The notes under the pieces were generated by a model. The model saw nothing but the letters and a program-made list of their open reading frames with translations. It ran no database searches and was not told the DNA's origin. Shown here piece after piece: positions 1-64,000 of a stretch of DNA of 64,000 nt. The position numbers and the translations under genes are program-made. Source of the stretch: Pseudomonas sp. MYb327 (GTDB lineage Bacteria > Pseudomonadota > Gammaproteobacteria > Pseudomonadales > Pseudomonadaceae); the NCBI RefSeq assembly GCF_040438925.1, contig NZ_CP159258.1:4168001-4232000 (forward strand). Reading direction: 5' to 3'. Each line of letters opens with the position of its first letter. Position 1 is the stretch's first letter.

Positions 1-1
1 T

Positions 2-1261
2 TTTGCCGAAATAATACTTCAAAACATAGACAATCGGGTTCTTCAGAAAGCCATCCAACACCAAGGCTCTTATGACGTCAGACGCTATGTCGATGATTAT
101 TTTCTATTTTATAACGATGATAAAGTTGGAGAACATATACTTAGCGAATTCCAAAACTCGTTGGAAAATGTAAAACTTTATCTAAATGAATCAAAAATTT
201 CGCGCCATAAAGCACCATTTTTGACCGGCATCACAATGGCAAAGAAAGATATTCAGGATATATTCTCTGCGCTGTTTGATACATTTGACGAGTCAAAAAA
301 AGGTGTAACCCCTGACATCGATGTACCTGAGAACGCAGATAGTCACTCTGACCAGCCTGAGGAAAAAATAACCTTTATAAAATACTTCAAGGGCCCAGGT
401 GTAGTCGCAAACAGATTAATAAGAGATATCAAAGCGATAGTCAGAAGCAATGATATAGAATTTGAAACCATTACAGGTTACTTTTTCACTGTAATCAAAA
501 ACAAAATTCACGAAGTTTATGGATACAGTGCAACTTTGGATGATGCGCAACAAGAAAACGTACTAAAATTCTTGCTAGTAATTATTGACGTAACTTTCTT
601 TGTTTACTCCATGGATGTTAGGGTTAGAAGCACATTCTTGGTCAGTCAAATCTCAATACTCTGCTGCAGAATCGCCAAACTGATGAAGCCAGTGTACGGA
701 GATGAAATTGTAAAAAAAATACAAGACGAAATTACCTTTACAATGAAAAACAAACGAGCAGACAAGGTGTCCTCGGGAGTAGAGGTTATCAATCTTTTAA
801 TCGCGCTTAGAGAAATATCTGGAGAGGCCGATCTAGTTTCAGAAGATGACGTATCAAAATTTATATTCAATGAACCAACAGAAAACATCGGCAGCATCAA
901 CTACTTCCAGGTAATTTCCGTTTTATTTTACATAAAAAACAATCCGATTTATGAAAACCTAAAGCAAAAAATGAAGACCCTAGTTCTTTCTATATTATCC
1001 ACTCAGAGAGCATCGGTTTATTCTGAGGCGTCTCACCTTTTACTTGACCTTGTGCGCTGCCCTTACCTAGATAGAGCATTTAAAGCAAAAATGATTATCA
1101 GCTCTTTTAGAACCGAATTTGGCAGAAATCCAACTTCATCAGAACTCAAGAAGCAGAAAAAATATATGGCGCTGCATGACTGGTTCGTAGACTGGAGTGA
1201 AGCAGGAATTAAGATTGAAAGACTGCTACAGAAAAAAGAGTTGAAAACTGCATACGAGTAG
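2..1261 (+). CDS. Reverse transcriptase, C-terminal part (UG/Abi, DRT-type antiphage RT; 5' end outside window)
   Basis: The frame is open from the first bases of the window, so this is the 3' part of a longer gene; 419 codons are visible. Bases 86-97 encode YVDD in the context RRYVDDYFLFYND, the catalytic palm motif of a reverse transcriptase. About 25 residues later LNESKI..APF looks like the segment after the active site. The remaining roughly 340 residues are lysine-rich, predicted helical and without a nuclease or maturase motif I recognise; this fits the alpha-helical C-terminal region of UG/Abi-type defence RTs rather than a group II intron protein. The gene is far more AT-rich than everything downstream, which suggests horizontal transfer. 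The next 200 bases look like a structured RNA with an AC repeat, so a Drt3b (UG8)-like partner of a DRT3 system is my best guess. RT identity is strong; the subfamily is inference. An internal ATG at 161 would lose the active site and is not the start. Confidence 0.85.
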   Translation, partial: FAEIILQNIDNRVLQKAIQHQGSYDVRRYVDDYFLFYNDDKVGEHILSEFQNSLENVKLYLNESKISRHKAPFLTGITMAKKDIQDIFSALFDTFDESKKGVTPDIDVPENADSHSDQPEEKITFIKYFKGPGVVANRLIRDIKAIVRSNDIEFETITGYFFTVIKNKIHEVYGYSATLDDAQQENVLKFLLVIIDVTFFVYSMDVRVRSTFLVSQISILCCRIAKLMKPVYGDEIVKKIQDEITFTMKNKRADKVSSGVEVINLLIALREISGEADLVSEDDVSKFIFNEPTENIGSINYFQVISVLFYIKNNPIYENLKQKMKTLVLSILSTQRASVYSEASHLLLDLVRCPYLDRAFKAKMIISSFRTEFGRNPTSSELKKQKKYMALHDWFVDWSEAGIKIERLLQKKELKTAYE

Positions 1262-1274
1262 CAGCACAATGACA

Positions 1275-1450
1275 TTGCAGGCGTGCTTACAGGTTAAGTG
1301 CAAAATACCCATGCGAGGACGTTTCTCCCATGATGATTCCGACATCTATGTCGGACACACACCAATGACTTTACCTCAGCGCCTGCCTCCCCCACTTACC
1401 TCGATAGCTACGCAGATTTTCGAGGTTGCAGTAAAGAAGTCCACACGATA
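1275..1450 (+). ncRNA. Candidate structured ncRNA with an (AC)4 tract, downstream of the RT
   Basis: No convincing ORF lies here. A perfect hairpin, CCGACA-TCTA-TGTCGG (1339-1354), is followed directly by ACACACAC (1355-1362). Next comes a nested pair of stems: CTTTAC (1369-1374) with GTAAAG (1431-1436), enclosing ACCTCGA (1398-1404) with TCGAGGT (1420-1426). A short AC repeat left single-stranded between stems is what I would expect of the templating RNA of DRT3-type systems, where one RT copies an ACACAC template into poly(GT). The stems are seen; RNA function and the family link are inference. Confidence 0.5.
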
Positions 1451-1457
1451 CCCTCCC

Positions 1458-1660
1458 CGCCGTCGCTGCCAATTCAGCGACCGGGTGTGGTAACCCGAGT
1501 TATTCAAGGCGCAACAGCGCCCCAATCACGTCATCAGGCGTTTTTTTTATGCCTGCGGCGTGAGTTATGGCGGCTGTGCGTGGGACGCCCTCGGGCGTGC
1601 CGGTTTCCTTGATTCCCGGTTTACCACCCTGCGCACAGCTGTCACCCATTCGTGTGGTAA
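1458..1660 (+). ncRNA. Candidate structured RNA resembling the C4 antisense RNA family
   Basis: Successive stems are visible: GTCGCTG-ccaatt-CAGCGAC, CGGGT-gtggta-ACCCG, GGCGC-aaca-GCGCC and CAGGC-(T-rich loop)-GCCTG, followed by a longer CTGTGCG/CGCACAG pairing. The order of a GTCGC hairpin and then a GGGTGTGGTAACCC hairpin reminds me of C4 antisense RNAs of phage and Pseudomonas loci; the family name is recalled, not searched. It ends just before the Shine-Dalgarno of the leader peptide at 1697, so it could control that peptide and the DUF3077 gene coupled to it. Confidence 0.45.
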
Positions 1661-1696
1661 CGAAAGTGGCAGCTCCTCATATCAAGGAGTTGGATA

Positions 1697-1801
1697 ATGC
1701 GCAGTATCAATCCGTTTGAAATTTGGCTTTCCCCTCTACGCAATTCCCAATCGCGTAACGCCCTCCGCCATGGCCTCTCCATCCTCGGTGGTGGCCAATG
1801 A
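1697..1801 (+). CDS. 34-residue leader peptide coupled to the DUF3077 gene
   Basis: This short ORF begins MRSINPFEIWLSP and ends GGGQ. AAGGAG lies about eight bases before the ATG, and its TGA overlaps the ATG of the next gene (ATGA), which is strong evidence for translational coupling. It has no recognisable domain. It follows directly on a hairpin-rich RNA, so it may serve as a regulated leader whose translation opens the downstream start. No function is known to me. Confidence 0.55.
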   Translation: MRSINPFEIWLSPLRNSQSRNALRHGLSILGGGQ

Positions 1802-2109
1802 CTGAACAATCTGAACTCAAAACCATCGGCCTGACACCGGCCATCTACTGCGCGGATCAACCGCTGTTTCATGTCACTCGCGGGGTTCCTCTTGGTGATG
1901 CGTTGTCCATGGCTTCCGATTTTCTGTTCCTGGCCAAGGCGCTCACTGAAGATGCTGCTTATGCCAGAGACACTGATCGTCGTGCTTGGGCTGCGCATTA
2001 TTTGACTTCGATGAGTAAGGCGTTGGTGGATGATGCGGTGAAGGTGCTGACTCGGGATCGGGTTTATGTGCCGGTGTCCAAGCGGGCGGGGGCTAAGGCT
2101 GAGGGTTAG
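1798..2109 (+). CDS. DUF3077 family protein
   Basis: A 103-residue acidic-to-neutral protein. The core reads LFHVTRGVPLGDALSMASDFLFLAKALTED and is followed by WAAHYLTSMSKALVDDA, the helix-turn-helix-like arrangement I associate with DUF3077, a small family common in several copies in Pseudomonas. The start is fixed by the four-base ATGA overlap with the upstream leader peptide. A rho-independent terminator lies 130 bases downstream. The biochemical role is unknown; the placement after a C4-like RNA suggests a regulatory or phage-derived origin. Confidence 0.7.
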   Translation: MTEQSELKTIGLTPAIYCADQPLFHVTRGVPLGDALSMASDFLFLAKALTEDAAYARDTDRRAWAAHYLTSMSKALVDDAVKVLTRDRVYVPVSKRAGAKAEG

Positions 2110-2175
2110 TGGTTGAGGCCTGTGGGGGTGGTTTGTGAGGGTGGTGGCTGATTCGGCATTTGTGTTGGCTGAGTG

Positions 2176-2209
2176 GGCGCTATCGCTGGCAAGCCAGCTC
2201 CCACAGGGG
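2176..2209. repeat. REP-like palindrome
   Basis: GCGCTATCGCTGGCaaGCCAGC followed by TCCCACAGGGG is a typical Pseudomonas REP half with its conserved CCCACAGG tail. It sits between the DUF3077 gene and its terminator. Confidence 0.7.
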
Positions 2210-2236
2210 TTGCGCGTGATGACTGGCATACAGGAT

Positions 2237-2261
2237 TAGCCCCGAGGTTTCGGGGCTATTT
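2237..2261 (+). terminator. Rho-independent terminator after the DUF3077 gene
   Basis: A nine-base-pair stem TAGCCCCGA / TCGGGGCTA with a four-base loop is followed by TTT. It lies about 130 bases after the DUF3077 stop. Confidence 0.7.
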
Positions 2262-2467
2262 AGTATTCGACTCTGGGTATGGCTTTGCGCTTAAAGCGCA
2301 ATAGATCAACGCATCAGCACGCAAGGTTCAATGCCTGCGGCTCTGTGTACTTCAGAGAGCCTGAAACTTCATGTAACTGAGTCAAATTGACCGGAAAGCG
2401 AGCGGCCCGACAATCTCCCCCAGCAGCCAACAACGAAAGTCTTTTTCGGCATCACAAGGACGTATCA

Positions 2468-2968
2468 ATGCGGCAAATCGCCCTCAGCAACAAGCCACTC
2501 AGAGGCATTCATCGTCGCCTTCGCGCTCTGGAATACTGGGCCTCCGGTTTTCGCGACCAATTTTACCCGCGATCTGTGCACATGGAGCGCTACACACATT
2601 GGAAGATTCCGGTGCACGAGGCCCTCGTCCAAGGCCCTCAGGCCAGGATCGAAGTTAAAGCCTTCTGCATTCAGCAACTCCTCGAAGCGGCTAGCCATCT
2701 CTCCAGCGCCGCTGACCACTCACAGGGTTATTACCGGGTCGCTTGCCTGCTGGTGTGGCCATGGGTTCATCAGAGCGAGATCACCCTCTTCTATGACCGG
2801 GACTACTATCTGGGTTTTCTCGGTGACACCAACTCGCTCAAGCCAGAGCGGATCAGTCATGCCTTGGCGTTGCGCACACCAGCGCAGTTCATCGAGCACG
2901 GGCATGACGTCACTCAACCTGACGATGAGGTCGCAGTGCAGTGGTGGTGCATTGGGGAACCGGCCTGA
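2468..2968 (+). CDS. Conserved hypothetical protein (possibly DUF3916)
   Basis: Predicted to be 166 residues, cytoplasmic, with no signal peptide or membrane segment. The N-terminal LRGIHRRLRALEYWASGFRD and the later YYRVACLLVWPWVHQSEITLFYD resemble what I remember of DUF3916 proteins; this match is tentative. I chose the ATG at 2468 because AAGGA lies eight bases upstream; an in-frame start at 2387 has no such site. The C-terminus (EVAVQWWCIGEP) is aromatic-rich. The gene stands alone, flanked by REP elements on both sides, and gives no operon context. Function unknown. Confidence 0.7.
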   Translation: MRQIALSNKPLRGIHRRLRALEYWASGFRDQFYPRSVHMERYTHWKIPVHEALVQGPQARIEVKAFCIQQLLEAASHLSSAADHSQGYYRVACLLVWPWVHQSEITLFYDRDYYLGFLGDTNSLKPERISHALALRTPAQFIEHGHDVTQPDDEVAVQWWCIGEPA

Positions 2969-2975
2969 CGGCTTT

Positions 2976-3024
2976 GGCGAGCAGGCTCGCTAAAGGAAGC
3001 GCTATCGCGAGCTCCCACAGGGGT
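2976..3024. repeat. REP-like element
   Basis: GGCGAGCAGGCTCGC, then CGCTATCGCGAGCTCCCACAGGGG. Two imperfect REP cores lie in tandem just after the preceding stop codon. Confidence 0.65.
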
Positions 3025-3110
3025 TGTGGTGAGTGGCAGGCATCGGTTGGCCCTGGTATGTGAGCGGGTTTGCGGTGCATCTCAGCATTGAGGGCGGTTG
3101 GGCTGGCGCT

Positions 3111-3139
3111 ATCGCCAGCAGGGCTAGTCCCACAGGGGG
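3111..3139. repeat. REP-like element
   Basis: GGCGCTATCGCCAGCAGGGCTAGTCCCACAGGGG has the conserved tail and a degenerate palindrome. Together with the copy at 2976 it occupies most of the non-coding stretch between 2969 and 3198, where I see no gene. Confidence 0.6.
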
Positions 3140-3198
3140 ATGCGCATCAGCAGGGAGTGCGCGTCAGCCCTGGGTTTCGGGGTTTCGATTAGAGCGGG

Positions 3199-3567
3199 TC
3201 AGAGCAGGTGTTGGGAGATCAGTTTTGAGATTTCTACCATGGACGTCCTGCCGGTGAATTCGAATTGAACTTTGCCCAGGGACGAGAAGTAGATCTCCAG
3301 TTCCGAATCCAGGTCGAAGGTGCCGGAGGTTTCTACGGAGTAGGCGACGATGTTTTTGTAGGGCAGTGAGGTGAAGTCTTTTTTGCTGCCGGTGAGGCCC
3401 TGAACGTTGACGGCGATGATGCGTTTGTTGGTGAATACGACGCCGTCGCGCATGGATTTGTAAGCGTCGATTACCTGCTCGCCTTCCAACAGCAGGGCAC
3501 TGACGCGTTCTGCGTATTCTTCGTTTTGCTTGAGTTTGAAGAAGCCTTTGTTGTTGAAATCAATCAT
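3199..3567 (-). CDS. PH-domain (bPH_1-type) protein
   Basis: A 122-residue soluble protein that is a single bacterial PH-like domain. The segment MRDGVVFTNKRIIAVN followed by the KKDFTSLPYKNIVAYSVE strands is characteristic of the bPH_1 (YokE-like) fold, and the tail EISKLISQHLL is the closing helix. I chose the ATG at 3567 (MIDFNNKGFF), which has AGGGA upstream; the longer frame to 3708 would add an unlikely cysteine-rich leader. Members are generally small, of unknown function and stress- or membrane-associated. Monocistronic: the hairpin at 3699 separates it from the channel gene. Confidence 0.75.
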   Translation of the reverse strand: MIDFNNKGFFKLKQNEEYAERVSALLLEGEQVIDAYKSMRDGVVFTNKRIIAVNVQGLTGSKKDFTSLPYKNIVAYSVETSGTFDLDSELEIYFSSLGKVQFEFTGRTSMVEISKLISQHLL

Positions 3568-3698
3568 GTGCTTTTCCCTGTTTACTGGCGGAGAGTTCCG
3601 GGCTGATCGTGACGTACCTGAGCATCGGGGTAAATCAAGACAGGGGAATTTCCCACAAGCTGCACAGAAAACGGCGACGCAAATTGTGACAGGGTGAA

Positions 3699-3721
3699 AC
3701 CGGGGCATTACGCGCCCCGGT
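3699..3721 (-). terminator. Hairpin terminator after the Tsx/OmpK-like gene
   Basis: ACCGGGGC (3699-3706) pairs with GCCCCGGT (3714-3721). On the minus strand it follows the stop of the channel gene by about 20 bases and is trailed by TTT. Confidence 0.55.
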
Positions 3722-3743
3722 CTGACGCTCTACAGGTCACGCG

Positions 3744-4565
3744 TCAGAAATGCACCTTCAGCAACAGACTCAACGCATTCTGGTCTGTTTCAAATCCTGA
3801 AGTGTCTTCAATCCCGTATTTATTCGACCAGTAATCCCACTCGATCCCCGCATAAAACTGCTTCTGCCGTTGCCCCAGCGCCTTGCCCACGTCGTATTTG
3901 ATCTGTGGATTAAAGTGAAAGCTCTTGGCCACGTAGTTGGAGGTGCCTTTGTTGCCGACGTCGTTGACGTACCACTCCAGGTAGCCGTCGAAGAGGATGT
4001 CCGAGCGGCCCACCGGGAGGGTCATGGACCAGGTGGGGTTGATCTGCCATTGGCCGGAGGCTTTGCCGGTGATGCCGTCGGGTTTGCGGTAGTAGGTGTT
4101 CAGGGAGAAGCGATCGAACCCTGGCAAGGCGAGGTCGACGGCGGGGCCGAGCAGATATTTGCGGTTGCGGTCTTTGCCGCGTTCGTAGGTGGCGGCGATG
4201 AGCACGTCCTTGACGATGCCGTAGCTCAGGGACCGGTCGCTGATTTTGCCCAGGGACAGGCGCGGGGAGAATTCACCGTAGTAGGAATAGCCGTCGTCAC
4301 CCGAGAGGCCGTTGGACCATTTGTTGTCGACGAACATGAAGACGTCGCCCCAGGTCCAGCCGCTGGCGTGTTCGAAGCTCACCGTTTGCTGGGTGTCGTC
4401 GCCGGTGCCGTCGACTTTGAAGTGCTGGCCGTAGAGGTAGCTCAGGCTGTTGTCGTTCCACAACATCGGGCCGGCTTCGACGCCGGCGCTGGCCAGGGCG
4501 AACAGCGGCAGCAGGCTGCGACGCAGCAGTGAAGGTGCAAGTAATGGAATACGCGATGCTTTCAT
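3744..4565 (-). CDS. Tsx/OmpK-like nucleoside-type outer-membrane channel
   Basis: A 273-residue exported beta-barrel. The first 31 residues form a signal peptide ending near SAGVEAG. The mature part begins PMLWNDNSLSYLYG, and the barrel alternates aromatic-rich strands (WTWGDVFMFVDNKW, YSYYGEFSPRLSLG, YAGIEWDYWSNKYGI), ending in the hydrophobic-aromatic LLLKVHF that BAM recognises. These features match the OmpK/Tsx family of 12-stranded channels that admit nucleosides and similar solutes. It lies divergently from an operon that I think catabolises a nitrogen heterocycle, so a shared substrate range (purine-like compounds) is possible but not shown. The family call is fairly sure, the substrate unsure. 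Confidence 0.8.
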   Translation of the reverse strand: MKASRIPLLAPSLLRRSLLPLFALASAGVEAGPMLWNDNSLSYLYGQHFKVDGTGDDTQQTVSFEHASGWTWGDVFMFVDNKWSNGLSGDDGYSYYGEFSPRLSLGKISDRSLSYGIVKDVLIAATYERGKDRNRKYLLGPAVDLALPGFDRFSLNTYYRKPDGITGKASGQWQINPTWSMTLPVGRSDILFDGYLEWYVNDVGNKGTSNYVAKSFHFNPQIKYDVGKALGQRQKQFYAGIEWDYWSNKYGIEDTSGFETDQNALSLLLKVHF

Positions 4566-4692
4566 GGGCTGCCCTTGTCAGGTGATTGGCGGATATCACC
4601 GGCAAGGCGTGCCCGAGCTGCGGGTTAGCCACTGTTCTGGCCCTCAATTTACTGAGGGGCGCCCCTTGCCGGGTACGCGGCGTAATGCCGCC

Positions 4693-5041
4693 AGAGCAAT
4701 GCCCTGCACCTTGGGTCCTATATGGAGCCACTCAGTGCTGACCGCTTCTACTCGATACGGGACTTAGCACGGGTTGTGCCAACTGATCGAATACAATCAG
4801 CAAGCCTTATTCAGCACAATCCACGATTGAAACTGCACACTCCATCCGCGAATACGCTGCGCACCAACTTGAGGCTCGTCCAAAAAATTCGCACCATCGC
4901 GATTCATCCCCCCACTGCTCCCCGAGCGCCTGAAACGCCGAATCCCCTCACAGCGCGGTAGCAACAACTTGGCACACTTCTGGCTTTAGCTCCCCTCGAG
5001 TAGAAGCGGTCAGTGCCAGCCATGGCACCGGGCATTGCTCT
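4693..5041. repeat. Long imperfect inverted repeat enclosing about 240 bp
   Basis: An 18-base perfect repeat, CTGACCGCTTCTACTCGA, occurs at 4738-4755 and as its reverse complement at 4996-5013. The homology resumes outside with AGAGCAATGCCC (4693-4704) against GGGCATTGCTCT (5030-5041), and weakly inside around GTGCCAA. The enclosed DNA has no credible gene. It could be a MITE or the remnant of a mobile element. I see no transposase and no clear target-site duplication. Confidence 0.6.
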
Positions 5042-5066
5042 TGCGCCCTTCCCTATGGGCGTACGT

Positions 5067-5174
5067 CCGATTGGATGCTTGAACGCGGCGCCAACGCCCC
5101 GGGCAAGAGAGAAGTGTTAGCCGCGTGACTACGTCTTGGCGCCCTCTCTCTTCCCACGTTCTCTCTCCAATCGG
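5067..5174 (+). promoter_or_regulatory. Nested inverted repeats in the leader of the ABC-importer operon
   Basis: CCGATTGGA (5067-5075) pairs with TCCAATCGG (5166-5174), and inside it GGCGCCAA (5087-5094) pairs with TTGGCGCC (5136-5143). The distal arm ends 60 bases before the substrate-binding-protein start. It could be a structured mRNA leader, including an uncharacterised riboswitch or attenuator, or two dyad operators. The stems are seen; the role is inferred. Confidence 0.45.
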
Positions 5175-5234
5175 TCCCTCGCTGGCGTGCCGATTGGCGC
5201 GCGGCGGTTTTCGAATCGTTGTGGAGAACACATC

Positions 5235-6257
5235 ATGAAAATTCGCTTTGCCTTGGGTCAACCGCTTCGCTCGTTGCTGGCCATGGCCCTCGTGCCCGCT
5301 GCCCTGATAGCGTCTCCGCTGGCCTTGGCTAATGACAAGGTGGTGCTGCTCACTTCCTGGTATGCCCAGGCCGAACAGGGTGGTTTTTACCAGGCCCTGG
5401 CCGATGGCTTGTACGAGAAAGAAGGCCTGGACGTGACCATTCGCATGGGTGGGCCGCAGGTCAATGGCATGCAGTTGCTGGTCAACAAACAGGCCGACTT
5501 CATCGTCAACTACGACTTGCAGATCCTCAAGAGCGTGGAGCAAGGCCTGCCGGTGGTGGCCGTGGCCGCGCCGTTTCAGGGCGACCCACAAGGATTGCTG
5601 ACTCATGCGGACGTCAGCGGCCTGGACGCCTTGCAGAACAAGCAGGTGCTGGTGTCCACCTCGGGCCAGCAAACCTGGTGGCCGTGGCTCAAGGCCAAGT
5701 ACCAACTCAAGGACAGCCAGGCCCGGCCCTACACCTTCAACCTGCAACCTTTCCTCGCGGACGCCAACACCACGCAGCAGGCCTATGCCAGTTCCGAATT
5801 GTTCCAGGCGCTGAAGACCGGGGAGAAAGCCAACTTTTTCCTGTTTGCCGACGCCGGCTACCCGCCTTACGGCTCGACCCTGGCCACCCGCCAGGACGTG
5901 ATCGATCAGCACCCCGACCGGGTCCAGCGTTTTGTTCGCGCCTCGATGGAGGGCTGGAAGCGCTACCTGGACAACCCGAGCGCCAACCATTTGATCAAGG
6001 CCGACAACCCGAACATGAGCGATGAGCTGCTCGCCTGGGGCTTGTCGACTCTCAAGCAATATCGCCTGGTCACCGGCGGTGATGCCGCCACCCAGGGCAT
6101 CGGTGTGATGAGCGATGCGCGCTGGCAGGCCACCCGCAATTTCATGGTCGAAGCCGGCCTGCTCGGTGCCGATGCGCCTTGGCAGAAGGCCTATACCACG
6201 CGCTTCGTCCAGGACTTGAAAGTGCTGCCGACCGCCGAACAGGCCGCCAGCCGCTAA
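5235..6257 (+). CDS. NMT1/THI5-like ABC transporter substrate-binding protein
   Basis: A 340-residue periplasmic binding protein and the first gene of a six-gene operon. Residues 1-33 form a signal peptide (MKIRFALG..., cleaved after SPLALA). The mature start NDKVVLLTSWYAQAEQGGFYQALADGLYEKEGLDVTIR is the classic opening of the NMT1/SsuA-like family, which binds sulfonates, nitrate, hydroxymethylpyrimidine or other small organics; MGGPQVNGMQLLVNKQADF completes the first lobe. I chose the ATG at 5235 because GGAG precedes it by about eight bases and it begins the signal peptide; the open frame to 5136 runs through the inverted-repeat leader. It delivers its ligand to the permease and ATPase encoded downstream. 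The ligand is unknown; the neighbouring oxygenase and amidohydrolase suggest a nitrogen heterocycle. Confidence 0.85.
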   Translation: MKIRFALGQPLRSLLAMALVPAALIASPLALANDKVVLLTSWYAQAEQGGFYQALADGLYEKEGLDVTIRMGGPQVNGMQLLVNKQADFIVNYDLQILKSVEQGLPVVAVAAPFQGDPQGLLTHADVSGLDALQNKQVLVSTSGQQTWWPWLKAKYQLKDSQARPYTFNLQPFLADANTTQQAYASSELFQALKTGEKANFFLFADAGYPPYGSTLATRQDVIDQHPDRVQRFVRASMEGWKRYLDNPSANHLIKADNPNMSDELLAWGLSTLKQYRLVTGGDAATQGIGVMSDARWQATRNFMVEAGLLGADAPWQKAYTTRFVQDLKVLPTAEQAASR

Positions 6258-6329
6258 GCCAAATTGCAACGCTGAACCCAAAGCCCGGGCCCAAGAGCCG
6301 GCTGAATGAATACCGTGAGGACACTTTTT

Positions 6330-7355
6330 ATGTTGGTCACCAAACAACCCGTCTTGCGCCGTTTCTGGTACGCCCTGCTGCCCATGACCGCGCTGGATGC
6401 CGGCCCTCAACCCTTCACGCTGCTGGGTGAAGCCCTGGTGCTGTGGAAGCGCCCCGACGGCACCCCGGTGGCCATGCGCGACCGCTGCTGCCACCGCACC
6501 GCCAAGCTGTCCAAGGGCTTTGTCAGCGAGGACGGCAACATTGCCTGCGGCTATCACGGCTGGGAATACGACTGCACCGGCACCTGCGTGAAGATCCCGC
6601 AGAACCCCGCGGGCATGATCCCGCCGGGCGCCTCGGTCCAGGCCTTTCACTGCCAGGAAAAATACGGCTACGCCTGGGTCGCCCTCGACGATCCGCTGCA
6701 ACCCATCCCCGAGTTTCCCGAAGACGGCGCCCCGGGCTACCGGCGCATCTTTCAGTTTTATGAAGAGTGGAAAACCAGCCCACTGCGGGTCATGGAAAAC
6801 TCCTTCGACAACTCGCACTTTTCCTTCGTCCACAAGGCCAACTTCGGCCTGTTCGACCAGCCGGCGCCGGCCGGCTACGAGTTCCGCGAAACCGATTACG
6901 GCTTCGAGGCCGAAACCCGAGTGCCGATCCGCAACCCCGAAGAAAGCTATCGCATCACCGGCACCCGCGAACCGATCACCCAGCGCCACCTGATCAACCG
7001 TTATTACCTGCCCTTCTCCCGGCGCTTTGGCTGCATGTACCCGGACAGCGGCATCCACCACATCATCTACAACTGCGCGACACCCATGGAAGACGGGCGC
7101 CTGATGCTGGTCCAGTGGCTGTACCGCAACGACAGCGAGGAGCAATGCTCGACCCAGGAACTGATCGATTGGGACGCGGCGATCACCGCCGAAGACCGCG
7201 ACATTCTGGAAGCCACCGACTACGACGCCTGTGTCGACACCCGGCGCAGGGTGGAGCTGCACATGCCGTCTGACAAGCCCGGCCTGGTGATTCGCCGGCA
7301 ACTGCTGAGCCTGCTCGAAGCCCATGGCGAAAGCGAAGTGTTCCTCAGCCACTGA
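6330..7355 (+). CDS. VanA-like Rieske non-haem iron oxygenase, large subunit
   Basis: A 341-residue oxygenase component. The Rieske site reads RCCHRTAKLSKG (C-x-H, with Cys as the x residue) and CGYHGWEYD (C-x2-H) near residues 53-82. The mononuclear iron site follows at ENSFDNSHFSFVH (H-x4-H), with the bridging acidic/Asn residues just before it. The length and the arrangement FWYALLPM...ALVLWKRPDGTPVAMRDRC resemble VanA-type demethylases and other single-subunit Rieske monooxygenases. The reductase partner is probably the VanB-like gene at 10550. I chose the ATG at 6330 because GAGGA sits eight bases upstream; an ATG at 6306 is possible. Such enzymes hydroxylate or O-/N-demethylate small aromatic or heterocyclic substrates; demethylation would release formaldehyde. 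The substrate is unknown. Confidence 0.85.
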   Translation: MLVTKQPVLRRFWYALLPMTALDAGPQPFTLLGEALVLWKRPDGTPVAMRDRCCHRTAKLSKGFVSEDGNIACGYHGWEYDCTGTCVKIPQNPAGMIPPGASVQAFHCQEKYGYAWVALDDPLQPIPEFPEDGAPGYRRIFQFYEEWKTSPLRVMENSFDNSHFSFVHKANFGLFDQPAPAGYEFRETDYGFEAETRVPIRNPEESYRITGTREPITQRHLINRYYLPFSRRFGCMYPDSGIHHIIYNCATPMEDGRLMLVQWLYRNDSEEQCSTQELIDWDAAITAEDRDILEATDYDACVDTRRRVELHMPSDKPGLVIRRQLLSLLEAHGESEVFLSH

Positions 7356-7362
7356 GTTCAGC

Positions 7363-7380
7363 GCCCCGGTGCGCCGGGGC
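7363..7380 (+). terminator. Intra-operon hairpin between oxygenase and ABC ATPase genes
   Basis: GCCCCGG-tgcg-CCGGGGC is a strong seven-base-pair stem without a U-run (TTATCC follows). It may attenuate read-through or protect the upstream message rather than fully terminate it. Confidence 0.4.
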
Positions 7381-7415
7381 TTATCCGGTCGCTCATGACC
7401 CCAGGGGAGAGCGCT

Positions 7416-8258
7416 ATGTTGATGCAAACCATAACTCCTGCCGACGCCCGGCCACAGGCGTTGCCCGACACCGACAGCGTCGGTGTGCAAACGCCACTGT
7501 TCGCCAACCAGGTGGAAAAAACCTACAGCAATGGCACCCAGGCCTTGAGCCGGGTGAAGCTGGCGATTCAGCGCGGCGAATTCGTCTCATTGCTCGGCCC
7601 TTCGGGCTGTGGCAAGAGCACCTTGCTGAAGATGTTCGCCGGCCTCGAACAACCCTCCGCCGGCCATGTGCGCTGGTGGGGCAAGGACAGCCCGGCCAGC
7701 CCGACGCAGGGTCAAAGCCTGGCCATGGTGTTCCAGGAGGCGACCCTGATGCCGTGGGCCCGGGTCAGCGATAACGTGCGCCTGCCCCTGGACCTGGCCG
7801 GTGTGCCCAAGGCACAGAGCCAGCCCAAGGTCGACGCGGCCCTGGCCCTGGTCGGCCTGGACCGCTTCAGCCAGGTGTACCCGCGGGAGCTGTCCGGCGG
7901 CATGCAAATGCGCGCATCCATCGCCCGCGCCTTGGCCACCGAGCCCAATCTGCTGCTGATGGATGAACCCTTCGGCGCCCTCGACGAGTTCACTCGCAAC
8001 AAGCTCGACAGTGACCTGCGCCAGCTGTGGGCCAGCCGCGACCTGACCGTGGTGTTCGTCACCCACAGCATCTTCGAGGCGGTGTACCTGTCGTCGCGGG
8101 TGGTGGTGATGGGCGCGCGTCCGGGCCGGGTGATCGCCGACATCGAGATCGACGGCCCCCTGGAGCGGGACGAGGCCTACCGCACCTCCCCGGCCTTTAT
8201 CGAGCAGTGCGCACGCCTGTCCCGGCTGCTGGCCCAGGCCAATGGCGACATTTGCTGA
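7416..8258 (+). CDS. ABC transporter ATP-binding protein (SsuB/TauB-like)
   Basis: A 280-residue ATPase that powers the importer. Visible motifs in order: Walker A GPSGCGKST, Q-loop VFQEATLMPWARV, signature LSGGM, Walker B LLLMDEPFGALDE and H-loop VTHSIFEA. This pattern, with LMPW after the Q-loop, is typical of the nitrate/sulfonate/taurine importer family that pairs with NMT1-type binding proteins. About 30 residues precede the usual domain start. The start at 7416 (MLMQT) has GGGGAG upstream; the ATG at 7395 is less well placed. The permease gene follows after 20 bases, in the same operon. Confidence 0.9.
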   Translation: MLMQTITPADARPQALPDTDSVGVQTPLFANQVEKTYSNGTQALSRVKLAIQRGEFVSLLGPSGCGKSTLLKMFAGLEQPSAGHVRWWGKDSPASPTQGQSLAMVFQEATLMPWARVSDNVRLPLDLAGVPKAQSQPKVDAALALVGLDRFSQVYPRELSGGMQMRASIARALATEPNLLLMDEPFGALDEFTRNKLDSDLRQLWASRDLTVVFVTHSIFEAVYLSSRVVVMGARPGRVIADIEIDGPLERDEAYRTSPAFIEQCARLSRLLAQANGDIC

Positions 8259-8278
8259 TTCCCTACGAGAGCCCAATC

Positions 8279-9082
8279 ATGAGCCCATCCTTTACTCCCT
8301 GGTTGCGACACCCCACGGTGTTGCGCATCGTCTCGCCGCTGCTGCTCGGCGCCGTGTTGCTGAGTCTGTGGCAACTGGCCTGCGTGGCCTGGAAAGTGCC
8401 GGTGTACCTGGTGCCCTCCCCGGCCGACATCGGCCGCACCCTGGTCAGCGATGGCCCGATGTTGCTCGGTGCGTTGTGGATGACCTTGAAGATCACCTTC
8501 TTCTCGTTCGCCCTGGCGGTGCTGATCGGCACTTTGGCGGCCTTTGTCTTTGTGCAGAGCCGGGTGCTTGAAGCCAGCCTGTTTCCCTACGCCATCCTGT
8601 TACAGGTCACGCCGGTGGTGGCCGTGGCGCCGCTGATCATCATCTGGTGCAGCAACACCACGCTGGCGTTGGTGATTTGCGCGACCCTGGTGGCGATTTT
8701 CCCGATCATCGCCAACACCGTACTCGGCCTGCGCAGCGTCAACCCCGGCCTGCTCAATCTGTTCCGCCTGAACCGCGCCAGCCGCTGGCAGGTACTGCTG
8801 CGCCTGCGCATTCCCAGCGCCCTGCCGTGTTTTTTTGCCGGGCTGCGCATTGCCAGCGGGTTGGCGTTGATCGGCGCGGTGGTGGCGGAGTTCGTCGCGG
8901 GCACCGGGGGCACTGGCGCCGGGCTGGCGTACCAGATTCTCCAGGCCGGCTTTCAACTGAATATTCCAAGGCTTTTCGCCGCCCTGCTGCTGATCGCCCT
9001 GACCGGTGTCGCATTGTTCAGCCTGATGGCCGTGCTGGCCCGGTTGAGCCTGCGCAACTGGCACGAAAGCGAACTCGGCTAA
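8279..9082 (+). CDS. ABC transporter permease (SsuC/TauC-like)
   Basis: A 267-residue inner-membrane protein with about six transmembrane segments. The BPD_transp_1 domain opens with WMTLKITFFSFALAVLIGT, and the EAA-type cytoplasmic loop is at NLFRLNRASRWQVLLRLRIPSALP, where it contacts the ATPase. The ending GLAYQILQAGFQLNIPRLFAALLLIALTGV is usual for the SsuC family. I chose the ATG at 8279 (MSPSFTPW) with GAGAG upstream; the longer open frame begins inside the ATPase gene and is a shadow. Subunit of the same importer as the genes at 5235 and 7416. Confidence 0.9.
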   Translation: MSPSFTPWLRHPTVLRIVSPLLLGAVLLSLWQLACVAWKVPVYLVPSPADIGRTLVSDGPMLLGALWMTLKITFFSFALAVLIGTLAAFVFVQSRVLEASLFPYAILLQVTPVVAVAPLIIIWCSNTTLALVICATLVAIFPIIANTVLGLRSVNPGLLNLFRLNRASRWQVLLRLRIPSALPCFFAGLRIASGLALIGAVVAEFVAGTGGTGAGLAYQILQAGFQLNIPRLFAALLLIALTGVALFSLMAVLARLSLRNWHESELG

Positions 9083-9122
9083 CCCTTTGAGTCCGCCGCA
9101 GGCGCGGCGTATGGAGCCTCAC

Positions 9123-10553
9123 ATGACGTTTGAAAACAGCTGGCTGGTACGTAACGCCAGCGCCATTCTCACCGGGTTGTCCGGCGCAGCGGCGCGCCAT
9201 GCCGGGCCTGATATTCGCATCGTCGACGGGCGCATCGCCGCCATCGGCGCCCTGCAACTCCTGCCCGGGGAGCGCGTTCTGGATGCCACCGATTGCGTGG
9301 TCTACCCGGCGTGGGTCAATACCCACCATCACCTGTTTCAGTCGCTGCTCAAGGGCATTCCCGCAGGTATCGACCAGAGCCTGGGGGCCTGGTTGGGCGC
9401 TGTGCCCTATCGCTATCGCGGCCTGTTTGACGAGCAGAGCTTTCGCCTGGCCGCGCGCATTGGCCTGGTTGAATTGGCGCGCTCCGGCTGCGCCACCGTC
9501 GCCGACCACCATTACCTGTACTTGCCGGGTATGGCCTTTGACAGTGCCGAGGTGCTGTTCGAGGAAGCCGAACGCCTGGGGCTGCGTTTTGTCCTGTGCC
9601 GGGGCGGCGCCACACAAGCACGACAAGCCGAAGGCATGGCGGTGGCCGGGCCGGAAACACTGGAGCAGTACCTGAACGACGTTGAGCGCTTGGTGCGGCG
9701 TTATCACGACCCGGCCGCCGATGCCTGGCGACGGGTGGTGATGGCGCCCACCAGCCCTCCCTACTCCATGCCGGCGGAGCATCTGCGCGAAACCGCCCGA
9801 GTCGCCCGGCGATTGGGCATTCGCCTGCACAGCCACCTGAGCGAAACCGTCGAATATCAAAACGAGGTTCAGCAACGCCACGGCATGTCGCCGGTGGCGT
9901 TCTGTGCCGAGCAGGAGTGGCTGGGGCCGGACGTGTGGTTCGCCCATCTGGTGAAACTCGATGCGGAGGAAATCCAGATGCTCGGAGCCAGCGGCACGGG
10001 CATCGCTCATTGCCCGCAAAGCAATGGCCGCCTGGGCAGCGGCATCGCCGATGTGGTGGCCATGGAAGCCGCCGGGATGCAGGTATCGATCGGCGTGGAC
10101 GGCGCCGCCTCGAACGAGGCCTGCGACATGATCAGCGAAACCCACGCCGCCTGGCTGATGCAGCGGGCCAAGGCCGGCGAACGGACCCGCCCGCGGTATG
10201 CCGGCGGCAACGAGGAAGGCGGTGCCCACGCGGCCACGGTGGAAGACGTGGTGCGCTGGGGAACCGCCGGCGGTGCCAAGGTGCTGGGGCTGGACGCCGT
10301 GGGCAGCCTGCAGGTGGGCATGGCCGCCGACCTGGCGATCTACCGTCTCGACCAGCCGCGCTACTTCGGCCTGCACGACCCGGCGATCGGCCCGGTGGTA
10401 GGCGGCGGACGCCCGACCTTGCGCGCCATGCTGGTGGGCGGGCGGTTGACCGTCGACAACGACCAGTTGCCCGACCTCGACCTGGCCGAACTCGGCGCCC
10501 AGGCCCGGGACGCGGTGCGCCGCTTGCAGCAGGCCGCAGGAGTCCGCGCATGA
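9123..10553 (+). CDS. Amidohydrolase (8-oxoguanine/hydroxyatrazine deaminase-like)
   Basis: A 476-residue member of the ATZ/TRZ-like amidohydrolase superfamily. Metal-binding motifs are clear: NTHHHLFQ (HxH) near residue 70, the distal histidine motif LHSHLSET, HCPQSNGRLGSG, and the aspartate in GVDGAASNE. This set matches hydrolytic deaminases of heterocycles such as 8-oxoguanine, isoguanine or hydroxylated s-triazines, with a Zn or Fe centre. The start at 9123 has GGAG nine bases upstream. The stop overlaps the next start as ATGA. In the operon it could deaminate the imported compound or the oxygenase product. The exact substrate cannot be read from the sequence; a purine-like ring is my inference. 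Confidence 0.85.
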   Translation: MTFENSWLVRNASAILTGLSGAAARHAGPDIRIVDGRIAAIGALQLLPGERVLDATDCVVYPAWVNTHHHLFQSLLKGIPAGIDQSLGAWLGAVPYRYRGLFDEQSFRLAARIGLVELARSGCATVADHHYLYLPGMAFDSAEVLFEEAERLGLRFVLCRGGATQARQAEGMAVAGPETLEQYLNDVERLVRRYHDPAADAWRRVVMAPTSPPYSMPAEHLRETARVARRLGIRLHSHLSETVEYQNEVQQRHGMSPVAFCAEQEWLGPDVWFAHLVKLDAEEIQMLGASGTGIAHCPQSNGRLGSGIADVVAMEAAGMQVSIGVDGAASNEACDMISETHAAWLMQRAKAGERTRPRYAGGNEEGGAHAATVEDVVRWGTAGGAKVLGLDAVGSLQVGMAADLAIYRLDQPRYFGLHDPAIGPVVGGGRPTLRAMLVGGRLTVDNDQLPDLDLAELGAQARDAVRRLQQAAGVRA

Positions 10554-11494
10554 GCTGGTCTGCCCTGCACGTGCGCAGCCTGCGCCTGGAAGCCGACGAT
10601 GTGCTGGGTATCGAATTAGCACCCGTCGACGCCGCGCCCATGCCCTTTAGCTGGGCCGCCGGCGCCCATGTCGACCTGCGCCTGGGCAACGGCGCAGTGC
10701 GCCAGTATTCGGTGCTGAGCCTGCCGGAAGATGGTCACCTGTACCTGGGGATCAAGCGCGAGCCGGCCTCCCGAGGTGGCTCGCGCTGGCTGCACGAGCA
10801 ACTGCGCCTGGGTGCGCAGATCGAAGTCAGTGCGCCACGCAATTTGTTCGCCCTGCAACCGGGCAGCGGGCCGGTGACGCTGGTGGCGGCGGGCATCGGT
10901 ATTACGCCGTTGCTACCGATGTATCGCCAATGCCTTGCCGAAGGCCGTCCCGTACGCTTGCTTTATTTCACCCGGGAGACACGCCAGGCGCCTTTCATCC
11001 AGCGCCTGGGCGCCGACGTCCAGTGGTACGGCGGCTTGCGCGCCGGGCAAATCGCCGAGCTGTTGGCCAGGCAATTTCCCGCGTGGCAGACCGAAGCGGG
11101 TTTGTACTGCTGCGGCCCGACCGGCTTCATGGACACCGTCGAACAGGCGGCGCTCAAGGCGAACTGGCCGGCCACAGCCCTGTATCGCGAGCACTTCCAG
11201 GCCCAGCAGCCCGCGACCCCTGAGGCGCACAGCTTTTCACTGGAGCTGCGACGCAGTGGTTGTGAGGTCCAGGTGCAAACCGGTGAAAACCTGATCCAGG
11301 CGGCTTCGCGGGCCGGGGTCAATCTGGAATTTTCCTGTGGCATGGGCATGTGCGGCGCTTGCGTGTGCCGGGTGCTTGAAGGCGAACCGGAGCACCGGGA
11401 TGAATGCCTGAGTGACGCTCAGCGCCAGAGCGGGGAATGGATCGCGGCCTGTGTGTCCGGGTGTCGCGGCCAACGGTTGGTGCTGGATGCCTGA
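10550..11494 (+). CDS. VanB-like oxygenase reductase (FNR domain plus 2Fe-2S ferredoxin)
   Basis: A 314-residue electron-transfer protein that should feed the Rieske oxygenase at 6330. Domains: FMN/flavin-binding barrel (residues 1-100; RQYSVLSLPE is the isoalloxazine-binding motif), NAD-binding domain (GIGITPLLPMYRQ and CCGPTGFMDTVEQA), and a C-terminal plant-type 2Fe-2S ferredoxin (EFSCGMGMCGACVCRVLEG, with the fourth cysteine in AACVSGC). This order is diagnostic for the VanB/phthalate dioxygenase reductase family. The start overlaps the amidohydrolase stop by four bases, so the two are co-translated. Last gene of the operon. Confidence 0.9.
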   Translation: MSWSALHVRSLRLEADDVLGIELAPVDAAPMPFSWAAGAHVDLRLGNGAVRQYSVLSLPEDGHLYLGIKREPASRGGSRWLHEQLRLGAQIEVSAPRNLFALQPGSGPVTLVAAGIGITPLLPMYRQCLAEGRPVRLLYFTRETRQAPFIQRLGADVQWYGGLRAGQIAELLARQFPAWQTEAGLYCCGPTGFMDTVEQAALKANWPATALYREHFQAQQPATPEAHSFSLELRRSGCEVQVQTGENLIQAASRAGVNLEFSCGMGMCGACVCRVLEGEPEHRDECLSDAQRQSGEWIAACVSGCRGQRLVLDA

Positions 11495-11507
11495 GCGGTG
11501 AGGCATG

Positions 11508-11527
11508 AGGCCCGTTAAAGCGGGCCT
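11508..11527 (+). terminator. Hairpin after the reductase gene
   Basis: AGGCCCG (11508-11514) pairs with CGGGCCT (11521-11527), 14 bases after the stop. No U-run follows, so termination is likely but not certain. Confidence 0.45.
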
Positions 11528-11834
11528 GGTTGGCCGTCCATAAATGCCCAACCTCACATTTGTGCCGCACTCTTCTAGACTTAATAGGTGGTCGCAGACA
11601 GAACCAAGCACGTCGCTTTGGTGCAACTGAATCAACGCCCCCGTGGCAATCTGGCTTTTATGCCCCTATTGAGGCGCGGCGAAGACCGTGCCGGGCACAA
11701 CAAGATGCCCGCCAAGGGTGCCCTGGCCACCGGCCTGAAAATCCACGATGCCGTGACGTGGTGTGAATGCCGCAGCCGACACTTTCGGACGACCGACGAC
11801 CTTCTGGTTTGTCCGTGACCGTGAGGATTGCTGA
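11528..11834 (+). promoter_or_regulatory. Upstream region of the formate dehydrogenase operon
   Basis: About 300 bases without a believable gene. It must hold the fds promoter. I could not identify a confident -10/-35 or sigma-54 element by eye, and a small open frame inside it shows no ribosome-binding site or family features. Confidence 0.3.
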
Positions 11835-12311
11835 ATGCCTGATGAGTTGTTGCACCTGCCTGTGGTCAACAGTCTGCTGGAGCGCCATAAGAGCACCCCG
11901 GGTGCGCTGTTGCCCATTCTTCATGATATTCAGGAGCGTATCGGTTACGTCCCCGATGCCGCCGTCCCCGAGATTGCCCATGCCCTCAACCTGAGCCAGG
12001 CCGAGGTTCGCGGGGTGATCAGTTTTTACCATGACTTCCGTACTGAACCGCCCGCGCGGCATATCCTGCGTCTGTGCCGGGCCGAGTCGTGCCAGAGCCG
12101 CGGCGCCGAGCAGCTTGCCGCGCAGTTGCGCGAGCGTCTGCAACTGGATGATCACGGCAGCAGTGCCGACGGCAGTATCAGTTTGCGTCCTGTTTATTGC
12201 CTGGGGGCGTGTGCCTGTTCGCCGGCGCTGGAGCTGGATGGTCGGGTGCATGCGCGGCTGAGTGCCGAGCGGCTGGATGCGTTGCTCGATGCTTGCCGGG
12301 AGGACGCGTGA
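11835..12311 (+). CDS. fdsG: NAD-dependent formate dehydrogenase gamma subunit
   Basis: A 158-residue NuoE-like thioredoxin-fold subunit carrying one 2Fe-2S cluster. The N-terminal helices (ALLPILHDIQERIGYVPDAAVPEIAHALNLS) precede GVISFYHDFR, and the cluster ligands fall in CRAESC and CLGACAC. It relays electrons between the FdsB flavin subunit and FdsA in the soluble, cytoplasmic NAD+-linked formate dehydrogenase. Its TGA shares one base with the ATG of the next gene (TGATG), so translation is coupled. First gene of fdsGBAD. Confidence 0.9.
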   Translation: MPDELLHLPVVNSLLERHKSTPGALLPILHDIQERIGYVPDAAVPEIAHALNLSQAEVRGVISFYHDFRTEPPARHILRLCRAESCQSRGAEQLAAQLRERLQLDDHGSSADGSISLRPVYCLGACACSPALELDGRVHARLSAERLDALLDACREDA

Positions 12312-13867
12312 TGCCGACTCTTTATTTGCCTTGTGATTCGCTGGCCCGTGCCGTGGGGGCCGATGAGGTGGCGGTGGCGCTGATCACGCAGGCTCAGGAA
12401 CGTAATTTGCCGCTGGAGTTGCAGCGCACCAGTTCTCGCGGTTTGTATTGGCTGGAACCGTTGCTGGAAGTTGATAGCCCGCAAGGTCGGATCGGCTTTG
12501 GGCCGCTGACGGCTGCCGATGTGCCGTCGGTGCTTGAAGCGCTGAACAATCCATCCGCTCATCCGCTGGCCTTGGGGCTGGTAGAAGAGCTGCCTTATCT
12601 CAAGTCTCAACAACGCCTGCTATTCGCCCGCGCCGGCATTACCCGGCCGCTGTCGCTGGATGATTACCGGGCCCATGGCGGTTTCGAAGGTTTAACCAGG
12701 GCCGTCAGTATTGGCGGCGAGCAGACCTCGACCGCCGTGTTCGACTCAGGCCTGCGTGGCCGTGGCGGTGCGGCCTTCCCCGCCGGGATCAAATGGCGCA
12801 CGGTGCGCGGCACTCAGGCTGCGCAGAAGTACATCGTGTGCAACGCCGACGAAGGCGACTCCGGCACTTTTGCCGACCGTATGTTGATGGAAGGCGATCC
12901 CTTCCTGCTGATCGAAGGCATGGCCATTGCCGGCATTACCGTCGGCGCCACTTTCGGCTACATCTATGTGCGTTCGGAATATCCGGATGCCGTGGCGACG
13001 TTGCGCGCAGCGCTGAACATCGCCCGAACTGCAGGTTACCTCGGCGCCAACGTCGGCGGCAGCGGCTTGGCCTTCGATATGGAAGTGCGCGTCGGTGCGG
13101 GTGCTTACATCTGCGGTGAAGAGACCGCGCTGCTGGATTCGCTCGAAGGCAAGCGCGGGATCGTTCGCGCCAAGCCGCCGATTCCGGCCTTGCAGGGGTT
13201 GTTCGGCTTGCCGACGCTGGTGCACAACGTGCTGACGTTGGCCTCGGTGCCGCTGATTCTGGCCAAGGGGGCGCAGTTCTACCGCGACTACGGCATGGGC
13301 CGTTCCCTGGGCACCATGCCGTTTCAACTGGCGGGCAATATTCGTCACGGCGGGCTGGTGGAACGGGCCTTTGGCCTGACCTTGCGCGAACTGGTGGAAG
13401 ACTACGGCGGAGGCACCGCCAGTGGCCGGCCGCTGAAGGCTGCGCAGGTGGGCGGTCCGCTCGGCGCCTGGGTGCCACCTTCGCAATTCGATACGCCGCT
13501 GGATTACGAAGCCTTCGCCGCCATGGGCGCGATGCTCGGGCACGGTGGTGTGGTGGTGGCTGACGACAGCCTCGACATGGCCCGCATGGCGCGTTTCGCC
13601 ATGCAGTTCTGCGCCGAGGAATCCTGTGGCAAATGCACGCCGTGCCGCATCGGTTCGACTCGCGGCGTCGAGGTGATCGACCGTCTGCTGGCGGCACCCG
13701 ACCAAAACAGCCGCGATGCGCAGGTGATCATCCTCAAGGACCTGTGCGACACCCTGCAATACGGTTCGCTGTGCGCGTTGGGTGGCATGACGTCTTATCC
13801 CGTGGCCAGCGCCCTCAAGCACTTCCCCGCTGACTTCGGTCTGCAAGCCTCGGAGGCCGAGCAATGA
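12311..13867 (+). CDS. fdsB: NAD-dependent formate dehydrogenase beta subunit
   Basis: A 518-residue NuoF-like diaphorase subunit that reduces NAD+ with FMN. An N-terminal thioredoxin-like domain of about 120 residues is fused ahead of the flavin domain, as usual for FdsB. Motifs: FMN/NAD site RGRGGAAFPAGIKW, NADEGDSGTFADR, GAYICGEETALL, and the 4Fe-4S cysteines ESCGKCTPCRIGSTRG near the C-terminus. I chose the ATG at 12311 because it overlaps the fdsG stop; the open frame extends upstream only as a shadow of fdsG. Its stop overlaps fdsA as ATGA. Confidence 0.9.
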   Translation: MPTLYLPCDSLARAVGADEVAVALITQAQERNLPLELQRTSSRGLYWLEPLLEVDSPQGRIGFGPLTAADVPSVLEALNNPSAHPLALGLVEELPYLKSQQRLLFARAGITRPLSLDDYRAHGGFEGLTRAVSIGGEQTSTAVFDSGLRGRGGAAFPAGIKWRTVRGTQAAQKYIVCNADEGDSGTFADRMLMEGDPFLLIEGMAIAGITVGATFGYIYVRSEYPDAVATLRAALNIARTAGYLGANVGGSGLAFDMEVRVGAGAYICGEETALLDSLEGKRGIVRAKPPIPALQGLFGLPTLVHNVLTLASVPLILAKGAQFYRDYGMGRSLGTMPFQLAGNIRHGGLVERAFGLTLRELVEDYGGGTASGRPLKAAQVGGPLGAWVPPSQFDTPLDYEAFAAMGAMLGHGGVVVADDSLDMARMARFAMQFCAEESCGKCTPCRIGSTRGVEVIDRLLAAPDQNSRDAQVIILKDLCDTLQYGSLCALGGMTSYPVASALKHFPADFGLQASEAEQ

Positions 13868-16740
13868 TCACTCTCTTCGACCCGAAAACAGACATTGACC
13901 TTGGTACTCCGGCCCGCGACAGCCAGGTGCAAGTCACCCTGAACATCGACGGCCGCAGCATCAGCGTGCCTGAAGGCACTTCGGTGATGCGCGCCGCCGC
14001 GCTGCTCGGCACCACCATTCCCAAACTCTGTGCCACCGACAGCCTGGAAGCCTTCGGCTCCTGCCGCATGTGCCTGGTGGAGATCGACGGCATGCGCGGC
14101 TACCCGGCGTCCTGCACCACGCCGGTCACGGAAGGCATGAGCGTGCACACCCAGACGCCCAAGCTCGCGACGCTGCGCCGTAACGTCATGGAGTTGTACA
14201 TCTCGGATCACCCGCTGGACTGCCTGACCTGCTCGGCCAACGGCAACTGCGAGCTGCAAACCGTGGCCGGTCAGGTCGGCCTGCGGGAAGTGCGCTACGG
14301 CTATGAAGGCGAGAACCATCTGGCCGATGTGAAGGACACGTCCAACCCCTATTTCGATTACGACCCGAGCAAGTGCATCGTCTGCAACCGCTGTGTGCGT
14401 GCCTGCGAAGAAACCCAGGGCACCTTTGCCTTGACCATCACCGGGCGCGGTTTTGAATCCCGTGTCGCGGCTGCCGGTGGGGATAACTTCCTCGACTCGG
14501 AATGCGTGTCCTGCGGCGCCTGTGTGCAGGCTTGCCCTACCGCGACGCTGATGGAAAAAAGCGTGGTCGAACTGGGGCAACCCGAACGCAGTGTGATCAC
14601 CACGTGTGCCTATTGCGGCGTGGGCTGCTCGTTCCGTGCCGAGATGAAAGGCGACCAACTGGTGCGCATGGTGCCGGACAAGAACGGCCAGGCCAACCAC
14701 GGCCACTCCTGCGTCAAAGGGCGTTTTGCCTGGGGCTACGCCACCCACCCGGATCGCATCACCAAGCCGATGATCCGCAAACACATCAGCGACCCGTGGC
14801 AGGAAGTCAGCTGGGATGAAGCGGTGACTTACGCCGCCAGTGAATTCCGTCGCCTGCAACAGAAATACGGCCGCGATTCCATTGGTGGCATCACCTCCAG
14901 CCGTTGCACCAACGAAGAAACCTATCTGGTACAGAAACTGGTGCGTGCGGCTTTCGGCAACAACAACGTCGACACCTGTGCGCGGGTTTGTCATTCGCCG
15001 ACCGGTTATGGTTTGAAGCAAACGTTGGGGGAATCTGCCGGCACCCAGAGTTTTGATTCGGTGATGAAGGCCGACGTGATCCTGGTGATGGGCGCCAACC
15101 CTAGCGACGCTCACCCGGTGTTCGCTTCGCAACTCAAGCGCCGTTTGCGTGAAGGGGCGCGGCTGATTGTCATCGACCCGCGTCGCATTGATCTGGTGGA
15201 TACGGTGCATGCCCGCGCCGAGTATCACCTGGCTTTGCGCCCCGGTACCAACGTCGCCATGCTCAATGCTCTGGCCCACGTCATCGTGACTGAAGGACTG
15301 CTCAAACAAGACTTTATCGACGCCCGTTGCGAGGGCAGCGACTTCGCGATCTGGAGTGAATTCGTCAGCCGCGCGGAAAATTCGCCGGAAGCCCTCGGCC
15401 CAATCTGCGGTGTACCCGCTGCCGATATCCGTGCCGCTGCACGTTTGTATGCCACGGGCGGCAACGCGGCGATCTACTACGGCCTCGGCGTCACCGAGCA
15501 CAGTCAGGGCAGCACCTCGGTAATGGGCATCGCCAACCTCGCCATGGCCACCGGCAACATCGGCCGTGAAGGCGTGGGCGTGAACCCGCTGCGTGGGCAG
15601 AACAACGTGCAGGGTTCCTGTGACATGGGCTCCTTTCCCCATGAGTTGCCCGGCTATCGGCACGTCTCCAACGAGGTGGTACGAGCGCAGTTCGAACAGG
15701 CCTGGAACGTCACCCTGCAACCCGACCCGGGACTGCGCATCCCCAACATGTTCGAGGCGGCGCTGGGCGGCAGTTTCAAAGGACTGTATTGCCAGGGCGA
15801 AGACATCGCCCAGAGCGACCCGAATACCCAGCACGTCACCGCAGCCCTGTCGGCCATGGAATGCATCGTGGTGCAGGACATTTTCCTCAACGAGACCGCC
15901 AAGTTCGCCCACGTGTTTTTGCCGGGTAGTTCGTTCCTGGAAAAGGACGGCACCTTCACAAACGCAGAACGACGGATCTCCCGTGTGCGCAAGGTCATGG
16001 AACCGCTGGGTGGCAAGGCTGACTGGGAAGGCACCGTGGCCCTGGCCAACGCCTTGGGTTACCCGATGAGCTACCAGCATCCATCGCAAATCATGGATGA
16101 AATCGCCAGCCTGACGCCGACCTTCACCAACGTCAGCTACGCCGAACTGGATCGCCACGGCAGCCTGCAATGGCCGTGCAACGCGGCGGCACCGGACGGC
16201 ACGCCGACCATGCACATCGAGGAATTCGTGCGCGGCAAGGGGCGCTTCATGCTCACCGGTTACGTGCCGACCGAGGAGAAGGTCAACGCTCGCTATCCGT
16301 TGCTGCTGACCACCGGTCGCATCCTCAGCCAGTACAACGTCGGCGCGCAAACCCGGCGTACCGACAACGTTGCCTGGCACGACGAAGATCGCCTGGAAAT
16401 CCACCCGACCGACGCTGAGAGCCGTGGCATCAACGAAGGTGACTGGGTCGGCATCGGCAGCCGCGCCGGGCAGACCGTGCTGCGCGCGCGGATCACCGAA
16501 CGGGTCGCGCCGGGCGTGGTGTACACCACGTTCCACTTCCCGGAATCGGGGGCCAACGTGATCACCACCGACAACTCGGACTGGGCTACAAACTGTCCGG
16601 AGTACAAGGTCACCGCCGTGGAAGTCAGCCGCGTTTATCACCCTTCGGAATGGCAGAAGCGCTTCCAGGAATTCAGCGATGAGCAGCATCGGTTGCTGAA
16701 AGAACGTCGGCACCCCGAGAAAGCCGAGGTACGCAAATGA
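13864..16740 (+). CDS. fdsA: NAD-dependent formate dehydrogenase alpha (molybdenum) subunit
   Basis: A 958-residue catalytic subunit oxidising formate to CO2. N-terminal NuoG-like part: 2Fe-2S (CRMCLVEIDG), the His-Cys3 cluster (HPLDCLTCSANGNC) and two 4Fe-4S motifs (CIVCNRCVRACEE and CVSCGACVQACP). Then comes the molybdopterin domain with its own 4Fe-4S site (CAYCGVGCSFRAEM) and the Mo ligand in DTCARVCHSP, which is cysteine here, not selenocysteine. The C-terminal dinucleotide-binding domain (TTGRILSQYNVGAQTRR) closes the protein. Length and order match Rhodobacter/Cupriavidus FdsA. Linked by ATGA overlaps to fdsB and fdsD. Confidence 0.93.
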   Translation: MITLFDPKTDIDLGTPARDSQVQVTLNIDGRSISVPEGTSVMRAAALLGTTIPKLCATDSLEAFGSCRMCLVEIDGMRGYPASCTTPVTEGMSVHTQTPKLATLRRNVMELYISDHPLDCLTCSANGNCELQTVAGQVGLREVRYGYEGENHLADVKDTSNPYFDYDPSKCIVCNRCVRACEETQGTFALTITGRGFESRVAAAGGDNFLDSECVSCGACVQACPTATLMEKSVVELGQPERSVITTCAYCGVGCSFRAEMKGDQLVRMVPDKNGQANHGHSCVKGRFAWGYATHPDRITKPMIRKHISDPWQEVSWDEAVTYAASEFRRLQQKYGRDSIGGITSSRCTNEETYLVQKLVRAAFGNNNVDTCARVCHSPTGYGLKQTLGESAGTQSFDSVMKADVILVMGANPSDAHPVFASQLKRRLREGARLIVIDPRRIDLVDTVHARAEYHLALRPGTNVAMLNALAHVIVTEGLLKQDFIDARCEGSDFAIWSEFVSRAENSPEALGPICGVPAADIRAAARLYATGGNAAIYYGLGVTEHSQGSTSVMGIANLAMATGNIGREGVGVNPLRGQNNVQGSCDMGSFPHELPGYRHVSNEVVRAQFEQAWNVTLQPDPGLRIPNMFEAALGGSFKGLYCQGEDIAQSDPNTQHVTAALSAMECIVVQDIFLNETAKFAHVFLPGSSFLEKDGTFTNAERRISRVRKVMEPLGGKADWEGTVALANALGYPMSYQHPSQIMDEIASLTPTFTNVSYAELDRHGSLQWPCNAAAPDGTPTMHIEEFVRGKGRFMLTGYVPTEEKVNARYPLLLTTGRILSQYNVGAQTRRTDNVAWHDEDRLEIHPTDAESRGINEGDWVGIGSRAGQTVLRARITERVAPGVVYTTFHFPESGANVITTDNSDWATNCPEYKVTAVEVSRVYHPSEWQKRFQEFSDEQHRLLKERRHPEKAEVRK

Positions 16741-16952
16741 GTACCGACAACCTGATCAAGATGGCCAACCAGATCGGCCAGTACTTTGCTACGCAACCGG
16801 ACCAGGAACAGGCAGTGCTGGGCGTGCGCAATCACCTGCAGATGTTCTGGGCGCCGAGCATGCGCAAGGAATTGCTGGCCTGGCAGACGGAGCATAAAGG
16901 GGCGGATTTGCATCCGCTGGTGCAGGCGGCGGTGAGTGGCGCGGGCTGGTAG
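16737..16952 (+). CDS. fdsD: Formate dehydrogenase delta subunit
   Basis: A 71-residue small subunit. NLIKMANQIGQYFATQP at the start and HLQMFWAPSMRKELLAW in the middle are the conserved marks of FdsD, which is needed for assembly or stability of the complex. It overlaps fdsA by ATGA and ends the operon. The accessory sulfurtransferase gene often called fdsC/fdhD is not in this cluster and must lie elsewhere. Confidence 0.88.
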   Translation: MSTDNLIKMANQIGQYFATQPDQEQAVLGVRNHLQMFWAPSMRKELLAWQTEHKGADLHPLVQAAVSGAGW

Positions 16953-16973
16953 CGACTGAATAAACACAATACT

Positions 16974-17063
16974 TGTAGGAGCCGGCTTGCTGGCGATGGC
17001 GGTTGGTTAGGCGACATCTGTGTCGACTGTATGTCCACCATCGCCAGCAAGCCGGCTCCTACA
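16974..17063. repeat. REPIN (paired inverted REP sequences)
   Basis: TGTAGGAGCCGGCTTGCTGG at the left is mirrored by CCAGCAAGCCGGCTCCTACA at the right, around a 50-base spacer. It fills the space between the convergent fdsD and potassium-channel genes and may also act as a bidirectional transcription barrier. Confidence 0.85.
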
Positions 17064-17089
17064 GCTTGAGCATGGGTGTAACGATTGCC

Positions 17090-17431
17090 CTACTCCTTAT
17101 GCCCCGTCGTCCCTACCGCCACTTCAATCGCCCGAACGCTGACCGCTGCAAATATCGCGGTCATCAGCACGCCGTTGAATCCAAGCAATAACGCCAGTAC
17201 CCGCGAGATACCGAGCTTGGGCACCAGCTCTCCGTAACCAATGGTCAAACCGGTCACGAAGCCGAAATAGATGCCGTCCATGGGCTTCCAGCCTTCCAGA
17301 TAGCCGATGATGAAGCCGAACAGCACAATCAGGAAAACCAGAACGGAGAAGATCGGCCAGACGACTCGCAAGTAAAAACCGACTGCTTTGAAAAATTCTC
17401 GACGGACGTGCGCTGCATGAGTGGTGTTCAT
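17090..17431 (-). CDS. Two-TM potassium channel pore protein
   Basis: A 113-residue membrane protein with one transmembrane helix (about residues 20-45, YLRVVWPIFSVLVFLIVLFGF), a pore loop, and a second helix (RVLALLLGFNGVLMTAIFAAVSV). The selectivity filter reads TIGYGE, the potassium-channel signature. It is an Ion_trans_2-type minimal channel without a regulatory C-terminal domain. I chose the ATG at 17431 with AGGA upstream; longer frames add a cysteine-rich stretch with no start signal. Single gene, separated from its neighbours by a REPIN and a 150-base gap. Confidence 0.85.
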   Translation of the reverse strand: MNTTHAAHVRREFFKAVGFYLRVVWPIFSVLVFLIVLFGFIIGYLEGWKPMDGIYFGFVTGLTIGYGELVPKLGISRVLALLLGFNGVLMTAIFAAVSVRAIEVAVGTTGHKE

Positions 17432-17579
17432 GTCATGGGCTTCCTGAGGATGGTATGAGCTGATGGCGAATTTAAACTCCATTAGCTTGGCACAAGCGCT
17501 GGAAACCGCTGGCGGATGGCACGATTCCGTCGCGGCAACGCATGTCCACTGCGTTGCCACGTCCGAGAGAAAGTAACGG

Positions 17580-19223
17580 TCAGTTCGTTTCGCTTTCGCG
17601 GATCAGTTTCTTGTTGATCTTGCCGACGCTGGTCTTGGGAATCTCGGCAACAAACTTGAACTGCTTTGGAATCGCCCACTTGTTGATGCGACCGCATTCA
17701 ACGAAGGTTTTCAGGTGGGTTTCGAGGATTTTGCGGTCGAGGAATTGCCCCGGTTCGCACACCACCAGCGCCATCGGCCGTTCACCCCATTGCTCGTCGG
17801 CGATGCCCACGACGGCGACCGACATGACCGCTTCGTGCTCGCTGATCAGGCTTTCCAGTTCCAGGGAGCTGATCCACTCGCCGCCGGTCTTGATCACGTC
17901 CTTGATCCGGTCCTTGATTTCCACGCCGCCCATGGCGTCGATGGAGGCCATGTCGCCGGTGTGCAGCCAGCCGTTGTGCCAGAGCTCGGCGCCTTTTTCC
18001 GGTTCGTTCAAATAGCCTTGGGTCAGCCACGGTGCGCGCACGACGATTTCGCCTTGGGCCACTCCGTCATGGACGACGTCCTGGCCTTCGGCATCGATGA
18101 TCTTCAGGTCGACCATTGGCACCGGCGTGCCGGTCTTGATGCGCAGCGGCAACTGGTCGTGCATCGGCTGCTTGAGGTCTTCGTCACGAAGATAGGTCAC
18201 GCACAGCAACGGGCAGGTTTCCGACATGCCGTAGCCGGCGTGTACCACCATGCCTTTGGCACTGGCTTCGCTAGCGATGCCGAGGGTCAGGGCGCTGCCG
18301 CCGAGGAGCATTTTCCAGCCGTCGAAACGGGCAGTTTTCGCCTCCTCGCAGTTAAGGATCATTTGCAGGATGGTCGGCACGCAGTGAGAGAACGTGACTT
18401 TCTCTTCGCGGTGCAGCCGGACCAGGCTGTTGGGCTCGTAGCGGCCGGGGTAGACCTGCTTGATGCCCATCAGGGTCGCCACATAAGGCACGCCCCACGC
18501 ATGCACGTGGAACATCGGCGTGATCGGCATGTACACGTCATCTGAGCGCAGCAGCGGCTGGCCCTGATAGACGCCCAAAGTGCCAACGGCATTCAGGGTG
18601 TGCAGGACCAATTGACGATGGGTGAAGTACACGCCTTTTGGCGCGCCGGTGGTGCCTGTGGTGTAGAACAGCGTCGCCACCGAGTTCTCGTCGAAGTCGG
18701 GGAAGTCGTACTGGTCCGAGGCCTGGGACAGCACCTGCTCGTATTCACCCAGCACCGGTAGCGACGTGTTGGCGGCGTTGTCGTCGGTGAGCTGGAGGAA
18801 GCCTTTGACCGTGGTCAGTTGCCCTTGAATCTGCTCGACCAGCGGCAGGAAATCGTCATGCACCAGCACCAGGTCATCTTCGGCGTGGTTCATGGTGTAG
18901 AGCACCTGATCCGGCGACAAGCGAATGTTCACCGTGTGCAGCACTGCGCCGATCATCGGTACGGCGAAGAAGCATTCCAGGTAGCGATGGCTGTCCCAGT
19001 CGAGAAGGGCCACGGTGTCACCGGCCTTGACCCCGGCCGCCGTCAGCGCGTTGGCCAGGCGGCGAATGCGCTTGTTCAGCGTCTGGTAGCTGTAGCGCAG
19101 TTTGTCGGCGTAGACGATTTCCCGACCCGGCTCGTAGCGCACCCCGGACAGCAGCAATTGCTTGATCAGCAGTGGGTAGGCATAGGCGCCGTCGGCGGGC
19201 GCGATTATTTTTGTATTTATCAT
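17580..19223 (-). CDS. Fatty-acyl-CoA synthetase (AMP-forming ligase)
   Basis: A 547-residue ANL-superfamily ligase activating a carboxylic acid to its CoA thioester through an acyl-AMP. Motifs: P-loop FYTTGTTGAPKGVYFTHRQ, acyl/adenine site GYGMSETCPL, HTGDMASIDAMGGVEIKDRIKDVIKTGGEWIS (hinge and A8 loop), and the catalytic lysine region SVGKINKKLIR. It most resembles the AlkK/DmdB-like group of medium- and long-chain fatty acid or substituted-acid ligases. It is the last gene of a six-gene minus-strand cluster, 22 bases after an acyl-CoA dehydrogenase, so the two probably act in sequence in one beta-oxidation-like route. Confidence 0.88.
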   Translation of the reverse strand: MINTKIIAPADGAYAYPLLIKQLLLSGVRYEPGREIVYADKLRYSYQTLNKRIRRLANALTAAGVKAGDTVALLDWDSHRYLECFFAVPMIGAVLHTVNIRLSPDQVLYTMNHAEDDLVLVHDDFLPLVEQIQGQLTTVKGFLQLTDDNAANTSLPVLGEYEQVLSQASDQYDFPDFDENSVATLFYTTGTTGAPKGVYFTHRQLVLHTLNAVGTLGVYQGQPLLRSDDVYMPITPMFHVHAWGVPYVATLMGIKQVYPGRYEPNSLVRLHREEKVTFSHCVPTILQMILNCEEAKTARFDGWKMLLGGSALTLGIASEASAKGMVVHAGYGMSETCPLLCVTYLRDEDLKQPMHDQLPLRIKTGTPVPMVDLKIIDAEGQDVVHDGVAQGEIVVRAPWLTQGYLNEPEKGAELWHNGWLHTGDMASIDAMGGVEIKDRIKDVIKTGGEWISSLELESLISEHEAVMSVAVVGIADEQWGERPMALVVCEPGQFLDRKILETHLKTFVECGRINKWAIPKQFKFVAEIPKTSVGKINKKLIRESETN

Positions 19224-19245
19224 GTTGGAGTTCCTTGTCCGTGGC

Positions 19246-21024
19246 TTAGAACTGCGCCGCGTCCAGTTGATAGAGGCATTCGCTGCCAGCCTTGGCCGAC
19301 GCGCTCAACGAGTGGATTCGTGGCAGCAGACGGGCGAAGTAGAAGCGTGCGGTAGCCAGTTTGCTGACGTAGAAATCGTCCTCGGCGTCGGCGCTCATCG
19401 CAGCTTTGGCCATGCGCGCCCACATGTAGGCGTACGCGGTGTAGCCGAACACTTGCAGGTACTCGACCGAGGCCGCGCCGATTTCATTCGGGTTGTTTTG
19501 GGCCCGGTCCAGCAGCCACGCCGTCAGTTCGTCGAGGGTGTCGACGGCGGCGTTCAGCGGTTGGGTGAACTCGCCGAGGTCAGCGCAGGCGTTGGCGGTG
19601 AAATTACGGATTTCCGACGCGAACAACCGATAGAGCGCCCCGCCGCTGCCGACGATTTTGCGCCCGACCAGGTCCAGCGACTGGATGCCGTTGGTGCCTT
19701 CGTAGATCTGGGTGATGCGCACGTCGCGCACCAATTGTTCCTGGCCCCACTCGCGGATGTAGCCATGGCCGCCAAAAACCATCTGACCGTGAAGGGTGGT
19801 TTCCAGTCCCATGTCGGTGAGGAATGCCTTGGCCACCGGGGTCAACAGGGCCACCAATTCCTGGGCGCGATTGCGGGTGACTTCATCGTCGCTGAACTTG
19901 GCGGTGTCCAGTTGCAGCGCGACGTAACTGGAGAACGCGCGGCCGCCTTCGTTCAGGGCTTTCATGGTCAGCAGCATGCGACGCACGTCCGGGTGGACGA
20001 TGATCGGGTCGGCGGATTTGTCCTTGTTTTGCGCACCGGTTGGCGCACGGCTTTGCAGGCGATCGCGAGCGTAGGCCAGGGCGTTCTGGTACGAGCGCTC
20101 ACCTTGCGCCAGACCTTGAATGCCCACGCCCAGACGCTCGTAGTTCATCATGGTGAACATCGCCGCCAGGCCTTTGTTCGGCGCGTCGACGAGCCAACCG
20201 GTGGCGCCGTCGAAGTTCATCACGCAGGTGGCGGAGGCCTTGATGCCCATCTTGTGTTCGATGGAGCCACAGGACAGCGCGTTACGTTCGCCCAGCGAGC
20301 CGTCGTCATTGACCAGCACTTTGGGTACCAGGAACAGCGAAATGCCTTTCGGTCCCGCGGGCGCATCCGGCATACGAGCGAGCACCAGATGGATGATGTT
20401 TTCCGTCAGGTCGTGGTCGCCGCCCGTGATGAAAATCTTGCTGCCGCTGATGGCGTAACTGCCGTCAGCCTGGGGTTCTGCCTTGGTGCGGATCAGGCCC
20501 AGGTCTGTGCCGGCGTGGGCTTCGGTCAGGCACATCGAACCGGTCCAGGTGCCGGCGTACATGTTCGGCAAATACTTGGCTTTCAGTTCTTCGCTGGCGT
20601 GGGCCTTGATCGACAGGCAAGCACCGGCGGTCAGCATCGGGTACAGGCCGAATGACAGGCTGGCCGCGTTGACCATCTCTTCGACCTGCGCCGAAATCGC
20701 CTTGGGCATGCCCATGCCGCCGTACTGCGGATCACCGCCCACACCGACCCAGCCGCCTTCAGCGAAGGCTTGGTAGGCGGCGGCAAAACCGTCCGGCGCG
20801 GTGACCGAGCCATTGTTCCAGGTGCAGCCCTGTTCGTCGGTGCTGCGGTTGAGCGGTGCAATCACTTCACCACTGATTTTGCCGGCCTCTTCCAGGATCG
20901 CCGCGGCGGTTTCTTCATCGATCACGTCAGCCAGGCCAGGCAAACTGGCCCACAACCGGGACACCTGGAAAACCTCGTTGAGTACGAAGCGCATGTCGCG
21001 CAGGGGAGCTTTGTAGTCAGACAT
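19246..21024 (-). CDS. Acyl-CoA dehydrogenase, long C-terminal-extended type
   Basis: A 592-residue FAD enzyme that desaturates an acyl-CoA at C2-C3. The N-terminal extension (MSDYKAPLRDMRFVLNEV) is typical of the DmdC-like subgroup. FAD-site motifs CLTEAHAGTDLG and the segment ISGSKIFITGGDHDL are present; the catalytic glutamate is in QIYEGTNGIQSLDLVGRK. The C-terminal domain of about 130 residues (acyl-CoA dehydrogenase C-terminal type) completes it. It lies six bases downstream of the RND transporter gene and 22 bases before the ligase gene. The natural substrate is unknown; long-chain or branched acyl-CoA is likely. Confidence 0.88.
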   Translation of the reverse strand: MSDYKAPLRDMRFVLNEVFQVSRLWASLPGLADVIDEETAAAILEEAGKISGEVIAPLNRSTDEQGCTWNNGSVTAPDGFAAAYQAFAEGGWVGVGGDPQYGGMGMPKAISAQVEEMVNAASLSFGLYPMLTAGACLSIKAHASEELKAKYLPNMYAGTWTGSMCLTEAHAGTDLGLIRTKAEPQADGSYAISGSKIFITGGDHDLTENIIHLVLARMPDAPAGPKGISLFLVPKVLVNDDGSLGERNALSCGSIEHKMGIKASATCVMNFDGATGWLVDAPNKGLAAMFTMMNYERLGVGIQGLAQGERSYQNALAYARDRLQSRAPTGAQNKDKSADPIIVHPDVRRMLLTMKALNEGGRAFSSYVALQLDTAKFSDDEVTRNRAQELVALLTPVAKAFLTDMGLETTLHGQMVFGGHGYIREWGQEQLVRDVRITQIYEGTNGIQSLDLVGRKIVGSGGALYRLFASEIRNFTANACADLGEFTQPLNAAVDTLDELTAWLLDRAQNNPNEIGAASVEYLQVFGYTAYAYMWARMAKAAMSADAEDDFYVSKLATARFYFARLLPRIHSLSASAKAGSECLYQLDAAQF

Positions 21025-21030
21025 CGTTGC

Positions 21031-23550
21031 TTACTCGGAAGTGGTCACGGCATGCGGCATGCCAAGACGTTCAGTGGTTTCGGTGGTTTCTGCGGCGGTA
21101 ACAGCAACGGCCTCGACCGCTCGTTCGCGCAGCAGGAAGTACGACAGGGCCGGGATCAGGATCAGCGCGCCAAGCATGTTCCACAGGAACATGAAGGTCA
21201 GCAGGATGCCCATGTCGGCCTGGAACTTGATCGGCGACCAAACCCAGCACACCACGCCAGCGGCGAGGGTGATGCCGACCAGCCCGACCACCCGGCCGGT
21301 GAACGACACGGCGTTGCGGTAGGCCTGGGACAACGGCATGCCCTGGCGCTGGAAATGCAATTGCACGCTGAGCAGGTACAAGGCGTAGTCCACGCCGATG
21401 CCCACGCCGAGGGCGATTACCGGCAAAGTCGCGACTTTCACGCCGATGCCCATGGCCACCATCAGTGCTTCGCAAAGGATCGAGGTCAGCACCAGCGGCA
21501 ACAGCGCCACCAGTGTGGCGCGCCAGCTGCGGAAGGTGATCAGGCAGAACAGCGTCACCGCCAGGTAGACGTACAGCAGCATGGTGCGGTTGGCCTCACG
21601 CACGACGATGTTGGTCGCAGCTTCAATACCGGCACTGCCGGCAGCGAGCAGGAACTGGCGATCTTCGGTGCTGTTTTCCTTGGCGAACTTGTCGGCAATC
21701 GCCACCACGGCGTCGAGTGTTTCAGCCTTGTGGTCCTTGAGGAACGCAATCACCGGCATCAGCGAACAGTTGTTGTTGAACAGCTCCGGCGAGTTGACCG
21801 AGGCCTGTTGCGCAGCGTAGTTCAGCACGTCCTGGTTACGCTGGATGCTGTTGAGCTTGGGGTTACCTTCGTAGGTGCCCGCGGTGATTTGCCGTACCGC
21901 GTTGACCAGCGAGGTGGTCGCTTGCACGCCCGGATACTGTTGCAGCTCCCAGGCCAAACGGTCGGCGAGGGTCAGCGTCTTGTAATTCAGGCAGCCTTCC
22001 GGCGCAGTCTTGATCATCACCGCGAACAGGTCGCTGGACAGCGCGTAATGCTGGGTGATGTAGGCGTTGTCGCGGTTGTAACGCGAGTCTGCACGCAACT
22101 CCGGGGCACCGCTTTCGAGGTCGCCGATCTTCAGGTTCAGGCTGACCATGAAACCGCCGATGCCCATCAACACTGCAACCAGCACGGCACCAGTGGCCCA
22201 CTTGCGCGTGGTGAAGCGGTCGAGCAAGTCCCACAGTCTGCCGAAGCCTTTGTGGTGTTCGGCACGGTTGTCGATTTTCAGTGCGCGGTCAGCCGCCTTG
22301 GCGCCGACGCCGACGTAAGACAGCGCCACCGGCATCAGCAACAGCGAAGTGAAGATCAATACCGCGACACCGATACTCGCGGTGATCGCCAGGTCCTTGA
22401 TCACTGGAATGTCGATCAGCATCAGCACCGCGAAGCCCACGGCGTCGGCCAGCAACGCAGTAACCCCGGCGATGAACAGACGACGGAAGGTGTAGCGCGC
22501 GGCGATCAGTTTGTGGGTGCCACGGGCGATGTCCTGCATGATCCCGTTCATCTTCTGCGCCGCGTGGGACACACCGATGGCGAAGATCAGGAACGGCACC
22601 AGCACCGAGTACGGGTCGATGGCGTAGCCAAGCCAGGCGACGATGCCCAGTTGCCAGACCACCGCGATCAACGAGCAGCCGACCACCAACAGCGTGCTGC
22701 GTACGCAACGGGTGTAGGCATAAATGATGATCAGCGAAGTGATAACGGCGAGGCCGAAGAACATCATGACCTGGATCAGGCCATCGATCAGGTCGCCCAT
22801 TAGCTTGGCGAAACCAATCACGCGGACCTTGTACTGGCCCTTGCCCTCTTCCCCGGATTTACGCGCGGCGCTGTCGCCGGCGTATTCGATCTTGTCGCGC
22901 AACTGCTCTTCGAGCATCTGCGAGAACGCGTGGTAGTTGATCGGCTGACCACCCGCGGCGGCTTTATCCAGCAGCGGCACAATCAACATGCTCGACTTGA
23001 AGTCGCTGGCCACCAGGCTGCCGACGATACCGGCGCGAGAGATGTTCTGACGCAGCTGTTCGATCTGTTCGGGCTGACCCGAATAGGTGTCGGGCATCAC
23101 CGGGCCACCCTGGAAACCTTCCTCGGTGACTTCAGTCCAGCGCACCGCCGGGCTCCACAACGACTTCATCCACGCACGGTCGACGCCTTCGGTGAGGAAT
23201 AACTGATCGTTAACCTGCTTGAGCACGTCCAGGTATTGAGGGTCGAAAATATCGCCCTTGGTGTTCTCCACCACCACCCGCACCGAGTTGCCCAAGCCGC
23301 GCAGCGACTGGCGGTTTTCCAGGAAGTTCTGGATGTACGGCTGGCTCTGCGGAATCATTTTTTCGAAACTTGGGCGCAACTCCAGGCGAGTTGCGGCCAT
23401 GAAGCCCAGGACCACGGTGGCCAAGGCCATCAGCAGCATGAACAGCGGCCGATAGTTGAACACCAGCCGTTCGAGCAGGTTGCCGGAGCGGCGGTCGAAA
23501 TCGCGCAGATCGCGGATCACCGGCATGGCGTCTTGTTTGATATTGCCCAT
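21031..23550 (-). CDS. RND/MMPL-type lipid transporter
   Basis: An 839-residue inner-membrane protein. A single helix near residue 35 is followed by a large periplasmic domain, a block of five helices (VMMFFGLAVITSLIIIYAYTRCVRSTLLVV...), a second periplasmic domain, and a final block (LLYVYLAVTLFCLITFRSWRATLVALLPLV...), the duplicated RND/MMPL layout. IFAIGVSHAAQKMNG and LGVGIGVDYALYLLS are the conserved TM4/TM10-type motifs. Relatives move hydrophobic lipids (hopanoids, sterols, fatty-acid-like compounds) across the envelope. I chose the ATG at 23550 since the longer frame overlaps the upstream gene. The neighbours (DUF1302, DUF1329, YCF48-like) are a recurrent set with this transporter type. 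Confidence 0.85.
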   Translation of the reverse strand: MGNIKQDAMPVIRDLRDFDRRSGNLLERLVFNYRPLFMLLMALATVVLGFMAATRLELRPSFEKMIPQSQPYIQNFLENRQSLRGLGNSVRVVVENTKGDIFDPQYLDVLKQVNDQLFLTEGVDRAWMKSLWSPAVRWTEVTEEGFQGGPVMPDTYSGQPEQIEQLRQNISRAGIVGSLVASDFKSSMLIVPLLDKAAAGGQPINYHAFSQMLEEQLRDKIEYAGDSAARKSGEEGKGQYKVRVIGFAKLMGDLIDGLIQVMMFFGLAVITSLIIIYAYTRCVRSTLLVVGCSLIAVVWQLGIVAWLGYAIDPYSVLVPFLIFAIGVSHAAQKMNGIMQDIARGTHKLIAARYTFRRLFIAGVTALLADAVGFAVLMLIDIPVIKDLAITASIGVAVLIFTSLLLMPVALSYVGVGAKAADRALKIDNRAEHHKGFGRLWDLLDRFTTRKWATGAVLVAVLMGIGGFMVSLNLKIGDLESGAPELRADSRYNRDNAYITQHYALSSDLFAVMIKTAPEGCLNYKTLTLADRLAWELQQYPGVQATTSLVNAVRQITAGTYEGNPKLNSIQRNQDVLNYAAQQASVNSPELFNNNCSLMPVIAFLKDHKAETLDAVVAIADKFAKENSTEDRQFLLAAGSAGIEAATNIVVREANRTMLLYVYLAVTLFCLITFRSWRATLVALLPLVLTSILCEALMVAMGIGVKVATLPVIALGVGIGVDYALYLLSVQLHFQRQGMPLSQAYRNAVSFTGRVVGLVGITLAAGVVCWVWSPIKFQADMGILLTFMFLWNMLGALILIPALSYFLLRERAVEAVAVTAAETTETTERLGMPHAVTTSE

Positions 23551-23566
23551 GTCTGGGTTCTCGCTC

Positions 23567-24658
23567 TTAGGGTTCGAGGGCTGGATCGGCGGCCAGCGTC
23601 CGTGCGCCACGGCTGCCTGCCACTACCAGCGCGCCATCGGCGGACTGGGTAGCACCGGCTATGGGTGTCGGTGTCGGTTTCTGCACCAGATACAGTTGTG
23701 CGCCAGAACCCTGGCTCACCAGCATCTGCCCTCCCTGGGTGAACAAGCGGTATTGCCCGCGCGCATCGATGAGGCCGGCGGTGATGCTGACGTGCAGGCC
23801 GGTTTTCAGTGCGGTCCAGTTTTGCCCGCCATCGGTGCTGCGCAACACGTTGCCGCGCAGGCCATAGACGAGCACTTCGCCAGGCTTGCCGAGTACGCCG
23901 AAGAAGCTGCCCTGATAAGGCGTCGGCACGGCGGCGAAACGCTGGGTGTTGTCATCCCACTTGAGCAACAGGCCTTGCTCGCCGGCGATGTACACGGCGT
24001 CGCCGGTGGAGGCGATGGCGTTGAGGTGGAAACCCTGCGGGTTGTCGGTGCGATCCTGGAACGGGGTCCAGGTCAGGCCACCGTCTTCGGTGCGCAGGAT
24101 CAGGTTGAACACGCCGACCACATAGCCGACTTTGTCGTTGGCGAACCAGACGTCAAGCAGCGGTTTATCCGCGCCTTGATCGACCAGTCGTTGGCCTTCC
24201 ATAGCCAACTGGGGCCATTGCTCATTGCCCGGCTCGGCGCTGGCCAGCGCCGTGTAATGGTTAACCACTAACGTACCGATCTGGCGGCCGTCGAGTTGCT
24301 TGCTCCAGGTCGCGCCTGCGTCGCTGGAATGCAGCACCACGCCGTCATTGCCCACCGCCCAGCCTTGACTGGCGGTCGGGAAGTTAACGGCGGTGAGGTC
24401 AGCACTGACCGGCACGGATGCCTGTTGCCAGTGTTGGCCGGAATCATCGGAAAACAGGATGTGACCACGCTGGCCGACGGCGATCACGCGCCCACCGGCG
24501 CGGGCCATGCCAGACAACGGGCTGTTGATGGCCAGGGCGCTGACCTTGGCGGGCAGGTCCAGCACATCGACGTAATCGTTCGCATGGGTGATGCCCTGCG
24601 ACAGGCAGAGCACGACGCCAAATGCCAGCTGCAACATATTATTTTTATACGAACACAT
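23567..24658 (-). CDS. YCF48/BNR-repeat beta-propeller, exported
   Basis: A 363-residue protein with a signal sequence (MLQLAFGVVLCLSQGITHA) and repeated S/T-x-D-G-G-x-x-W blades (FSDDSGQHW, HSSDAGATW, RTEDGGLTW, RSTDGGQNW). This is the YCF48/HCF136-like propeller fold. In bacteria such proteins are often next to RND transporters of the MMPL type and are thought to assist an envelope complex. I chose the ATG at 24658 because GAGGA lies just upstream; the ATG at 24637 is an alternative and would give a cleaner signal peptide. The transporter gene begins 16 bases downstream. Confidence 0.8.
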   Translation of the reverse strand: MCSYKNNMLQLAFGVVLCLSQGITHANDYVDVLDLPAKVSALAINSPLSGMARAGGRVIAVGQRGHILFSDDSGQHWQQASVPVSADLTAVNFPTASQGWAVGNDGVVLHSSDAGATWSKQLDGRQIGTLVVNHYTALASAEPGNEQWPQLAMEGQRLVDQGADKPLLDVWFANDKVGYVVGVFNLILRTEDGGLTWTPFQDRTDNPQGFHLNAIASTGDAVYIAGEQGLLLKWDDNTQRFAAVPTPYQGSFFGVLGKPGEVLVYGLRGNVLRSTDGGQNWTALKTGLHVSITAGLIDARGQYRLFTQGGQMLVSQGSGAQLYLVQKPTPTPIAGATQSADGALVVAGSRGARTLAADPALEP

Positions 24659-24808
24659 ACCGCGTCCTCTTCGAAAAACCGCGCCGAGGCACACGTTGGT
24701 GTGCCTGACGTTCGAACCTGGCGCCCGCTGCGATCGGCATGCACCGACCGCAGCACGGTTCACCGCCTTGTGAGCAGTGGACCGTACGGGCGCTTTTTTA
24801 CGGTTGGC

Positions 24809-26167
24809 TTAGCGAATGCCGCTACCGGCCAGGGATTCCGAAGACCACTGGGCCTTGGAGAGCGGATCGATGTACTTGATGCCGCCGTAAGGGCCGACAA
24901 CACCGTTGATGTTGTAGGAACCGCCGACCAGGTCGTAGATCATGAACGGCGTGGAGTCCGGAACCTGCTTGTCATAGCTCTGGCTGAGGAAGGCGAACGA
25001 ACCGCGATAGAGCTGACCACGAGCGTCATATTGATCCGAGGCCAAAGCGGTCCAGCTGTCTTCGTCGAGGTAGAAGCGGCGCTTGGCGTAGATGTGGCGA
25101 GCACCGGCCTTGAGCGTGCCTTCGACGACCCACACGCGGTGTTTTTCCCAGCGTACGAAGTCAGGTGACAGGTGATTGGCAGTCGTCAGCGACTTCGGAT
25201 CCTGCACGTAGGTCAGCTTGTAGGTGTTGTACGGCACGATCATTTCTTGCTTGCCGACCAGTTTCCAGTCGTAGCGATCCAGCGCACCGTTGAACACGAA
25301 CACGTCATCGTAGGTGCCCGCACCGGCGGTACCAGGGTTTGGCGTGTCGTAGGCCAGGCTCGGCGCCAGTTTGACTCGACGCTGCCCCGGCAAGTACTGC
25401 CAGGCGCGACGCGGTTGCTGCAATGGGTTGGCGGCGTCCTTGAGCATGATCGCCTCGCCGGCCCGGCGCGCAGGGCCGGTGTACGCCAGTTTCATCTGGT
25501 AATACACGTCGGCGCTGCTGACCGGCTGCGACAGGTTTTCGTAGATCGGGTAAGAGATGTTCGCTTGCCCGGTGGTCGCCAGGCTCGGCACACCGGCCGA
25601 GTCGACGTTCCAGGAGTCGTACTTGGAGCTGATGCTGACGCCTTGGTAGCGCAACAGGAAGTTCCACATCGCTTCGTTGCCCGACTGCGGAATAGGGAAC
25701 GGGATGCCTGGCAGCACGTTGTCGATGGCCAGGCCACCTTCCAGAGACTTGGCGCCGCTGGCGTTTTTCACGCCGTTGTCCAGAATCGCTTGAGGCAGCG
25801 AAACGGTGCGGTGCGTCGGGAACACGTCGACACGGAACGTCGGGAAACGCTTGGCCAGTTCTACCGTGGTCGCCGTAAGGAGGCCCTTGTACTGATCGAC
25901 GTTCTTGCCGTCGATCACCAGTAGCGGTTTTTCACTGGCAAACGGATCCGGGCGCATGCTGTCGCCGGCTTTGAAGCTGGCCGGCGCCGTGGTCAAGCCA
26001 CCGTTGTAGGCAGGAATGGAACCATCAGCGTTCCCGGCTTTTTCAGCCCCTACCAGGGTCAGGCTGCTGCCGAGCTTGGCAGCTTCCTGAGTCGAAACAG
26101 CGGCCTGTGCCTGAGCGGCGAAGACCAAGGCCAGCGAAGCGGCCAACACGGTTTTTACGAATTTCAT
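24809..26167 (-). CDS. DUF1329 family exported protein
   Basis: A 452-residue periplasmic or outer-membrane-associated protein. Signal peptide MKFVKTVLAASLALVFAAQAQAA is followed by STQEAAKLGSSLTLVGAEKAGNADGSIPAYNGGL, the DUF1329 opening, and RRAWQYLPGQRRVKLAPSLAYDTPNP in the core. The fold is thought to be a LolA/LolB-like half barrel that may carry lipidic ligands. DUF1329 genes are almost always next to DUF1302 genes, as here, and occur in clusters for alkane, steroid or aromatic-compound use. A 150-base gap separates it from the propeller gene. Confidence 0.85.
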   Translation of the reverse strand: MKFVKTVLAASLALVFAAQAQAAVSTQEAAKLGSSLTLVGAEKAGNADGSIPAYNGGLTTAPASFKAGDSMRPDPFASEKPLLVIDGKNVDQYKGLLTATTVELAKRFPTFRVDVFPTHRTVSLPQAILDNGVKNASGAKSLEGGLAIDNVLPGIPFPIPQSGNEAMWNFLLRYQGVSISSKYDSWNVDSAGVPSLATTGQANISYPIYENLSQPVSSADVYYQMKLAYTGPARRAGEAIMLKDAANPLQQPRRAWQYLPGQRRVKLAPSLAYDTPNPGTAGAGTYDDVFVFNGALDRYDWKLVGKQEMIVPYNTYKLTYVQDPKSLTTANHLSPDFVRWEKHRVWVVEGTLKAGARHIYAKRRFYLDEDSWTALASDQYDARGQLYRGSFAFLSQSYDKQVPDSTPFMIYDLVGGSYNINGVVGPYGGIKYIDPLSKAQWSSESLAGSGIR

Positions 26168-26208
26168 GTTGTTATTCTCCTGCTTGCGTTAAGCAAATCA
26201 GTGGTGAA

Positions 26209-28215
26209 TCAAAAGGTTGTTTTCATCGTCAGGTAAACAGCGCCACGGTCCTCAGTCGTTGCACCACCACCGGAGAAGGCGGAGTAGCCACCGGCGTAAC
26301 AGGCGTAGTTTTCGTTGCCGCTAAAGGCGTTCGGCGCAGCGCCGTCACCGCCATTCGGACCGGTACTCACACCACTGACATTACACTTGTCGGTCTTGCC
26401 GAAAGAGTCCACGTACTTCAGGTCGACAAAGTATTTGTTGTACACGACGGCCCCGAGGCCGACGGCGTAGTTACCGGTGTCTTTGGCACCGCCACCGGAG
26501 ACCGGTGACACGCCATCGAGACCGACGTTGATGGACATCGGCGCGTTGAGGTCAACACCGGGAAACACCTGGTACCAGGTCGGTGTGAAGTTGACCGCGA
26601 TACCCCAGTTATCCCGGGTTGGCTGATCGATGCCGCGGTAGGTGCTCTTTCCTTTGTAGAGCGCTTCATTCTTGCTATCGAGCTTGAGCAAGTTGCTGTA
26701 GTACAACTCGGCGAGCAGCGTCGCCGAATCGAACACGGGAGTTTTCGGCATGGTCATCAGACCGTTGAGCGTCCAGTGCAGGGTGTCGCCGGTGGCGGCC
26801 ATGCTGTCGCCCTTCTCCGGGGTGTCATACACCACGCCGGTGGAAGCGGTGCGCGCCGGCAACAGGCCAAGGCCCTGACCCAGACCCAGCGGGCTGGTGG
26901 TGCTGACGATCGCCGGAATACTGGCCAGCGGCATGTTGTGGCGAACGTTCAGGTCCGAACCCACGCTCACGCCACCGACGTCCTTGGACAGGCTCAGGCC
27001 GACGATCTTGATGTTGTCGGCGTAGGCCATTTGATAGGTGGCCGTGTTCAGCGAGTTGAGCGTGTTGACGACCGCTGGCACTTGCCCTGCCGGACGGGTG
27101 CCGTTGGCGTTGGCCGAGCTGATGCCCCTGGCATCCAGCCACGCTTGCGGCAGGATTTCCGAGGTTTCGCGGTAGTAAACGCCGAGGGTGCCGTCCAGCC
27201 AGGCGGGTGACCATTTGGCCATCAGGCCCCAGTCACCGCGCTTGTCCGGCGTCAAGTCATGCCCGCGACGTACGTTGGTCAAACCGTTGCACGGCGCCAG
27301 GCCACAACCCAGCGGGCTGCCTGGAACCACGGCGTTGGTGTTACCCAACAGGAACGATTGCGCGCCGAAACCGACCAGGTCGGAACCGCCGTAATAGGTG
27401 CCCGCTTCCGGCAGGCGCGCTTCGTCCCAATCAAGGAAGTACTGCGCAGCCAAAGTCAGTTCAGGGTTGACCGTGAACGACATCGACAGCTGATTACGCG
27501 GAACGAAGAGTTCCTTGGCTTCGGTGCCCGGCGACGCGGCCAGTTTGGCCAGGTCGAGGCCGGATTGGCCGTAGCTGATCGAGTGCACCGGGTTGAGGAT
27601 GGTCTCGCCCCAGAACACGTTGTGCTGGCCAGCCTTGAAGCTCAGCATCGACTCCTCGCCCACTTCGGTGCTGTAGAACACGAAAGCATCGAGGATTTCT
27701 CCGGACGGACCGGTGTAATAACGCGAGGCGTAGTTGCTCAGGTGCGGGCTGCCAAAGCCGACGTTGTCATTGGTGACCGGGGCCAGGCGCGGGTCGTTGG
27801 CGACCAGACCGGATGTCGAACCGTTGCCGTTGACGAACGGGTTGGAATTGGAGCCGACGTTTTCATAGGCCTTGTCGTACCAGCTGGCGGCGCTGACGCG
27901 GAAGCCCATGTGGTTCTGATAGACCACGTCCATCTCGGTCAACAAGTCGACGCGATTGGTGATGTTGGTCCCGGACTTGCGGAAGTTGTAATCGCCGTCG
28001 TTGTTGTTCGGCGTTCCCAGCATGCGCTGGTCAGCGCTTTCGGTGCGTACGCCGTAGTTGTACTTGATGGTGTTATCGATTCGCATGGTCCAGTCCGGAT
28101 TACCCGTATCAATCTCTGCCCCATGTGCGGCCGGCATAATGGCGGCCAGAATGGCCGACGCCAGCAAGGTGTAGCGTGTGGTGGTGAAGCCGTGACTCTT
28201 ATTGTTGTTGTGCAT
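26209..28215 (-). CDS. DUF1302 family outer-membrane porin-like protein
   Basis: A 668-residue protein with an N-terminal signal (TLLASAILAAIMPAAHGAE) and many alternating beta-strands, ending in YLTMKTTF, whose terminal phenylalanine is typical of outer-membrane barrels. Conserved DUF1302 segments include WTMRIDNTIKYNYGVRTE near the start, LSFKAGQHNVFWGET and LFVPRNQLSMSF. DUF1302 proteins are predicted channels for hydrophobic substrates. It is the first gene of the minus-strand cluster, 120 bases below a hydrolase gene, and is followed after 41 bases by DUF1329. Probably the outer-membrane entry or exit point for the lipid handled by the cluster. Confidence 0.85.
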   Translation of the reverse strand: MHNNNKSHGFTTTRYTLLASAILAAIMPAAHGAEIDTGNPDWTMRIDNTIKYNYGVRTESADQRMLGTPNNNDGDYNFRKSGTNITNRVDLLTEMDVVYQNHMGFRVSAASWYDKAYENVGSNSNPFVNGNGSTSGLVANDPRLAPVTNDNVGFGSPHLSNYASRYYTGPSGEILDAFVFYSTEVGEESMLSFKAGQHNVFWGETILNPVHSISYGQSGLDLAKLAASPGTEAKELFVPRNQLSMSFTVNPELTLAAQYFLDWDEARLPEAGTYYGGSDLVGFGAQSFLLGNTNAVVPGSPLGCGLAPCNGLTNVRRGHDLTPDKRGDWGLMAKWSPAWLDGTLGVYYRETSEILPQAWLDARGISSANANGTRPAGQVPAVVNTLNSLNTATYQMAYADNIKIVGLSLSKDVGGVSVGSDLNVRHNMPLASIPAIVSTTSPLGLGQGLGLLPARTASTGVVYDTPEKGDSMAATGDTLHWTLNGLMTMPKTPVFDSATLLAELYYSNLLKLDSKNEALYKGKSTYRGIDQPTRDNWGIAVNFTPTWYQVFPGVDLNAPMSINVGLDGVSPVSGGGAKDTGNYAVGLGAVVYNKYFVDLKYVDSFGKTDKCNVSGVSTGPNGGDGAAPNAFSGNENYACYAGGYSAFSGGGATTEDRGAVYLTMKTTF

Positions 28216-28337
28216 TGCGTTGTCTCCGCCTTTTTCTATTTGTTTTTAGCGCAGCCGCCCTCGCGTGACCCGGTGAGGCCAACGTTTCAGGGGTGAGGGC
28301 AAATGCCGGTTGGCTGAGTGCCAATCCGACTCCTGTA

Positions 28338-29012
28338 TTAGCGGTCCAGCTGCAGGATCAATGCCTCGGCTTGCGCCCAGTAGCCAAATCCTGCGGCCGG
28401 ATTGAGATGGCCGACATCGCCCAGATCGAGCAAGTCGGCGCCCCAGTTTTCAGCCATGCGGGTCACGGCTGAAAGACTGGCCAGGTGATCATTGGTGCTG
28501 CCGGCCACGATGCTGCGAAAGGGCAGCGGCCCCTTTGGTAGAGGATCCCAACCGTTGCTGCGAAGGGATTCAGGGGATGGATAGTTGGCAGGCCAAGCCG
28601 CGTCGAGATCGGGTGGCGCGGCCAGCAGAGCGCCCTTGATCGGACGACTGAATTGCGCCGCCCAGTGCGCGACCATCAACACACCGGCACTGTGGGCGAC
28701 CAGAATGACCGGCCCGTCGATCTGTTCAAGTTCGTGCTGGATCGCCCGGACACGCGCCTGGCAATCGAGCTTGTCGGTTTCCAGCGGCGGCACACTGCGT
28801 ACCTTGCTCAGCCTGGCTTCCAGCAGCGTTTGCCAATGCTCGGCAACGTGCTCGCGCAGACCGGGTACGATCAGAACGGTGGCAGCAGTTTGCAGTTTAT
28901 CCACGTCAACACCTTCGCTTTCTCGATGACTCGACTGGCTCTTTCGCCAGGGGCTTTTTGTAGTGTCGACATTAAAGAGCGGCCACCCCGCACGCTTTAC
29001 ATTGGACGTCAT
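28338..29012 (-). CDS. RBBP9/YdeN-type serine hydrolase
   Basis: A small alpha/beta hydrolase of about 224 residues with this start. TVLIVPGLREHVAEHWQTLLEARL is the family opening, the nucleophile is Ser in LVAHSAGVL, Asp is in AGSTNDHLA and His in GDVGHLNPAAGFG. The typical family protein is nearer 180-190 residues, so the 40-odd residues before VLIVPG may not be translated; a GTG at 28904, with AAGG upstream, is a good alternative start. It is on the same strand as the lipid-like cluster and could cleave an ester for it, which is inference. Activity on peptides or esters is known only for a few relatives. Confidence 0.75.
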   Translation of the reverse strand: MTSNVKRAGWPLFNVDTTKSPWRKSQSSHRESEGVDVDKLQTAATVLIVPGLREHVAEHWQTLLEARLSKVRSVPPLETDKLDCQARVRAIQHELEQIDGPVILVAHSAGVLMVAHWAAQFSRPIKGALLAAPPDLDAAWPANYPSPESLRSNGWDPLPKGPLPFRSIVAGSTNDHLASLSAVTRMAENWGADLLDLGDVGHLNPAAGFGYWAQAEALILQLDR

Positions 29013-29256
29013 GCACTTTTCTTTTGATGACAAATTGTCGGACACTCAGACGTGTGACCGATGGTCTAAAATCACCGCAGGTTGGCGCAGGGTCACTGTA
29101 ATCAACGGATGAGGTGCAATTGCTGCATAACGTGCAGATCGCCGGGCACGGGACAGCATGAAAACATCCGTTACATGACAACTGTTCAACAGCCCACGTG
29201 CTGGATATAGTCGCCACGCTCACGCCAATTGCCATCGGCCCAGGGAAGACCTTCGA

Positions 29257-30309
29257 ATGCCCAAGTTTGTTCGCGCCGCCGTGTTGACCAACTACCTGGA
29301 GGTTACCCAGTACCTGGGTTTCAACCCGCGTGACGTATTGGCGGACGCAGGCCTGAGCCGAGCCCAGTTGCTAGCCCCTGAGTCGCGCATCACCATCGAT
29401 TCCGCCGTGCGTCTGCTGGAAGATTCGGCGGCCGCCAGCGGCTGCCAGACTTTCGGCCTGAGCATGGCCGAATCGCGCCAGCTCTCGGACTTCGGCGTGG
29501 TCAGCTTGCTGCTCAGCCACCAGCGCACCTTGCGCGACGCTTTGCAGGTGGTATTGAACTACCGGCACCTGATGAACAATTCGCTGGCGATCTTCGTCGA
29601 AGAGGCCGGCAAAATGGTGATCATCCGCGAAGAGGTGGTCACCGAATCGCCGATGCCCAGCAAGCAGGCCACTGAATTGGCCATCGGCGTGATGTTCCGG
29701 CTGTGCGCCGCCCTGCTCGGCAGCCACTGGCATCCCTACAGCGTCAACTTCATGCACCAGCCGCCGGACAACCTGCAACTGCATCGACGCCTGTTCGGTT
29801 GCAACCTGGAGTTTGGCAGCGAGTTCAACGGCATCGTCTGCCCCAATACCAGCCTCGACCTGCCAAACCCCCATGCCGACCCCGCCATGGCCCGTTACGC
29901 CCAGAGCTACCTCGACTCGCTGCAAAACGACGAAGGCGCCTCCTTGCTGTTCGAAGTGCGCAAGGCCATCTACATGCTGTTGCCCATGGGGCGCGCCACC
30001 ATCGAGCAAATCGCCCAGACCCAAGGCATGAACGTGCGCACCCTGCAACGCCGCCTAAAGGAAGACGGATGCGCCTTCAACGACGTGATCAACGACGTGC
30101 GCCGCGACCTGGTGCTGCGTTACCTGGAAAACCCGAACTACTCGCTCAGCCGGATTGCCGACATGCTCGGCTATTCGATGGCGAGTTCGTTTACGCGGTG
30201 GTTCATCAACCAGTTCGGCATGCCGCCGGCTAACTGGCGGGCGCAAAAGCAGGGGGCTGCGAAAACGCCGGGGGATGCTGCGGGGCAATCAGTTCCCAAA
30301 GAAACCTGA
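29257..30309 (+). CDS. AraC-family transcriptional regulator (OruR-like)
   Basis: A 350-residue regulator. The N-terminal half (VLTNYLEVTQYLGFNPRDVLADAGL...) is the AraC_N/Arabinose_bd-type ligand domain found in OruR-like proteins. The C-terminal 100 residues form two helix-turn-helix motifs: ATIEQIAQTQGMNVRTLQRRLKEDG and YSLSRIADMLGYSMASSFTRWFINQFGMPPANWR. It is transcribed divergently from the hydrolase and lipid-like cluster, with about 240 bases between, so it is the likely activator of that cluster. The last 20 residues are low-complexity. Ligand unknown, plausibly a long-chain acid or ester. Confidence 0.88.
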   Translation: MPKFVRAAVLTNYLEVTQYLGFNPRDVLADAGLSRAQLLAPESRITIDSAVRLLEDSAAASGCQTFGLSMAESRQLSDFGVVSLLLSHQRTLRDALQVVLNYRHLMNNSLAIFVEEAGKMVIIREEVVTESPMPSKQATELAIGVMFRLCAALLGSHWHPYSVNFMHQPPDNLQLHRRLFGCNLEFGSEFNGIVCPNTSLDLPNPHADPAMARYAQSYLDSLQNDEGASLLFEVRKAIYMLLPMGRATIEQIAQTQGMNVRTLQRRLKEDGCAFNDVINDVRRDLVLRYLENPNYSLSRIADMLGYSMASSFTRWFINQFGMPPANWRAQKQGAAKTPGDAAGQSVPKET

Positions 30310-30560
30310 TTCGGCCCGAGATGAGCGTTGCGGTTGAAAAGCGACTAACGGGGATGATCTCGACGTTGATGTTAATCCAACAGTCCAGCGCCAGTAACCC
30401 ACCCCGCGCACAGCGAGCCCACGCGGATCGATGACCGCGAGCGTGGGCGTTGCGTGATGCTCACCGGGATTGTTCACGCGCTCTCGATAGCATTCGCTGT
30501 CGCGTGGCGTCTACTGTCAGAAATTACAGGTGGATGCCACGGCTCTAATCTTTGACAGCC
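30310..30560. other. Non-coding stretch between the AraC gene and the YeiH operon
   Basis: About 250 bases in which I see no gene, clear repeat or promoter. It separates the end of the regulator from the terminator of the minus-strand operon. Confidence 0.4.
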
Positions 30561-30593
30561 AAAAAAAACGGCGACTGCTGGTACAGTCGCCGT
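30561..30593 (-). terminator. Rho-independent terminator of the minus-strand yeiH operon
   Basis: Read on the minus strand, a perfect ten-base-pair stem (ACGGCGACTG / CAGTCGCCGT) with a six-base loop is followed by eight U residues. It lies about 90 bases beyond the last stop of the operon. Confidence 0.85.
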
Positions 30594-30600
30594 GTAAAGA

Positions 30601-30659
30601 CCGGTGTTTATGACACCGGTCGAGAGCTTCACTGTGACGAGGAGCCAGCCCAGTGAAGC
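30601..30659. other. Two further hairpins next to the terminator
   Basis: CCGGTGT (30601-30607) pairs with ACACCGG (30613-30619), and GCTTCACTG (30626-30634) with CAGTGAAGC (30651-30659). With the terminator at 30561 they make three stems in 100 bases at the 3' end of the yeiH operon. They may stabilise the transcript end or belong to a short 3'-derived RNA. Confidence 0.4.
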
Positions 30660-30680
30660 CCTGCCATAAACCTTGCGTTC

Positions 30681-31691
30681 TCAGAGCCCCCAGCGCAGCA
30701 ACAACAGCACCAGCACGACGAGGAACACCGTCTCACCCACCATCAGCAGGATCGGTTTGATCCCGACCGAAGCCAGCTCCTTGAGCCGGGTCTTCATGCC
30801 CAGTGCGCTGATGGAGATCACCAGGCACCAGCGCGACAATTCGTTGACCGAACCTTGCACCGCCGGGGCTATCCAACCGGTGCTGTTGATGCACGCCAGA
30901 ATCAGAAAACCGACGGCGAACCACGGCAGCAACGGTGGACGTTTGCCAGTCGGGTCGGCGCCCTGCATGCGAGTGATCATGGCGGCGGTGACGATCACCG
31001 GCAGCAGCATGGCAACCCGCATCAACTTGACCACCGTGGCCGTGTCGCCGGTCTCGGTCGACATGCTGTAGCCGGCACCGACCACCTGGGCCACGTCGTG
31101 GATGGTGGCGCCGAGGAACACGCCCGCCACCTGCGGCGACAAATGCAGCCAGTTGGCGATCATCGGGTAGACGATCATCGCCATGGTCGACAGCGCGGAA
31201 ACGCCGATCACCGTGAACAAGGTCGCGCGTTCTTTCTGCGGATGATTCGGCAGCGCTGCCGCCAGGGCCAATGCCGCCGACGCACCGCAGATCGCCGTCG
31301 CGCCACCGGTGAGCATGCCGAACAGGCGTTGAAAGCCCAGAGCCTTGGCCGCGATCACGGAAACGCTGATGGTCACCACCACCAGGATTACCACCAACGC
31401 AATCGGCTTCCAGCCCAGTGCTGCCATTTGTTCGAGGGTGATGCGCATGCCCAGCAGCGCCACGCCGATGCGCAAAACGGTGCGTGCAGTGAATTCGACA
31501 CCGGCCTTGCACGGGCCGTCATCGGCAAGAAAATTCAGTGCCATGCCCAACAGCAAGGCAAACAGCATGACCGGCGCACCGTAGTGCTCCGACAAAAACG
31601 ACGCAGCGGCCGCCACGATCAGGCTGACGATAAAGCCCGGGGCCAATTCGCGTGTGCGGCTATGGATACGGGTGAGAGCGATGGCGCTCAT
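30681..31691 (-). CDS. YeiH family putative sulfate/sulfite exporter
   Basis: A 336-residue integral membrane protein with about ten hydrophobic segments. FLADDGPCKAGVEFTARTVLRIGVALLGMRI and LTGGATAICGASAALALAAALP are hallmark stretches of the YeiH/UPF0324 family, along with GVFLGATIHDVAQVVGAGY. Some relatives (TauZ) are believed to export sulfite or sulfate produced by sulfonate breakdown. It is the last gene of the minus-strand catabolic operon and overlaps the Rieske ferredoxin gene by four bases. A sulfite-export role would fit the TauD-like dioxygenase in the same cluster, but that is inference. Confidence 0.82.
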   Translation of the reverse strand: MSAIALTRIHSRTRELAPGFIVSLIVAAAASFLSEHYGAPVMLFALLLGMALNFLADDGPCKAGVEFTARTVLRIGVALLGMRITLEQMAALGWKPIALVVILVVVTISVSVIAAKALGFQRLFGMLTGGATAICGASAALALAAALPNHPQKERATLFTVIGVSALSTMAMIVYPMIANWLHLSPQVAGVFLGATIHDVAQVVGAGYSMSTETGDTATVVKLMRVAMLLPVIVTAAMITRMQGADPTGKRPPLLPWFAVGFLILACINSTGWIAPAVQGSVNELSRWCLVISISALGMKTRLKELASVGIKPILLMVGETVFLVVLVLLLLRWGL

Positions 31692-32014
31692 GGCGCGGCC
31701 TCCTCGGGAACAATGACGATAAACGCCTGGTCGTCGATGATCTCGACCGGGTAGCTGTTGACTTTGACCAGTTTGGAATTGAGCAAATAGCCGCTATGCA
31801 AATCGAAGCGCAGGCCATGGGCGCAGCATTGAATCACCCGACCATCCAAACGCCCGCCACACAGCGAGGCGCCCTGGTGCGGGCAACTGTCGTCGATAGC
31901 GAACAGCTGTCCGTCGACGTTGAACAACGCCAGGCTTTTGTCTTCGAATTCGAATAGCGCCCGGCCACCGGCCTGCGGGTGTTTCCCGGCAGGTACGGGG
32001 ATGCGCCGGGTCAT
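31688..32014 (-). CDS. Small Rieske-type 2Fe-2S ferredoxin
   Basis: A 108-residue protein that is one Rieske domain: CPHQGASLCGG (C-x-H) and CCAHGLRFD (C-x2-H), with the connecting strand RLDGRVIQ. It looks like the NirD/biphenyl-dioxygenase ferredoxin type, an electron carrier for an oxygenase or reductase. No separate Rieske oxygenase lies in this operon, so its partner is unclear. It overlaps both neighbours by four bases, showing tight coupling with the DsbA-like and YeiH genes. Confidence 0.85.
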   Translation of the reverse strand: MTRRIPVPAGKHPQAGGRALFEFEDKSLALFNVDGQLFAIDDSCPHQGASLCGGRLDGRVIQCCAHGLRFDLHSGYLLNSKLVKVNSYPVEIIDDQAFIVIVPEEAAP

Positions 32015-32673
32015 GCCGGTTGCCGCTCGAGTTCACTGTCCTTGAGTGCCTGGTTCATGGCCCCGAGCAGCGCCTGAGCCGGTTGTGCACCGATGACCGT
32101 CAGGCGGCGGTCGAACTGAAAGCTCGGCACGCCACTGGTCGCGTCGGGAGAACCTTCAAATGGCGTGCCGTCGCCCTTCAGGCAATCGAGCACCACGTCC
32201 GTATCGACACCGCAGGAGCGGACGATGGCGAGCAAGGTCTCTCGGCACCCGAGGTTTTCGCGTCTCTGGAAATACGCGGCGAACATCCGTTCGAGCAGCA
32301 TTTCACGCTGCGCTGTATTACCCAGTTCACTCACACGCTCGAACATACGATGGGCGTCGGCGGTGTTGGGCATCGTCTCGATGCGGCTGAGATCGATGGT
32401 CAGTCCAACCGCCGAGGCTGCCTGCTGTACTTGTGCCTGACGCATGGTCACTGCGTCGGCATTGCCCAGGCGCTTGCGGTAGAAATCGGCGAAGGGCTCA
32501 CCCTCTGCTGGCAACTGCGGCAGCAACTGCGTGCCATGCCACACCGTGGTGATCTTCACGTCCGGGTGGCGACTAAGGAACTGTACCTGCGCATGCTCCA
32601 ATTGGCGTTTGCCGATCAGGCACCAGGGGCAGATAAAATCGAAAAACACATCAATCTGTAAACGACGACTCAC
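32011..32673 (-). CDS. DsbA-family oxidoreductase (FrnE/HCCA-isomerase-like)
   Basis: A 220-residue thioredoxin-fold protein without a signal peptide, so cytoplasmic. The active site FDFICPWCLIGKRQLE (CPWC) near residue 15 and the cis-proline region SGVPSFQFDRRLTVIGAQP match FrnE-like DsbA relatives; the helical insert lies between. This family includes 2-hydroxychromene-2-carboxylate isomerases and thiol-disulfide enzymes; the CPWC pair favours a redox or glutathione-type role. Overlaps of four bases with the MFS gene upstream and the Rieske gene downstream place it in one translational unit. Confidence 0.85.
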   Translation of the reverse strand: MSRRLQIDVFFDFICPWCLIGKRQLEHAQVQFLSRHPDVKITTVWHGTQLLPQLPAEGEPFADFYRKRLGNADAVTMRQAQVQQAASAVGLTIDLSRIETMPNTADAHRMFERVSELGNTAQREMLLERMFAAYFQRRENLGCRETLLAIVRSCGVDTDVVLDCLKGDGTPFEGSPDATSGVPSFQFDRRLTVIGAQPAQALLGAMNQALKDSELERQPA

Positions 32674-33998
32674 AACTTCACCTCTATCCCGGCGGCACTG
32701 ACTGGTTCAGGCACGCTCTGACCTTCAAGCCGGGCGATATCTTTTTGGTAATGACACTTGGCGTAGAAGAACACCGCTGCCGCCGCGAGGCTGACCAGTG
32801 GCACCAATTGGAACGCGGCATGCAGGCCGATGAGGTCGGACACACGACCCGTGAGGAACGGCCCGGGCGCCAGGCCCAGCAGGTTATTGGCCAGGGTCAG
32901 CGTGGCGAACGCCGTACCGTGGACCGAGTAATGGGTCAGGTTGGCAACCATCGCGCCGGCAGGGCCGGTGGTACCGGTGGCAATCAGCATGCCCAGGCAG
33001 ATCAGCAGCAGTTGCAACGGTCCCGCCTGCAAGGCAAACGCAGCGGACAGCAACAGGCAGCTGCCCAGGCAGAAGCCGATGGCCAGGCTGACCTTGCGCT
33101 CCGGCGAGTTGCGGCACAGGCGATCACTGAGCATGCCGCACAGGATCATCCCGGCGCCGCTGCACAAGACGATGATCGCCGCCATGCCGCCAGCCTTGTC
33201 AGTGGGCATCTCGTAGTAGCGATTGAGATAGCTGGGAATCCACACCATCACCGTGCCGCCAACGAACAGCTGCAAGCCACTGCCAATGTAAGTCGCCACC
33301 ACCGAACGGCTGGACCACAGCGTACTCAACGGACGCTTGACCGCTGCCACTTTGCTCGCCAGTTGCGCTGCACGCTTGGGCGCAATGCGCGCTTCCTTGA
33401 CGATGATCGGGTAAAGCACCGCCAGCACCAGGCCGAACAGCGCCATGCCGGCAAACGACCAGCGCCAGCCGAGCTTGGCCGCAATCGCACCGCCCAACGC
33501 CATGCCCAGCACCGAGCCGAACATGCCGCCGGCCATGAAGGCACTGGCCAGGGTGGCGCGCATGTGTTTCGGAAACACCGAAATCACGACCGCGATGCCG
33601 ACGCTGCCGTAGGCTGCTTCGCCGACGCCGACCATGAAGCGGGCGATGAACATTTGCTGATAGTCCTGCGCCAACGCGCAGCCCAGCGTAGCCACACTCC
33701 ACAGCATCGCCATCAGTGCGAGGCTTTTGACCCGGCCGAAGCGGTCGGCCATCAACGACAGCGGGAATGTCAGCAGGCCGACCATCAGGGCAACGATGCC
33801 ACTGAGCAGCCCGAGCTGGCCGTCGCTCAAGGCCCATTCGCCCTTGAGCAGCGGGAACACCGCATTCAGGACCTGACGCGACATGTAATCGGAAATCAAC
33901 AGGCCGAACGTCAATGCAAAGACGATCCAGGCATATTGGCGCGCAACGCCGACTTCGCAGGAGTCGTCATCGTCGGCGGCGATTGGGTGAAAGGCCAT
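32670..33998 (-). CDS. MFS transporter
   Basis: A 442-residue, 12-helix major facilitator. Helix 1 begins YAWIVFALTFGLLISDYMSRQVLNAVFP, and the loop 2-3 signature is LMADRFGRVKSLALMAMLWSVAT; a central loop rich in Lys and Arg (KEARIAPKRAAQLASKVAAVKRP) divides the two halves. It probably imports the substrate of the operon (an organic acid or related anion, as common for this aromatic-acid/hexuronate-like branch). The start at 33998 has GAGGAGG. Its stop overlaps the DsbA-like gene. Confidence 0.88.
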   Translation of the reverse strand: MAFHPIAADDDDSCEVGVARQYAWIVFALTFGLLISDYMSRQVLNAVFPLLKGEWALSDGQLGLLSGIVALMVGLLTFPLSLMADRFGRVKSLALMAMLWSVATLGCALAQDYQQMFIARFMVGVGEAAYGSVGIAVVISVFPKHMRATLASAFMAGGMFGSVLGMALGGAIAAKLGWRWSFAGMALFGLVLAVLYPIIVKEARIAPKRAAQLASKVAAVKRPLSTLWSSRSVVATYIGSGLQLFVGGTVMVWIPSYLNRYYEMPTDKAGGMAAIIVLCSGAGMILCGMLSDRLCRNSPERKVSLAIGFCLGSCLLLSAAFALQAGPLQLLLICLGMLIATGTTGPAGAMVANLTHYSVHGTAFATLTLANNLLGLAPGPFLTGRVSDLIGLHAAFQLVPLVSLAAAAVFFYAKCHYQKDIARLEGQSVPEPVSAAGIEVKL

Positions 33999-34090
33999 GC
34001 AGCCTCCTCAAAAGCTTTTATTTATTGTTGTTATCAAGCGTGTTGCAGTGCAGCGGACGAGAGGTCACGGCCCCTCGCCCGGACCAAGGA

Positions 34091-35143
34091 TCAGCCGCGT
34101 TGCGGCACACCTTTTTGCCCAGCCTTGCGGTTGGGGGCCATACCGTTTGCGAGCAGGGTTTCTTCGATGCTCTGGTACTGCACGCCGATGCGGTAGATCT
34201 CGCGGGCTTCTTTGCCGGTAGCGATTTCACGACCCAGCTCATGGGCAATGCGCACGGTTTGCTTGATCTGTGCCACCGAGCCGAAACGCTCGCCCTTGTG
34301 ATCAATAATAGTGTCTTCGTTGCCCACACGCGGGTGCAGCCCCATGGACATCGCCATGGTGTTGAACGGCAGCACGTTCTTGAGCAGCGACTCGGAAGTC
34401 AGGGTGCAACCGTCCGGAACGCGGTGAATGAAGTTGAAGAAGTTGAACGGGTTCGGGCCGTCGAAACCACCGCCGATGCCGATCCAGGTCAGGTTCAGCG
34501 GGCCTTTGTAGACGCCACGGCGCACCAGGCGCTCAAGGGTTTCCAGCGCGTGCATGCCGGTCAGCTGGAAGTGCGGCTGAATGCCGTTGTCCATCAGGCG
34601 CTTGAGGTGCTCGGCAACCCAGGCCGGGCCGGCCGGCACGGTCATCTCGCTGTAGGCCGCGTGGATCATCGGGTTGTCCAGAGAAGTGCCCTTCAGGTAC
34701 TCCGGATACAGCAACTCCATGATGTTCATCTGGGTGGTGTTGATCGCCACCGTGACCTGGTCCGGTTTTGGCGTCAGCTCGGCCAGCATGTGGCGAGTGT
34801 CGTCGGACAGCCACTTGGCGGCTTCACCATCGCTTTCCGGAGCGAAGGAAATCGAACCGCCGACCTGGATGATCATGTCTGGCACGGCTTCACGCACACC
34901 GGCGATCAGCTCGTTGAATTTCGACAGGCGCTTGGAGCCCTTGCCGTCCAGTTCACGCACGTGCAAGTGCAACACGGTGGCACCGGCTTCGTAGCATTCA
35001 ACCGCTTTCTGGACCTGTTCATCCATGGTCAGCGGGATGTCTTCAGGGAAGTCTTCCGGCATCCATTCCGGGCCGTACGGGGCTACGGTGATGACTACCT
35101 TTTCCATGTTTTCGGGGTGCAGGGAATCGTCGAAGAATTGCAT
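34091..35143 (-). CDS. Beta-keto acid cleavage enzyme (BKACE, DUF849)
   Basis: A 350-residue TIM-barrel Zn enzyme of the BKACE family, which condenses a beta-keto acid with acetyl-CoA and splits it into acetoacetate and a CoA thioester. Conserved metal and substrate segments: GATVLHLHVRELDG (HxH) and the barrel-end segment TWIGIGGGFDGPNP. The start at 35143 (MQFFDDSLHP) is more likely than the frame to 35188, which begins in the promoter-proximal gap. Family members use 3-keto-5-aminohexanoate, dehydrocarnitine, beta-ketoadipate and others; the specificity here cannot be read by eye. Neighbours suggest it works after an oxidation step. Confidence 0.88.
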   Translation of the reverse strand: MQFFDDSLHPENMEKVVITVAPYGPEWMPEDFPEDIPLTMDEQVQKAVECYEAGATVLHLHVRELDGKGSKRLSKFNELIAGVREAVPDMIIQVGGSISFAPESDGEAAKWLSDDTRHMLAELTPKPDQVTVAINTTQMNIMELLYPEYLKGTSLDNPMIHAAYSEMTVPAGPAWVAEHLKRLMDNGIQPHFQLTGMHALETLERLVRRGVYKGPLNLTWIGIGGGFDGPNPFNFFNFIHRVPDGCTLTSESLLKNVLPFNTMAMSMGLHPRVGNEDTIIDHKGERFGSVAQIKQTVRIAHELGREIATGKEAREIYRIGVQYQSIEETLLANGMAPNRKAGQKGVPQRG

Positions 35144-35240
35144 GATTACTCCAGTTCTTATGCCAGTTCTTATGATTGTCCCGCCCACCCGGGGTCGCGC
35201 CGGGCAGACGTATTTACGAGTTCGAATGCAGAGCGGTCGA

Positions 35241-36089
35241 TCAGTAAGTCTTTTCGCCGATAATCCCGGCGCGCTCCATCTTGCGATGGCACGGCGGGTA
35301 ATCCATGACGGCGTAGTGCTGGGTACTGCGGTTATCCCAGATGGCGATGCTGTTGGGTTTCCAGCGCCAGCGCACTTGATACTCAGGGATGTACGCCTGG
35401 CTGATCAGGTAGCGCAGCAACTCGCTCGCGCCGGGGTTGGCGTCCTGGCCGAAGCGCACCCGCTCAGGGGTGTGGTAGTTGCTCAAGTGCGTGGTGAAGG
35501 CGTTGACGAACAGCACCTTCTCGCCGGTTTCCGGGTGAGTGCGCACCACCGGGTGCTCGGCATCCGGGTACATCGCCTTGAGCGCCAGACGCTTCTCGAT
35601 CGGCATGGCCGCACCGAAGCTCGCTTCGATGCTGTGGCGGGCGCGCAGGTCGGCAATCTTTACCTTCACATCTTCAGGCAGACGCGCATAAGCCTCGACC
35701 ATGTTTGCCCACATGGTGTCGCCGCCCACTGGCGGGCATTCCACACAGCGCAGCACGCAACCCATCGGTGGCGCATCGCGCCAGGTCGCATCGGTGTGCC
35801 AGGCGTTTTCGTAACGGTCCATCGGCTGGTCCGGATTCTTGTAAATCCGCACCAGTCCCGGATGCTCCGGGTCGCTGCCGGCCACCGGGTGATCCTCCAG
35901 CTCGCCGAAGCGACGGGCGAAGGCCACGTGATCGGCGCGGGAGATTTCCTGGTCACGCAGGAACACCACGCGATGCTTGAGCAGTTGGTCACGAATCTCG
36001 GCAAACAAGCCGTCGTCGTGCACGGCGTCGGCGAGGTTGACGCCGATCAGTTCGGCGCCAATGGTGGCGGTCAATTGTTCGACTTTCAT
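35241..36089 (-). CDS. TauD/TfdA-family Fe(II)/2-oxoglutarate dioxygenase
   Basis: A 282-residue oxygenase. The first iron-ligand pair is in NAWHTDATW (HxD), the distal His is in NRSTQHYAVMDY, and the 2-oxoglutarate-binding arginine follows in HRKMERAGI. N-terminal LTATIGAELIGVNLAD and the HRVVFLRDQ strand are family features. Relatives hydroxylate taurine, alkyl sulfates or 2,4-D, releasing sulfite or another leaving group. The start at 36089 is the first Met of the conserved domain; upstream Met codons lie in the preceding gene's frame. The downstream YeiH gene makes a sulfonate substrate attractive but unproven. Confidence 0.88.
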   Translation of the reverse strand: MKVEQLTATIGAELIGVNLADAVHDDGLFAEIRDQLLKHRVVFLRDQEISRADHVAFARRFGELEDHPVAGSDPEHPGLVRIYKNPDQPMDRYENAWHTDATWRDAPPMGCVLRCVECPPVGGDTMWANMVEAYARLPEDVKVKIADLRARHSIEASFGAAMPIEKRLALKAMYPDAEHPVVRTHPETGEKVLFVNAFTTHLSNYHTPERVRFGQDANPGASELLRYLISQAYIPEYQVRWRWKPNSIAIWDNRSTQHYAVMDYPPCHRKMERAGIIGEKTY

Positions 36090-36102
36090 GGCTGGCAGCT
36101 CC

Positions 36103-37083
36103 TTAAATGACGAAAATCGACGAGCCGGTGGTCTTGCGTGACTCAAGGTCGCGATGGGCCTGCACCGCGTCCTGCAACGCGTAGTGCTGGTTGATCTCGA
36201 TCTTGATTCGGCCGCTGCCAACATGGTCGAACAACTCGCCAGCCAGCTCGGCTTTTTCGGCCGGGTCGCTGATGTAGTTGGCCAGGGCCGGACGGGTCAG
36301 GTACAGGGAACCTTTCATCGCCAGCATCACCGGGTCGAACGCCGGGATCGGCCCCGACGCGGTGCCCACGCAGACCATCAGGCCACGGGGTTTCAACGAA
36401 TCCAGCGACCCCATGAAGGTGTTCTTGCCAACGCTGTCGAACACGACGTTGACGCCCACGCCATCGGTCAATTCGCGAACGCGAGCGGCGACGTCTTCAT
36501 GGCTGTAATTGATCGTATGGTCGCAACCGTGAGCCCGGGCTATTTCAGCCTTTTGTTCGGTCGACACGGTGCCAATCACGTTCAGCCCGAGCAATTTTGC
36601 CCACTGCGAAACGATCAGGCCGACACCACCGGCAGCAGCGTGCAGCAGAATGCTGTCGCCGGCCTTGAAGTCGTAGATGCGGCGCATCAGGTACGAGGAC
36701 GTCAGCCCGCGCATGGTCATCGCGGCGGCGGTCTCGAAGCTGATGGTTTCCGGCAGCTTGATCAGCGGCGCGGCCGGAATCAGGCGCTCGGTACTGTAGG
36801 CGCCGAGGGTGTTGAGAAAACCGGTGTACGTAACGCGGTCGCCCACCTGGACGTTAGTCACGCCCTCGCCGATGGCCTGGACCACCCCGGAGGCTTCAAC
36901 GCCCATGCCGTTAGGCATCGGAATCGGGTAAGTACCATTGCGGAAGTAGGTGTCGGCATAGTTCAGGCCAACGGCTACATGACGAAGACGGACCTGGCCA
37001 GGACCGGGTTCGCCGACTTCGACGTCCTCATAGCGAAGAACATCGGGACCACCGGTTTCGTAAAAGCGTACGGCTTTGGCCAT
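36103..37083 (-). CDS. NADPH:quinone oxidoreductase (QOR-type medium-chain reductase)
   Basis: A 326-residue MDR-superfamily enzyme. The N-terminal GroES-like part (MAKAVRFYETGGPDVLRYEDVEV, GLNYADTYFRNG) lacks the zinc-binding cysteines of alcohol dehydrogenases, as in QOR. The Rossmann motif HAAAGGVGLIVSQWAKLLG and the segment TINYSHEDVAARV are as in quinone reductase. It is the first gene of the minus-strand cluster, 13 bases before the dioxygenase gene. It could reduce an enone or quinone intermediate. A long leader of 140 bases separates it from the small exported protein at 37224. Confidence 0.87.
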   Translation of the reverse strand: MAKAVRFYETGGPDVLRYEDVEVGEPGPGQVRLRHVAVGLNYADTYFRNGTYPIPMPNGMGVEASGVVQAIGEGVTNVQVGDRVTYTGFLNTLGAYSTERLIPAAPLIKLPETISFETAAAMTMRGLTSSYLMRRIYDFKAGDSILLHAAAGGVGLIVSQWAKLLGLNVIGTVSTEQKAEIARAHGCDHTINYSHEDVAARVRELTDGVGVNVVFDSVGKNTFMGSLDSLKPRGLMVCVGTASGPIPAFDPVMLAMKGSLYLTRPALANYISDPAEKAELAGELFDHVGSGRIKIEINQHYALQDAVQAHRDLESRKTTGSSIFVI

Positions 37084-37223
37084 TATTTTTATTCTCCAAT
37101 CTGCAAGTTGGCTGTGGCATCGAATTGCACTGATTGGACTGTAGGTTGCGGCCTGATGCGACGCTTCTCATCAGGCGACAATGGCTTTTCATTTCATGAC
37201 AGGTGTGGCAGCCCCCTCCTCGG

Positions 37224-37688
37224 CTATTCGATCTGAATAGGCCCTTTGGTGCCGGCACCACTGTCGGTCCAGTAGTCCTCGTTCTCCAACCGCCGGTCGC
37301 CCTGGATCGTGAAAGTGAGCTTGCCCTGGCGAAATTGCAGCGTGCCATCGGTGCGCTTGGCCTTGACCCGTTCGCCGTTGACCCAGACGTTCTCCTTGGA
37401 ATCGATACGAATGGTGGCGACCGTCGCGCCGGCATCACTCTTGGCGACCCACTGCCCGGCGTACGGGGTCTGGGTGGTTGTACTGTCGTCGGCGGCTGGT
37501 GCTTGGGGATTGCTGAATCCGGCCTTGGCGTTTTCAGCCTTGCTCTTGTGGATGTCGCACCCCTCCAACTCGCTGACCTGGGTGCAACCCGAGGCCTCAA
37601 GCTGTTTGCGGTACTTGTCGTTGATGGCGTAGGCCGGGGATTGGCCCAGGATCACAAGGGCCAGCGCCGGCAGGATAAATCTGTTCAT
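37224..37688 (-). CDS. Small exported protein, unknown function
   Basis: A 154-residue secreted protein. Signal peptide MNRFILPALALVILGQSPAYA. The mature part has a conserved-looking pair of cysteines (GCTQVSELEGCDIHKSK), a Ser/Thr/Pro-rich linker, and a C-terminal beta-rich section (WVAKSDAGATVATIRIDSKENVWVNGERVKAK...). I chose the ATG at 37688 because AGAGG lies just upstream and it begins the signal peptide; longer frames are spurious. Not recognised as a named family. Single gene, divergent from the PhoD-like gene at 37816 with a 127-base intergenic region. Confidence 0.75.
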   Translation of the reverse strand: MNRFILPALALVILGQSPAYAINDKYRKQLEASGCTQVSELEGCDIHKSKAENAKAGFSNPQAPAADDSTTTQTPYAGQWVAKSDAGATVATIRIDSKENVWVNGERVKAKRTDGTLQFRQGKLTFTIQGDRRLENEDYWTDSGAGTKGPIQIE

Positions 37689-37815
37689 GCGTACCTCTGT
37701 GCAATTAAAAATGTGTTGAAGCGCCGACAAACGGCGTTGCCGATTCACATTAGCCTGTCCTGCCGCCACCTGCGATATCATCGCCCGCCTCTGCGCCCCA
37801 AGAGCCCTGACCCGG

Positions 37816-39735
37816 ATGTCCGTAACCCTGCCACCGCCCACCGATCTTAATTCCCTGCCACCGGTACTCGCCGGCCCGCTGTTGCGGCGTCTGGAACCCA
37901 CGCGGCTGGTGTTGTGGCTGGTGGCTTCGCGAGTGCTGGAACTGACCTTGCGCATGCAGGGTGTCGCCGATATCCGCCTCGACGCCGGGCAGTGCACGGT
38001 GATTGCGGTGGGCACTCATGCTTTCGTGCATTTGATCGATGTGCAACTGGACAACGCTCTGCCCTGTGATGAGCGCATCGAATACGACCTGTTGATGAGT
38101 GACGGCAAAGGTATCGCCGATTGGGCGCCGCATCTGCTTTATGGCGATGCTGTGCGTCCGAATTTCGTCCTGCGCTCGCGGATCGATCAGTTGCTGCACG
38201 GATCCTGCCGCAAACCCCATCACCCGGCGGCCGACGGTCTGCTCTGCGTCGATGCCCTGTTGGCGCAAGCACACGATGCCAGGGAGCGCCCGGCGCTGCT
38301 GATGATGAGCGGCGACCAGGTCTACGCCGACGATGTCGCCGGGCCAATGCTGCGGGCGATTCATGCCTTGATCGAGCGGCTGGGTTTGTTCGGTGAGCAC
38401 CTCGAAGGCGCCGTCGTCAGCGACAGTGCCGAACTGTACGGCCACGCTGCCTGCTACTACCACCGCGCCGATTTGCTGCCGGCACTGAAGAGCAACGAAA
38501 CCCTGCGTGATCGCTTCTTCGGCGGTGTGCGCAAGCCGATTTTCACCAGCAGCAGTGCCGACAATCATTTGGTGACTTTCGCTGAAGTCATGGCCATGTA
38601 TCTGTTGGTCTGGTCGCCGACGCCTTGGTCGCTGATCGCACCAAAGCCGCCGAAACTGATCAAGGAACGGCGGGAGCGTTATGCGCTGGAACAGACGCGC
38701 ATCGACGGTTTCAAGGCAGGCCTGGGCAACGTAGCGCGAGCGCTGGCGCATTTGCCGACGCTGATGATTTTCGACGACCACGACATTACCGATGACTGGA
38801 ACCTTTCCGCGCAATGGGAGGAGACGGCCTACGGCCATCCGTTCTCCAAACGCATCATCGGCAACGCGCTGCTCGCCTACATGTTGTGCCAGGGCTGGGG
38901 CAACAACCCGGATGCGTTCCGCGGCGTACTGGAAAAAGCTGGCTCGTTGAGTGCCACCGGTCAAGACCGCTACCTCGACAGCCCGGTGCAGGACGCATTG
39001 ATCGATGAGTTGCTGCGTTTCCAGCAGTGGCATTACGTGCTGCCCACCAGCCCGGCGATGGTGGTGCTCGACACCCGCACGCGGCGCTGGCGCAGCGAGA
39101 TGACACTCAAGCAACCCTCGGGTTTGCTCGACTGGGAAGCCCTCAGCGAACTGCAACAGGAACTGCTGGACCACCCGTCAGCAATCATCGTTTCGCCAGC
39201 GCCGGTGTTCGGCGTCAAACTGATCGAGACCGTGCAACGGGTGTTCAGTTGGTGCGGCTATCCACTGTTGGTGGACGCGGAAAACTGGATGGCCCATCGC
39301 GGTGCGGCGCAGGTGATCCTGAACATTTTCCGACACTCGCGGACACCGGGTAACTACGTGGTGCTGTCAGGCGATGTGCATTATTCCTTCGTCTACGAAG
39401 TACTGATCCGACACCGCAAGGCCGGGCCGCGCATCTGGCAGATCACCAGCAGCGGCATCAAGAATGAGTTTCCGCCGAGACTGCTGGAATGGTTCGACCG
39501 CCTCAACCGCTGGTTGTACTCCCCACGCTCGCCGCTCAACTGGCTGACCAAACGTCGGCGCATGCGCATCGTCCCGCACGTCCCGGAGCATGCTGAAGCG
39601 GGCGAACGGCTGTGGAACTCGGCGGGAATCGGCCAGGTGTTCTTCAATGAACAAGGGCAGCCACGGGATATTTTCCAGCACAACGCCAATGGCTCGCCGA
39701 AAACGCGGATGGTGGCGCCTGAGGGAGATGATTAA
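37816..39735 (+). CDS. PhoD-like metallophosphatase
   Basis: A 639-residue predicted cytoplasmic or membrane-peripheral protein of the PhoD-like phosphatase superfamily. Metal-site motifs: MSGDQVYADDVAG, MIFDDHDITDDWN and SGDVHYSFVYEV, which supply the Asp, Asn and His ligands. No signal peptide or Tat motif is visible, unlike classical PhoD, and the N-terminal 110 residues are a separate beta-rich domain. The C-terminal part (SSGIKNEFPPRLLEWFDRLNRWLY) is conserved in this longer Pseudomonas type. The substrate is unknown; a phosphodiester is likely. A REPIN follows. Confidence 0.82.
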   Translation: MSVTLPPPTDLNSLPPVLAGPLLRRLEPTRLVLWLVASRVLELTLRMQGVADIRLDAGQCTVIAVGTHAFVHLIDVQLDNALPCDERIEYDLLMSDGKGIADWAPHLLYGDAVRPNFVLRSRIDQLLHGSCRKPHHPAADGLLCVDALLAQAHDARERPALLMMSGDQVYADDVAGPMLRAIHALIERLGLFGEHLEGAVVSDSAELYGHAACYYHRADLLPALKSNETLRDRFFGGVRKPIFTSSSADNHLVTFAEVMAMYLLVWSPTPWSLIAPKPPKLIKERRERYALEQTRIDGFKAGLGNVARALAHLPTLMIFDDHDITDDWNLSAQWEETAYGHPFSKRIIGNALLAYMLCQGWGNNPDAFRGVLEKAGSLSATGQDRYLDSPVQDALIDELLRFQQWHYVLPTSPAMVVLDTRTRRWRSEMTLKQPSGLLDWEALSELQQELLDHPSAIIVSPAPVFGVKLIETVQRVFSWCGYPLLVDAENWMAHRGAAQVILNIFRHSRTPGNYVVLSGDVHYSFVYEVLIRHRKAGPRIWQITSSGIKNEFPPRLLEWFDRLNRWLYSPRSPLNWLTKRRRMRIVPHVPEHAEAGERLWNSAGIGQVFFNEQGQPRDIFQHNANGSPKTRMVAPEGDD

Positions 39736-39740
39736 AAAAC

Positions 39741-39829
39741 CTGTGGGAGCGAGCCTGCTCGCGATGGCGCCCTGACAATCACCCTCGAAGTGCCTGATGG
39801 ATTGTTTCGCGAGCAAGCGTGCTCCTACG
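39741..39829. repeat. REPIN (paired REP sequences)
   Basis: CTGTGGGAGCGAGCCTGCTCGC and, about 50 bases on, GCGAGCAAGCGTGCTCCTACG form the two inverted arms. Located between the phosphatase gene and the small kinase gene. Confidence 0.8.
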
Positions 39830-39846
39830 ACGAATCGGTGTCGCCC

Positions 39847-40347
39847 ATGGATCTCACCCGAACCCTGATCATCGGCAATTCCGGTTCCGGCAAAAGCTGG
39901 CTGGCGCAAAGCCTGGCCGAGCAAATCCAGGCGCCGTGGACCGATCTCGACCTGATTCACTGGCTATCCGACGAACACAGCATCGCCCGCCCCCGCGCCG
40001 AAGCATTGGCCCTGGCGCGGATCGCTGCCGGTGCAGAGCGTTGGGTGATCGAAGGTGTGTACGGCTGGATCGTCAGCGAGCTTTTGCCTCGAGCGACAGC
40101 ACTGATCTGGCTAACCGTTGACGACGAAACTTGCATCGCCAACATTCGCCAGCGCGAGGCGAAACGGGATAAGAAGGATGAGTTGCTGGTCGCGTTGCTG
40201 GAGTGGGCCGGCAGCTATCGGTTGCGTGAGGACTCCAGTGGATTTGGCGTACATCAGCAATTATTCGAAAGTTTTGTCGGCTCAAAATTTCAGCTGCAGA
40301 ACCGGGCAGATATCACCGAATTCGCAACGCAGAAAATCCCCCTGTAG
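39847..40347 (+). CDS. Small P-loop kinase-like ATPase
   Basis: A 166-residue nucleotide-binding protein. LIIGNSGSGKSWLAQSLAEQ is a Walker A loop (GxxGxGKS), followed by APWTDLDLIHW, and further on ALIWLTVDDETCIANIRQRE, whose Arg-rich helix resembles the lid of adenylate-kinase or FlaR-like topology-modulation proteins. No clear Walker B Asp-Glu pair is visible. The start at 39847 gives the P-loop near residue 10, as usual. Substrate unknown. Its stop is only nine bases before the aminotransferase gene's stop on the other strand. Confidence 0.72.
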   Translation: MDLTRTLIIGNSGSGKSWLAQSLAEQIQAPWTDLDLIHWLSDEHSIARPRAEALALARIAAGAERWVIEGVYGWIVSELLPRATALIWLTVDDETCIANIRQREAKRDKKDELLVALLEWAGSYRLREDSSGFGVHQQLFESFVGSKFQLQNRADITEFATQKIPL

Positions 40348-40356
40348 GAGCATATT

Positions 40357-41532
40357 TCAAGCGACTTTTATCGAGTGGCTCACCCCTCTCACAATCATCT
40401 CCACCTCCCGTTCATCGATCGTCAGCGGTGGCAGCAGGCGAATGGTCTGGCCCCGGGTTACGTTGATCAGCAAGGCGTGATCCCGTGCGGCGATAAGGCT
40501 CAGGTCGCGGATCGGTTGCTTGAGTTCGATGCCGATCATCAAACCCCGGCCGCGGATCGCTTTTATGTTCGGGCTATCCGCCAGTTCCATGCGCAACCTG
40601 CCGAGCAGGCGTTCGCCCTGTAGCCGCGCGTTGTCCAGCAACGCTTGTTCTTCGATGATTTCCAGCACTGTGCAACCGACCCGGCAAGCTAGCGGGTTAC
40701 CGCCGAACGTGCTGCCGTGGCTACCAGGGGTAAAGAGTTCGGCGGCTTTGCCACGGGCCAGGCAGGCGCCGATCGGGATGCCGTTGCCGAGTCCTTTGGC
40801 CAGGGTCATGACGTCGGGAACGATGCCTTCGTGCTGGAAAGCGAACCACTGGCCGGTCCGGCCGATGCCGGTCTGGATTTCGTCGAGCATCATCAACCAC
40901 GAGCGCCGGTCGCACAGTTCACGCACGGCTTTGAGATAGCCGGGCGGCGCCAGTTGCACGCCGCCCTCGCCCTGAATCGGCTCCATCAGAATCGCCACGA
41001 TGCGCGCGCCATAGACCTGCTGCACCTGGTCCAGAGCCTGGAGATCGCCGAACGGCACTTTGACGAAATCCCCCGGCAATTTGTTGAACCCCAATCTGAC
41101 CGCCGGGCCATCGCTGGCGGACAGGGTGCCGAGTGTCCGGCCATGAAAAGCGTTCTCCATGACCACCACCAGCGGCTGTTCGATGCCTTTGTGCCAGCCA
41201 TACAGCCGCGCGATTTTCAGCGCTGTTTCATTGGCCTCGGCCCCTGAATTGTTGAAAAACGCCCGGTCCATGCCCGCCAGTCCGGTGAGTTTGTGTGCCA
41301 GCCTCTGCTGCCAGTCGATGCTGTAGAGGTTCGAGGTGTGAAGGAGCAAGCCGGCTTGCTCACTGATGGCTGCGACAATTTTCGGGTGGGAATGGCCTAC
41401 GTTGGTCACCGCCACCCCGGCCACTGCATCGAGGTATTCACGACCGGCCTGATCCCACAGTCGCGTTCCCAGGCCTTTGCTGAAACTCAAGGCCAGGGGT
41501 TGGTAAGTGCTCATCAGGCAGGCGGCGGTCAT
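40357..41532 (-). CDS. argD: Class-III aminotransferase (acetylornithine aminotransferase-like)
   Basis: A 391-residue PLP enzyme. [19 protein letters not shown] and MENAFHGRT are the cofactor phosphate and substrate motifs, [14 protein letters not shown] carries the PLP-ring Asp, and the Schiff-base lysine is in [27 protein letters not shown] and [11 protein letters not shown] complete the ArgD-like pattern. Several Pseudomonas have more than one argD paralogue, and this copy sits beside a divergent LysR regulator rather than in an arginine operon, so it may serve another N-acyl or omega-amino substrate. The start at 41532 has GGAG nine bases upstream. Confidence 0.85.
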
Positions 41533-41634
41533 GACATCAGGCTCCATCAATTGTCGGTGTTTTTGCAGTATGGTTATCCACCTGAGCTGGATAAACGCTG
41601 CAAAACTTCAATCATTTAAAAGCTGAGCTTGATA

Positions 41635-42540
41635 ATGGACCTGTTCCAAGCAATGACCGTTTACGTAACAGTCGTGGAAGCCGGCAGCATGACTGCCGCG
41701 GCGCAGCAGTGCGAAATGTCCACGACAATGGTCGGCAATCACCTCAAAGCGCTGGAGCAGCGCCTGGGTGTGCGCCTGCTCAACCGTACGACGCGGCGTC
41801 AGCGGTTGACGGAATTTGGCACCGCTTACTATCAGCGCTGCCTCGAAGTCCTAGGGCTGGTGGAAGATTCCGAACGTCTCGCCGAGCAGGCGCTCGATGA
41901 GCCCAGCGGCACGCTGCGCATCACGGCGCCGCTGACTTTCGGCACCGAACGCCTGGCGCCCGCATTGAGTGAATTCAGCTTGCACAACCCGCGGGTGAAG
42001 CTCGACGTAGTGCTGACCAATCGCCGCCCGGACCTGATGGATCATGGCTTTGACGTGGCATTCCGTCTCGGTGCGCTCGAACCTTCCAACTTGATCGCCC
42101 GCCCGTTGATTGATTACACCCTGACCATGTGCGCCTCCAGAGACTATCTGGCGCGCCGTGGAACCCCGGAAAAACCAGAAGACCTGCAACACCATGATTG
42201 CCTGGCGTTTGCCTACCCGGCCGGCGACGACTGGCAGTCCGTGGAAAAACAATGGCGCCTGAGCGGCCCGGAAGGCGAAGTCGTGGTGGCGGTCAGCGGA
42301 TCGATGTTGATCAACAGCTCATCGGGCCTGCATCAGGCCGCACGCACCGGCATGGGCATTGTGATGGTGCCGGATGCGCTGGTGGAGCAGGATCTCAAGG
42401 ACGGAAGACTGGTGGCGCTGATGCAGAGTTATCGACTGCCGAGTCGACCGATGCACCTGGTATACGCCCAGGATCGCTACCGCTTGCCGAAACTGCGTCG
42501 TTTCGTCGACTTCGCCGTGCAGATGTGGGGCAAGCACTAG
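41635..42540 (+). CDS. LysR-family transcriptional regulator
   Basis: A 301-residue LTTR. The N-terminal winged helix reads MDLFQAMTVYVTVVEAGSMTAAAQQCEMSTTMVGNHLKALEQRLGVRLLNRTTRRQRLT. The effector domain begins GTLRITAPLTFGTERLAP and is of the CrgA/DhcR-like type (DVVLTNRRPDLMDHGFDVAFRLG). The short intergenic region of 102 bases with the divergent aminotransferase gene (41532) makes that gene the likely target. A TTG at 41629 is an alternative start. Ligand unknown. Confidence 0.9.
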   Translation: MDLFQAMTVYVTVVEAGSMTAAAQQCEMSTTMVGNHLKALEQRLGVRLLNRTTRRQRLTEFGTAYYQRCLEVLGLVEDSERLAEQALDEPSGTLRITAPLTFGTERLAPALSEFSLHNPRVKLDVVLTNRRPDLMDHGFDVAFRLGALEPSNLIARPLIDYTLTMCASRDYLARRGTPEKPEDLQHHDCLAFAYPAGDDWQSVEKQWRLSGPEGEVVVAVSGSMLINSSSGLHQAARTGMGIVMVPDALVEQDLKDGRLVALMQSYRLPSRPMHLVYAQDRYRLPKLRRFVDFAVQMWGKH

Positions 42541-42615
42541 CGGGGCCGTGGCGCCATGCACTAATCTGCGCGACAGGCAGGTCATTTTGATATCAGGACG
42601 CCATGGAGAGCAGCA

Positions 42616-43629
42616 ATGGGTGAAGCATCGAACGTCGAACCGTTGAAGTTCAACGTGTCGGACATGAACGACGACATGCTGCACACCATCCTGGAATTGG
42701 TCAGCGACGGTATTTGGGACTGGAACGCCAATACCGGTTTCGTCTACCGCAACCCTGGCTGGTACAAAATGCTCGGTTACACCCCCCACTCCCTGGATAA
42801 CAACGTGTTTACCTGGGAAAGCGTGATCCATCCGGACGATTACCCGCACGTCATGGCGCAGTTCGATGCCTACCTGACGCAGCATGCGCCTGCTTATCAG
42901 GCCGAATATCGTTGCCGTATGCAGGACGGCAGTTACACCTGGATCGAAGATCGTGGCTACGTACTGGCGCGCAATGCCGATGGCTCGGTAGCGCGAATGG
43001 TCGGCGCACACCGCAGCATCGAAGACAAAAAGCGTCTGCTGGAAGAACTCGAACGACGCAATCAGTCCCTTGAAGCCATCGTTGAAGAACGCACCCGTGA
43101 ATTGTCCCGGGTCAATCAGCAACTGCAGATTCAACTCGAAGAGAACCGCAAGCTGGCGGAAACCGATGTACTGACCTCGGTTGCCAATCGTTATCGACTG
43201 GAAAAAGCCCTGCCCCAGGCGTGCGAGCGCGCCCAACGCTTTCGGCAGCCACTGGCGCTGATCGCCATGGACATCGACGACTTCAAGACCATCAACGACC
43301 ACTACGGCCATGCACTCGGCGATGCTGCATTGGTGCAGGTGGTCGAGAGCGTAGAACGTTGCGTACGCGAAGGCGATTTGTTCGCCCGTTGGGGCGGTGA
43401 CGAGTTCATCGTGATCCTGCCCGATACTTCTCTTGCTGATGCCAGGCTTCTCGCCGAGAAAATCCGCCACAGGCTCGGCAGTCTGCCGCCCGTGGGGGAC
43501 TTCCAGGTCACTATGAGTTTCGGCGTAGTCCAGCGTTTTGAAGATGAGCAGCAGACCGGCCTCATGGCCCGGGCCGACCAAGCGCTCTATCGGTCAAAGA
43601 TTTCCGGCAAGAATGTCATTAGCGGATGA
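42616..43629 (+). CDS. PAS-GGDEF diguanylate cyclase
   Basis: A 337-residue soluble c-di-GMP synthase. Residues 18-140 form a PAS-fold sensor (LVSDGIWDWNANTGFVYRNPGWYKMLGYTPHSL, then WESVIHPDDYPHV and a PAC segment GSYTWIEDRGYVLARNADGS). A coiled-coil linker (ELERRNQSLEAIVEERTRELSRV...) leads to the GGDEF domain with the intact active site RWGGDEFIVI. The inhibitory site RxxD (REGD) lies five residues before GGDEF, so product inhibition is expected. The DVLTSVANRYRLE start of the domain is standard. No transmembrane segment. The input signal is unknown. Confidence 0.92.
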   Translation: MGEASNVEPLKFNVSDMNDDMLHTILELVSDGIWDWNANTGFVYRNPGWYKMLGYTPHSLDNNVFTWESVIHPDDYPHVMAQFDAYLTQHAPAYQAEYRCRMQDGSYTWIEDRGYVLARNADGSVARMVGAHRSIEDKKRLLEELERRNQSLEAIVEERTRELSRVNQQLQIQLEENRKLAETDVLTSVANRYRLEKALPQACERAQRFRQPLALIAMDIDDFKTINDHYGHALGDAALVQVVESVERCVREGDLFARWGGDEFIVILPDTSLADARLLAEKIRHRLGSLPPVGDFQVTMSFGVVQRFEDEQQTGLMARADQALYRSKISGKNVISG

Positions 43630-43656
43630 GTGCCATCCCCGCTCATCCCCTCTCTC

Positions 43657-44361
43657 CTACATACCCGCCTTCACCAACACCGGTTTTTCCTGATACCGCT
43701 GCGGATACAACTGCTTGAGCTGGGCCACCTTCGGTAGATCGTTGATCACGATGTAGGGATAGGTCGGATGTTCGGTCAAAAAGTCTTGATGCTCTTCTTC
43801 CGCCGGGTAGAAACCGTTGTAGGTTTCCAGCTTGGTCACAATGGGTTTGTCAAACGAGCGGGCGCTGTCCAGCTGGGCAATGTAAGCCTGAGCCACACGT
43901 TGCTGCTCCGGGTTCTGCACAAATATCGCCGAGCGATACTGCGTCCCGTGGTCTGGCCCCTGACGATTAAGTTCGGTCGGGTTATGCGCTACTGAAAAGT
44001 AGATTTGCAGCAGACTGCCGTAACTGACCTGGCCCGGATCGAAGGTGACTTCGACGGCTTCCGCATGCCCGGTATCACCGTTGCTGACACGCTCGTACTG
44101 CGCCGTGTTGGCGGCACCACCCGCGTAACCGGAAACAGCTTTCTTCACGCCTTTGACGTGCTGGAACACACCCTGAACGCCCCAGAAACAACCCCCGGCA
44201 AAGACTACGGTTTCGCTGTGGGCCTGGGTGATTTCGTCGATGCTCGGCGGTGGAATGACGACCGCATCTTCAGCACCGAAAGAGAGGGCCAGGCATTGGC
44301 CAATGACGCCGGCAGCGGCCAGGCCTAACAACGTACGGCGCCAGGTGAATACAACTTTCAT
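43657..44361 (-). CDS. msrA: Peptide methionine sulfoxide reductase MsrA, exported
   Basis: A 234-residue enzyme reducing methionine-S-sulfoxide. The active site is GGCFWGVQGVFQHVKG, followed by VSGYAGG and GHAEAVEV. Unlike cytosolic MsrA, it has an N-terminal hydrophobic signal (TLLGLAAAGVIGQCLALSFGAEDA), so it probably acts in the periplasm or is membrane-tethered. It is next to, and co-oriented with, an exported msrB (49 bases apart), which covers the other stereoisomer. C-terminal LKQLYPQRYQEKPVLVKAGM lacks the usual recycling cysteine pair, so an external reductant is needed. Confidence 0.9.
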   Translation of the reverse strand: MKVVFTWRRTLLGLAAAGVIGQCLALSFGAEDAVVIPPPSIDEITQAHSETVVFAGGCFWGVQGVFQHVKGVKKAVSGYAGGAANTAQYERVSNGDTGHAEAVEVTFDPGQVSYGSLLQIYFSVAHNPTELNRQGPDHGTQYRSAIFVQNPEQQRVAQAYIAQLDSARSFDKPIVTKLETYNGFYPAEEEHQDFLTEHPTYPYIVINDLPKVAQLKQLYPQRYQEKPVLVKAGM

Positions 44362-44409
44362 GGGGCTGACTCCTGAGTAATTGCAATCGCGATCAACCGA
44401 ACTTCGGGA

Positions 44410-44922
44410 TCACACCTGTTTGAATATCATCGCCAGGCCGTTCATGCAGTAGCGCAGCCCGGTGGGTTTGGGTCCGTCATCGAAAACATGGCCCAGATGG
44501 CCCCCACATCGGCGGCAATGAACCTCTTCGCGCAGTACGCCGAAGGAGCGGTCCTGGCGGGTGGCAACAGCCTTTTCCAGGGGAGCCCAGAAACTGGGCC
44601 AACCGGTGCGACTGTCGAATTTGGTCGCGGAAGAAAACAGCGGTAAATCGCAACCGGCACAGGCGAACGTGCCGTCTCGGTGCTCATTGTTCAGCGCGCT
44701 GCTGTAGGCCCGTTCAGTGCCCTCTTCGCGGAGTATTTCGTATTGCTCGTCGCTCAGGATCGAGTGCCATTCGCTGTCGCTGTGGCTCACTTCGAATACC
44801 TCCGCCGCGCTGGCATCGCTGATCAGTGCAGACCCCGTGGAAAATTTTGGCAATACACCGATCGCCAGGGCTGCGACCCCCAGCCCGCCGCTCGCCAACA
44901 GAAATTGCCGTCGTGAAAACAT
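44410..44922 (-). CDS. msrB: Peptide methionine sulfoxide reductase MsrB, Tat-exported
   Basis: A 170-residue enzyme for methionine-R-sulfoxide. MFSRRQFLLASGGLGVAAL is a Tat-type signal (SRRxFL). The zinc cysteines are in CAGC and CRRC, and the catalytic cysteine is in LRYCMNGLAM; TKFDSRTGWPSFW is the conserved core. The start at 44922 has GGAG six bases upstream and begins the Tat signal. It is first in an msrB-msrA pair for envelope protein repair and is divergent from the two-component genes at 45074, which lie only 150 bases away. Confidence 0.9.
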   Translation of the reverse strand: MFSRRQFLLASGGLGVAALAIGVLPKFSTGSALISDASAAEVFEVSHSDSEWHSILSDEQYEILREEGTERAYSSALNNEHRDGTFACAGCDLPLFSSATKFDSRTGWPSFWAPLEKAVATRQDRSFGVLREEVHCRRCGGHLGHVFDDGPKPTGLRYCMNGLAMIFKQV

Positions 44923-45073
44923 GCTTGTCTCCGAAAATTCCAGGTGCCTGTCATGGAACACAGCCTAGGCTTGGGTTGATCGCCAAATCCTCACGGAAAG
45001 TTAAATAATTCGTGATAACTCAGGCCCCGAAAAACCCGCACAATGCGCTCATTGCGCCGAAGGATTGAGCTGG

Positions 45074-45793
45074 ATGGAACAGACCAAACGTGTCCTCGTG
45101 GTCGAGGACGACCTGCATATCGCCGACCTTATCTGCCTGCATCTGCGTGATGAGCAGTTCGAGGTGGTGCACTGCGCCGATGGCAATGAAGGCATGCGTC
45201 TGCTGCAGCAAGGAAGTTGGGATGCACTGATTCTCGACCTGATGCTGCCCGGCGTCGATGGCCTGGAAATCTGCCGCCGTGCCAGGGCCATGGCGCGCTA
45301 TACACCGATCATCATTACCAGTGCGCGCTCCAGCGAAGTGCACCGGATCCTGGGGCTCGAACTGGGCGCCGACGATTATCTGGCCAAGCCGTTTTCCATG
45401 CTTGAACTGGTGGCACGCGTCAAAGCGCTGTTGCGCCGTGTCGACGCCATGGCCCGTAACCTGAAAATGGACGCCGGTGGCCTGGACATCGATGGTCTGA
45501 CCATCGACCCGATTACTCGCGAAGTGTCCCTGGAAGGGCGTCGCCTCGATCTCACGCCCAGGGAGTTCGACCTGCTGCACTACTTCGCCCGCCAGCCCGG
45601 AAAAGTATTTTCACGAATGGACCTGCTCGACGCCGTTTGGGGTTACAGCCACGAGGGCTACGAACACACGGTCAACACGCACATCAACCGCTTGCGCGCG
45701 AAAATCGAGGCTGATCCGGCTCAACCGGCGCGCATCCTCACGGTGTGGGGGCGCGGCTACAAATTCGCCACCCGTCAGGAGCAGGAACCATGA
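45074..45793 (+). CDS. OmpR/PhoB-family response regulator
   Basis: A 239-residue regulator. The receiver domain has the acidic pair VVEDD and the phosphoacceptor Asp55 in ALILDLMLPG, with Lys in LAKPFS. The C-terminal winged helix (EVSLEGRRLDLTPREFDLLHYFARQPGKVFSRMDLLDAVWGY...VNTHINRLRAKIE) is standard for the family. The start at 45074 has AAGGA ten bases upstream; a TTG at 45065 is too close to it. Its stop overlaps the kinase start by four bases. It may control the divergent msrB-msrA pair; no operator was identified. Confidence 0.92.
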   Translation: MEQTKRVLVVEDDLHIADLICLHLRDEQFEVVHCADGNEGMRLLQQGSWDALILDLMLPGVDGLEICRRARAMARYTPIIITSARSSEVHRILGLELGADDYLAKPFSMLELVARVKALLRRVDAMARNLKMDAGGLDIDGLTIDPITREVSLEGRRLDLTPREFDLLHYFARQPGKVFSRMDLLDAVWGYSHEGYEHTVNTHINRLRAKIEADPAQPARILTVWGRGYKFATRQEQEP

Positions 45794-47304
45794 GGCTGAC
45801 CCTCACACAACGCCTGTCAATGGTGTTCGCCATGTTGCTGCTTGTGTGCTGCGGCACGTCGGCCTGGATGCAAGTGCGCTCCAACCAGATGCATGAACAG
45901 GAAGTGGTGCAAGGGCTGTCCCGGGATCTGGCGCAACACATCGCCCGCGACACGGTGCTGATGGACAGCAAGGGCCTGATGCCCGATGCCGTGCGTGACC
46001 TGTTCAGCAAGCTGATGCTGGTCAACCCCAGTGTCGAGGTCTATCTGCTGGACACCGAGGGCAAGATTGTCGGCAGCGCCGCACCCGAGGGGCGGATACG
46101 ACGCGAACGGGTCGACCTGGCGCCGATCCAGCGCCTGCTCAGGGGCGATACCCTGCCGATTCCCGGCGATGATCCGCGCAGCAACGATGGGCTCAAGGTC
46201 TTCAGCGCCGCGCCGCTCAAGGTCGACGGCAAACCGGCAGGCTATCTGTATGTGGTCTTGCTCGGCGAAGACCACGACCGCATCGCTGAACGCGGTGCCA
46301 CCAGTGCAGCGCTCAATACCGCATTGATGTCCATCGCACTGGTGGCGCTGCTGTGCCTGATCGCCGGTCTCACGGCGTTTGCCCTGATCACTCGGCCGTT
46401 GCGGCGCCTGACCGAAACCGTCAGCCAGTTCGATATCGATGGTGTGCCGGTCTCGGTACCGTTAACGGCTCCGGTGGATAAAGCTGCCAGCCACGACGAA
46501 ATTGCAATACTCGACGCTACCTTCCGACAGATGCAGGCGCGACTTGGTGAACAATGGCGTTCGTTGACCCGCCAGGATCAGGAGCGCCGCGAACTGGTGG
46601 CGAACATTTCCCACGACCTGCGAACGCCGCTGGCGTCGCTGCATGGTTACCTGGAAACCCTCTCGCTCAAGGACGCCACGTTGTCCCCCGCCGACCGCCG
46701 CCGCTACCTCGGCATCGCACTGGACCAAAGCCGCAAGGTCGGCGGTCTGGCGCAGTCGTTGCTGGAACTGGTGCGGCTGGAACATGGTTTTGTGCAACCG
46801 GTGCTGGAGCGCTTTTCCCTGACCGATCTGGCACAGGACATCTTCCAGAAATTCGAACTGACCGCCGAGGCGCGTGAGGTCGAACTGAAGGCTACATTCG
46901 CGCCCAATGTTTCTTCGACCTGCGCCGACCTGGGGTTGATCGAGCGGGTACTGACCAACCTGTTCGACAACGCCCTGCGCCATACCCCGCCCGGTGGGGA
47001 AATTGAACTCGGCTTGCGCCCGCAAGGGTCGTTTATTGAAGTGACTGTCAGCGACACCGGTCCTGGTATAGCCCCGGAGCTGCGTGAAGGGTTGTTCCTG
47101 CGGCCGTTCAATATCGGCGGCGCACGGCGTGATGGCGGGTTGGGCCTGCGGATTGTGCATCGCATCCTGCAATTGCATGGGCGCGATATTCAGTTGATCG
47201 ATGTTCCCGGGCGCGGCGCGACCTTCCGGTTTTCACTGGCGGTGGATGAAGCAACTGCATCGGCGTTGGCAGAGCGTTCGATGAACCTGAATACACCGGG
47301 GTAA
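45790..47304 (+). CDS. Sensor histidine kinase
   Basis: A 504-residue membrane kinase. One TM helix lies near residue 10-25 and a second at ALMSIALVALLCLIAGLTAFALI, enclosing a periplasmic sensor of about 150 residues. HAMP follows (ITRPLRRLTETVSQF), then the phosphoacceptor His275 in NISHDLRTPLASLHGYLETL. The ATPase domain has an N box (RVLTNLFDNALRH) and G boxes (VSDTGPGIAPELREGLF, RRDGGLGLRIV). Partner of the response regulator at 45074, with an ATGA overlap. The signal is unknown; the msr neighbours suggest oxidative or envelope stress. Confidence 0.92.
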   Translation: MRLTLTQRLSMVFAMLLLVCCGTSAWMQVRSNQMHEQEVVQGLSRDLAQHIARDTVLMDSKGLMPDAVRDLFSKLMLVNPSVEVYLLDTEGKIVGSAAPEGRIRRERVDLAPIQRLLRGDTLPIPGDDPRSNDGLKVFSAAPLKVDGKPAGYLYVVLLGEDHDRIAERGATSAALNTALMSIALVALLCLIAGLTAFALITRPLRRLTETVSQFDIDGVPVSVPLTAPVDKAASHDEIAILDATFRQMQARLGEQWRSLTRQDQERRELVANISHDLRTPLASLHGYLETLSLKDATLSPADRRRYLGIALDQSRKVGGLAQSLLELVRLEHGFVQPVLERFSLTDLAQDIFQKFELTAEAREVELKATFAPNVSSTCADLGLIERVLTNLFDNALRHTPPGGEIELGLRPQGSFIEVTVSDTGPGIAPELREGLFLRPFNIGGARRDGGLGLRIVHRILQLHGRDIQLIDVPGRGATFRFSLAVDEATASALAERSMNLNTPG

Positions 47305-47433
47305 ACCTGAGCTCCTTCACGGCTATGTCTGTTGGTCCGTGACAACGCCGCCCCGGTCCAATAGATTAGGCGACCTGAAAAGGCCCCCGTGCTTTCTCGC
47401 CTCTATTCAAGTTAAAGAAGTAGTGAAATTTCA

Positions 47434-48138
47434 ATGTCCGATTCCAACACCGCTGAATCCGTAGTCACCCTGTCGTCCAAAGCGGAATACGAAAACTCCA
47501 TCAATCTTTCACAACACGTGCCCCAGGCGAAAACCATCAGCGAGATGGTCCTCGACGCTTTCCAGTCCACCCGCGAAAGCGACCAGATCCGCGAACTGCG
47601 CGCAGCCATTCGCCAGGCCCACGACAGCTTCGACGACGATAAGGCCTATGAGCTGATGGGCGAACTCAAGCAGTTGAAAGACGCCGAGGCCGCCGACATT
47701 GCCGCCCTGGAAGACCTGAGCAGCAAGTTTTCGATCAATCGCATCCTTTCCAGCTTCAAGGACGATCCAGCCTTTCAGGAAATCGTCTACGGGCTGGCAT
47801 TGAAAGTGTTGAACCAGACTCACCAGGCCATCAGCAACCCGGGTAGCGGCAAGAGCAAAGCGGCACGGGCCAAGAAGGACGTCGAGGTGTTCACCATCAG
47901 CAAGGACGGCGTCAGCGTCACCTTGCCGCTGCGTACCCCGCGTTCGCGCTTGAACGTTGACCGTGAAGCGCTGGAGTTCCTGGGTTTCACCTTCGTCGGT
48001 GAAGGCGATGAAGCTGAGCTGGAAAGCGAAACCTTCCTCGACAATACCGGCGCGGAACAGGCCGTCAATCGCAAGAACATCATCACCGCACTGCAACAGC
48101 AGACCGCATTTGACGGTTACAGCATCGCTGCACAGTAA
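47434..48138 (+). CDS. Hypothetical protein, helical N-terminus
   Basis: A 234-residue soluble protein that I do not recognise. Residues 35-95 are highly charged and helical (QIRELRAAIRQAHDSFDDDKAYELMGELKQL), suggesting a coiled coil. The middle carries a Lys/Gly/Ser-rich linker (NPGSGKSKAARAKKD), and the C-terminal 80 residues (VTLPLRTPRSRLNVDREALEFLGFTFVGEGDEAELESE) look beta-rich. Average base composition, so it is probably resident. A strong terminator follows, making it monocistronic. Function unknown. Confidence 0.6.
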   Translation: MSDSNTAESVVTLSSKAEYENSINLSQHVPQAKTISEMVLDAFQSTRESDQIRELRAAIRQAHDSFDDDKAYELMGELKQLKDAEAADIAALEDLSSKFSINRILSSFKDDPAFQEIVYGLALKVLNQTHQAISNPGSGKSKAARAKKDVEVFTISKDGVSVTLPLRTPRSRLNVDREALEFLGFTFVGEGDEAELESETFLDNTGAEQAVNRKNIITALQQQTAFDGYSIAAQ

Positions 48139-48156
48139 TACTCGTCATAGACACCG

Positions 48157-48192
48157 AAAAGCCCCGCCCTGAGACTCAGTGCGGGGCTTTTT
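48157..48192 (+). terminator. Rho-independent terminator after the hypothetical gene
   Basis: AAAGCCCCGC pairs with GCGGGGCTTT (48158-48167 / 48181-48190) and runs into T residues. The 3' end of the gene at 47434 is 19 bases upstream. Confidence 0.85.
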
Positions 48193-48220
48193 AATGCCTG
48201 CATTTTCATCAGCAACCACT

Positions 48221-48715
48221 TTACAACGCTGTTGGCCGCAACGCCGCGACCATGTCGACTTCGATGGCCGCATTTTTTGGCAACTGATAAACACCGACCG
48301 TGGTCCGCGTATGTTTACCAGCATCGCCCAGCACATGGCTGAAGACGTCCGACGCACCGTTGGCCACTTCACTCAGGTCGACAAAATCCCCGGTGGATTT
48401 GACGTAGACCGTGACGCGCAGCAGCGACTTGATTTTGTCCAGTGAACCGATGGCATCGACGATCAGTGCCAACCCGCGCAACGCACTGATGCTGGCGGCT
48501 CTTTGCGCATCTGTCAGCGACAACTCCTGCCCTACCCGGCCCGGGTACTGAATCTCGCCATTCATCCGCGGCACCAGGCCACTGATGTAGAGCTCATCGT
48601 GATGCCGAATCAGCGGAGCGTAATGCCCGCCGGCGGTATTCTCGCCGTAGATGTCGTAGCCAACCTCTTTAGCCAGCGCGATGAAGCGTTCATCGCAAGT
48701 CTTGTGTTCAGTCAT
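48221..48715 (-). CDS. RidA/YjgF-family protein
   Basis: A 164-residue member of the RidA superfamily, longer than classical RidA by about 35 residues at the N-terminus. ELYISGLVPRMNGEIQYPGRVGQELSLTDAQRAAS is the typical strand-helix start, and DKIKSLLRVTVYVKS and TRTTVGVYQLPKNAAIEVDMVA complete the fold. The Arg that stabilises the ketimine in true RidA enzymes is not at its usual place, where this protein reads LPKNAAIEVD, so it may not deaminate 2-aminoacrylate and may belong to a RutC/Rid-type subgroup. The start at 48715 has AAGGGG upstream. Confidence 0.8.
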   Translation of the reverse strand: MTEHKTCDERFIALAKEVGYDIYGENTAGGHYAPLIRHHDELYISGLVPRMNGEIQYPGRVGQELSLTDAQRAASISALRGLALIVDAIGSLDKIKSLLRVTVYVKSTGDFVDLSEVANGASDVFSHVLGDAGKHTRTTVGVYQLPKNAAIEVDMVAALRPTAL

Positions 48716-48842
48716 CTGCGCCCCTTGATCGGTCATTGCATCCAATGGTTTGACAGATTAGTTCAGATTCTCGCTACCGGGGCGATTCAGATGAATCGAT
48801 TAACTCGCAGTGGAAGGCACTCGATAAAATCCGCCACTCAGC

Positions 48843-48879
48843 AAAAAGCCCCGCTCTTCTCTCGAAGGCGGGGCTTTTC
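48843..48879. terminator. Bidirectional terminator of the cyo operon
   Basis: AAAAGCCCCGC (48844-48854) pairs with GCGGGGCTTTT (48868-48878). On the minus strand it lies 18 bases beyond the cyoE stop and is followed by U residues. Confidence 0.85.
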
Positions 48880-48896
48880 GATCCTGCATCTGAAGC

Positions 48897-49784
48897 TTAA
48901 GGCGCGTACGTCAGCAACAACTCTGTCGGCACTTTGAAGTCCAGGGACATCATCACGCTCAACGCGGTAATGGTGAAGATCGAGAACACGAACAGCTTGC
49001 GTGCCCAGACCGTGTCATCCACTGCCTTGTAGCCGGTCCAGGCCATGTACAACCAGTACATGCCCATGGCCGCGGCGACGGCGAGGTAGCTCATGCCAGC
49101 GTAGCCGCTGAAGGTCAACATCAAGGTCGCCACGAGGAAGGCCAGGATGTAGATCAGGATGTGCTTCTTGGCCACCTGGATTCCGCGCTTCACTGGCAGC
49201 ACCGGAATCGATGCGGCCAGGTAATCGTTGAAGCGGAAGATCGCGATGGCGTAGGAATGCGGCATCTGCCACAGGCTGAACATCACCAGCAGGGTCAGCG
49301 CGGCCATGTCGAAGGTGTTGCTGACGGCGACGTAACCGATCACCGGCGGCATCGCCCCCGACAGGCTGCCCACCAGTGTGCCGTGAACCGACTTGCGCTT
49401 GAGGTACAGGCTGTAGAAGCCGACGTAGATCACGAAGCCGATGACTGCGAACAACGCAGCCAACGGGTTGGCCACCTTGTACAACAGCGCAACGCCGGCG
49501 ACACCCAGGACGGTCGCGTAGATCAGGGCCAGCTTCAGGGAGATCAAGCCCTGGACCAGCACCCGGTTCTTGGTGCGTTCCATCTTCAGGTCGATGTCGC
49601 GGTCGATGCAGTTGTTGAACACGCAACCGGAGGCAACCACCAGGGACGTGCCGATCATGGCGGCCAGGAAAATGGCCAGATCGACATGCCCTTTGGAGGC
49701 CAGGAAAAATCCGCCTGCCACAGAAAGCACGTTACCGAAAATGATCCCCGGTTTGGTGATTTGGATAAAGTGCTTAAAGGACAT
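48897..49784 (-). CDS. cyoE: Protohaem IX farnesyltransferase (haem O synthase)
   Basis: A 295-residue inner-membrane prenyltransferase that converts haem B to haem O for the cyo oxidase. The first Asp-rich motif is [18 protein letters not shown] and the second site lies near YTRPLKRK-equivalent [26 protein letters not shown]. Nine predicted TM helices. [20 protein letters not shown] at the start is diagnostic. Last gene of cyoABCDE; 12 bases after cyoD, then the operon terminator. Confidence 0.95.
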
Positions 49785-49795
49785 GCGGACTTACC

Positions 49796-50137
49796 TCACT
49801 TCGCCATCATGAACGTGTGGATGCTGAACATGATCCACAGCGACAGGCCAACCAGCAGGACGATCACGATCGCGGCGAAGACAAACGCAATCACGTTGTT
49901 ACGCTGCGCAGCGGAACGGTCCAGGTGCAGGAAGTACACCAGGTGCACCAGCACCTGGATCACCGCAAAGGCCAGAACGATCAACAGGGTGATCGACTTC
50001 GGCAGCGTCGGGTACATCACCAGACCGAACGGAATCAGGGTCAGGATCACCGACAGCACGAAGCCAATGACGTAGGACTTGACGCTGCCGTGACCGGCGT
50101 CGTCGTGGCCATTGTGGGAATGAGCTGCGTTAGCCAT
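49796..50137 (-). CDS. cyoD: Cytochrome o ubiquinol oxidase subunit IV
   Basis: A 113-residue membrane subunit with three helices (YVIGFVLSVILTLIPFGLVM, ITLLIVLAFAVIQVLVHLVYFLHL, VIAFVFAAIVIVLLVGLSLWIM). It starts with a histidine-rich stretch (AHSHNGHDDAGHG). It stabilises the complex and assists CuB binding. It begins directly after cyoC, with no gap. Confidence 0.94.
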   Translation of the reverse strand: MANAAHSHNGHDDAGHGSVKSYVIGFVLSVILTLIPFGLVMYPTLPKSITLLIVLAFAVIQVLVHLVYFLHLDRSAAQRNNVIAFVFAAIVIVLLVGLSLWIMFSIHTFMMAK

Positions 50138-50764
50138 TTACATAGTCCCCATCAGATAAACAACCGTGAATACGCAGATCCACACCACGTCCAGGAAGTG
50201 CCAGAACAGGCTCAGGCAGCTCAGACGGGTCTTGTTGGTCGCCGTCAGGCCGTTTTTCTGCACCTGGTACATCATGATCGCCATCCAGATCAGACCGCTG
50301 GTCACGTGCAGACCGTGGGTGCCGACCAGGGTGAAGAACCCGGACAGGAAGCCGGAACGGCTAGGGCCGTAGCCCTCGGAGATCAGCATGTGGAACTCGT
50401 TGATCTCCATGCCGATGAAGCCGGCACCGAACAGGAAGGTCAGGGCCAGCCAGCCCAGGACCTGCTTCTTGTTACCCCGGAAGAACGCCAGCATGGCGAA
50501 GCCGTAGGTGATCGAACTGAACAGCAGCAGAGCGGTTTCGCCCAGTACGTACGGCAGTTCGAAGATGTCGTGGCCCGACGGGCCACCCGCTACGTTGTTA
50601 ACCAGTACCGCGTACGCTGCGAAGATCGACGCAAACAGGATGCAGTCGGTCATCAGGTAGAGCCAGAAACCGAATACGGTCATCTCGCCCGAGTCGTGGT
50701 GATGGTCATCATGCCCATGTCCATCGACATGGGTGTGTCCAGCATTGGTCACTAAGTTCGACAT
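50138..50764 (-). CDS. cyoC: Cytochrome o ubiquinol oxidase subunit III
   Basis: A 208-residue subunit with five TM helices. [26 protein letters not shown] and [17 protein letters not shown] are the conserved family stretches. The N-terminal tail is very histidine-rich ([19 protein letters not shown]), perhaps metal-binding. Located between cyoB and cyoD. Confidence 0.95.
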
Positions 50765-50767
50765 GGT

Positions 50768-52798
50768 TTAAGCCTGTTCCAACGAGGTTTCAACACGGGT
50801 GGCGGTGGCTGGGACTTTCCCGGCCGCTACCAGACGCTTGTGCTGCTCGGCTTCGATGCGCTCGATCACGTCGACCGGCACGTAATAGCCTTGATCATCA
50901 CGAGCGGCGTGGATCACGAAGTAGATCACGGTGCCGGCCAGGCCAGCGATTGCCAGCCACCAGATGTGCCAGATCATCGCGAAACCAAACACCGTCAACA
51001 GAGCGCCCATGACCACACCAGTGGCGGTGTTGTTTGGCATGTGGATCGGTTCGTACTTGGCCGGAGTCTGGTACGCGGTACCGTTTTCCTTGGCTTCGGT
51101 GAACGGATCGACGCAATCGGCTTTCGGCAGCACAGCGAAGTTGTAGAACGGAGGTGGCGACGAGGTCGACCATTCCAGGGTATGGGCATTCCACGGGTCG
51201 CCGTGTTCGCACATGTTCTCTGGCTTGTTGCGGTCACGCACACTCACGTAGAGCTGGATCAGCTGGCAAGCGATACCGACAGCGATCATCACCGCACCGA
51301 ACATCGCAACGTAGAGGTACGGCACCCACTCAGGGTTGGTGGTGGCGTTCAGACGACGGGTCATGCCCATGAAGCCCAGTGCATAGAGCGGCATGAACGC
51401 GACGAAGAAGCCCGAGATCCAGAACCAGAACGCTGCTTTACCCCAGCCTTCGTGCAGCTTGAAGCCGAACGCTTTCGGGAAGTAGAAGCCGAAGCCTGCG
51501 ATGTAACCGAATACCGCGCCGCCGATGATCACGTTGTGGAAGTGCGCGATCACGAACAGGCTGTTGTGCAGCACGAAGTCAGCACCCGGGATGGCCAGCA
51601 GTACGCCGGTCATGCCGCCGATGGCGAAGGTCACCATGAAGCCCAGGGTCCACAGAACCTGGCTGGTGAAGCGCAGACGACCTTGGTAAATCGTGAACAG
51701 CCAGTTAAACAGTTTCACACCCGTCGGGATGGAAATCAGCATCGTCGCCAGACCGAAGAAGGCGTTGACGCTGGCACCCGAACCCATGGTGAAGAAGTGG
51801 TGCAGCCACACCATGAAGCCCAGGATCGAGATTGCGCCCGATGCGTAGATCATCGAGTGGTGGCCGAACAGTTTCTTGCCGGTGAAGGCCGAGATGACTT
51901 CCGAGAAAATGCCGAATGCCGGCAGGATCAGGATGTACACCTCAGGGTGACCCCACGCCCAGAACAGGTTGACGTACATCATTGGATTGCCACCAAGTTC
52001 ATTGGTGAAAATGTGGAAATCCATATAACGGTCAAGCGTCAGCAGTGCCAGGGTAGCGGTCAGGATCGGGAACGATGCCACGATCAGGACGTTGGCCCAG
52101 GTGCAGGTCCAGGTGAAGATCGGCATGTCCATCAGCTTCATGCCAGGGGTACGCATTTTCAGCACGGTGGCCAGGAAGTTGACCCCCGTTAGCGTCGTAC
52201 CTAGCCCGGATAGCTGTAGCGCCCAGATGTAGTAATCCATCCCCACGCCAGGGCTGTATTGCAGGCCCGACAGCGGCGGATAGGCAACCCAACCGGTCTT
52301 GGCGAATTCGCCGACGCCCAGGGACAGGTTGATTAGCACCACGCCGGAAACCAGCAGCCAGAAGCTCAGGGAGTTCAGGAACGGGTAGGCAACGTCACGC
52401 GCGCCGATCTGCAGCGGCACTGCAAGGTTCATCAGGCCGGTGAAGAATGGCATCGCCATGAAGATGATCATGATCACACCGTGAGCGGTGAAGATCTGGT
52501 CATAGTGTTCAGGTGGCAGGTAGCCAGGCGAACCCTCGGTGGCCATGGCCAGTTGGGTACGCATCATGATGGCGTCGGCAAAACCGCGCAGCAGCATGAC
52601 CATGGCGACGATGATGTACATCACGCCGATTTTCTTGTGGTCGACCGACGTCAGCCACTCGGTCCACAGGTAGGTCCACTTCTTGAAGTAGGTGATTGCA
52701 GCGAACAGTGCCAGACCGCCGAGCGCGATCATGGCGATGGTCACCATTACGATCGGCTCGTGGAACGGGACCGCTTCCCAACTTAATTTACCAAACAT
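50768..52798 (-). CDS. cyoB: Cytochrome o ubiquinol oxidase subunit I
   Basis: A 676-residue haem-copper oxidase subunit that reduces oxygen to water and pumps protons. Low-spin haem and CuB histidines are within [34 protein letters not shown] (with the His-Tyr cross-link), WLHHFFTMG and [11 protein letters not shown]. About 15 TM helices. An N-terminal extension ([18 protein letters not shown]) is as in E. coli CyoB. In P. putida this message is a Crc/Hfq target; I did not find a clear A-rich motif at its start here. Follows cyoA after four bases. Confidence 0.96.
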
Positions 52799-52801
52799 CG
52801 T

Positions 52802-53737
52802 TTACTCCTCTGCCCCGGCAGCTGAATGCGAGTCCATGTCCGTAGCGGCCACTTCTTTCTCTTTCTTCTCGTGCTTCACTTTCGGGCCTGGTTTCATGCC
52901 TTCGTACTTGTCGACGATGGTCTGGAACAGGTTCGGTGTGACCGAGGAGTAGAGCTCGACTGGGTTGTTCTGGCTCTGCTTGGCAAGGGCTGCGTATTCA
53001 GCTTGTTCAAGCTGTTTAGGTGCCTTTTTGACTTCACTGACCCAGGCGTCGAAATCTTCCTGGGAAGTTGCGATCGCTTTGAATTTCATACCGGTGAAAC
53101 CGGCGCCGCTGTAGTTGGCGGAGATACCGTCCATCTCAGCGTTCTCGTTGGCGATCAGGTGCAGTTTGGTCTGCATGCCCGCCATCGCGTAGATCTGGCC
53201 GCCCAGCGCAGGAATGAAGAACGAGTTCATCACGGCGTCAGAGGTGATCTTGAAGTTGATCGGGGTGTGCGCCGGGAACACGATCTTGTTGACCGTGGCG
53301 ATGCCTTGTTCCGGGTAGATGAACAGCCACTTCCAGTCCAGCGCGACCACTTCGATGGTCACTGGCTTGACGTCGGATTCCAGCGGCTTGTACGGGTCAA
53401 GGGCGTGGGTCGACTTGTAGGTCACGTAACCCAGGGCAATGATGATCAGAATTGGAACTGCCCACACCGCGATCTCGATCTTGGTGGAGTGGTTCCATTT
53501 CGGGGTGTAGGTGGCGTTGGTGTTGGACGCGCGGTATTTCCAGGCGAACAGGAACGTCATGACGATGACCGGGATCACGACCAACAGCATCAGCAGCGTT
53601 GCGGTGATGATCAGGTTTCGCTCGTCCAGACCGACCTGGCCCTTGGGATTGAGCAAGGTCATGTTGCAGCCTGACAGCAGCAACGTGCCGATCAGCGGCA
53701 ATAAGCCTAGTAGTCTGGGGTACCTGTTTTTACTCAT
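52802..53737 (-). CDS. cyoA: Cytochrome o ubiquinol oxidase subunit II (lipoprotein)
   Basis: A 311-residue quinol oxidase subunit. A lipobox, LLLSGC, near residue 24 shows membrane anchoring by lipid; two TM helices follow ([21 protein letters not shown] and [21 protein letters not shown]). The cupredoxin domain holds [17 protein letters not shown] and [17 protein letters not shown]; the CuA ligands of cytochrome-c oxidases are absent, as expected for a quinol oxidase. Start at 53737 with GAGG upstream. First gene of the operon, preceded by over 800 bases of non-coding DNA. Confidence 0.95.
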
Positions 53738-54493
53738 CTCACGACCTCTAAAGCAGCTTGCGCAATGCAGTTGGGTTTTGATCGCCAACACTTCACCCTG
53801 CCAAGGGTTGGCATTTTTCTTGGATTGAATAAGGGCTGGCCCGTCGTGCGTCAGACGCGTTTCGACAAATCCTGGGCTAGCGTTGAGTTCTTATTCGAAT
53901 TCGTGGTCAAAGGCCTTGTTACAGACCAATTCCATTTGGTGCGGATAGTTGGAGGCACCGACACCTGGAAGTCGCATGAAGCCACCCGGCCTCTCGACAC
54001 CCTGTTCCTGCTCAAATACCTCGTGAGGCTGAGCAGCGCCGGGAATTCAGTGCGGGCGATTGTAGTTATGTAGCGTTTTTTAAACCATGTCTCATCCCGA
54101 AATAATTTATATCCCGGGCCGCAACAATGCTTCGCGGAATGCGTAAAAGTGGCGCATGTTATCGGAATTAATTCTCAACAAAAACACCAAAAACAGTAGG
54201 GCCACCACCCGCATTTCAGACAGGTCCAGTGGCCCGACAGCTGTTCTCTACCCCGCCCAAGCGCCCATATGACAAGGGCTCTGGCAAATCGCCAGAGCCT
54301 GTTAAAAATGCCTGCTTCCGTCTGGCGACGGCAAAAGGATCCGCCTCAAAAACAGACCAATTTCATTGCGGGAGTGCCTACCAATTCGACACTGCGAAAG
54401 CCGGTGCGGCACTCAAGATGTGACAACATGTCGCACGCGTGTCGCCCCCCTGTTTACACCTGCGACGGTGTTTTCAACGGGCCTCTGATATGC
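53738..54493. promoter_or_regulatory. Long non-coding region upstream of cyoA
   Basis: About 750 bases separate cyoA from the dsbB terminator. I see no convincing gene; small open frames here have no ribosome-binding site or conserved look. Notable parts are an A/C-rich run (AACAAAAACACCAAAAACA, about 54177-54195), which resembles Hfq/Crc-type A-rich motifs, and a stem GGCTCTGG / CCAGAGCC (54277-54284 / 54292-54299). The region probably holds the cyo promoter and may hold a small RNA. Inference only. Confidence 0.35.
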
Positions 54494-54537
54494 AAAAACG
54501 CCCCGGCCCTCACTTGAGAGGGCCGGGGCGTTTTTTT
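54494..54537. terminator. Strong bidirectional terminator near dsbB
   Basis: CGCCCCGGCCCTC (54499-54511) pairs with GAGGGCCGGGGCG (54518-54530), followed by seven T residues and preceded by five A residues. It serves dsbB on the minus strand and would also end any plus-strand transcript from the cyoA upstream region. Confidence 0.9.
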
Positions 54538-54564
54538 GTTCGACAAACGATAGAGCGGATGCTC

Positions 54565-55074
54565 TCAGCGCAGTGCCTTGCGGTTACGCATCGTCAGCAG
54601 CGGCACCAGCACCACCACCAGCACGAAGGCTACCAGCGCCCATTGCGCCAGAGACAAACCTAGGATCGGCGGATACGGCGTCGAGCAGAATCCATCGACC
54701 TGAAAACCCAGCGGGAATATCTTCGCCAACGGCAAGCCATCGACTATCGGTTGCAGCACATCGATGCCGCAACTGACCGCAGGATAGAACTGCGTGTAAA
54801 CGTGATGCCCGGCCACGCCGACGCCCGCCAGCGCGCAGATCACCACCAGGGTTTCAAACACCGTGATACTGCGTCGAGTGCGCATGGCCGCGCCGATGAA
54901 GGCGAAAATCGCGATCAACAACAAGGCATAACGTTGCAGGATGCACAGCGGGCACGGCGCCTCGCCCAGGACGACTTGCATGTACAGAGCCCCGCCAATC
55001 AGCGCCAGACAGATGATGCCCAGCAACACCAGATAGCGTCGTTCACGCCCCAACCGCATTGTTTCCTCGCTCAT
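54565..55074 (-). CDS. dsbB: Disulfide bond formation protein B
   Basis: A 169-residue inner-membrane protein that reoxidises DsbA and passes electrons to quinone. Four TM helices are present. The first redox pair is CPLC in EAPCPLCILQRYAL, and the second pair comes from SCGIDVLQ and GFCST in the second periplasmic loop. The start at 55074 has AAGGG upstream. No dsbA is adjacent. A strong terminator follows 28 bases beyond the stop. Confidence 0.93.
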   Translation of the reverse strand: MSEETMRLGRERRYLVLLGIICLALIGGALYMQVVLGEAPCPLCILQRYALLLIAIFAFIGAAMRTRRSITVFETLVVICALAGVGVAGHHVYTQFYPAVSCGIDVLQPIVDGLPLAKIFPLGFQVDGFCSTPYPPILGLSLAQWALVAFVLVVVLVPLLTMRNRKALR

Positions 55075-55232
55075 CGCGTTTCCCTTCAAGATATCGAATG
55101 CCCGCCAGTCTACACGCTGGCCCTGACGTTTGAGAGCATGGCGCGTATCGGCGGGTGTCGGAGGGAATAGACGACAAGACGGTTAAGAAGAGATTAACTT
55201 TCGAGCGGACTTTCAATTCAAGACAGAGGTGA

Positions 55233-55327
55233 AGCAATCGCGGGCAAGCCACGCTCCTACAGATTTGTGTCGATTCACTCTGATGCGAACGACAAGTATC
55301 CTGCAGGAACGTGGCTTGCCCGCGATG
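55233..55327. repeat. REPIN (paired REP sequences)
   Basis: GCGGGCAAGCCACGCTCCTACA at the left is mirrored by GCAGGAACGTGGCTTGCCCGC at the right, around a roughly 40-base spacer. Lies between dsbB and fhp. Confidence 0.85.
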
Positions 55328-55365
55328 TTTGCGACGCGGTGAGCCTGACTCACCGCGCCTGTAAC

Positions 55366-56547
55366 TTACTCCAGCGCCGCAGCCGGCCCGAAGAACTCGT
55401 AACGGCTTTGCTTCTCGGGCACACCCAAGGCTTTGAGGTGACGCTTGATCGCCGCCATGAAGCCTTTAGGCCCCAGGAAGTAAGCATCCACGTCGCGCTC
55501 TGCCGGCAGCCATTCGCCCAGTTGCTCCTGGCTCAACAGGCCAACTTTATGCGCCGCCGGGCTGACACCGTCATCCTCGGAATAGCAGTAGAAGCGCTTG
55601 AGCTGCGGGTGACGCTCGGCCAGCCCGTCGATCCAGTCGCGGAACGCGTGAACGCTGCCGTTGCGGGCGCAGTGAATGAAGTGCACCGGGCGCTGGGTTT
55701 CCAGTGCCGCTTCAAGCATCGCCAGAGTCGGGGTGATGCCCACGCCGCCGCTGATCAGCACCAACGGTTTTTCGCTGGCGGTCAGGGTGAACTCGCCCGA
55801 TGGCGGGAACAACTGGATGCTCGAACCGACGTGCAACTGGTCGTGCAGGTGATTGGAGGCGCGACCGCCCGCCTCACGCTTGACGCTGATGCGGTACTGA
55901 CCCTTGTTCGCCAACGCTGAGAGCGAGTAATTGCGACGAATCTCTTCGCCATCGAGGGTCAGCTTCATGCCGATGTACTGGCCTGGCTCTGCCGCCAGAA
56001 TCGGGCCTTTGTCAGCCGGTTCGAAGTAGAACGAGGTAATTTCCGTGCTTTCCTCGACCTTGGCCGCGACGATGAATTCCCGCGCCCCGCGCCAGCCGCC
56101 CGGTGCCTGTTCTTTCTGGTCGTAGATGCTTTTTTCGGCGCCGATCAGAATGTCCGCCAGTTGACCATAAGCCGCACCCCAGGCCGCGATGACTTCCGCA
56201 GTAGCGATTTCTTCGCCCAGCACTTCGGCGATGGCACGCAACAGGCAGGTGCCTACAATCGGGTAGTGCTCTGGCAGAATCTGCAGGGCGACGTGCTTGT
56301 TGATGATCTTGGCTACCAAGTCACCCAACTGATCGAGCTGGTCGATGTGGCGCGCATACATCAGCACACCGTTGGCCAGGGCTCGCGGCTGGTCACCGGT
56401 GGCCTGGTGAGCCTGGTTGAACAGCGGACGAACTTCCGGGTACTCGGACAGCATCATGCGGTAGAAGTGAGTGATCAGGGCTTCGCCACCGCTTTCCAGC
56501 AGCGGCACAGTGGATTTGACGATGGCACGGTCTTGGACGCTAAGCAT
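55366..56547 (-). CDS. fhp: Flavohaemoprotein, nitric oxide dioxygenase
   Basis: A 393-residue NO-detoxifying enzyme that turns NO and O2 into nitrate with NAD(P)H. The globin domain (residues 1-135: MLSVQDRAIVKSTVPLLESGGEALITHFY, proximal His in NKHVALQILPEHY) is followed by the FAD domain (RRNYSLSALANKGQYRISVKREAGG) and the NAD domain (LISGGVGITPTLAMLEAAL, YFLGPKGFMAAIKRHL). The start at 56547 gives the standard family length and has AGGAG. Divergent from its predicted activator fhpR; the shared region has a sigma-54-like promoter and three activator sites. Confidence 0.95.
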   Translation of the reverse strand: MLSVQDRAIVKSTVPLLESGGEALITHFYRMMLSEYPEVRPLFNQAHQATGDQPRALANGVLMYARHIDQLDQLGDLVAKIINKHVALQILPEHYPIVGTCLLRAIAEVLGEEIATAEVIAAWGAAYGQLADILIGAEKSIYDQKEQAPGGWRGAREFIVAAKVEESTEITSFYFEPADKGPILAAEPGQYIGMKLTLDGEEIRRNYSLSALANKGQYRISVKREAGGRASNHLHDQLHVGSSIQLFPPSGEFTLTASEKPLVLISGGVGITPTLAMLEAALETQRPVHFIHCARNGSVHAFRDWIDGLAERHPQLKRFYCYSEDDGVSPAAHKVGLLSQEQLGEWLPAERDVDAYFLGPKGFMAAIKRHLKALGVPEKQSRYEFFGPAAALE

Positions 56548-56591
56548 AAAGTGACTCCTGAGCAACGAGGGTTTCTGAACTATTGCTCTAT

Positions 56592-56611
56592 GCTTATCAG
56601 GTTCCATGCCA
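56592..56611 (-). promoter_or_regulatory. Sigma-54-like promoter of fhp
   Basis: On the minus strand TGGCAT-N5-CTGATA resembles the -24/-12 element (TGGCAC-N5-TTGCA). The -24 half matches well and the -12 half poorly. It lies about 45 bases before the fhp start, as expected for a promoter driven by a NorR-type activator. Confidence 0.5.
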
Positions 56612-56652
56612 GATTTTAAACTGTTAAAAATCAATAAGTTAAAACATACATA

Positions 56653-56708
56653 GTCATATCGACACAGGCTGCTCTATAGTCACACCGACTACATGGAGTC
56701 ACTATGAC
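56653..56708. promoter_or_regulatory. Three tandem NorR/FhpR-type sites (GT-N7-AC)
   Basis: GTCATATCGAC (56653-56663), GTCACACCGAC (56679-56689) and GTCACTATGAC (56698-56708) each fit the GT-N7-AC core reported for NorR enhancers. The third overlaps the fhpR start codon, so the activator could also repress its own gene. Centre-to-centre spacings are 26 and 19 bases. Confidence 0.6.
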
Positions 56709-58254
56709 TGCAAAATCCCTGCTCACCACCCTGCTGCCACTGGTCTCTGACCTGTCCCGCGAACTCCCCGAAGGCGAGCGCTATCGACGCTTGCTGGAAG
56801 CCATGCGCGCCCTGCTTCCCTGCGATGCGGCCGCCCTGCTGCGCCTCGATGGCGAATGGCTGGTGCCGCTGGCCGTCGACGGGTTGAGCACGGACACGCT
56901 CGGCCGCCGCTTCAAGGTCAGTGAACATCCGCGTTTTGAAGCGCTGCTCAGCAGTACCGGACCGACCCGTTTCGCCGCCGACAGTGACATGCCTGACCCT
57001 TATGACGGCCTCGTCGATGGCCTTGATGATCACCTGGAAGTCCACGACTGCATGGGTTGCCCGCTGTTCATCGATGAGCGTCCGTGGGGTCTGCTGACAT
57101 TGGATGCGCTGGACCCGGAACGCTTCGAGCCGATCGAACTGGATGCGCTGGAAGCCTTCGCCAGCCTCGCCGCCGCCACCGTAAATGCCGCCGAACGCAT
57201 CGAACGCCTGAACAATCGCGTCGAAGACGAACATCAGCGCGCCGAGGTCTACCGCCAGGCCAGCGGCCAGCAGAACCGCGAAATGATCGGCCAGAGCAAA
57301 GCGCACAAACGCTTGGTGGAAGAAATCAATCTGGTGGGCGGCAGCGACCTGACCGTGTTGATCACCGGGGAAACCGGGGTCGGCAAGGAATTGGTAGCCC
57401 AGGCCATCCACGCCGCTTCGCCCCGCGCCAACAAGCCGATCATCAGTCTCAACTGCGCCGCGTTGCCGGACACGCTGGTGGAGAGCGAGTTGTTCGGTCA
57501 TGTGCGCGGCGCCTTCACCGGGGCGATGAACGATCGACGCGGCAAGTTTGAGCTGGCCAATGGCGGCACGTTGTTTCTCGATGAAGTCGGTGAGCTGTCG
57601 CTGACGGTGCAGGCCAAATTGCTGCGGGTGCTGCAAAGCGGTCAGTTGCAGCGACTGGGTTCCGACAAGGAGCATCAGGTCGATGTTCGACTGATCGCCG
57701 CGACCAACCGCGACCTGGCCGAGGAGGTGCGCAGCGGCCGTTACCGTGCCGACTTCTATCACCGCCTCAGCGTTTATCCGTTACTGGTACCGGCCCTGCG
57801 TGATCGCGGGCGGGATGTGCTGTTGCTCAGCGGTTACTTCCTGGAGCAAAACCGCTCGCGCATGGGCCTCAACAGCCTGCGCCTGAACGCCGACGCACAG
57901 GCTGCGCTGTTGGGTTACGACTGGCCCGGAAACGTCCGCGAGCTGGAACACTTGATTGGCCGCAGCGCCCTCAAGGCTTTGGGTAGCTGCAAGGAACGTC
58001 CGAAGATTCTCAGCCTGAGTGCCTCCGACCTGGATCTGCCCAATGGCAGTATCGAAGTCACCGCCGAACAACCGGCCGCCGCGGCAATGGCGTTGGTGAC
58101 GGGCGATTTGCGCGAGGCCACCGAAAACTATCAACGCCAATTGATCGGCGCTTGTCTGGAACGGCATCACAACAACTGGGCCAGCGCGGCCCGTGAGCTA
58201 GGCTTGGATCGGGCGAATCTTGGGCGGATGGCCAAGCGGTTGGGGATGAAGTAA
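56704..58254 (+). CDS. fhpR: NO-responsive sigma-54 activator (NorR/FhpR)
   Basis: A 516-residue bacterial enhancer-binding protein. An N-terminal GAF domain (residues 1-170) should hold the non-haem iron that senses NO. The AAA+ domain has [15 protein letters not shown] (Walker A), the sigma-54 contact loop [28 protein letters not shown] (Walker B), and the arginine-finger stretch. A Fis-type helix-turn-helix ([24 protein letters not shown]) closes the protein. Divergent from fhp; the known pseudomonad pair fhpR-fhp has this arrangement. GTP/ATP-driven activation of fhp by NO is therefore expected. Confidence 0.93.
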
Positions 58255-58280
58255 GAAAAGATCGTCCGAATGCCTTATCC

Positions 58281-58310
58281 CTGTAGGAGCCGGCTTACTG
58301 GCTCCTACAG
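58281..58310. repeat. REP-type perfect hairpin after fhpR
   Basis: CTGTAGGAGCC / GGCTCCTACAG form an 11-base-pair stem with an eight-base loop. It has REP ends but an unusually tight loop and may act as a terminator for fhpR. Confidence 0.7.
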
Positions 58311-58428
58311 GATCGATTGTCGATGGGGAATTAACCTAAAGCCTGCCCCGGACAAGTCGATAACCCGGCATCGATAGCTGTTGGCGTTCCTCGCGTTCGC
58401 CCGCCACCTTTTTCCACAGAAGGTTTTT

Positions 58429-59331
58429 ATGTCCTCCACCAAAGCTCGCGCAGATTCACTTTCGCTTCTGTTGTTCACCTTGCGCAGCGGCAAGTTGATG
58501 GCGATCAACCTGCTCAAAGTCAGTGAAATCATCCCCTGCCCGCCGCTGACCAAACTCCCCGAGGCGCACCCTCACGTCAAAGGCATCGCCACATTGCGCG
58601 GCACCTCGTTGTCGGTGATCGATCTCAGCCGCGCCATTGGCGAGCGTCCACTGGAAGACCCGAACGGTGGCTGCCTGATCGTCACCGATGTCAGTCGTTC
58701 CAAGCAGGGCCTGCACGTTCAGGCGGTGAGCAAGATCGTTCACTGCCTGACCACCGACATCCGGCCGCCGCCATTCGGTTCGGGTGGCGTGCGCTCCTAC
58801 ATCACTGGCGTGACCTCGGTCGACGGCACTCTGGTGCAAGTGCTGGACATCGAAAAGGTCATCCACGGCATCGCCCCGGCGCAGATCGAAATGGCGCCGA
58901 CCGAACTGAGCATGGAAGATGCTGAACAATTGGGCAACGCGCGGATTCTGGTGGTCGATGACAGCCAGGTCGCCCTGCAACAATCGGTGCACACCCTGCG
59001 CAATCTCGGCCTGCAATGCCACACGGCGCGCAGTGCAAAGGAAGCCATCGATTGCCTGCTGGATCTGCAAGGCACGGCCCAGCAGATCAACCTGATCGTC
59101 TCCGACATCGAAATGTCGGAAATGGACGGTTACGCCTTCACCCGTACCCTGCGCGAAACCCCGGATTTCGCGCACCTCTACGTCTTGCTGCACACCTCAC
59201 TGGACAGTGCGATGAACAGCGAAAAGGCTCGTCTGGCCGGCGCGAACGCGGTGCTGACCAAATTCTCTTCGCCGGAACTGACCCAGTGCCTGATCACAGC
59301 AGCCAAAGCTGTGGCCGAACAAGGTTATTGA
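58429..59331 (+). CDS. cheV: CheV-type chemotaxis coupling protein (CheW-REC)
   Basis: A 300-residue two-domain protein. The N-terminal CheW-like domain (SLSLLLFTLRSGKLMAINLLKVSEIIPC, GIATLRGTSLSVIDLSRAIGE) couples receptors to CheA. The C-terminal receiver (ARILVVDDSQVALQQSVHTLRNLG, phosphoacceptor Asp in LIVSDIEMSEMDGYAF, Lys in LTKFSSPE) would be phosphorylated by CheA. The start at 58429 has AGAAGG upstream. It stands alone, with no other chemotaxis gene in the window, which is usual for pseudomonad CheV paralogues. Confidence 0.93.
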   Translation: MSSTKARADSLSLLLFTLRSGKLMAINLLKVSEIIPCPPLTKLPEAHPHVKGIATLRGTSLSVIDLSRAIGERPLEDPNGGCLIVTDVSRSKQGLHVQAVSKIVHCLTTDIRPPPFGSGGVRSYITGVTSVDGTLVQVLDIEKVIHGIAPAQIEMAPTELSMEDAEQLGNARILVVDDSQVALQQSVHTLRNLGLQCHTARSAKEAIDCLLDLQGTAQQINLIVSDIEMSEMDGYAFTRTLRETPDFAHLYVLLHTSLDSAMNSEKARLAGANAVLTKFSSPELTQCLITAAKAVAEQGY

Positions 59332-59357
59332 GTTTGGCCGAGGAATTTTGCTTTCTG

Positions 59358-59816
59358 ATGCGGCGCAACCTGGCCGAGGTTGTGCCGCCGATCATTTGGC
59401 CGACCTGCATTCAATTGTCCGAATACCGACCTGAACTTGCCGCTGCCGTGCACCACTTGATGGAGTTGGGTTACCGGGACGGTGGCGGTCGCGTGGCGGA
59501 GCTGGAAGTCTGGCAGCAGCGGTTTGAAACCGATCCTGAATACGATCCCGGCCTGTGCTTCATCGCCATGGATGCCGAAGGTATCGTTGCCGTGTGCCAG
59601 TGTTGGACCAGCGCCTACATCAAGAACCTGGTGGTGCATCCTCGCGCTCAAGGGCAAGGTCTGGGACGCGCGCTGCTGCTGAATGCATTCAAGGTGTTTC
59701 AACAACGCCGGGAAGGTTTCGTGGATTTGAAGGTGCTGGAGGACAACCTGCGGGCGCGGCAGTTGTATGAAAGTGTCGGGATGTATGTGGTACGCCGGGA
59801 ACCGGTTCCAACCTGA
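59358..59816 (+). CDS. GNAT-family N-acetyltransferase
   Basis: A 152-residue acetyltransferase. The acetyl-CoA motif reads VVHPRAQGQGLGRALLLNAFKVF (R-x-x-G-x-G), and the C-terminal strand-helix DLKVLEDNLRARQLYESVGMYVVRRE is typical. The region before it is beta-rich (LCFIAMDAEGIVAVCQCWTSAYIKNL). The ATG at 59358 is the most likely start; the open frame extends upstream only as a shadow of cheV. Probably co-transcribed with cheV, 26 bases apart. Substrate unknown. Confidence 0.82.
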   Translation: MRRNLAEVVPPIIWPTCIQLSEYRPELAAAVHHLMELGYRDGGGRVAELEVWQQRFETDPEYDPGLCFIAMDAEGIVAVCQCWTSAYIKNLVVHPRAQGQGLGRALLLNAFKVFQQRREGFVDLKVLEDNLRARQLYESVGMYVVRREPVPT

Positions 59817-59905
59817 TACCGCTGCGATCTTGGCGATGGCCCTCAGAATTTATCCCCTGAGGCATACTCCAACCTTGGCCATTACCCTCCAAGGATGCCT
59901 GATCA

Positions 59906-60232
59906 ATGAAAGCCGCCACCCTGTCCGTCCTCTGCCTAACCGTCCTAGCCCCCTTGGCCCACGCCTCCAGCCCCGATGCCTGGGCTGCCTACGACAAAGC
60001 CGTGCTCGCCAGTTGCACCAAGGCCAGCGGCCTGAAGGATGCCAAACCCGTCGGCAACGCCGCTCAGTTCGATGACCGGGTCGGTTACACCGCGCTCCTG
60101 CTGCAAGGTCAGTACCCGCAAAAACACATGAAAGGCCAGCAAGGTACCGAGCTGTGCCTCTACAACAAGAAAAGCAAAACCGCTTTCGTCACCGAATGGG
60201 ACTCCATCCGCCCAACCGCGAAGGCGCAATGA
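59906..60232 (+). CDS. Small exported protein, unknown function
   Basis: A 108-residue protein with a signal peptide (MKAATLSVLCLTVLAPLAHA). The mature part has a cysteine pair (ASCTKASGLKD and ELCLYNKKSKT) and a tryptophan-containing end (FVTEWDSIRP). The spacing suggests a small periplasmic or secreted fold with one disulfide. AAGGA lies about seven bases before the ATG. I do not recognise a named family. It forms no clear operon with the neighbours. Confidence 0.75.
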   Translation: MKAATLSVLCLTVLAPLAHASSPDAWAAYDKAVLASCTKASGLKDAKPVGNAAQFDDRVGYTALLLQGQYPQKHMKGQQGTELCLYNKKSKTAFVTEWDSIRPTAKAQ

Positions 60233-60315
60233 CTGGCGCATAACTTGCTTCAACAGGCATTTTTGCGGTGGCATCCTGTCGCCACCTGATTCCCTCGAAA
60301 GCGACTGACTGCTCG

Positions 60316-61065
60316 ATGAATACACTGTTTTCCTGCGTTGGATGTGGCAAATGCTGCAATGATCACCACGTGCCCTTGACCTTGCCCGAAGCCCGGATGT
60401 GGGCGGCCGATGGCGGTCAGGTCATCGTGCTGGTGGAAGGTTTCCTGGGCAACGGGCTAGGCCTGGCGGCGCAACAACGCGAACATGCGCAACGCCGTTC
60501 GGCGCGGATACGTAGCGCTGATGCAGACGCCTACATCGCTATCACCTTTGCGGCTTATAACGTGGGGGCTTGCCGGAATCTTGACGAAAATAATCTCTGC
60601 CGCATCTATGAACGCCGACCACTGGTGTGCCGCATCTACCCGATGGAAATCAATCCGCACATCCCCCTCAACCCGACCATCAAGGAATGCCCGCCCGAGT
60701 CGTGGGAAAAAGGACCGGAGCTGATTGTCGGCGGTGAGTTGGTGGACCAGGAACTGACGCAACTGATCCAGCGCTCCCGCCAGGCGGATCGCGACGATAT
60801 TCAGGCGAAGGTGGCGATTTGCACGTCGTTGGGGATTCGGACGACGGCGCTGAAGGGCGACGGGTTCACGGCGTACTTGCCGGATATGTCGGAGTTCATC
60901 TCGATCATCGACGAACAAGCGGCACACCCATTGCCGACGCAGGATTGCGAATGGCTGTTCCATGTGTCGGGTGACGATGTCGCTGGGCAGGTACTGGCGG
61001 CCGGCGCGCAAGTGGCGACGGATGTGCCGGTGAACTATTCGTTTATTTCGTTGCGGGCGGTTTGA
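60316..61065 (+). CDS. YkgJ-family cysteine-cluster protein
   Basis: A 249-residue cytoplasmic protein. The N-terminal cysteine cluster CVGCGKCCNDHHVPLTLPEA (CxxCxxCC) and the later CRNLDENNLCRIYERRPLVCRIYP give the metal-binding pattern of YkgJ/UPF0153 proteins, thought to bind Zn or Fe-S. The C-terminal half has no recognisable motif. The start at 60316 begins directly before the cysteines, the family norm; the open frame before it is not conserved-looking. Function unknown. Confidence 0.8.
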   Translation: MNTLFSCVGCGKCCNDHHVPLTLPEARMWAADGGQVIVLVEGFLGNGLGLAAQQREHAQRRSARIRSADADAYIAITFAAYNVGACRNLDENNLCRIYERRPLVCRIYPMEINPHIPLNPTIKECPPESWEKGPELIVGGELVDQELTQLIQRSRQADRDDIQAKVAICTSLGIRTTALKGDGFTAYLPDMSEFISIIDEQAAHPLPTQDCEWLFHVSGDDVAGQVLAAGAQVATDVPVNYSFISLRAV

Positions 61066-61091
61066 TTCAAAACATGCAGTGTTTTTAATGG

Positions 61092-61190
61092 CCTCATCGC
61101 TAGCAAGCTCCCACAGGAGACTTTCAGTGAACACGGAATTTTTGTACCTCCGCAATCCACTGTGTGGAAGCTAGCCTGCCAGCGATGGCA
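61092..61190. repeat. REP pair in the gap after the YkgJ gene
   Basis: TCATCGCTAGCAAGCTCCCACAGG (from about 61094) and GTGGAAGCTAGCCTGCCAGCGATGG (to about 61188) are two degenerate REP arms in opposite orientation, separated by about 45 bases. Confidence 0.65.
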
Positions 61191-61218
61191 ATACACCTGC
61201 CAATCAGGATCTTGAACC

Positions 61219-61464
61219 TTAACGCTTACCCATCGAACGCCGAGTCCCCGGAGGCGCCATGCCCGGGGTCTTGGTGTGGCCGTTCTTGGCGCCGTTCTTG
61301 TACCACGGCTGGTTGCCGTTTTTGGCGCTGGCCAGTTCACCCGGTTTGAACGGGAACTTGAATGCCGGGATCTCGGCTTTGGTTTCGCTGTCGATGCTGT
61401 CTGGCAGCTCTGCCGGCTCGTCGCTCAAGGTGTCGGCGACCGGCGGTTGTTTCGGGGAAGTCAT
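61219..61464 (-). CDS. Small conserved hypothetical protein
   Basis: An 81-residue, proline- and lysine-rich protein, probably disordered at both ends (MTSPKQPPVADTLSDEPAELPDSID; GTRRSMGKR). A middle segment KAEIPAFKFPFKPGELASAKNGNQPWYKNGAKNGHTK looks conserved in pseudomonads from memory. AGGAG-type spacing before the ATG is weak (GGAGCTTTC). No signal peptide or known domain. The basic tail suggests nucleic-acid or ribosome contact, which is only speculation. Confidence 0.65.
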   Translation of the reverse strand: MTSPKQPPVADTLSDEPAELPDSIDSETKAEIPAFKFPFKPGELASAKNGNQPWYKNGAKNGHTKTPGMAPPGTRRSMGKR

Positions 61465-61661
61465 GAAAGCTCCGGGTGCTGCGCAAAATGTCGGGCCCGG
61501 TCAGCGAGCCACGAAAGGCGGCAGTATAGCGGAACGGCAGCTGGAACCTTCAAGCTGAACGCTGCAAGTTAAGAGCAGTGAGGTAGCTTTTGGGGCTTGC
61601 GGCTGGGCGGCTGAAACTTGTAGCTTGCTAAGCATTCCACCGCCCGACGAGCCCTGCCCCC

Positions 61662-62636
61662 ATGAAAAAGACCGTCCTCGCCTTCAGCCGCGTCACGCCT
61701 GAAATGGTCGAACGCCTGCAACAAGACTTCGATGTCATCGTGCCGAATCCGAAAAACGGCGACATCAGCGCCCAGTTCAACGAAGCCCTGCCCCACGCCC
61801 ACGGCTTGATCGGCGTCGGCCGCAAACTCGGTCGTGCGCAACTGGAGAACGCAACCAAGCTGGAAGTGGTGTCGAGCGTTTCGGTGGGCTATGACAACTA
61901 CGACGTCACGTACCTCAGCGAACGCGGCATCATGCTGACCAACACGCCGGATGTACTCACCGAAAGCACCGCCGACCTGGCCTTCGCCTTATTGATGAGC
62001 AGCGCCCGACGAGTGGCCGAGCTCGACGCCTGGACCAAGGCGGGTCAATGGCAAGCGACGGTCGGTGCGCCGTTGTTCGGTAGCGATGTCCACGGCAAGA
62101 CCCTGGGCATCGTCGGCATGGGCAACATCGGCGCGGCCATCGCCCGCCGTGGTCGCTTGGGGTTCAACATGCCGATCATCTACAGCGGCAACAGTCGCAA
62201 GACGGCGCTGGAACAGGAACTCGGTGCCCAATTCCGCAGCCTGGATCAACTGTTGGCCGAAGCCGACTTCGTCTGCCTGGTGGTGCCACTCAGCGAGAAG
62301 ACCAAACACCTGATCAGCCATCGTGAACTGGCGTTAATGAAGCCGAGCGCGATTCTGGTGAATATTGCCCGCGGCCCGGTGGTGGACGAACAGGCGTTGA
62401 TCGAAGCACTGCAAAACAACCGTATTCGTGGCGCCGGACTGGATGTCTACGAAAAGGAACCGTTGGCCGAGTCACCGCTGTTCCAACTGAAAAACGCCGT
62501 GACCTTGCCACACATCGGTTCGGCCACCCACGAAACTCGCGACGCAATGGCCAACCGTGCCCTCGCCAATTTGCGCAGCGCCTTGTTGGGCGAACGACCG
62601 CAGGACTTGGTCAACCCGCAAGTCTGGAAAGATTAA
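61662..62636 (+). CDS. D-2-hydroxyacid dehydrogenase (GhrB/2-ketogluconate reductase-like)
   Basis: A 324-residue NAD(P)-linked reductase. The Rossmann motif is TLGIVGMGNIGAAIARRGRLGF; catalytic residues are Arg in VNIARGPVVDEQAL, Glu in GLDVYEKEPL and His in LPHIGSATHETR. SVGYDNYDVTYLSERGIMLTNTPDVLTESTADLAFALL is typical of the GhrB/TkrA subgroup, which reduces hydroxypyruvate, glyoxylate or 2-ketogluconate. Next-gene context gives no clue to the substrate. Monocistronic; a hairpin follows the stop. Confidence 0.87.
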   Translation: MKKTVLAFSRVTPEMVERLQQDFDVIVPNPKNGDISAQFNEALPHAHGLIGVGRKLGRAQLENATKLEVVSSVSVGYDNYDVTYLSERGIMLTNTPDVLTESTADLAFALLMSSARRVAELDAWTKAGQWQATVGAPLFGSDVHGKTLGIVGMGNIGAAIARRGRLGFNMPIIYSGNSRKTALEQELGAQFRSLDQLLAEADFVCLVVPLSEKTKHLISHRELALMKPSAILVNIARGPVVDEQALIEALQNNRIRGAGLDVYEKEPLAESPLFQLKNAVTLPHIGSATHETRDAMANRALANLRSALLGERPQDLVNPQVWKD

Positions 62637-62641
62637 AAAAC

Positions 62642-62670
62642 ACGGGCAGGCGTTTTATACGCTTGCCCGT
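62642..62670. terminator. Hairpin after the hydroxyacid dehydrogenase gene
   Basis: ACGGGCAGGCGT pairs with ACGCTTGCCCGT, a 12-base stem with one G-T wobble and a short T/A loop. A-rich DNA precedes it; the T-run after it is short. Confidence 0.6.
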
Positions 62671-62812
62671 TAATCCTGAAGCGATTAAATAATCCTTATT
62701 AAAACTTCCTCCGCACATACCTTGCAATTCAGTTCACCACCAAACAAACAACCCGCGCTATAAACTCTCCAAACTAATCACCTGGATGTGAAACCGTTAA
62801 GGAGAACAACAA

Positions 62813-63322
62813 TTGAATCAACTTACCACCAGTCAGGTCATCAAAATAAGCAAAGCCAGCATAATGCTGTTCATAAGCTTTTTTGGTCTACTGATGATGT
62901 ATAGCAACATTACCGACTATGCTACAAACTATGAGTACCTTGCCCATATCCTGAGCATGGACACTACACGAGACGATCACAAATACGCCCACCGAGCAAT
63001 AACGTCGCCGATGATTCACCATCGAATCTACTGGTTCATCATTACACTTGAAGTCATGTTTACTGTTTTTTGCATGGTGGGAACCTTCCAGTTATTCAAA
63101 AACATCAACACCACCACAAAGGAATTCCATGAGGCTAAAAAATACGCACTTATCGGATTATTGATCGCGCTTTTTCTTTATTATGTTTGCTTTCAGATTA
63201 TTGGCGTCGAATGGTTCAACATGGACGAGTCAGTGCAGTGGAGTTACAAAGACTGGGCCCGGCACATCATCGATTTCATGTTGCCAGCACTTATATATGT
63301 GGCGATCAGGATCGAACACTGA
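62813..63322 (+). CDS. DUF2165-type small membrane protein
   Basis: A 169-residue integral membrane protein with four predicted TM helices (IMLFISFFGLLMMYSNI, HHRIYWFIITLEVMFTVFCMVGTFQLF, YALIGLLIALFLYYVCFQIIGVEWF, FMLPALIYVAIRI). The pattern, with a TDYATNYEYLAHILSMD loop after the first helix and HHRIYW before the second, fits DUF2165. TTG is the start; AAGGAG lies six to eight bases upstream. The gene and its flanks are markedly AT-richer than the neighbours, so it may be acquired. Function unknown. Confidence 0.75.
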   Translation: MNQLTTSQVIKISKASIMLFISFFGLLMMYSNITDYATNYEYLAHILSMDTTRDDHKYAHRAITSPMIHHRIYWFIITLEVMFTVFCMVGTFQLFKNINTTTKEFHEAKKYALIGLLIALFLYYVCFQIIGVEWFNMDESVQWSYKDWARHIIDFMLPALIYVAIRIEH

Positions 63323-63351
63323 AGGCGAACGCATTCGACCCTGACGCGGCT

Positions 63352-64000
63352 TCAAGCAAGCTTGCCATTCCCCGCGACTATCGGTGCCTTGGGCTTACGA
63401 AACACCAACACGTTCCCCATCATCACCAGTACCAAACCCAGCAGCGCCGGAGCGGTCCATTGGTAACCCTCGGCAAACGCTGACACATTGAGCGCCACCA
63501 CCGGGAACAACACGGTGCAGTAGGCGGCGCGCTCCGGCCCCATGCGCCCGACCAGCGTCAGGTAGGCGGTGAAACCGATCACTGAACCCGGGATAACCAG
63601 ATACAGCAGCGACCCCATGTAGCGGACATTCCATTCCATGTCGAACGGAATCCCTTTGACCAGGCACCAGGTCGACAGCATCGCCGCACCATAGGCCATG
63701 CCCCAGGCGTTGGTTGTCAGCGGCTTGAGCCCGGCTTTCTGTTGCAGGCTCGACAGCATGTTACCCGCCGAGAAACACAGGGTGCCGAGCAACGCCAGGC
63801 CCAAGCCGAGCAAGGTTTCCGGGCTGGCGGTGTGGCCCGCCAGTTCGGGCCAGAACAGCAGCCCCAGCCCCAGCAGTCCCAGTGCGCCGCCCATCAGCAC
63901 ATTGCGGGCGATTTTCTGACCGAAGAACACCCGCGCATTGAGCGCGTTCCACAGGGTTGCGGTGGAGAACACCACGGCCACCAGACCACTGGGAATCCAC
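63352..64000 (-). CDS. EamA/DMT-family transporter (5' part outside window)
   Basis: The frame runs to the window edge, so the N-terminal part is missing; 215 residues are visible. Six or so hydrophobic helices (MGGALGLLGLGLLFWP, LLGLGLALLGTLCFSAGNMLSSL, YMGSLLYLVIPGSVIGFTAYLTLVGRMGPERAAYCTVLFPVVALNV, ALLGLVLVMMGNVLVF) are the second half of an EamA repeat protein. PERAAYCTVLFPVVAL is the well-conserved late-helix motif of DMT exporters. Probably exports an amino acid or metabolite; the substrate cannot be told. Confidence 0.85.
   Translation of the reverse strand, partial: WIPSGLVAVVFSTATLWNALNARVFFGQKIARNVLMGGALGLLGLGLLFWPELAGHTASPETLLGLGLALLGTLCFSAGNMLSSLQQKAGLKPLTTNAWGMAYGAAMLSTWCLVKGIPFDMEWNVRYMGSLLYLVIPGSVIGFTAYLTLVGRMGPERAAYCTVLFPVVALNVSAFAEGYQWTAPALLGLVLVMMGNVLVFRKPKAPIVAGNGKLA

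Follow-up and report, generated by a model that had tools for sequence, protein, structure and literature searches.

The stretch immediately 3' of drt3b in the window (the whole 64 kb of DNA analysed, G000:C1:4168001-4232000) very probably encodes the non-coding RNA (ncRNA) of a DRT3 antiphage system, carried on a mobile element of a Pseudomonas genome. In this system Drt3a would copy an (AC)4 tract into poly(TG) and Drt3b would add poly(CA). The basis for this within the present analysis is the operon, the tested residues, the conservation of the tract, an RNA structure with covariation, and the co-occurrence of the RNA with one branch of the reverse transcriptases (RTs). Transcription, binding, DNA products and defence are carried over from EcoDRT3, and the slippage step from DRT10. 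An earlier note on this DNA recognised the DRT3 ncRNA correctly from a fragment; its outer structure is corrected here.

The genome is 6.15 Mb in one contig. The window starts inside drt3b, so that of the two RTs it holds just the final 419 residues of Drt3b. The remainder of the operon lies upstream and was read on L003. All of the components are on the + strand in the order SLATT_5 - drt3a - drt3b - ncRNA, with the reading frame of each of the three genes overlapping the next. The features are as follows.

L003:5437-6036, + strand: SLATT_5 gene, upstream of the window and overlapping drt3a.
L003:6030-7262, + strand: drt3a, matched by NF041747 and by the PADLOC Drt3a model.
L003:7207-9261 (G000:C1:4167207-4169261), + strand: the whole drt3b gene, its start codon uncertain.
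Window 1-1261, + strand: 3' part of drt3b, from NF041748, PADLOC Drt3b and the mapping of residues to EcoDRT3b numbering.
Window 86-97, + strand: YVDD codons of drt3b, from residue mapping.
Window 1253-1255, + strand: codon of the priming tyrosine (Y683) of drt3b, from residue mapping.

The RT described earlier as Drt3b-like is Drt3b proper, at 599.7 bits against NCBIfam NF041748 (cut-off 350), and it is preceded by Drt3a, at 346.6 bits against NF041747 (cut-off 200). PADLOC concurs, with 709 bits for Drt3b and 469.9 bits for Drt3a. These two proteins are the only RVT_1 matches reported in the genome, and the pairing of a Drt3a (UG3) RT with an adjacent Drt3b (UG8) RT that characterises DRT3 is present. 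Among solved structures, those nearest in sequence to Drt3b are PDB 26cz (384 bits) and 9z6y/9z6z (276 bits to the 9z6y Drt3b), and the nearest to Drt3a is the 9z6y Drt3a (132 bits).

Residues E22, R71, D182, F187, R241, YVDD and Y666 of EcoDRT3b have been linked either to the active site or to the making of poly(CA) (PMC13174585), and in the alignment the window's Drt3b has the same residue at each. The nucleotide-gate residues E22 and R241 are E45 and R264 in the window's protein, R71 is R93, YVDD is Y294VDD, and the C-terminal priming tyrosine Y666 is Y683. Across 36 Drt3b sequences position E22 is E in 33 and D in three, V277 is V in 35 and I in one, and the other tested residues are the same in 36/36. 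The E. coli F404 copy is 35% identical to the window's Drt3b and agrees in length and residue numbering with EcoDRT3b as described.

Upstream of the operon there is a tRNA-Leu(CAA) beside queA, then a tyrosine integrase, an AAA/DnaB-like protein, a phage capsid protein, a tail-assembly protein and an excisionase. The DRT3 operon, then a C4 antisense RNA locus, come after these phage-type genes. The region from L180:14636 to about position 1700 of the window is a phage-derived or satellite-like mobile element carrying the DRT3 operon. An attachment-site repeat and the right end of the element were looked for and not found. The DRT3 copy of E. coli F404 (L145), with its EcoDRT3b numbering, lies between an integrase adjoining tRNA-Thr and genes for ogr/Delta and phage polarity suppression, which suggests a P4-like satellite.

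Three close orthologous loci were compared as DNA: L034 (Pseudomonas sp. 7P_10.2_Bac1), L035 (Pseudomonas sp. 8O, the same as G369) and L156 (the same as G395), with Drt3b 87%, 78% and 83% identical to the window's copy, respectively. After the drt3b stop the four sequences can be aligned for about 115 nt, with a central ACACACAC that is unchanged in all of them. RNAalifold on the four gives a single closed structure, in which stems P1, P2, P3 and P4 are followed by the tract. The elements of the RNA in the window are listed below; R1 is a covariance model built from the window sequence and the three orthologues.

1275-1389, + strand: DRT3 ncRNA core, 133.4 bits and E 3.1e-33 against R1, a match that exists by construction, the window sequence being itself part of the model; fold z -4.59.
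1277-1284, + strand: 5' strand of the closing stem P1, pairing with 1379-1386.
1379-1386, + strand: 3' strand of P1; 8 pairs in 4/4 sequences, 4 of the pairs with a one-sided change.
1291-1299, + strand: 5' strand of the inner stem P2, pairing with 1368-1376.
1368-1376, + strand: 3' strand of P2; 3/8 pairs retained through changes on both sides, 93.8% of cells paired.
1310-1332 (1310-1318 with 1324-1332), + strand: side hairpin P3; 8 pairs, one of them with a double-sided change, and 96.9% of cells paired.
1338-1355, + strand: hairpin P4; 6 pairs, two of them with double-sided changes, and 100% of cells paired.
1355-1362, + strand: (AC)4 tract, identical in 4/4 aligned sequences and the putative template for poly(TG) synthesis by Drt3a.

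The fold of 1277-1386 has an energy of -36.9 kcal/mol (z = -4.59), and 0/200 shuffles were as good. In the four-sequence alignment 97.5% of cells pair, a value reached by 2/500 column shuffles, and sliding the partners by 1-3 columns leaves just 35-47% of cells paired. The comparison of orthologues for compensatory changes, which had been named as a test, found six pairs in which both bases differ among the four sequences and pairing is maintained; 2/500 shuffles reach six. The structure tested was derived from the same four sequences, which biases the comparison towards it and against its slid versions.

The hairpin beside the tract was correctly identified from the window sequence, is conserved, and in the minimum free energy (MFE) fold has 7 pairs (1338-1344 with 1349-1355), the first A of the tract closing against U1338. 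That the tract is single-stranded holds for the centroid fold, where it is open, but not fully for the MFE fold and RNAalifold, which add two invariant pairs inside it (1334-1335 with 1358-1359). These two pairs were omitted from R1. The nested stems proposed to close at 1369-1436 are rejected. Folded alone this stretch has z = -0.68, with 53/200 shuffles as good, and it includes the 3' strand of P1 and most of that of P2, plus a hairpin near 1398-1426 outside the well-aligned stretch. Bases 1368-1376 and 1379-1386 pair upstream instead, and the RNA is therefore placed at about 1275-1389. By analogy with stem-loop 4 of EcoDRT3 (PMC13174585), P4 may be the template boundary, acting as the 5' stop for the RT.

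The ACACACAC at 1355-1362 was also correctly placed, and is the sole copy on either strand of the window. The chance expectation for (AC)4 is 2.06 per window, so the tract alone is unremarkable and it is its position that is informative. At least three AC repeats are present within 260 nt downstream of drt3b in 36/36 DRT3 loci, where dinucleotide shuffles give an expectation of 1.99 of 36 and other 260-nt windows of the same loci contain such a tract in 56 of 1437 cases (3.9%). In every locus examined, the tract is thus retained along with the RT pair, and its loss beside a conserved RT, which had been named as a refutation, is not seen in these 36. The full (AC)4 is found in 4/4 loci of the window's DRT3 branch and in 5/32 of the remaining loci.

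To be included among the 36, a locus had to have a long drt3b frame and DNA that could be read beyond it. The set comprises 12/12 same-genus genomes above the Drt3b cut-off (398 genomes searched); nine of the ten other genomes of the order above the Drt3a cut-off (390 searched), L161 being left out with no drt3b in the part fetched; G976, the sole match in the class besides the window's own genome (321 searched); L034; 6/57 viral loci; E. coli F404; and 6/11 plasmid records. The scan that was the source of L034 gave 24 loci, of which, besides L035, the other 22 are weaker matches and were unused. Among the viral loci L059 was dropped for its short drt3b frame and the other 50 are partial or weaker. 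Some loci are near-duplicates (e.g. L147/L148 and L157/L158), and there are therefore fewer independent cases than 36.

A helix between bases after the tract and bases after drt3b reaches p <= 0.05 in 20/36 loci (p 0.42 in E. coli F404). For a hairpin that ends at the tract, p <= 0.05 is obtained in 11/36 and an energy of -4 kcal/mol or better in 23/36; under a strict test, a hairpin directly 5' of the tract was not found in 7/36 loci, E. coli F404 included. The layout of hairpin, tract and closing helix is common, and is not established locus by locus with these simple tests. Three loci (L157, L158 and L164) appear by eye to have very short DRT3 ncRNAs of about 60 nt, with a closing stem, one hairpin and the AC tract, and are possibly a minimal form. 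The closing-stem test does not single them out (p 0.42, 0.45 and 0.78). The presence of the tract in all 36 loci examined suggests a simple marker for DRT3 ncRNAs that have no covariance-model match.

R1 was run with Infernal's stricter filters against the 398 same-genus genomes, and there are three strong matches (E 3.9e-32, 7.9e-32 and 5.7e-30), in G000, G395 and G369, all just downstream of drt3b, and these same three genomes carry this DRT3 branch. The nine other DRT3 genomes among the 398 have no R1 match. All three matched sequences belong to R1, so the informative part is that there are no strong orphan copies and no cross-matches. The next-best match, E 0.012 in G219, is taken as chance, and in 38 sources no further match was better than E 0.31. 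R1 does not score other DRT3 ncRNAs, so the case for identity with the published ncRNA rests on place, tract and layout. Rfam, searched up to E 10, has no match within 1275-1389. Further close loci were not found in the order (390 genomes), the class (321), the order of G976 (54) or relatives (293), nor did the viral scan or one pattern scan yield a close copy. A contig scan of genomes gave two close loci among 24, and orthologues in Serratia and Pectobacterium were found at the protein level.

A plain drt3b terminator or 3' untranslated region in which the AC repeat is accidental would be compatible with the expectation of about two (AC)4 per window, but the tract lies at the same place in 36/36 loci and the stems covary. 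In addition, a scan of window positions 1-1800 found its sole + strand terminator-like site at 1528-1541, outside the RNA, and this explanation is very unlikely. There is likewise an open frame of 74 aa at 1269-1493, but three orthologues carry 1-2 nt indels through which it is not kept; the coding reading is therefore rejected, and a small protein gene has almost no probability here.

The immunity RNAs just downstream are a further consideration. Rfam places a C4 a1/b1 target at 1448-1501, an isrK-like RNA at 1462-1548 (49.6 bits, just below the cut-off of 50) and a C4 antisense RNA at 1563-1649 (84.5 bits), the group coming directly after the DRT3 ncRNA. The RNA could belong to this locus rather than to DRT3; however, no C4 or isrK-like match extends into 1275-1389, the RNA follows drt3b in four loci that differ in sequence beyond it, and the 398 genomes hold no strong copy of it without the operon. 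Membership of the C4/isrK group is rejected, its probability being negligible. The SLATT gene raises the question of a DRT10- or DRT9-type ncRNA, as SLATT commonly accompanies DRT10 and sometimes DRT9 (PMC12632851, PMC12483538), and the SLATT_5 gene of the operon is well identified (PF18160 84.8 bits, cut-off 29.5). Against this, the RT is Drt3a and sits with Drt3b, and the UG17 model expected for DRT10 gives it 111.8 bits where the PADLOC Drt3a model gives 469.9, on which DRT10 membership is rejected. The DRT10 ncRNA is upstream of SLATT and the DRT9 ncRNA is upstream of the RT with a poly-U template (PMC12632851, PMC12483538), whereas the present RNA has an AC template and lies downstream. 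A DRT10 or DRT9 identity is thus highly improbable.

Assignment to DRT3 agrees with the published account of EcoDRT3, a system of Drt3a, Drt3b and ncRNA (PMC13174585; the work of Deng et al. 2026 on DRT3 is known here through this source and the review PMC13314766). The gene order drt3a-drt3b-ncRNA is shared, as are all of the tested Drt3b residues and a conserved ACACAC template in a loop beside a stem-loop, downstream of drt3b. The window's system differs in having (AC)4 in place of the published ACACAC motif, in its ncRNA sequence, in the divergence of its Drt3b from the EcoDRT3b-numbered copy and in the extra SLATT_5 gene in front. In EcoDRT3, Drt3a copies the AC tract repeatedly next to the stem-loop, the tyrosine-primed Drt3b alternates C and A via protein side chains, and duplex accumulates on RecBCD inhibition (PMC13174585). 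On this model, Drt3a would bind the window's ncRNA and copy the (AC)4 tract from its 3' side until stopped by P4. The short TG product may then slip back one repeat and be recopied, as in DRT10, giving poly(TG) DNA. Drt3b would use its own C-terminal tyrosine as the primer for poly(CA), needing no nucleic-acid template, and the two strands would anneal. An addition to the EcoDRT3 scheme is that SLATT may respond to the DNA in this branch.

Like DRT10 (UG17, SLATT and ncRNA; PMC12632851), the system has a class 2 UG RT, a SLATT_5 gene in the operon and, presumably, ncRNA-templated tandem repeats; DRT10 differs in its single RT and its variable template and repeat unit. DRT9 (UG28; PMC12483538) also makes ncRNA-templated repeats, as the window's system probably does, but has one RT and produces poly(dA). 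The RNA had been suggested to be new or divergent, which is correct only for its sequence, the layout being already known. The RNA is a sequence-divergent, structurally well supported addition to DRT3, the mechanism of which was published in 2026.

The least-known point, and one worth following, is the SLATT membrane-protein gene tied to this DRT3 branch. When the DNA upstream of drt3a was searched by tblastn (2.5 kb at most, and less in the shorter stretches), a SLATT relative is present in 4/36 loci, exactly the four of this branch; this set of 36 includes L161 and omits L179. A protein search with the SLATT sequence gave 35 clusters, 18 of which have a longest contig of exactly the same size as 17 Drt3a clusters from the group of 35 with 64% identity or more to the window's Drt3a, among the 120 listed of 604. 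Equal contig size is a proxy for the same contig and not proof. These pairs include Serratia, Pectobacterium aroidearum and Pseudomonas asplenii. Only 1/85 of the more distant listed Drt3a clusters shares a size with a SLATT cluster (5326), possibly a coincidence. One plasmid relative of the SLATT protein, 29% identical, comes from Azotobacter.

The L156 copy of the SLATT gene is missing its N-terminal part, while both RT frames are open and the ncRNA is aligned and conserved, which counts against an essential role for SLATT. The truncated gene adjoins what is presumably, by eye, the end of an IS66-type transposase.

SLATT proteins are predicted to form membrane pores in other DRT systems (PMC12632851, PMC12483538), and the terminal effector step of DRT3 is unresolved according to the authors of PMC13174585. 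A SLATT-linked DRT3 branch was not found in the literature searched, and the word SLATT is absent from the available text of PMC13174585. It is possible, if doubtful, that SLATT, Drt3a, Drt3b and ncRNA form a four-part system in which a SLATT membrane pore, gated by the poly(TG/CA) duplex as its signal, is a dedicated effector absent from EcoDRT3. If true, this would place DRT3 alongside DRT9 and DRT10 as a SLATT-linked system. The predicted membrane protein that comes with this branch gives a direct genetic handle on the effector step of DRT3, and may help to show how the infected cell is stopped.
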